Source of the DNA: a virus
Direction: 5' to 3' (one strand)
DNA: 21,200 nt
IMG/VR virus record: IMGVR_UViG_3300045977_000350
Coordinates: 1 to 21,200 of that record
Positions 1 to 21,200 of this stretch are shown piece by piece. A program made the position numbers and the translations under genes. The notes below the pieces were generated by a model. It made no database searches. It was not told the DNA's origin and worked only from the letters and a program-made list of their open reading frames with translations. Positions within the stretch are counted from its first letter, which is position 1, and each line of letters begins with the position of its first letter.

Positions 1-540
1 TTGGCTGAACAGTATCTCGGAAATCAGCTGCCACCGGACCTGCAGAACGCAGTGCGCCAGGGGCAGATGACGACCGAGGCTGCTGTACATTTCTCTCGAG
101 AGCGCATGGAGCGCGCCCTTCTGGAGAATAGGCACCGGCGAGCTACGCAGGTTGCCAATCAGCAGCAGCAGCACCTCCAGCATCAGCAGCAGGCGTATCA
201 GCGCGAAATGCTCGGCAATGCCGTGCGCGACCATGTCAATGCGTGGGAGCGGACGGTGGCCCAGCACGATCCCGATTACGCGGCGAAGCGGGACGCTGTG
301 AGGGACACGATGTGGGCTGTGGTGCGTGAGACTGGCACACCAGAGTCACCGGAACACGCGGTTAAAATCGCTCGAGAAGCGTACCGGCGTGTGAACGAGC
401 GTTACGCTCGATGGTCGCCGCCCAAGCGACCGACATCGCGAGGCCCAAGCAGCACAGGCAGAACAACTGGCGCGTCGCCGGAAGCCAAATCGCTGCTAGA
501 TGTCGTGAGACAAGCACGGGAGTCCGCACGCGCCTCATAG
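1..540 (+). CDS. Scaffold-like head protein, C-terminal part (5' end outside window)
   Basis: The reading frame is open from the first base and the TTG there is not a convincing start, so this is probably the C-terminal 179 residues of a longer protein. The visible part is strongly helical and charged, with a Gln/His-rich stretch at about residues 53-66 (NQQQQHLQHQQQ) typical of a coiled coil. The tail is basic and Pro/Ser/Thr-rich and ends in a short predicted helix (SLLDVVRQARESARAS). It lies 17 bases upstream of the major capsid gene. Phage scaffolding proteins usually sit there and have this composition, with a basic C-terminal helix that binds the shell. The scaffold call is inferred from position and composition, not from a recognised motif. 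Another head-assembly protein is possible. Confidence 0.5.
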   Translation: MAEQYLGNQLPPDLQNAVRQGQMTTEAAVHFSRERMERALLENRHRRATQVANQQQQHLQHQQQAYQREMLGNAVRDHVNAWERTVAQHDPDYAAKRDAVRDTMWAVVRETGTPESPEHAVKIAREAYRRVNERYARWSPPKRPTSRGPSSTGRTTGASPEAKSLLDVVRQARESARAS

Positions 541-557
541 CTTGTGAGGCGACGTAA

Positions 558-1673
558 ATGCCTACCTACACTACTCCACTCTTGGAGCACATCGCGACCG
601 CCAGCCTTGACTGGTGGTTTAACAAAGGCTCGGCTTTTAAGCAGGCGATCCAGGAAAAACCCCTGCTCGCCATGATGGAGAGCAAGGCCAAAACCTTCCC
701 CGGCGGCAAAGGCGATATCGTGATTTCCGTAAAAGGAGATTACGGCAACACCGCCTCGCCTGGGACGAACGACAAGCTCGTCGGCTACCAGCTGGACGAC
801 ACCGTCAACTACTACACGCCTGCAAACTTGAAGCAGGCGCGCTTCCCCTGGAAAGAGCATCACATCGGTATCACGCTCACTCACTCTGAGCTCAAGACCG
901 ATGGCATCAGCGTTGTAGACACCAACGGCGAAGAGACATCAGAGCACAGTGGTCGTGACGACACTGTGTTGGTGGGCATCCTCACAGACGCGCTCGAGGA
1001 CGTGTCCGAGCGCTACGCCGTCAGTCTCAACGAGCTCCTCTGGACCAACGGCACCGGTGACGCAAAAGCGCTGGCTGGCATGGCAGCGCTTGTCACCGAT
1101 GCACCTGGCAGCGGGACTGTCGCCGGCATCGATCGTGGGCAGAAGGCATGGTGGCGCAACCGTGCCTACACCGCCGCGATGGCGACTGCGATCGGCACCA
1201 CACCCGCGCTCGCAGGTTGGGGCGGCGGGCCTGTCACGGCCGCGGCCGCAAACGGCGGCGCTCTCATCACGATACTGCAGAAGGAATATCGACAGCTGAC
1301 CAGGTACGGCGGCAAGCCGAACACCGGGTTCTGCGGATCGGACTTCCTCGCTGCGCTCGAGATGGAGCTCCGCAGCAACGGCAACTACTCCATGCAGGGC
1401 TTCTCGAGCGGCAAGGACGTGTCGGTCGGCACCATCAGCTACATGGGCACCGACTTTGAATACGACCCGACACTCGACACGCTCGGCAAGGCGAAGCGCT
1501 GCTACTGGTTCGACAACCGCGACATCTACCTTGTGAAGATGGCTGACGAGTGGAGACACCAACACTCGCCGGCGCGGCCTCCCGACAAGTACGTGCTGTA
1601 CCGAGGCATCACCTCGACCGGCCAGCTGTGCGCTCGCCGGCTGAACTCAGCTGTGGTGATCGACATCGCCTAG
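558..1673 (+). CDS. Major capsid protein
   Basis: A 371-residue protein of the size and position expected for the shell subunit: after a scaffold-like gene and before small head and adaptor genes. The start ATG lies behind a weak GAGG. It has typical capsid sequence features: a helical N-terminus, then a charged arm followed by a beta-rich region with many Gly and aromatic residues (FPGGKGDIVISVKGDYG), WKEHHIGITLTHSEL at about residues 98-112, and a C-terminal YLVKMADEWRHQHSPARPPDKYV segment that is hydrophobic and aromatic. The motif RGQKAWWRNR near residue 195 resembles capsid proteins I know from short-tailed and Mu-like phages, but I cannot place it in one named family from sequence alone. 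A hairpin follows the gene, which would allow the capsid to be made in excess over downstream proteins. Confidence 0.75.
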   Translation: MPTYTTPLLEHIATASLDWWFNKGSAFKQAIQEKPLLAMMESKAKTFPGGKGDIVISVKGDYGNTASPGTNDKLVGYQLDDTVNYYTPANLKQARFPWKEHHIGITLTHSELKTDGISVVDTNGEETSEHSGRDDTVLVGILTDALEDVSERYAVSLNELLWTNGTGDAKALAGMAALVTDAPGSGTVAGIDRGQKAWWRNRAYTAAMATAIGTTPALAGWGGGPVTAAAANGGALITILQKEYRQLTRYGGKPNTGFCGSDFLAALEMELRSNGNYSMQGFSSGKDVSVGTISYMGTDFEYDPTLDTLGKAKRCYWFDNRDIYLVKMADEWRHQHSPARPPDKYVLYRGITSTGQLCARRLNSAVVIDIA

Positions 1674-1697
1674 TCGCACCCCAAACGCAGCTGAGCC

Positions 1698-1733
1698 GCC
1701 GCCGGGGTAGAGCCCTCCTCGCACCCCGGCGGC
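1698..1733 (+). terminator. Hairpin after the capsid gene (partial terminator or processing site)
   Basis: A perfect 11-bp inverted repeat, GCCGCCGGGGT (1698-1708) and ACCCCGGCGGC (1723-1733), encloses a 14-nt loop 25 bases after the capsid stop. The bases that follow (CCAACCTTAA) are not a real U-run, so full termination is unlikely. A leaky terminator or an RNA-stabilising hairpin protecting the capsid transcript fits better. The next gene begins 24 bases further on. Confidence 0.6.
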
Positions 1734-1756
1734 CCAACCTTAAAAGGGATTAACGC

Positions 1757-2185
1757 ATGAAGATGCACTACTGCACCTGCCAGATAAATCTTTCGGGGCA
1801 GAACTATCATACCGTCCAGATCCTCGCGACCGAGCCGATGTCATGGCCCGAGGTTCAGTTGATGATGGCTCTTCACGGCGAAGAGAACGTCTTCGACATC
1901 AATCCGGTCGCAACTCACGACACCAACCCGGTCGCTGAAAAGCAACGCCTCCAGGCAAAGTATCGGACTAACGCGAAGGTCGTTGAACAGGTCTTCCCAG
2001 GTCGCAGTCCGCGAATGGAAATGCTGATGCCGGCGCAGTCCGACGATCAGCCGAGCGCTGATGAGTATGGCGTTCCGCAGACTGAGCTCGAGGACGACGC
2101 GCCCGAGGGTGGCCTCGAGCCGCCGATCGGCCCCGCGGTGTTCAAGCCGGTGCCGACGCGACGACCGTTCCCCGCGGAGGGCTAG
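1757..2185 (+). CDS. Small conserved head-region protein of unknown function
   Basis: A 142-residue acidic protein starting at ATG behind AAAAGGGA. The N-terminal half is compact and beta/alpha mixed, with MSWPEVQLMMALHGEENVFDINPV at about residues 28-51. The centre has KYRTNAKVVEQVFPG (about 72-86), a pattern I associate with small unknown proteins found directly after capsid genes in other podoviruses and siphoviruses. The C-terminal 45 residues are Pro/Glu/Asp-rich and probably disordered. The stop codon touches the ATG of the next gene, so the two are translationally coupled. A role in decorating or completing the head is inferred from position only. It does not look like a jelly-roll cement protein. 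Confidence 0.7.
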   Translation: MKMHYCTCQINLSGQNYHTVQILATEPMSWPEVQLMMALHGEENVFDINPVATHDTNPVAEKQRLQAKYRTNAKVVEQVFPGRSPRMEMLMPAQSDDQPSADEYGVPQTELEDDAPEGGLEPPIGPAVFKPVPTRRPFPAEG

Positions 2186-2926
2186 ATGCCGATCGGCGTC
2201 ACGCTCGACGTGCTGCGCAAGGAACTGCGCGCCGAGACGGGGCAGAGCATCAACTATCTGCTCCACGGCACGCAGTCCCAGCAGGCGCAGGACATGATCC
2301 TGGACCGCCAGCAGCGCGAGCTCTGGGACGCATACCAATGGCCGCACCTCGAGCTCTTCAAGGACGTGACGCTGAACAGCGGACAGGCTGACTACAGCTA
2401 TCCGATCGATCTTCCGCTTGATCAGATTTCCCGCATCCACATTGCGCTGAGCGGCGCCTCGCAGTGGCAGACGCTGCACTATGGGATCCGCGCGACCGAC
2501 ATCCCGCCAGGCGGCGCTCCACCTGGCACGCCGCGGCAATGGGCGAACAAGGTGTCGGTGAACTCGAGCGGCCTGACTAGTCCGACCGGCATGATCACGC
2601 TGCTGCCGGTGCCGAATGTTGCCGGCATGGTCATGCGTATCGCCGGCCAGGCACCGTGCACCTCGCTCATCACCGACACCGATCGCTGCATCATCGACAG
2701 CAAGGCGATCGTTCTGTTCGCCGCAGCTGAAACCCTGGCGAACCAGAAATCCGAGGCGGCTGCGCTTAAGCTGACCAAGGCGCAAAATTACTTGCGCAAG
2801 ATCCTCATCAATCACGGCGCCGACAAGCGCGCTGACTTCAACATGGGAGGCACGCACAAGCGCGTCGATCATCTCGCGGTGCGGCCATACGCAGGGGTGG
2901 CGGGGATCGATTACATCCCGTCTTAA
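2186..2926 (+). CDS. Head-tail adaptor / tail tube A-like protein
   Basis: A 246-residue protein whose ATG directly follows the previous stop, with GGAGG in the preceding codons as ribosome binding site. The N-terminus (TLDVLRKELRAETGQSINYLLHGTQSQQAQDMILDRQQRELWDAYQW) is a helical pair, followed by a beta region (ADYSYPIDLPLDQISRIHIAL) and a C-terminal helical bundle (IVLFAAAETLANQKSEAAALKLTKAQNYLRKIL). This order of helices, beta sandwich and helices, with the gene between capsid and nozzle genes, matches the adaptor ring proteins of podoviruses (T7 gp11 or P22 gp4 type). Such rings sit under the portal and connect it to the tail. The family assignment comes from architecture and synteny and not from a diagnostic residue, so it stays tentative. 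Confidence 0.6.
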   Translation: MPIGVTLDVLRKELRAETGQSINYLLHGTQSQQAQDMILDRQQRELWDAYQWPHLELFKDVTLNSGQADYSYPIDLPLDQISRIHIALSGASQWQTLHYGIRATDIPPGGAPPGTPRQWANKVSVNSSGLTSPTGMITLLPVPNVAGMVMRIAGQAPCTSLITDTDRCIIDSKAIVLFAAAETLANQKSEAAALKLTKAQNYLRKILINHGADKRADFNMGGTHKRVDHLAVRPYAGVAGIDYIPS

Positions 2927-2932
2927 AATGCC

Positions 2933-5140
2933 ATGCCCTATTTCACCATTAAAGACTTTGCTGCAGGCCTGGACCTCCGACGCTCTCCGTTAACGGCGCC
3001 GGCCGGCACGCTGCGCAAGATGGTGAATTGCCATATCTCAGCCGGCGGCGAGATTGAGAAGCGCTACGGCTTCCAGCTGGTCGGCACGGTGGATCCTGCG
3101 AGCCGCGGCCTCATCGAGGTGAACGGTCAGCTGTACGTGTTCAAGCTCGACACCAGTGGCAATTACTATCCGAGCGCCACCGGTCCCGCGAGCACACACC
3201 CAGGAACGGCATGGGGCATCGGCTCGATCAATCTGCAGGCAACGGGTGCAGGCGACAGTCCGATCACCGAGGTGTTTGATTATGACGTTTATTCTGGGAA
3301 CGTCTTTGCCATCACCTATCACGCCGGCTCGCCGGCGCCTGAGAACGTGCGGCGTCACCTGGCGACCTACACCTACAATGCGACCTTGGGCAAATACGAG
3401 TACGTCGCGCGCTACCTCAAGCAGGTCGCCAACGTGCCGGCTCCAACTCAGTGGGATCCGCTCACAACGACAAACGTGACGTTGTCCAACAGTAATCGGA
3501 CGTTCAAGCAAACCGTCGCGACTGGGGACAACGGTGCGAGGGTCGCGGCACCGTTAGGCACCAACAAATATTATTTTGAAATCAAAGTGGACACGGTTGC
3601 TGGATCAACGAGCTCAATGGGCTTGCTTCCAGCAGCATCCACCTATGCCAACCTTACAGCCGGCACGAGTTGCGTGGCGGTACGCAAGGCCACCGGCAAC
3701 ATCTGGAGCAACAGCGCCGACACCACCAAATCATTAGGCGCGTTTGCCAACGGTGATGTTCTGGGGGTGGCGGTTGATTTGACCGCACGGTTGGTTTGGG
3801 TCCGCAAAAATGCCGGCAACTGGAACAACGATGCCGCGGCCAATCCAACAACGGGCGCAAACGGAATAGTGGTCCAACCGACCGGTGATCACTCGCCTGC
3901 CGCAGTCTGTTCAGGCACTGGTGGCGCAATCAATGACGGGTTCACCGCTGCTTTCGCGACGACGACCTTCGCAGCACCCGGTGGTTACGGACAATGGCCG
4001 CCGGATGGATCAACCATCTACGCCAACACAAACGGGATCCTGGGCTACTACTGCCGCGTCTACAAAGACAAAATGTATGTGGTGGAGGGGCGCTACCTGG
4101 GGAGCTCGTGCGTCGGCAAGCCTGACGTTTGGACAAACATCCCCGAGACTGAACCGCCGACCGGCGTGAAGACCGCGGGACACTTCGTCAACGACCTGTC
4201 CGTTCAGGACAGCGACATGACCTACAACGTCGCGATCGAGGTCTATTACGACAAGCTCGCGATCATGGGCAAAAACGCGACGCAGCTGTGGAAGGTCGAT
4301 CCTGACCCCACCAAGGACCAGTACGACAGCACCCTGCGCGGCACCGGCACGATCGCCTGGCGAAGCGTGCTGCAGTACGGATCCGGTGACGTGCTCTTCC
4401 TGGCAACCGATGGCATCCGATCGCTGCGAGCTCGCGACAGTTCTCTCGCCGCATCGGTGTCGGACGTGGGCTCGCCGATCGATCCGCTCATCCAGGATCT
4501 GCACCGCGAGTGGGGCGAATACTCGATGTCGCAAGCGATATCGATCGTGCAGCCGATCACCGGGCGCGTGTGGGTCATCATCCCGCTCGCGCGCGACGAA
4601 GAAACCGGTGTGGTGAGCTCGCGCATCTTTGTGCTCAGCGCGTTCCCAGGACCGAAGATCACCGCCTGGTCGGAGTACCGCCCAAACTTCAATGCGGTCG
4701 CTGCGTGCACGCATCTCAATCGCATCGTGCTGCGCGACGACCAACACCGCGTCTGGGTCTACGGGCGCATGGAGGACACCACCGATCCGAACCTGCTCTA
4801 TGACGGTTCGCCGGTCGAGGTGGTGTTCCCTTTTCTCGCCGGCGAGGATCCCGCGACATTCAAAAAGTACGTGGGCATCGACGCTGCGTGCGAGGGCGAC
4901 TGGGAGGTCTATGTGTCCTATCAGCCGACCGACAACACACCGGACGGGGATGCAGAGGACCGCATCGGCACGCTTACCGGTGCAAGCTTTCAGCAGGGAC
5001 GCTTCGCCATGCTCGGCGACAGCACACACCTGTCGGTGCGATTGCGCTCGGGCAAGATCAGTCCCTACACGCCAGGCACCACTGGCAAGAAAACGCTCAG
5101 CAACCTCACCGTCCACTACCAACCGGGGAAAGCAGATTGA
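2933..5140 (+). CDS. Tail nozzle / stabilisation-like protein with an inserted SPRY-like domain
   Basis: A 735-residue beta-rich virion protein. Its opening, IKDFAAGLDLRRSPLTAPAG followed by NCHISAGGEIEKRYGF, is typical of tail nozzle or stabilisation proteins (T7 gp12, P22 gp10 type), which begin with a 'GGLD ... P.GT ... N....GG..KR.GF' pattern. Residues about 178-349 look like a SPRY/B30.2-type domain: a start like TTNVTLSNSNRTFKQT, then KYYFEIKVDTVAGS and GDVLGVAVDLTARLVWVRKN, with Gly/Ala-rich ends. The rest (about 350-735) returns to a propeller-like tail fold. The ATG at 2933 is chosen over an out-of-frame ATG five bases upstream. The stop overlaps the next ATG (TGATG). The domain interrupts an otherwise continuous tail protein and may have been acquired separately. 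Confidence 0.65.
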   Translation: MPYFTIKDFAAGLDLRRSPLTAPAGTLRKMVNCHISAGGEIEKRYGFQLVGTVDPASRGLIEVNGQLYVFKLDTSGNYYPSATGPASTHPGTAWGIGSINLQATGAGDSPITEVFDYDVYSGNVFAITYHAGSPAPENVRRHLATYTYNATLGKYEYVARYLKQVANVPAPTQWDPLTTTNVTLSNSNRTFKQTVATGDNGARVAAPLGTNKYYFEIKVDTVAGSTSSMGLLPAASTYANLTAGTSCVAVRKATGNIWSNSADTTKSLGAFANGDVLGVAVDLTARLVWVRKNAGNWNNDAAANPTTGANGIVVQPTGDHSPAAVCSGTGGAINDGFTAAFATTTFAAPGGYGQWPPDGSTIYANTNGILGYYCRVYKDKMYVVEGRYLGSSCVGKPDVWTNIPETEPPTGVKTAGHFVNDLSVQDSDMTYNVAIEVYYDKLAIMGKNATQLWKVDPDPTKDQYDSTLRGTGTIAWRSVLQYGSGDVLFLATDGIRSLRARDSSLAASVSDVGSPIDPLIQDLHREWGEYSMSQAISIVQPITGRVWVIIPLARDEETGVVSSRIFVLSAFPGPKITAWSEYRPNFNAVAACTHLNRIVLRDDQHRVWVYGRMEDTTDPNLLYDGSPVEVVFPFLAGEDPATFKKYVGIDAACEGDWEVYVSYQPTDNTPDGDAEDRIGTLTGASFQQGRFAMLGDSTHLSVRLRSGKISPYTPGTTGKKTLSNLTVHYQPGKAD

Positions 5141-5646
5141 TGACTGTCGAGCAGCCCTCCGAGCAAGACATCCGCTTTGTGGTGTCAAACCTGCGCGAGG
5201 CCGACAAGCGCGAGCTCCTGGCGGCCGGCGCCAACCTCGAGCTCCTGCCGGTGCACATTATGATCGGCAGCGCGTTCTGCTTCTGCGCGATCGACAGCCT
5301 GTCTATTCCACACGCGATCTGGGGCCTGATGTCGGCGCGCAAGGGTGTCGGCAACGCCTTTGCGTTTGGCACCAAGCACTGGGGCAAAGCGCTGCCGGCG
5401 ATCGTGCGCAACGTGAAGCGCTTTGCGCTGCCGCTCGTGCTGCAGAACGACTATCACCGCATCGAGTGCGTTGCGCTCGCGCACCGCAAGGATGTTGAAC
5501 GCTTCCTCAAGCTGCTCGGCGGATCCCGCGAAGCGCTCATGCGCCAGTGGGGTGTCGGCGGCGAAGACTTCGTCTTGTACCGATGGCTAGCTGATGAACA
5601 TCGCGCTCAGACCCACGCGACGCACGACAAGTACGTCGCACATTGA
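5140..5646 (+). CDS. T7 gp13-like internal virion protein
   Basis: A 168-residue protein that starts in the TGATG overlap with the preceding gene, behind GGGGAAA. It opens with DIRFVVSNLREADKRELLAAG, the 'NLR..DK.EL' pattern of the phage gp13 family of T7-like viruses. It ends with ECVALAHRKDVERFLKLLGG and a WGVGGEDFVLYRWL segment, where that family has 'lGf......g.nGedf.lY'. In T7 the protein is needed for morphogenesis and is found in the virion in low amount. The fold is related to acetyltransferases, which is notable because a true GNAT gene follows. The last 53 bases overlap the start of that gene in another frame. The longer reading frame beginning at 4888 would run through the nozzle gene and is not the real start. 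Confidence 0.6.
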   Translation: MTVEQPSEQDIRFVVSNLREADKRELLAAGANLELLPVHIMIGSAFCFCAIDSLSIPHAIWGLMSARKGVGNAFAFGTKHWGKALPAIVRNVKRFALPLVLQNDYHRIECVALAHRKDVERFLKLLGGSREALMRQWGVGGEDFVLYRWLADEHRAQTHATHDKYVAH

Positions 5647-6124
5647 AATCCGGCCCGCCGAGCCGCGGGACGTGCCGGCGCTCGTGCGCCTGTTTGGCAT
5701 GTACTTCGCCGCGACCAGGTGGGGCGACTTCCTCAGCTATGACGAAAAGCGAGCCGCCCCGCGGCTGCTCCAGCTGATATCGCAAAAGTACACGCCGCAC
5801 CTGGTGGCCTACGATCGCGACGAGCTCGTCGGTATCATGTCGTGGCACTACGACATCCAGTACACCAATGAGCCGATCGGCGTGCTCGATGAGGTGTTTG
5901 TGATGCCGGCGTATCGGCGCACCGACCTGGGCCGCAAGCTGGTCGCGCTCGCGCTGCACATCGCCGCCAAGCACGGTGCCGCGGTGTTCAACTTCCCGAT
6001 CGCTTCAGGCCTGCCTGAGACGAAGACTTTAGCCAACATGCTTCGCCACAAATTTGGTGGCGTTTACTGCGGCGTAATCGTGCGCTGCGTGCCACAGGAG
6101 GCTCCCTATGGGCGGCAAGAGTGA
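5594..6124 (+). CDS. GNAT-family N-acetyltransferase in the virion gene cluster
   Basis: A 176-residue protein with a GNAT fold starting near residue 17 (IEIRPAEPRDVPALVRLFGMYF). The acetyl-CoA-binding motif A is visible as LDEVFVMPAYRRTDLGRKLV at about residues 97-116, with a slightly degenerate R-R-T-D-L-G-R loop in place of the usual Q/R-x-x-G-x-G/A. It would transfer an acetyl group from acetyl-CoA to an amine, but the substrate is unknown. The ATG at 5594 overlaps the gp13-like gene by 53 bases and has no clear ribosome binding site, so it probably depends on coupling. The stop overlaps the next gene by 17 bases. Acetyltransferase genes are often found among podovirus structural genes. 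Whether the enzyme is packaged or acts on virion or host proteins cannot be told. Confidence 0.75.
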   Translation: MNIALRPTRRTTSTSHIEIRPAEPRDVPALVRLFGMYFAATRWGDFLSYDEKRAAPRLLQLISQKYTPHLVAYDRDELVGIMSWHYDIQYTNEPIGVLDEVFVMPAYRRTDLGRKLVALALHIAAKHGAAVFNFPIASGLPETKTLANMLRHKFGGVYCGVIVRCVPQEAPYGRQE

Positions 6125-6488
6125 CGACAGCGGCAGCAACGATCAGCAGATGAGCAATTTTCGCCAGGAGCAAATGCTGGCGCAGCAAGCGGCTTCACAG
6201 GTGAAGCAGAAGGAAGCGGCCGATGAGCCGGTGAAAGAACCAAAGAAGGGTGAGCAGGTCACTGAAGCGCCGATGCAGCAAAAGCCTGCCGAGGAGGTGG
6301 TGCCTGGTGCTGAGAACCTCACCGGGCTCGGCGACGAGCTCGTCGGTGGCTTGTCACCTGGGCGCGAGCAGCAGGTCAAAGATCAGCAAGGCCGGCTGAC
6401 CTCTACACCACAGGACTACGGTGTCGGCTTTGATCCGTACACCGGCCGATATGCCGGCCAGGGTCCGTACACCGGAGGGCAAGTGTGA
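6108..6488 (+). CDS. MGGK-series protein A, unknown virion-cluster protein
   Basis: A 126-residue hydrophilic protein with a good GGAGG ribosome binding site, starting inside the end of the GNAT gene. I do not recognise a domain. Visible features are an N-terminal MGGKSDDSGSNDQQ, a Gln/Glu/Lys-rich helical middle (EQMLAQQAASQVKQKEAADE) and a conserved-looking NLTGLGDELVGGLSPG at about residues 70-85. The C-terminus is GFDPYTGRYAGQGPYTGGQV, which contains the PYTG unit twice. The next protein repeats both the MGGK start and the NLxGLGDxLVGG block, so the two are likely tandem paralogues. The position, before the gp14-like gene, suggests a small virion or assembly protein. The composition suggests it is largely disordered. 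Function unknown. Confidence 0.65.
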   Translation: MGGKSDDSGSNDQQMSNFRQEQMLAQQAASQVKQKEAADEPVKEPKKGEQVTEAPMQQKPAEEVVPGAENLTGLGDELVGGLSPGREQQVKDQQGRLTSTPQDYGVGFDPYTGRYAGQGPYTGGQV

Positions 6489-6841
6489 TGGGCGGCAAGG
6501 GCGGCGACAGCGGGCCGAGCCCGATGCAGCAGACCTACGACACGGGCTCACCCTCGACTACGGGCGGATGGACCTATCTGGACGGCACCACCAACAAACC
6601 AAAAACCGCAACGCCGAAAAAGGAAGAGCCGAAACAAACACCGATCGTTGAGGATCCGAGCAAGGCCGGCGCCGAGACGGTCGCGCAGGATCCAGAGACG
6701 CAGCCATACGCGCCGCCTGGGTGGGGCAACTATCCGAGCTCGGGCACCAACCTCTCGGGGCTCGGTGACGTGCTGGTTGGCGGCATGGCCGAGCCTGGTA
6801 AGGCTGGACCAAAAGCGCAGAACTACTTCGGCCAGGTGTAG
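6488..6841 (+). CDS. MGGK-series protein B, paralogue of the preceding protein
   Basis: A 117-residue protein. The ATG at 6488 sits in a TGATG overlap with the previous stop, 7 bases behind GGAGGG. The GTG one codon earlier is less likely. It starts MGGKGGDSGPSP and carries NLSGLGDVLVGGMAEPG near residues 84-100, which parallels protein A (NLTGLGDELVGGLSPG). Between them is a Pro/Lys/Glu-rich linker (TPKKEEPKQTPIVEDPSKAG). The first 12 bases of the two genes are identical. It ends AQNYFGQV, again a Gly-Gln-Val C-terminus as in protein A (GGQV). No enzyme motif is present. It is most simply read as a duplicated, diverged small virion-cluster protein. Confidence 0.65.
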   Translation: MGGKGGDSGPSPMQQTYDTGSPSTTGGWTYLDGTTNKPKTATPKKEEPKQTPIVEDPSKAGAETVAQDPETQPYAPPGWGNYPSSGTNLSGLGDVLVGGMAEPGKAGPKAQNYFGQV

Positions 6842-6850
6842 GAGGCCTCG

Positions 6851-7852
6851 ATGGGCGGCAAAGGCGCGCAACCGCAAAACAACCAGATGGTCCAGTTTGA
6901 AATGGAGCAGGCTGCGAAGGCCGAGCGGAAAGAGAACGAGCGCAAGGCTCGCCTCGAGCAAGGCATGAAGAACATCGGCGAGATTTTCCACGGCAAGGAA
7001 AAGACCGCGCCGCAGAAGGTGAAGTTTGATCCTGGATCGTTCACGCCTGGTGGTGCTGGTGGAGGCAGCACCGCGATGAGCATCGATTTTGGCGGCCCTC
7101 TTCCGGTGTCGGCCACCGATGCGCAGAACATCGGCGACAGCGGTTGGACGTATCGCGGCGTGACGGCCACCGCTGGACCGTTTGCCGGCAAGAGCGGCTA
7201 TGCGGTCTACGATCCGACAGGAGCTCAGCGCGGAGCCGGCCAGACTTGGGCAGATGCAACGCAGGGGCTCACCGGCCTCGAGTATGACAAAGACGTTGGC
7301 ACCGGCGAGTTTGAGGCGGATCCGTTTGCGCCGGTCAAAGACAAATACAAATCGCACCTCACCGATCTGCACACTTCAAACCTATCGGGCACCTACAACA
7401 AGGCGCTCGATGAAGCGATCTTTGCGACCGCTCGCGCAGGTCAACGCGGCAGTACGACCGCAGGCGACATCCTCACCGACATCGGCGGCCGCCGTCTCGA
7501 GAACGGAAGGTGGGTCAACTACGGACAATACGGCGAGGCGAAAAACAAGATAACCAGCGACATCGACAAATCGCTCGCCGACCTCAACACGCAAATTCAA
7601 AGCGCGGAGGACAGCGCCGAGCAGCAGCTGTACATGACCGAGGATCCTGAGAAGGCGGCGACGGCGGCGCGCACGCTCGCCGGCAACATCCCAGCTGTGC
7701 CGCAGTACAATTCATTGGGCGACCTCTTCAAACCTCTGGTGATCGGCGCCACCGGTTTCTACAGCGGCTACCAAGGGCAGAGTGATTTCAACAAAGCGTT
7801 CGCAACACCGAAATCGCCGCTCGGTTCTGGCTCGGGCCAGGTGACGAGGTAA
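6851..7852 (+). CDS. MGGK-series protein C, probable virion protein
   Basis: A 333-residue protein behind a strong AGGAGG, with its start 9 bases after protein B. It opens MGGKGAQPQNN, so it shares the MGGK start with A and B, but then continues into a charged coiled-coil-like helix (about residues 15-45, EMEQAAKAERKENERKARLE). A Gly/Ser-rich and beta-like middle follows (FTPGGAGGGS; DAQNIGDSGWTYRGVTATAG). The C-terminal half is helical with DLNTQIQSAEDSAEQQLYMTEDPEKAA. The last 50 residues are Gly/aromatic-rich (LGDLFKPLVIGATGFYSGYQ). I do not recognise a family. It lies directly before the gp14-like gene, so a role in the internal core or tail is likely by position only. Confidence 0.65.
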   Translation: MGGKGAQPQNNQMVQFEMEQAAKAERKENERKARLEQGMKNIGEIFHGKEKTAPQKVKFDPGSFTPGGAGGGSTAMSIDFGGPLPVSATDAQNIGDSGWTYRGVTATAGPFAGKSGYAVYDPTGAQRGAGQTWADATQGLTGLEYDKDVGTGEFEADPFAPVKDKYKSHLTDLHTSNLSGTYNKALDEAIFATARAGQRGSTTAGDILTDIGGRRLENGRWVNYGQYGEAKNKITSDIDKSLADLNTQIQSAEDSAEQQLYMTEDPEKAATAARTLAGNIPAVPQYNSLGDLFKPLVIGATGFYSGYQGQSDFNKAFATPKSPLGSGSGQVTR

Positions 7853-7856
7853 GTCC

Positions 7857-8543
7857 ATGTGCGATCCCATTGGCATGATCGGTCTGGCGTTCTCGATCGG
7901 CTCGCAGGTCATGCAATGGCAGGCGCAGCAGGACGTGATGAACAAACAGCAGCAAGCCAACAACGAGTGGCTTGCCTACCAGCGCATGAAGGCGCGGCGC
8001 TTTGACGAGACGCAAGAGCAGATGCGCAAGAAGGCCGACATCGCGCGCGTCGGTACGCTGAACGAGCTCACCGGCGAGAAGCAAGCGGCCGCCCAGGAGG
8101 AAGAGCAGGGGCGCCTCGAGGAAGAAATGATGCCGACCGCTGAGCCAGGAGCTCACCAAACAAACGACATGCGCGCACAGCTGTTTGGAGAAGGCGCCGG
8201 CAATAAGATCACGCAGCATTACGCGGACTCGCTCGCTGACGCGACACGCGAGGCGCGCACGCGCATGCAGAACCTCGCTGTCGTGGCATCGACCACAGGC
8301 TCGCAATTCGGCCTGGCGAACCGCGCCAACAGTCTGCTCGGCGAGAGCAAGGATGAAATCCAGCTGCAGGGTGACCTGCGCCAGGGCAACCTGCTCGCAT
8401 ACAACGTGGCAAAGGCTGTCGAGCCGGTGAAGTACGCGATCGGATCCGGCGCCGGCGCCGCCGGCGGCATCGGCCAGGCGGCAGCTGGTCTTGCCGGCCG
8501 CAGTCTCGGCGCGGCCGCGGCTGGTGGCTCACAATCGTTCTAG
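7857..8543 (+). CDS. T7 gp14-like internal virion (core/ejection) protein
   Basis: A 228-residue protein starting MCDPIGMIGLAFSIGSQVM, a short hydrophobic N-terminus that begins with Met-Cys as T7 gp14 does. It is followed by a long Gln/Ala/Arg-rich helical region (WQAQQDVMNKQQQANNEWLA; further helices to about residue 165) and a flexible C-terminus rich in Gly and Ala (GSGAGAAGGIGQAAAGLAG). This layout is that of the gp14 family. In T7 these proteins form part of the inner core and are ejected into the cell envelope to make the outer-membrane end of the DNA channel. The start lies four bases after the preceding stop behind GAGG. The gene position, ahead of two large proteins, matches the T7 order gp14-gp15-gp16. 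Confidence 0.7.
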   Translation: MCDPIGMIGLAFSIGSQVMQWQAQQDVMNKQQQANNEWLAYQRMKARRFDETQEQMRKKADIARVGTLNELTGEKQAAAQEEEQGRLEEEMMPTAEPGAHQTNDMRAQLFGEGAGNKITQHYADSLADATREARTRMQNLAVVASTTGSQFGLANRANSLLGESKDEIQLQGDLRQGNLLAYNVAKAVEPVKYAIGSGAGAAGGIGQAAAGLAGRSLGAAAAGGSQSF

Positions 8544-8552
8544 GAGGCAAAC

Positions 8553-10232
8553 GTGGCTGCAGTGACATTGGACGATGGCGGGTGGGGCGCGATCGCCACC
8601 AACTTTGCCAATGCGCTCGCGCCGGATCCTTCCAAGCGCGCACACATGATGCTGTACGGCGCGCAGTATCAAAAGATTTTGCTCGAGCAGGAAGAGAAGC
8701 GCCGCCAGATGGAGGCGCTGCAAAAATCGATCGAGGGTTTTCCGGCTACGCTGCCGACCGAGCCGATGCTGCCGAAGGTCGAAGGGCAGGATCAATTCGG
8801 CCCGCCGACACCGCAGATGACGCGCGACTTCGGAGTACAGCGCAATCAGCGTATCGCGGACAACGCTGCAGCGACGCTGCTCGCCAGGAGCGCTGAAGAC
8901 TTCGCCAAGGGTGTTCATGGCAACCGCGCGATGGGCGCGATCGCCGGCGGCATCCCGGCCGGCACGGGTCCGCAGGATGTCATCCAAACGCAGCTGAGCG
9001 CGATCGGTGCGAGCCTGCCGAACTACTCGACAACGCCGCACACGTATCAGCCGCTCTCACCTGGTGGTGAAGCGATGGGGCCCGCGATTAGCTCGCGCAG
9101 GATCCCAGAGGGACCGTCAACGATGGTGTCGCCTGGCAAGGCGGGGCCGGCGAATGTGTTTGAGAACGATGCTGCGATGGACCAGGCATTGCTCGGCCTC
9201 GCACGCAAGGCACAGACAAACAACATCAGCGTCCCCGAGCTCGAGCAAGCGTCAGTGCTGTTGGCTAACCGCTACGGCGTGAAGAACGTGCAAGGCAAAG
9301 GCGCGGATGGTGCAACCACCAACACTCTGGTGCGCGAGCGCGAGCCGCCCGAGGTGTTGGGCGGCTTGTTGGCGAAGGTTGGCGAGTACAATTCCTGGAA
9401 CAGTGCGCGCGAGGAGTCGGCCAGGACCGGGCGCCCGATGCCACCGCTCGTCACGCCAGCTGCGCCGGTGCCGCCGGTCGGCGGTCTTGCTGGTGCGCCT
9501 GCTGCGCTTCCTGCGCCGGCAGCTGCAGCGCCTGGTGCTGCACCTGGTGCAGCCGCACCGGCGCCCATAGTGCCGCCGCCGGCGACGGTCGGAGGCCTGC
9601 CTGTCGGCGCGAACGTCAGCACACCGACGCGCATCGCAGCAGGCGACGCATCACCGTTGCGCAAAGAGTGGATGGATCATCCCGCGGTGAAAAAGTATGA
9701 GCAGGCGATCCTGCCGTACCAACAGTTCAGCGAGAACGTGAAGGTCGGCACAGCGACCGCTGACATCTCGCTGATCTACAACCTCGCAAAGATGCTCGAT
9801 CCCGAGAGCGTGGTGCGCGAAGGCGAGATGCTGATCTGGCAAAAGACCGGCGGCGCGCTCGATCGCCTGCAGGGGCTCTACGACAAGATCGTCTCGAGCA
9901 GGGCAGCGTTGCCACCGCAGACCCGCGCCAACCTGGCCGACACAGCCGAGCGCGTGATGACTGAAACACACAAAAACTACGAGCGGGCCGCCGATCGCTT
10001 CGGCACGATCGCGGGCAAGATGGGCATCGACCCCGAGCTCATCGTGCCAAAGGTTGACCCGCTGCCGAAGATCGATCGCAAAGCAATCTCGAGCATCACG
10101 CCGGCGGGTGCTGGTCCGCGCGGAGCTCCCGAGCGATCGTCACTCACGACAGCAGCACCGGCGAGGCCTCCTGGCGGCGGTCGTACAATTCGCGTCAACC
10201 CTGACACCGGCGCGATCGAGGAAGTGCGATGA
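8553..10232 (+). CDS. Large internal virion / DNA-ejection protein candidate
   Basis: A 559-residue protein starting at GTG 6 bases after a perfect AGGAGG. The N-terminus has a helix-rich region with a coiled-coil-like stretch (about residues 38-60, YQKILLEQEEKRRQMEALQK). A long Ala/Pro linker (about 295-350) joins it to a C-terminal helical domain at about 405-500. That domain contains LAKMLDPESVVREGEMLIWQ and TGGALDRLQGLYDKIVSSRA, a pattern seen repeatedly in phage internal and DNA-transfer proteins ('AK.LDP.SVVREGE...'). It occupies the place of T7 gp15 but no direct similarity to gp15 is visible. The stop shares ATGA with the next start. An ejection role is inferred from position and the C-terminal domain. 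Confidence 0.6.
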   Translation: MAAVTLDDGGWGAIATNFANALAPDPSKRAHMMLYGAQYQKILLEQEEKRRQMEALQKSIEGFPATLPTEPMLPKVEGQDQFGPPTPQMTRDFGVQRNQRIADNAAATLLARSAEDFAKGVHGNRAMGAIAGGIPAGTGPQDVIQTQLSAIGASLPNYSTTPHTYQPLSPGGEAMGPAISSRRIPEGPSTMVSPGKAGPANVFENDAAMDQALLGLARKAQTNNISVPELEQASVLLANRYGVKNVQGKGADGATTNTLVREREPPEVLGGLLAKVGEYNSWNSAREESARTGRPMPPLVTPAAPVPPVGGLAGAPAALPAPAAAAPGAAPGAAAPAPIVPPPATVGGLPVGANVSTPTRIAAGDASPLRKEWMDHPAVKKYEQAILPYQQFSENVKVGTATADISLIYNLAKMLDPESVVREGEMLIWQKTGGALDRLQGLYDKIVSSRAALPPQTRANLADTAERVMTETHKNYERAADRFGTIAGKMGIDPELIVPKVDPLPKIDRKAISSITPAGAGPRGAPERSSLTTAAPARPPGGGRTIRVNPDTGAIEEVR

Positions 10233-12214
10233 ACCTGCAACTCAGCGACGGGACCACACTGCAAGTCCCCGACGATGCAACGCCGGATGCGATCCGAAAC
10301 TATGCGGCGCGCGGCGAGCAGTACATCAGGACCAACCGGGCGCCGGCGCCGAGCTCGAGCTCGCCATACGCGATGCCGGATGATCCAGATCCCATGAGCG
10401 CGAACAACACCGCGCGTCGCTGGGTGCGCAATGTCGTGACCGGCATCCCCGACCTGGTCGTGGGAGCTCACAACGCCGGCCTACTAAGTCCGCTGCAGTC
10501 AACGGCCGATTACATCACCGGCACCGAGCGCCCGGTGAGCAAGCTGCCGATGCCGAGCGAGCTCTACAACAAGTACATCGGCGACGTGCCCAACCTTCCT
10601 GAAGATACGAGCTATGGCCGGCACATTGGCGAAGGCGTGCTCGCTGCTGCACCGTTTGGAGCTCGAGGTGTAGCTGATGCTGCTCGAGCCGCACCGAGCC
10701 TTGGTCGGTCAGTGCTCGACGCAGCGGGATCGTTTGGCCGCAATGTTGTTGGATCGACCGTTGGGTCCGATGTCGGTGGTCGTGTCGGCGGCGCGATCGC
10801 CGGCGAGAAGGGACAGATCCTTGGGAGCCTGGCCGGCGGCGCTGCGCCCTCAGTGAGCCCGAGCTCAATCATCCAGTCTCGCTACGCCGGCCGCGGCAAA
10901 CAGAACGCGCCAGAGATTGCAGCTGCAGCTGAGCGGCTCGGCATCGAGCCGACCGCCGGCGCGCTCGGCAACCTCGACATCCAGGCGCGCGAGAACCGGT
11001 ACGCCGGCAACTATCCGCAGGGCCTGGCCTCGCGCGAACAGCAGCGCATCCGCGCCGAGATGGCAGGCGCCGGCGAGGATATCGGCGTGCAGCGTGGCGG
11101 CACCGGCGGCAGTGTTGCGCAGGTCGGCGACGACATCCGATCGGCGACCACCGATCGCCTGCAGGCTGATCGCGACTATTCATCCGCCGGCCAGGAGAAC
11201 CTGCAGCGTGATGTGGGCGACCTCACGCCGGTGCCGATCTACAACATCATCCAGCAAGCACGCGCGGCTTACCCTGGACTGACGGTGCCAGGCCGCAATG
11301 CACTGACGCATCGCATCGTTGAGCAACTCTATCCGCTCATCACGCAGCGCGACGCACACGGCAATCCGGTCATCGGTCCAAACTCAACGGTGCCCTACGG
11401 CTTGCTGAAGCAATGGCGCACCGAGCTCGGGCAGTCGTTCGACCAGGGCAGGATCCCGCGCAACCGCGAGCTCTACGGACCCGCCACCGATGCGATGGCG
11501 GATGCGGCTTCCAGCACCGGCATCCCGCGTGGCGAGTTCAATCGGGTGCAAGAGTTCACGCGCGGTGTCGAAGGTGAGGGAGGCCTCGCCGATCGCCTGG
11601 CACCCTACGACAAGGAACCGCAAGCGGCATACAACTACACGCTCGAGGGTGGACTGAATAACCCCGATCGCGTCCAGACGTTCGCGCGCGAGACAGCCGG
11701 CGATCCGCGCCAGGATCGCGTCTTCGGCAATTACTTGCAGCAGCTGGCTGCAGATACGCTCGGCACCGGCGGCGCGCAGGGGCCGCGCAAGTTTGCCGAC
11801 ATCATCCAGAACGCGGACCCGCGCGCGATCGCGACCATTGCGGACCAGGTGGCGCCAGCAGTGCGGGATCTTGCGACGGTCGCGCAGGGTGTCAACGTGC
11901 CGACCAGCCAGACCGGGCTCACCAGGGCGACCGGCGGCGTTGCCAACACGCTCGGCGGAAAGTTTCTCGGCTCCGAGGTGCTCGGTCAGCTGGCCGGTGC
12001 AATCGATCCGATACTCGCGATGCCGGCGCGCGGCATCGGCTACCTGGCGCGGCCAAGCCTCGACTGGATCAACCAGCGCATCATGCAAAGCGATGCGGCG
12101 AAGCGCGGCATGATCGGTGCACCAAATCCGCGCCGGCCGATGAGCATCGATGAGCTCGTCCGCATCCTCAACATCGTGGGTCAGCAGCAAGGGCAGCAAC
12201 AGCCGGCACCGTGA
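10229..12214 (+). CDS. Large internal virion protein candidate
   Basis: A 661-residue protein in an ATGA overlap with the preceding gene. The first 40 residues (LQLSDGTTLQVPDDATPDAI) are a small domain common at the N-terminus of phage-encoded large proteins ('LPDGT...VPDDAT...I'). Around residues 135-215 is a small-residue-rich, mildly hydrophobic stretch (GRNVVGSTVGSDVGGRVGGA) that could insert into or cross a membrane during ejection. The remainder is mainly helical, with many Arg and Gln. No lytic motif is seen here; the lytic domains are in the next gene. The position suggests a partner of the other core proteins. The function is not demonstrated by any motif. Confidence 0.6.
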   Translation: MNLQLSDGTTLQVPDDATPDAIRNYAARGEQYIRTNRAPAPSSSSPYAMPDDPDPMSANNTARRWVRNVVTGIPDLVVGAHNAGLLSPLQSTADYITGTERPVSKLPMPSELYNKYIGDVPNLPEDTSYGRHIGEGVLAAAPFGARGVADAARAAPSLGRSVLDAAGSFGRNVVGSTVGSDVGGRVGGAIAGEKGQILGSLAGGAAPSVSPSSIIQSRYAGRGKQNAPEIAAAAERLGIEPTAGALGNLDIQARENRYAGNYPQGLASREQQRIRAEMAGAGEDIGVQRGGTGGSVAQVGDDIRSATTDRLQADRDYSSAGQENLQRDVGDLTPVPIYNIIQQARAAYPGLTVPGRNALTHRIVEQLYPLITQRDAHGNPVIGPNSTVPYGLLKQWRTELGQSFDQGRIPRNRELYGPATDAMADAASSTGIPRGEFNRVQEFTRGVEGEGGLADRLAPYDKEPQAAYNYTLEGGLNNPDRVQTFARETAGDPRQDRVFGNYLQQLAADTLGTGGAQGPRKFADIIQNADPRAIATIADQVAPAVRDLATVAQGVNVPTSQTGLTRATGGVANTLGGKFLGSEVLGQLAGAIDPILAMPARGIGYLARPSLDWINQRIMQSDAAKRGMIGAPNPRRPMSIDELVRILNIVGQQQGQQQPAP

Positions 12215-12221
12215 GGACACC

Positions 12222-15005
12222 ATGCCATCGCTCGCAGACTATCTGCTCGATCCGAACCGGCGCCAGTTGCGATCGCAATTTCGCCAGGGTCCGGTGCCGC
12301 GCCCCGTGCAACAGCTTTGGCAGAACGTCGGCGAGAGCCTGTACCGCGATGCAGAGCGCGCGTGGCTGACCCCCGATGGCAAGCTGAAGCCTTCGCCAGC
12401 TTGGGGGCAACGACCGGTCGCCCAGGCTGATGCAGACGCCGCAACATTCCGCGCTGCAGGCGCGGAGGCAAACGCCGATCGCGACGCTCGCCTTGCAAGC
12501 CAGGCCACACGCGAGGCCAGCACAGCCAGCACGGCCAAACAGCTTCGACCGCCGGCACAAGCACCAGCACAAGCACCAGGCCTGTCGGGCATCGCGAGCG
12601 CGCACCAGATGCTCGACACGCCGGTCGGTGTGCTTGTCCAGAAATACGCTCCCGATCGCGCCGGCATGGTCCCCGATGCGATCGGCAAATCAACGCTGCG
12701 ATCGGTGCTGCAGGGGCCGTTTGGCAGCATGGTGATGCCGCAACTGCAGCCCACGCTCGCACCGCAGCTGAAGCAGTGGGGCATCACGCAGCAAGACTTT
12801 GCCAACGCGGTCAACCAACCACCGCCGAACCCACCGGCCGTGATACAAGCACAACCACCGCAGCCGGCAGGACCGCCAGCCGCGGCGCCGCCACAGCGAC
12901 CGGCTGCGGCGGCGCCACCGCGGCCGCCAGGCAGCGTGCCGACCGGGATCCCTGAAGGCTTGCACCCGTCCGCGCGCGGCTATGCCGAAACGCTGCTCAA
13001 AGATTTCCCCGGCACACCGATCACCTCAGGACATCGCGACGCCACCACCAACGCGAAGGTCGGTGGAGCTCGAGGCTCGCAGCACATTGAAGGTCGCGCG
13101 CTCGACATCTCGCTGCGTGGCCTCAACGACGCGCAGAAGGCTGCGGTGGTCGATCATGCGCTCGCGAACGGTGCGCGCGGCATCGGCTACTATCCGCACA
13201 GCGAGAGTGTGCACGTTGATTTTCGCGAAGGCGCGAACGCTGCCTGGGGCCCGAACTACAGCAAGACCTCGCTCGACAGAACGCCGGCCTGGTTTCAGCA
13301 GCGCGCCCAGGCGCACCTCAGCAACACCGGCGGGCCCGCTCCACCGTCCGGTGCCGTGGCACGAGCTCGAGGCCCTGCGCCCTCGACCGACATGGTCATG
13401 GGCAAGCTGCAGTCGCTCGGCTTCAATGAGGCGCAGTCGAAGGCGATCGTCGGCAACATGCTGCAAGAGAGCTCACTGCGCCCGAACGCAGTGAACCGCG
13501 CGGAGGGCGCATACGGCTTGATGCAGTGGCGCGGCGAGCGCTTCAACCAGCTGCAGCAATTCGCGCAACAGCAGGGCACCACCTGGCAGAACCCCGACAC
13601 GCAGCTGGCCTTCATCAAGCACGAGATGACGAACAACCCCTACGAGGCTCGCCAGGCGCAGCGCTTCCTGCAGGCCACGACCGTCGAGGAAGCCAACGCG
13701 GGCATGCGCAACTACATCCGCTACGGCGACGGCTCGGAGGGGAAGCGTCTCGCCTATGCGCAGCGCGTCCCCGGCACGGCCGGCACGACCGCCCAGGAGG
13801 CGATCGCCCAAGCGATGCCTGGCGCCCAGGCGGCGCCGGTGCCGAGCGCCTTGTCCTACGGGCCGACCGCCACGCCCCAGGCTGGACCGGCGCCCCTGCA
13901 GATCACCGTCAACAAGCCGAGCCCGCCGGCGAGTCCGCAGCAGCCGCAGGCTGTCATGGCACCTCGAGCTCAGCAAAACGCACCGGTGAGTCCCGCTGCG
14001 CCGGCGCAGGGCCGTTCCAAGCTGGCCCAGCAAATCATGGACAGCATGCTGCCCCACCCGAGCCAGGGACAACTCACGACCTTTGTCGAGCCCAAGACCG
14101 GGAACGAGATTATCACCGGCTCGATCGGCGGGGAGAGCATCTACCGGAACCTGGGGCGCACCGGCGCGGGACAGCCAACGACACCCGGTGCTGTCCCCGC
14201 CGCGCTGCGTCAGGCAGTCGAGCAGGCTGTCCCAATGCCGCGTCCAAGGCCTGCCGAGGCGCCCCAGGGCACACCCTTCGCGATCATGCCCGACACCGGC
14301 GCGGCGATGAAACCGCCGACCGTGATGCAGCGCGACTTCAGCCCGCTGCCGACCACCAAGATGCCTGGCGAGCTCACGCCTAACGCCGGCTTCCTGGCGC
14401 CTGGCTCGCTGCTGTCGAACAAGCCGCAAGCCGCGGACGCTCTCAGCTTTGAGCGCCCGTACCTCTCCAACCCTGGTGCGAAGGGCAACCCGATGGTCGG
14501 CCCGAGCGGCACGCCGAGCATGGTGCCGAACAAGGACGCGCTGATGGGAGGGCAGGCGCCAACCCTGCCCGGTGCCAGCTTCCCAGGGCCAAGGGCGAGT
14601 CCGCCGGGGCCGGTCGCGGGGTTGACGTCACCCCTGCCGGCGGGCCCACCGGCGCCCTTCCCAGGGCCGATGAGCTCACCGGCGCCACAGCCCTTCCTCT
14701 CGGCCGGCGGCGGCGGGCGCGTCGGCGGATCTGGCTTCAACCTGCCAGGCCCGGTGTCGGCATTTGGCCCGCAGAACGTCATGCCTGGATCCTCGAGCTC
14801 GCCGGCGCCACAGCCCCCGCCGCAGGCCTGGATCCCGCCGCAGCTGCAGTGGTGGCAGCAGCCAGGCGCCTTCGGTGGCTACAGCGGCTACGGTGGCTTC
14901 GGTGGTGGCGGCTACAGCGGCTTCGGCGGCTTCGGCAGCGGCGACTTCGGCGGCAGCGGCTTCTCCGGTCTGGGCTTCGGCCTGGGCGGCTTCGGCGGCA
15001 TGTGA
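12222..15005 (+). CDS. Virion-associated bifunctional lysin: M15-type peptidase plus tail-lysozyme domain
   Basis: A 927-residue protein starting at ATG 12222, behind GTGAGGAC, 8 bases after the previous stop. The frame also reads through from 12150, but that part overlaps the previous gene. Residues about 242-365 form an M15-type peptidase. The zinc-site signature SQHIEGRALDI gives His288 and Asp295, and VHVDFR gives His331, after the usual ITSGHRD...N..VGGARGSQH approach. Residues about 387-515 match the phage tail-lysozyme domain (NMLQESSLRP, probable catalytic Glu416; then AYGLMQWRGERF). Both would cut peptidoglycan, in the peptide and the glycan strand respectively, during DNA entry. The N-terminal 240 residues and the region after 520 are Ala/Pro-rich and flexible, and the last 50 residues are Gly/Phe/Tyr-rich. 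No signal peptide is seen, so it acts from the virion. Confidence 0.8.
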   Translation: MPSLADYLLDPNRRQLRSQFRQGPVPRPVQQLWQNVGESLYRDAERAWLTPDGKLKPSPAWGQRPVAQADADAATFRAAGAEANADRDARLASQATREASTASTAKQLRPPAQAPAQAPGLSGIASAHQMLDTPVGVLVQKYAPDRAGMVPDAIGKSTLRSVLQGPFGSMVMPQLQPTLAPQLKQWGITQQDFANAVNQPPPNPPAVIQAQPPQPAGPPAAAPPQRPAAAAPPRPPGSVPTGIPEGLHPSARGYAETLLKDFPGTPITSGHRDATTNAKVGGARGSQHIEGRALDISLRGLNDAQKAAVVDHALANGARGIGYYPHSESVHVDFREGANAAWGPNYSKTSLDRTPAWFQQRAQAHLSNTGGPAPPSGAVARARGPAPSTDMVMGKLQSLGFNEAQSKAIVGNMLQESSLRPNAVNRAEGAYGLMQWRGERFNQLQQFAQQQGTTWQNPDTQLAFIKHEMTNNPYEARQAQRFLQATTVEEANAGMRNYIRYGDGSEGKRLAYAQRVPGTAGTTAQEAIAQAMPGAQAAPVPSALSYGPTATPQAGPAPLQITVNKPSPPASPQQPQAVMAPRAQQNAPVSPAAPAQGRSKLAQQIMDSMLPHPSQGQLTTFVEPKTGNEIITGSIGGESIYRNLGRTGAGQPTTPGAVPAALRQAVEQAVPMPRPRPAEAPQGTPFAIMPDTGAAMKPPTVMQRDFSPLPTTKMPGELTPNAGFLAPGSLLSNKPQAADALSFERPYLSNPGAKGNPMVGPSGTPSMVPNKDALMGGQAPTLPGASFPGPRASPPGPVAGLTSPLPAGPPAPFPGPMSSPAPQPFLSAGGGGRVGGSGFNLPGPVSAFGPQNVMPGSSSSPAPQPPPQAWIPPQLQWWQQPGAFGGYSGYGGFGGGGYSGFGGFGSGDFGGSGFSGLGFGLGGFGGM

Positions 15006-15020
15006 GGCGTAACAAAAAGC

Positions 15021-15065
15021 GCAAATCTGTTACGGCACCGTGGCAGAACGGCCAGATTTGCCACG
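15021..15065 (+). repeat. Two mutually exclusive inverted repeats in the convergent intergenic region
   Basis: GCAAATCTG (15021-15029) pairs with CAGATTTGC (15053-15061), nine perfect base pairs around a 23-nt loop. Inside it CGTGGCA (15039-15045) can instead pair with TGCCACG (15059-15065). No U-run follows in either direction. It lies 16 bases after the last virion gene. It may end or protect the late transcript, or it may be an unrelated structure. Confidence 0.4.
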
Positions 15066-15086
15066 CCTGTTCCCCGTGAAACAAAA

Positions 15087-15106
15087 GGGGCCCCCGAAGG
15101 GGCCCC
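15087..15106 (-). terminator. Leftward intrinsic terminator with UUCG loop
   Basis: Read on the minus strand, GGGGCCCC-TTCG-GGGGCCCC is followed by TTTTGTTTC. That is an eight-pair GC stem closed by the extra-stable UUCG tetraloop, with a U-rich tail. It lies 23 bases beyond the stop of the PP-loop gene and ends that transcript before it runs into the late operon. On the + strand there is no U-tail, so it is mainly one-directional. Confidence 0.85.
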
Positions 15107-15129
15107 GCCTCGCGCGCGTATCAGGATTA

Positions 15130-15900
15130 TCAGGCTGCGATCGCGAGCTCGGTGGCCTCCGCGACGATCTGGGTCAGGCTCTTGCGGCTCATGTGCATGG
15201 TGTAGCCGGTGCGCTCTTCCATCGCGACGAACTGGGCGAAGAGCTCGGGGCGGGCCGCGGCGCCGCGCGCGATGTCGCCCTTGCTGCCCATGATGCAGAA
15301 CACGCAGGACAGGCGCTCGTTGCCGGCGGCGTATGCGGGGTGCGGCTCCTGGCCGGCGCCGGCGATCGTGGCGAACACCTCAGCGGTGGTCAGGGTGAAG
15401 ATCGGGCACCACTCGTACCAGGTGCGGCCGGCCTTGCTGTTGCGTGCGCTCAGCTTGAAGGGGTTCAGCTTGGAGCGCGAGGCGCTCTCCGCGGCGCGCA
15501 CGCCGGTGCAGGACACGATCACCTTGATGCCGCGCGCGGCGGCGTAGCGGCGAACCTCACGGTCGATCGGATCGCGCTTCAGGTCGGAGGTGCACTGACG
15601 GTGTGCGCTCGACGGGAAGGACGGGACATCGGGGCGGGCGGCGAAGCGGCGCTCGACCATGTCGAGGAAGGTCTTCTGCGCGCGGGCGACGATGAAGGGC
15701 ACGCCGGCGTCAGCTGCCTGCTGCTGTGCGAGCTCGAGGGCACCGTGCCACTCCATCTCGCCGAGCGAGGCGTGCACGACCAGGATCTGCGAGGCGGGGA
15801 CCGTCTCGAGCAGCTTGATCATCATGGCCTGGCTGTCCTTGCCGCCAGAGTGATTGATGATGAAGAGGGCGCCCTGGGCGACGAGGTCTTGGGTGTTCAT
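15130..15900 (-). CDS. PP-loop ATPase of the PAPS-reductase-like family
   Basis: A 256-residue protein. The start at 15900 has AGGAG nine bases upstream and is preferred over an in-frame start at 15930. The PP-loop SGGKDS is at residues 18-23 and binds ATP. A second family signature, GVRAAESASR, is at 133-142. Cysteines at 103 (RQCTSDLK), 131, 165 (WCPIF) and a CVFC pair at 199-202 could hold an iron-sulphur cluster or act in sulphur transfer. The C-terminal KRTxECGLH motif of true assimilatory CysH is absent, so sulphate assimilation is unlikely. Relatives include DndC of DNA phosphorothioation and many unassigned phage proteins. The gene has its own promoter and terminator and stands apart from both operons, as accessory (moron) genes do. 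Substrate unknown. Confidence 0.8.
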   Translation of the reverse strand: MNTQDLVAQGALFIINHSGGKDSQAMMIKLLETVPASQILVVHASLGEMEWHGALELAQQQAADAGVPFIVARAQKTFLDMVERRFAARPDVPSFPSSAHRQCTSDLKRDPIDREVRRYAAARGIKVIVSCTGVRAAESASRSKLNPFKLSARNSKAGRTWYEWCPIFTLTTAEVFATIAGAGQEPHPAYAAGNERLSCVFCIMGSKGDIARGAAARPELFAQFVAMEERTGYTMHMSRKSLTQIVAEATELAIAA

Positions 15901-15939
15901 GTCGGTTAGCTCCTGACCGGTGACCACCACCGGCCTCAG

Positions 15940-15970
15940 TGGTGTGCCACAGTAGTCTGGGGGGTGTCAA
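15940..15970 (-). promoter_or_regulatory. Leftward promoter of the PP-loop gene with operator over the -10
   Basis: On the minus strand a perfect TTGACA (15970-15965) is followed at 17 bases by a poor -10 (GCACAC, 15947-15942). The word TGGTGTGCCACAG (+ strand, 15940-15952) covers that -10. The combination of a consensus -35 with a weak -10 inside a repeated word suggests a regulated promoter. Transcription would begin about 35 bases before the ATG at 15900. Confidence 0.55.
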
Positions 15971-15982
15971 CAGCTAAAAACA

Positions 15983-16024
15983 AAGGCCCCGCCGCGGAGC
16001 CCGTGAGGGTAACGGCGGGGCCTT
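15983..16024 (-). terminator. Leftward intrinsic terminator of the early/integration operon
   Basis: A perfect 12-bp inverted repeat, AAGGCCCCGCCG (15983-15994) and CGGCGGGGCCTT (16013-16024), has an 18-nt loop. On the minus strand it is followed by TTTGTTTTTAG, a clear U-rich tail. It lies 25 bases after the stop of the HTH gene and 12 bases before the TTGACA of the next unit, so it separates the two leftward transcripts. Confidence 0.88.
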
Positions 16025-16049
16025 GGGGATCCTTAACGGAGGCTGGTGG

Positions 16050-16358
16050 TCAGCCCCCGAGACTAACGCGGTCCCGATCGGAAGATAGGCGAGCGCGGGC
16101 CTTGAGGAAAGACCGGATGTCGCGGACCTTGTAGTACGGCACCCCGTCCCCGCCGCGGGTGATCTTGGGGCCCTGGCCGTTCGCCGCCCACCACTCGGCG
16201 CCGCGGATCGAGATGCCCACCCAGGCGCACATGCTGCGGCGGGTCAGCAGGTAGCTGTCCTGCATCGTCTCGGGGTCGAAGGTGAGCTCGGGCTTGCTGC
16301 GCGAGGGGCGCTTCCAGCCCGGTTTGTGACGGTCAATGTTGCGGTCTTTTTGTGCCAC
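16050..16358 (-). CDS. AlpA/excisionase-like small HTH protein
   Basis: A 102-residue basic protein. Residues about 47-95 (SYLLTRRSMCAWVGISIRGA then WWAANGQGPK and PYYKVRDIRSFLKAR) are a winged HTH of the AlpA / phage excisionase type: a first helix after 'LLTRR', a turn at 'GIS', and a final 'Y...DI..FL..R' helix. I start it at GTG 16358, with GAGG eight bases upstream. The frame stays open to an ATG at 16550 that has a perfect AGGAGG seven bases upstream, which would add 64 residues. In that stretch only 31 of 64 codons end in G or C, far less than in the rest of the gene, so it reads as regulatory DNA. Position after the integrase and before a terminator suggests an excisionase or a regulator of the integrase unit. 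Confidence 0.65.
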   Translation of the reverse strand: MAQKDRNIDRHKPGWKRPSRSKPELTFDPETMQDSYLLTRRSMCAWVGISIRGAEWWAANGQGPKITRGGDGVPYYKVRDIRSFLKARARLSSDRDRVSLGG

Positions 16359-16404
16359 AGTGACAACCTCTTTATTCCTATTTGAAGTATTTGTCTGTGG
16401 CACG
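16351..16404 (-). promoter_or_regulatory. Inverted pair of operator-like words around the HTH gene start
   Basis: TGTGCCACAG (16351-16360) overlaps the GTG start, and CTGTGGCACG (16395-16404) is its inverted copy, 34 bases away. The DNA between is the most AT-rich stretch of the region (CCTCTTTATTCCTATTTGAA) and is the likely promoter zone for the HTH gene. The arrangement suits binding by the HTH protein itself or by another regulator, with looping or self-repression. No convincing -35/-10 pair could be chosen. Confidence 0.45.
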
Positions 16405-16582
16405 CCTTCTAAGACCGTTGCAACGCCGCTGCAACTGTTAACCAAACTTGGGCCAATTTCGGCCAAATTGCCCCTATATGAGGGGGCCGCAGGAGAGGCG
16501 AGAAGTGCCTCTGCTGCAGTGGTTTCCTGGGTTTTCCTTGACACGGACATCAATATTCCTCCTCTGTATCCCTGGTTTTCAG
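16359..16582. promoter_or_regulatory. Intergenic control region between integrase and HTH gene; possible attachment region
   Basis: About 220 bases with lower GC than the neighbouring genes. Besides the operator pair it has an interrupted palindrome CAATTT-N5-AAATTG (16454-16470), GTTGCAAC with a nearby second TGCAAC (about 16417-16436), and an AGGAGG on the minus strand (16558-16563). Integrase arm and core sites often sit next to int, so attP could be here. No host sequence is available to compare, and the core cannot be named. Confidence 0.35.
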
Positions 16583-17818
16583 TTAGCCCTGCGAGACAAT
16601 GAGTTTCAGGTGGGGGGCAGGGGCCCGCTGCAATTCTGCTGCAACTCGCTGCGACAGCGCCAGCTTGCCGGCCGCGACTTCTGTGGCAGTGACCTTCGCG
16701 TAGTACTTCAGCGTGATCGCGATCGAGGAGTGATTGAGCGCACGGCTCACCGCCTCGATCGGCACGCCGGCGCGCAGCATCCAGGTCGCCGCGGTGTGGC
16801 GCAGAACGTGGATGGTGACATCGCCCAGGCCGAGCTCATCGGTGGCGTTGTCCATAGCCTGCTGGAACAGGGTGTAGAGCAGCGGGTAGCGCTGGCCGGC
16901 GACGTAGGACACCTCGCCCGTCTTGGTCTTGTAGGTGCGCGTCTGCTGCGCGACGAAGGTGAACACGCGCGCGTCGGGATGCGGCTGCGCGCCGGTGGCA
17001 TCGATCTGGTGCTGCAGCTGGCGGCGCAGGATGTCGAGCTCGGTCGGGCCGAGCGGATCGATCATGGTCTTGCGGCGCTGACCCTGGCCCTTCGTCTTCA
17101 GCGTCATGGTCGGGTGTGCCACATTGAAATCAACCTGGCGCCAGGTCAGTGTCAGCACCTCGTTGATGCGCTTCGCGGAGGCGAGCGCAAACTGCAGCGC
17201 ATCGTGCAGGTCGGGGCGCAGCACGCTGATGATCGCGCGGAGCTCATCGACGGTGAGGACGCGGATATCAATCTCGCCTTCCTCGATGCGGATCTTCTTC
17301 CACGGGATCGGGCCGACCGGCGCGCGGTGCACCAGGTGCGCGTAGTTGAGGATCGCGCGCAGGTTCGCGAGCGTGTAGTTGACCGTCGAGTCGGTGACCT
17401 TGCGCACGCCGTTCACCGCACACTTGCGCTCGGTGTCGCGGCGCAACTCGCGGAGCTCGATGACGTGCGCGGGGCGGATGTCGGACAGCAGCGTGTCCTC
17501 GCCGAGCTTATCCTTCATCCAGATCACCTGGCTCTCGAGGCCGGGATCCTTGTTACGCCGGCCCTGCTCGTTCCACCAGGCATCGGCCGCCTGGCCGAAG
17601 GTGATGCCGGCGTTGAGGCCGAGCATGACATGCTGCTTGCTCTGGCCGAGCACCTCGTCCTTGCGCGCCTTGGCGAAGGCTTCCGCCTTCTTCAGATCGC
17701 GCTCGTGCGTCTCGCCGGTGTACTGCTGACCGCGGACGTTGAAGCGGTAGGTGAAGGGGAGGTCAGCGCGCTTGCGCTGGACGTTTGTGCCGAAGAGGAC
17801 TTCTACTTTCTTCGCCAT
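16583..17818 (-). CDS. int: Tyrosine-recombinase integrase
   Basis: A 411-residue site-specific recombinase that would integrate and excise the phage DNA. The catalytic set is complete: Arg217 (SAKRINEVLTLTW), Lys243 (LKTKGQG), His337 and Arg340 (HVLRHTAATWML), His363 (ALNHSSIAITLKYY) and the nucleophile Tyr372. Residues 1-60 hold a small arm-binding domain (FTYRFNVRGQQYTGETHERD) and about 72-170 the core-binding helices. Length is normal. The ATG at 17818 lies within the end of the upstream HTH gene, overlapping by 56 bases, so it is co-transcribed and possibly coupled. The word GGTGTGCCACA recurs inside the gene at 17113-17123 and a full copy lies 43 bases upstream of the start. Confidence 0.93.
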   Translation of the reverse strand: MAKKVEVLFGTNVQRKRADLPFTYRFNVRGQQYTGETHERDLKKAEAFAKARKDEVLGQSKQHVMLGLNAGITFGQAADAWWNEQGRRNKDPGLESQVIWMKDKLGEDTLLSDIRPAHVIELRELRRDTERKCAVNGVRKVTDSTVNYTLANLRAILNYAHLVHRAPVGPIPWKKIRIEEGEIDIRVLTVDELRAIISVLRPDLHDALQFALASAKRINEVLTLTWRQVDFNVAHPTMTLKTKGQGQRRKTMIDPLGPTELDILRRQLQHQIDATGAQPHPDARVFTFVAQQTRTYKTKTGEVSYVAGQRYPLLYTLFQQAMDNATDELGLGDVTIHVLRHTAATWMLRAGVPIEAVSRALNHSSIAITLKYYAKVTATEVAAGKLALSQRVAAELQRAPAPHLKLIVSQG

Positions 17819-18098
17819 GATGGGCTCCTGTCAGGGCCCCGACCACCGGGGCTCGACGCATGGTGTGCCACAGCCTGGCAACATCGTCAATGCCGAAGTA
17901 GCGGCGCGGCGCCACCCGCCCTGTCCCCTTGGTGCGCCAGGATATTTTGCCCTGGTCAGCCATCTCGCGCAGGGTTTGCGGGTACATCTCGAGCAGCCTG
18001 GCGACCTCTGGCAGCGACAGCAGGGTCCGATCGGCGAACGCAGCGCGGATGCTCTCGGGGAGCTCATCCAGGCGCGGCTTGGGATCCATGATCGGCAT
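17763..18098 (-). CDS. Small HTH DNA-binding protein upstream of integrase
   Basis: A 111-residue protein starting in a TGATG overlap with the upstream gene, behind AAGGA. Residues about 28-85 form an HTH_17/excisionase-like domain: LLSLPEVARLLEMYPQTLRE, then MADQGKISWRTKGTGRVAPR and RYFGIDDVARLWHTMRRA. The pattern is that of MerR-like/AlpA DNA-binding domains: helix, turn at MYPQT, wing with basic residues, final helix. The C-terminal 25 residues overlap the integrase start and look unstructured. Such a gene directly before int is a good candidate for the excisionase (directionality factor), and the third HTH gene beyond int is the competing candidate. Confidence 0.7.
   Translation of the reverse strand: MPIMDPKPRLDELPESIRAAFADRTLLSLPEVARLLEMYPQTLREMADQGKISWRTKGTGRVAPRRYFGIDDVARLWHTMRRAPVVGALTGAHHGEESRSPLRHKRPAQAR
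17861..17873. promoter_or_regulatory. Operator-like word upstream of integrase
   Basis: TGGTGTGCCACAG is an exact 13-base copy of the word covering the -10 of the PP-loop gene promoter (15940-15952). It sits 43 bases upstream of the integrase start, inside the coding end of the preceding HTH gene. The inner TGG-TGTG-CCA is a short interrupted palindrome. It may be a binding site for one of the small HTH proteins. Confidence 0.4.
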
Positions 18099-18286
18099 CA
18101 ATTGTCCTTCGTCGCCGCCACCGCATAGGCGAGGTCGCTGAGCTCTTGGATGAACCCTGCTATGTCCTCTTGCTTGATCGCACCCACCGCGAACCGCGTC
18201 TCATCTTCGTCGCACAGGTAGATATGCACAGCCCGACACTTCGGGTTTGCACACAGCGACACTTCAATCAGGTGCGCTACTTTCAT
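18098..18286 (-). CDS. Small hypothetical protein with three cysteines
   Basis: A 62-residue protein in the run of short early genes. It overlaps the upstream ORF by 23 bases and its stop overlaps the next ATG (TGATG). The N-terminal half, VSLCANPKCRAVHIYLCDED, has CANPKC and a third cysteine with a His between them, which could be a small zinc site. The C-terminal half is an amphipathic helix (EDIAGFIQELSDLAYAVAAT). I recognise no family. Tight coupling and the codon use support it as a real gene. Confidence 0.6.
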   Translation of the reverse strand: MKVAHLIEVSLCANPKCRAVHIYLCDEDETRFAVGAIKQEDIAGFIQELSDLAYAVAATKDN

Positions 18287-18464
18287 CGGGCTCTTCCTTG
18301 TGCGCGTAGTCCCTGGCGATCGCCTTGATGAGCGCGAGTTGGCGCGCGGCGACCTCGATCTTCATCGTGCCCTCGTTGACCTTCTTGAAGTAGACGCGCT
18401 CGCGCCATCCAATCTCGCGCTCGAGCTCGGCCAGCTTCTCGCGTGTGGTGAAGTTCTCAAGCAT
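18264..18464 (-). CDS. Small helical hypothetical protein
   Basis: A 66-residue protein. The ATG at 18464 has GGAGG six bases upstream and replaces longer in-frame starts, whose extra residues are Arg/Ala-rich and look like shadow sequence. It has LAELEREIGWRERVYFKKV and IEVAARQLALIKAIARDYAH, two amphipathic helices in a pattern ('LEREI..RE.VY.K.V..G......A.RQ...I.AI..DY') that I have seen in small early proteins of many temperate phages. Function unknown. The acidic tail (EEPDESSAPD) overlaps the next gene. Confidence 0.65.
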   Translation of the reverse strand: MLENFTTREKLAELEREIGWRERVYFKKVNEGTMKIEVAARQLALIKAIARDYAHKEEPDESSAPD

Positions 18465-18654
18465 AGCCGACCTCCCTCTGAATGCGTGTGGTGTACTCCG
18501 CGCACAGGCGCTCGATTTCCTCAGGCGCGGTGCCGGCATCGCTGAGGCCTCCGCGGAACGTCGCCAGGCGGCGCGCGATCGTCTCTTCAGCCTGGCGGCC
18601 GCGCCGCTCGCGTCCCTCTTCCACACTACGGCGCCGGCGTTCTGGATTTTTCAT
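18457..18654 (-). CDS. Small basic hypothetical protein
   Basis: A 65-residue ORF overlapping both neighbours (29 bases upstream, 8 downstream). The first half is Arg/Glu-rich (NPERRRRSVEEGRERRGRQA) and the second is helical (TAPEEIERLCAEYTTRIQRE). It fits the chain of overlapping short genes and has AGGT upstream of the ATG, but the composition is simple and no family is recognised. It could be a spurious frame. Confidence 0.45.
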   Translation of the reverse strand: MKNPERRRRSVEEGRERRGRQAEETIARRLATFRGGLSDAGTAPEEIERLCAEYTTRIQREVGYA

Positions 18655-18835
18655 GTTGGACCTGACGCTCTGCGTTGCACTGACGCTCGGTGTAGATGCC
18701 GTACCAGTAGCCGAGCCTCACGAGCTCGAGCTTCGCGGGGTCGAAGCGATCACCGACTCGCCGCTCGAGTGCGCGCCAGACGTGCTCGGCGAATCCTTCG
18801 GCTGCGGCCGGCTCGACTACGTTGGTCGGATCCAC
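18626..18835 (-). CDS. Small hypothetical protein
   Basis: A 69-residue ORF starting at GTG behind AAGGGGG. It contains EGFAEHVWRALERRVGDRFD and PAKLELVRLGYWYGIY, a mixed sequence with good aromatic and charged balance that looks like a genuine folded protein. The start lies 85 bases inside the upstream HTH frame. In that overlap this frame looks the more protein-like of the two. Unknown function. Confidence 0.5.
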   Translation of the reverse strand: MDPTNVVEPAAAEGFAEHVWRALERRVGDRFDPAKLELVRLGYWYGIYTERQCNAERQVQHEKSRTPAP

Positions 18836-18995
18836 TGTTCGCCCCCTTGATGCGTTTGTGTGCGTCGCGGATCACGCGATCGTTCCAGGACATCGGGTAG
18901 TAGTAGTCGGGCAGCGGAAGCTTGCCGGCAGAGACATCGCGCATGATCTGCCGGCGCGACTTGCCGAAGAGCGTGGCGACCTCGTCCAGTGTCAT
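18750..18995 (-). CDS. Small HTH protein after RecT
   Basis: An 81-residue protein beginning in an ATGA overlap with the end of recT. Residues about 1-50, TLDEVATLFGKSRRQIMRDV then SAGKLPLPDYYYPMSWNDRV, form a helix-turn-helix of the excisionase/MerR kind. From about residue 58 the sequence becomes Arg/Ala/Ser-rich (RSRAGRSRRIRRARLARTR), which is what an out-of-frame reading of GC-rich DNA gives. This part overlaps the next gene by 86 bases. The HTH half is convincing. The C-terminal tail may be real overlap or may reflect a frameshift that extended the gene. Confidence 0.6.
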   Translation of the reverse strand: MTLDEVATLFGKSRRQIMRDVSAGKLPLPDYYYPMSWNDRVIRDAHKRIKGANSGSDQRSRAGRSRRIRRARLARTRAASR

Positions 18996-19945
18996 GGCGC
19001 GGGATCCTTCGGCTTCATCGGCGCGGTGTGCAGCGTCATCGCGTTCTCGAGCATGCGGAACATCTTCGGCTCCTGCTCGGTGAGGAGCGCGATCGTGTCG
19101 TAGTTGGTGCTCGCCCAGAGCTCGGCGACCTGGAGTGTCTTGGAGGTGCGATAGAGCGCGATGAACTTGGCACACCAGTCGCGCCAGGCCTGCGTCGCGT
19201 CGGCGCCGGCGTCAGGCTTCTCGAGCTCGTAGGGCACCTTGGCCTCGACCGGCGCCGGCGGCTTGATTTCGGGCGGGGGCGCCTTCGGCTTCGGCGCCTC
19301 GATCGGACGCGCGTTCAGATCCTTGCGCGTCTGCTCATCGTATTCGGCCCTGGTGGCGTACACGCCGACTTGCTTCGGCGTGACATCGATCATGTCGGGC
19401 TCATCGTCAAACAGGAGGCCGAGCAGCGCCTCAGGTTGATGGCGCCGGCCCCAGATGCGTGCGCCGGCATAGGCGAGCATCTGGTCGGGCTGCTTGTCCC
19501 ATTGCGAGTTCTGGGTTCTGACATCGCCGACGCTCACCGAGATGGTGCGCGGCTGTGCCTCGTTGGTGAGCCTGGCGGTGACCGTGACAGTGCGCTTGTC
19601 GCCGGCCTCGCCGCTGTACTCGTAGGTGAGGCGATCGGCGAGGAAGCCCGAACTATTGAGGATGGCGGCCGCAAGCTTGCCAGAGAACCCGACCTTGCCG
19701 CTGACCACGTAGCACTCGCCGATCGTCATAAAGAAATCGAGCTTCAGCCGCTCGATCGTGTAGCTGACCAGGAAGATATCGGCCGGCGATTTCTGAAACG
19801 CCGGCGGCACCAGGCGCGCGGTGGCGAGCTCGCGGCACAGCTGCATGCGCTGCAGCGGATCGCCAGGCCAGGGCATGACCTGTTGTTGCTGGATCGGTGG
19901 CGCCTGCACAGCGGGCAGCGCGATAGCGGTGGCGGCTTCGGTCAT
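18992..19945 (-). CDS. recT: RecT-family single-strand annealing protein
   Basis: A 317-residue recombinase that would anneal complementary single strands made by the exonuclease. The RecT core covers about residues 35-190: IFLVSYTIERLKLDFFMTIG, VGFSGKLAAAILNSSGFL, then KRTVTVTARLTNEAQPRTIS. The closing WDKQPDQMLAYAGARIWGRR, followed by HQPEALLGLLFDDE, is the family's 'kp..ml.yraar.w.Rr..pe.L.G......E'. The rest is a Pro/Lys-rich linker (IEAPKPKAPPPEIKPPAPVE) and a small helical C-terminus (AWRDWCAKFIALYRTSKTLQ), probably a partner-binding tail. The ATG at 19945 has GAGGGA upstream. It follows the YqaJ exonuclease gene in the same operon, after an unusual structured leader. Confidence 0.85.
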   Translation of the reverse strand: MTEAATAIALPAVQAPPIQQQQVMPWPGDPLQRMQLCRELATARLVPPAFQKSPADIFLVSYTIERLKLDFFMTIGECYVVSGKVGFSGKLAAAILNSSGFLADRLTYEYSGEAGDKRTVTVTARLTNEAQPRTISVSVGDVRTQNSQWDKQPDQMLAYAGARIWGRRHQPEALLGLLFDDEPDMIDVTPKQVGVYATRAEYDEQTRKDLNARPIEAPKPKAPPPEIKPPAPVEAKVPYELEKPDAGADATQAWRDWCAKFIALYRTSKTLQVAELWASTNYDTIALLTEQEPKMFRMLENAMTLHTAPMKPKDPAP

Positions 19946-19972
19946 GGGTTCCCTCGTTGTTGTTCATCAGCC

Positions 19973-19996
19973 ACCACCCGCCTGGTGCCGGGTGGT
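19973..19996 (-). promoter_or_regulatory. Hairpin just upstream of the recT ribosome binding site
   Basis: A perfect 8-bp stem, ACCACCCG / CGGGTGGT, with an 8-nt loop ends 28 bases before the recT ATG. On the minus strand no U-run follows, so it is not a terminator. It could affect ribosome access or be a protein-binding site for translational control of recT. Confidence 0.5.
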
Positions 19997-20007
19997 TGAA
20001 CAGCATG

Positions 20008-20096
20008 GGAACCCAAGGGGTAAGCATGCCCCTGCCTATTTCCCCGAAGGGTATTTTATTCGGCAGGCCACCCGACAAGGGTAGCCCTTGGGTTCC
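20008..20096 (-). ncRNA. Nested structured RNA leader between YqaJ and recT
   Basis: A 12-bp perfect inverted repeat, GGAACCCAAGGG (20008-20019) and CCCTTGGGTTCC (20085-20096), encloses a second stem CCTGCC / GGCAGG (20031-20036, 20062-20067), and that encloses CCC-UUCG-GGG on the minus strand (20051-20042). A competing 6-bp hairpin, CAAGGG-CTA-CCCTTG in minus-strand reading, uses the same 5' arm. Together these look like an RNA that can switch between two folds in the recT leader. I see no match to a riboswitch class I know. The frame here is open but does not look coding. Confidence 0.5.
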
Positions 20097-20156
20097 AGAG
20101 AAACCGCGCCGACCGTGTTCAAGCAGGCAGTGCGGTTGTCAGGTTAGCCTTAGTGG

Positions 20157-20186
20157 TCACGCGGAGTCGATCTGTTCTGCCGTCAT
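20157..20186 (-). CDS. Possible nine-codon mini-ORF after the exonuclease gene
   Basis: The exonuclease stop lies in CTATGACGG, giving an ATGA overlap with a nine-codon frame reading M-T-A-E-Q-I-D-S-A before TGA. A purine-rich AAGGGAG precedes it, but the spacing is only two to five bases. It could be a leader peptide ahead of the structured region, the remains of a lost gene, or chance. Little can be claimed. Confidence 0.2.
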   Translation of the reverse strand: MTAEQIDSA

Positions 20187-20974
20187 AGCTCCCTTGTGGT
20201 GGTGGTGATTGCACCGTTTCTGGAGCGCTTCACGGTCGTGTCACCGTAGAGGATGGTGCCGACATCGTTGGGCACGAGGCCCTTGATGATTTTCTTGCTC
20301 GCCTCGTGTGCCTTGGCGGCGCGGTGCGTCTCGCCGAAGACACGCATGTTGTCGATCATCTCGGGGCCCCAGTTTGGGAGCGGGCTGACCTTCGCCAGGT
20401 CGATCGTCTTCCAGAGCTCGGGCGGCACCAGCGGCGGCTTCTCAAACGGTGGCCGCATGAGCTCGACGCACAGCTGGAACGCAGCGATGCGCTCCCACAC
20501 GGTGCGCTCGTAGGCTTCGTCTACGAGCACCTCGAGCTCGGTGAGGTCATCGGGCCCGAGCACGGCCAGGATCCCGCGCTCGACACCGCGGCAGCGCATC
20601 TGCACCAGCACCTGGGGCGTGTAGCGTTTGAGGGCGTCATCTAGCTTGCCGCCCCAGTTCTTCGCCTCGACGACTGCTTGATCAAACTCCCTGAAGCCAT
20701 CGAGCGTGCAGCTGATTGAGGGGAGCGTCGGGTGCTCGAGATAGCGTTGCCGCTCAGTGATGATGTGGCCGGTCACCTTCTCGAGCCACATGAGCGTGAA
20801 CGGCTCATCGTGCTTGCCGCGTTGGACGGCCAGGTTGTTGGAAAAATCTTTCGGCGGTCGCTGACCGGTGCGCTCTTCCCAGAGCTCGTACAGCTGTTCG
20901 CCGGTGCCGTTGACGATGATCGGCGCCTGGGACGCGGTGGTCTTGAACTCGCGCAGAGGGGAGAGGTCGGACAT
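20183..20974 (-). CDS. YqaJ-family phage exonuclease (lambda-Exo-like)
   Basis: A 263-residue nuclease that would chew one strand of double-stranded DNA ends to give RecT its substrate. The PD-(D/E)XK core is visible: Glu57 (GKHDEPFTLMWLEK), Asp92 (SCTLDGF), Glu103-x-Lys105 (VVEAKNW) and Gln121 (YTPQVLVQMRCRG), in the order and spacing of the YqaJ family. The C-terminal region (about 165-263) is helical with many Pro and Lys. The ATG at 20974 has GGAGG nine bases upstream. It is the first gene of the leftward operon in this window, directly behind the promoter at 21046-21074, and pairs functionally with recT downstream. Confidence 0.85.
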   Translation of the reverse strand: MSDLSPLREFKTTASQAPIIVNGTGEQLYELWEERTGQRPPKDFSNNLAVQRGKHDEPFTLMWLEKVTGHIITERQRYLEHPTLPSISCTLDGFREFDQAVVEAKNWGGKLDDALKRYTPQVLVQMRCRGVERGILAVLGPDDLTELEVLVDEAYERTVWERIAAFQLCVELMRPPFEKPPLVPPELWKTIDLAKVSPLPNWGPEMIDNMRVFGETHRAAKAHEASKKIIKGLVPNDVGTILYGDTTVKRSRNGAITTTTREL

Positions 20975-21045
20975 AGCGCTGCCTCCTTGGTCGCACCGTG
21001 GTGCGCCGGGACTTCACTGGCCCCGTCAATAAAACTGAACGCGCA

Positions 21046-21074
21046 AACATCAAGGCTGTTCAGAAAAATGTCAA
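21046..21074 (-). promoter_or_regulatory. Probable early leftward promoter with inverted operator-like repeats
   Basis: On the minus strand TTGACA (21074-21069) is followed after 17 bases by GATGTT (21051-21046), which shares three of six bases with the -10 consensus. The word CTGAAC (21035-21040) and its inverted copy GTTCAG (21058-21063) lie downstream of the -10 and in the spacer, a likely operator. Transcription would run into the exonuclease gene 70 bases on. Confidence 0.5.
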
Positions 21075-21080
21075 ACGATA

Positions 21081-21113
21081 TGACAGCGCAGTGACAGCGC
21101 GATGACGGGGGAC
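21081..21113. repeat. Eleven-base tandem direct repeats upstream of the early promoter
   Basis: TGACAGCGCAG, TGACAGCGCGA and a weaker TGACGGGGGAC follow each other at exact 11-base steps, about one DNA turn, so all three face the same side of the helix. They start seven bases upstream of the -35. This suits binding by a dimeric or cooperative regulator. From here to the window end (87 further bases) I see no gene. Confidence 0.45.
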
Positions 21114-21200
21114 TTGACCGCGCCCATCGTCGCGCCACACCCATAGAACCGAAACGAGAAACGCTGTGGCGAAATTGTGAACTGTGTTTGGTGCAGCACT

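Follow-up and report, generated by a model that had tools for sequence, protein, structure and literature searches.

At a probability of roughly 70%, the leader that separates an exonuclease gene from recT in a virus record controls recT translation and is an antisense/leader RNA of the C4 type, belonging to the RF02221 (sRNA-Xcc1-like) class. By its sequence, it combines helices P1, P2, and P3 and a conserved core with two segments, a' and b', that are complementary to the b2-a2 stretch holding the recT SD, and with a b1-a1 copy upstream. The structure is real and conserved; from it, we infer function and switching.

Locus and features of the leader

The window, meaning the whole 21.2-kb virus record analysed, has the exonuclease gene (exo, YqaJ) on its minus strand and, 237 nt away on the same strand, recT; hence, the relevant RNA is the reverse complement. 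The first-pass annotation had placed nested stems between these two genes, and this location is borne out on the coding (minus) strand. In the direction of transcription, the features are as follows:

20183-20974, minus: exonuclease gene (YqaJ-like), 5' of the RNA (Pfam YqaJ, 3.6e-8)
20116-20122, minus: b1, TTGAACA, upstream copy, 7 bp complementary to b'; also present 5' of the element in a second phage, L146
20085-20096, minus: a1, GGAACCCAAGGG, upstream copy of the recT SD region and 5' arm of the outer stem (12 bp with a')
20076-20090, minus: local hairpin CAAGGG/CCCUUG, competing for part of a1
20068-20077, minus: helix P1, 5' strand, UGUCGGGUGG (cmscan RF02221, model R1)
20062-20067, minus: P2, 5' strand (cmscan RF02221, L146 comparison)
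20037-20061, minus: conserved core GAAUAAAAUACCC-UUCG-GGGAAAUA, the P2 internal loop and tip
20031-20036, minus: P2, 3' strand (cmscan RF02221, L146 comparison)
20025-20030, minus: P3, 5' strand (cmscan RF02221, L146 comparison)
20007-20019, minus: a', P3 loop CCCUUGGGUUCCC, partner of a1 (12 bp) or of a2/recT SD (9 bp)
20001-20007, minus: P3, 3' strand (cmscan RF02221)
19996-20002, minus: b', UGUUCAA, between P3 and helix P1, partner of b1 (7 bp) or b2 (6 bp)
19986-19995, minus: helix P1, 3' strand, CCACCCGGCA (cmscan RF02221, model R1)
19974-19980, minus: CGGGUGG, alternative partner (local hairpin) of the helix P1 3' strand (inverted repeat I10)
19961-19966, minus: b2, UGAACA
19945-19953, minus: a2, GGGAACCCA, overlapping the recT SD (GAGGGA) and the A of the start codon
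18992-19945, minus: recT, presumed target (Pfam RecT, 1.5e-7)

In the analysis of the window, a' is CCCTTGGGTTCCC, and a2 is also written GGGAACCC(A), the A being the start-codon base. The outer-stem 5' arm and the recT SD region have in common the direct repeat D5, GGAACCCA, and both contain GGAACCC. The 3' strand of helix P1 and CGGGUGG (19974-19995, minus) make up a further alternative hairpin before recT, which is partly kept in L146.

Match to the sRNA-Xcc1 family

Run with permissive thresholds on 19900-20250, cmscan returns RF02221 (sRNA-Xcc1) as the sole family, on the minus strand at 20076-19979 (46.6 bits, E 2.3e-7). The match is full length (model positions 1-87 of 87), with helices P1, P2, and P3 and the core all present, and the tip letters AAUAAAAUACCC-UUCG-GGGAAAUA are those conserved in RF02221. 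As the gathering cut-off of the family is 53 bits, which the 46.6 bits of the window element do not reach, the element is called RF02221-like and not a member; at the gathering threshold, Rfam has no match in the window. Model R1, which draws on 47 relatives and includes neither the window nor P3, also finds the element (34.6 bits, E 2e-5 in 86.5 kb). The earlier statement that no described phage RNA resembles this one is not supported: the element is RF02221-like, with the plan of the phage P1 C4 antisense RNA, and the Rfam search that had been proposed leads to a known kind of RNA, albeit below the curated cut-off.

The window element shares with sRNA-Xcc1 the P1-P2-P3 arrangement, the AAUA(N)AAUACCC/GGGRAAUA core, and the orientation to the downstream gene, and differs in its longer P3 loop, in an a1 adjoining helix P1, and in having recT as its target. 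In the accessible parts of the literature, sRNA-Xcc1 is treated as a trans-acting or virulence-linked sRNA and not as an SD-pairing leader. The leader was examined for a promoter or a terminator, and neither was found; a simple intrinsic terminator was considered and rejected, and tRNA or tmRNA identity was considered and rejected as well.

Extent of the element

Three stems (12 bp outer, 6 bp inner, and a UUCG tip) and a competing 6-bp hairpin had been described at 20008-20096, and all are present there. On the minus strand, the outer stem pairs 20085-20096 with 20008-20019 (12 bp) and the inner stem pairs 20062-20067 with 20031-20036 (6 bp), the tip being ACCC-UUCG-GGG; the local hairpin pairs 20085-20090 with 20076-20081 (6 bp) and has its 5' arm in common with the outer stem. 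The fold of this interval reaches -43.5 kcal/mol (z -3.28), with 0 of 200 dinucleotide shuffles equally stable. As the bounds of the element, the interval is too narrow, since the element extends over about 19945-20122. The conserved closing helix is P1, which pairs 20068-20077 with 19986-19995 and has its 3' arm beyond the described interval; thus, helix P1 and the outer stem cross, and the latter is not the conserved closing helix.

Complementarity across the family

A scan of viral contigs for the tip pattern gave at least 120 stretches, 80 of them listed, and a stricter pattern keeps at least 44 elements among the matches listed, window included. A helix-P1-linked pattern (35 stretches) and a scan of genome contigs (22 stretches) added further loci; 79 elements have helix P1, 7 of them without a start. 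The discovery set takes the 63 elements with a start 65-130 nt after the core, reduced to 50 by dereplication; L146, L061, L130, and L157 lie outside this distance and so are not in it. Alignment A3 contains 47 of the 50 loci (the window, L128, and L081 are left out). In 47 relatives, the core is near invariant, and helices P1 and P2 covary (91.6% paired versus 77.7% when shuffled; score 0.408 versus 0.166; 0/500).

The family follows a rule in which the P3 loop (a') and the stretch from P3 to helix P1 (b') are complementary, in nested order, to a2 (the SD region) and b2, as exemplified by L103 (CCUUUAUG/CAUAAAGG) and L024 (UCCUUUAA/UUAAAGGA). This complementarity is kept across loci while the sequences change. 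In the discovery set (n = 50), the P3 loop plus J pairs with the 45 nt before its own start at a mean of -17.9 kcal/mol, as against -12.5 kcal/mol for swapped partners (0/20000 permutations); the corresponding values in a second set (n = 43), which was assembled by searching with Rfam and does not sample genomes at random, are -17.4 and -13.8 kcal/mol (0/20000). That set uses 55 of 65 rows, two from L257 being left out because they overlap and eight others because they are weak or doubtful; 5 of the 55 also belong to the discovery set, and 6 are without a start. For the upstream copies, the values are -22.7 versus -17.8 (n = 56) and -24.7 versus -18.5 (n = 42), with 0/20000 in both. Start codons were picked by an SD-favouring script, and the target stretch is therefore SD-rich in all rows, a bias that is the same in the swap control as in the own pairs. 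In no more than 12 of 50 loci does the own partner outrank every other, because some targets are generally sticky; a longest perfect helix of at least 7 is found in 42 of 50 own pairs versus 8.6% of swapped pairs.

The window carries the whole plan—a1, b1, a', b', a2, and b2—with recT as the target. Among 5000 dinucleotide shuffles of the a'/b' stretch, the nested double pattern (8 or more and 6 or more bp) is reproduced on the downstream side in 8, on the upstream side in 53, and on both sides in 1. By energy, the a'-SD duplex is not unusual, since shuffling this GC-rich stretch does as well in 2473 of 3000 cases, and hence, the rank of 0 held by the window in the swap test owes something to composition; energy by itself does not discriminate in this leader, which counts against any claim that relies on it. 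The length of its longest helix (9 bp) is unusual and is reached by 52 of 3000 shuffles.

A terminator-like hairpin follows the upstream copy in 57 of 78 relatives versus a mean of 6.1 in shuffles, a control that shuffles two-base blocks (not exact dinucleotides) under a rule that misses A+T-rich hairpins, such as that of L104. This bears on a possible, if doubtful, alternative: a purely cis-acting, riboswitch-like leader in which binding of a metabolite or protein to the P2 core (AAUAMAAUACCC..GGGRAAUA) determines whether a' covers the SD, with no sRNA released. Such a leader would suit a core that is the most conserved part, far beyond the needs of base pairing, a target immediately 3' in most members, and a window a1 that sits beside helix P1 in cis with no terminator between. 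In most relatives, however, b1-a1 forms a separate short unit ending in the terminator-like hairpin counted above, as in the trans-acting C4 and IsrK, and the accessible text of PMC2996969 describes the Xanthomonas founder of sRNA-Xcc1 as a discrete RNA of 88 nt by RACE.

Comparison with C4 and IsrK

Part of the case for the C4-type reading comes from phage P1, whose record has the order a1, b1, C4, a2, b2, icd, ant1. C4 itself was reportedly studied by Citron and Schuster (1990). Its covariance consensus comprises helix P1, a P2 hairpin, a P3 hairpin, a spacer, and P1'. At b2, GTTAGTG lies opposite the P3 loop CACTAAC, and at a2, TTGACAG lies opposite the spacer CTGTCAA; phage P1 has a further copy of each target upstream. 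C4 (RF01695, phages P1 and P7), taken with c4-a1b1 (RF03163), and the window element therefore agree in their upstream b1/a1 copies and in an antisense RNA with two segments (the P3 loop and the P3-to-helix-P1 stretch) for two targets around the downstream ribosome-binding site. They differ in that C4 has a plain P2 hairpin and a longer helix P1, in the a/b naming of the segments, and in that C4 controls the icd-ant antirepressor operon, whereas the downstream gene in the window is recT. The C4 covariance model has no match to 19900-20250 at E up to 10. The working plan of C4 and RF02221-like elements is the same, although the Rfam models do not cross-match, and common descent is not implied.

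A further precedent concerns the antirepressor gene anrP. As far as the accessible text of PMC4825925 goes, experiments there show silent and active folds in a prophage leader of a comparable kind, and a short upstream RNA can raise anrP translation 139-fold in trans. IsrK of Gifsy-1 (RF01394), in the accessible descriptions, resembles the window in having two alternative leader structures, one of them translationally silent, with a short upstream RNA that can free the leader; it differs in being a separate terminated transcript, the window having no terminator between a1 and the element. The isrK covariance model matches neither the window leader nor 7 typical relatives.

A second exo-RNA-recT phage

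A near-identical element lies between exo and recT in L146 (IMG/VR contig 3300045284_000270), whose exo is 60% and recT 43% identical to those of the window. All 36 of 36 compared pairs are kept; in 3 of them, one from a1-a', one from P2, and one from P3, both bases differ. The compensating changes that the first-pass annotation had suggested looking for are thus present, as a two-sequence signal that is weak by itself, being matched by 54 of 500 shuffles. The recT start of L146 is farther downstream, and SD pairing is not established there.

These changes also count against a structure that acts at the DNA level, as a recombination or packaging site, or a functionless remnant of a C4-type module, both of which are improbable. 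The plus strand of 20008-20096 folds too (z -3.12), as is expected because of the inverted repeats, copies in this context are few, and there is no terminator; against this, the RF02221 covariance model fits the coding strand only, the changes relative to this divergent phage compensate in three helices, and a2 sits exactly on the SD.

The window and L146 are the only two exo-RNA-recT cases found. Single-protein queries with RecT and exo gave no relatives among viral contigs, and a two-row exo alignment used as query gave the L146 contig only. Distant RecT proteins occur in 70 of 50,697 phage records, BLASTN of the leader in phages yields only short matches in two records, and in one family, 43 of 295 genomes have exo homologues. 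At loci around more distant exo homologues, the element was found in 0 of 30 (29 plus L220), and Rfam on 16 was also empty. Complementarity of a1/b1 adjoining helix P1, like that of the window, recurs in L061, L130, and L157 (the last from a Sphingomonadaceae record), whose elements lie about 200 nt (start 192-212 nt away) before D12 adenine methyltransferase genes.

Two-state folding and a proposed switch

Calculated with energies that ignore pseudoknots, the nested folds reach -103.8 (SD closed), -99.5 (a1-a'), and -98.1 kcal/mol (P1/P2 helices). In the growing transcript, the probability of a1-a' is 0.78-0.87 until 19960 and 0.55 at 19950, and that of a'-a2 is 1.00 at 19944; in two-state folding, the SD is unpaired with a probability of 0.00 or 0.63. 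Folding of both states, likewise an early suggestion, thus gives the outer stem early and an SD-sequestering fold once the recT SD has been made. The original idea that the leader could adopt either of two folds stands insofar as this is a structured, potentially bistable recT leader, but the outer stem has its chief rival in the recT SD region and not in the local hairpin.

In the OFF state, ribosome entry would be blocked by the pairing of a' and b' with b2-a2. This pairing would act in cis, or else in trans should the RNA be processed to a stable species of about 90 nt. In the ON state, a1 (with b1) would capture a', forming the outer stem and leaving the SD free; the 5' arm would therefore act as an anti-antisense decoy, and the leader would be a switch with two stable states. 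Candidate triggers include exo transcription or ribosome traffic, processing, a second RNA copy, and a core-binding factor. An effect of the leader on the exo:recT ratio, as first proposed, is plausible.

For the family at large, the balance tips slightly towards sRNA-Xcc1 being a second widespread C4-type module with which phages silence antirepressors, SymE, and others, with the decoy here fused in cis and the module recruited to recT as a one-piece recombination switch. The proposed module would begin with a promoter, followed by the b1-a1 decoy RNA and a terminator, then by the structured antisense RNA, and last by b2-a2 on the SD.

Downstream genes

Antirepressors follow many of the RF02221-like relatives. 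The set of downstream proteins, A4, holds 65 of 71 (the window is left out, as are L146, L031, L063, L164, and L169 for doubtful starts), with Pfam matches to Bro-N (13), P22_AR_C (13), Rha (10), P22_AR_N (8), KilA-N (7), AntA (6), ORF6C (4), D12 methyltransferase (3), ORF6N (2), and a few others; as one protein can match more than one family, these counts are not additive. Among phage records, 'antirepressor' or 'ant' is annotated directly 3' of the element in Bordetella phage IFTN1, Aaphi23, and P27, and the Vibrio phage VPBES record has sRNA-Xcc1 annotated before a hypothetical protein. Targets are more diverse in the second set (genomes, 43 proteins), with SymE in 4, Rha in 2, and P22_AR_N, AntA, and Bro-N in 1 each, besides HTH and other families and many proteins without a family.

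RF02221 matches at E <=0.001 occur in 47 of 385, 4 of 18, and 22 of 321 sampled genomes, and matches above the cut-off in 7, 4, and 12 of these, respectively; a composite query matches 160 of 5426 E. coli genomes. Two small genomes (G103 and G299, 1.4-1.6 Mb) have 11 and 10 RF02221 matches, which suggests that these copies are a dispersed repeat family. At four loci (L259:411-608, L261:627-824, L280:1053-1247, and L285:1257-1454), SymE-type toxin genes lie just 3' of RF02221 elements whose P3 loops pair with the symE SD; judging from these pairings, control of symE without a SymR-like antisense gene is possible.

Place in the literature

sRNA-Xcc1 is said to be under HrpG/HrpX control (Chen et al. 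2011, going by the title). That report, the cloning of sRNA-Xcc1 as an 88-nt RNA, and later papers linking it, in their accessible parts, to virulence would suit a trans-acting 'virulence sRNA' with distant host targets and only an incidental place before recT, a reading that is most improbable, given that the P3 loop varies in step with the neighbouring gene's SD across the family, which distant targets do not predict. In the text available of each, PMC12444791 places sRNA-Xcc1 5' of symE in the most widespread Xanthomonas integron cassette, PMC12189769 lists C4, isrK, and sRNA-Xcc1 close together in Xylella with a virulence reading, and PMC8780938 counts 15 copies in Aeromonas salmonicida and suggests virulence; the literature also includes PMC11932112, PMC12370729, and PMC2864571, likewise in part. 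No literature joining Xcc1 with an antirepressor was found, and, by title and start of abstract, none links sRNA-Xcc1 to C4 or recT; as subscription journals are mostly outside this scope, priority is not certain.

If the C4-type reading is true, sRNA-Xcc1—counted as a virulence sRNA—would gain a concrete, testable role in phage gene control and be tied to the classical C4 system, and such a module would have been shown before a recombination gene. It would also help to explain the presence of sRNA-Xcc1 in prophages and beside symE, and the target of each copy would be predictable from its own sequence.

Elsewhere in the window, three successive open reading frames at 6108-7852 (plus) start with MGGK or MMGGKG and are possibly small paralogues or repeated modules, and a gene with a PAPS-reductase domain lies at 15130-15930 (minus), between the structural block and the integrase side.
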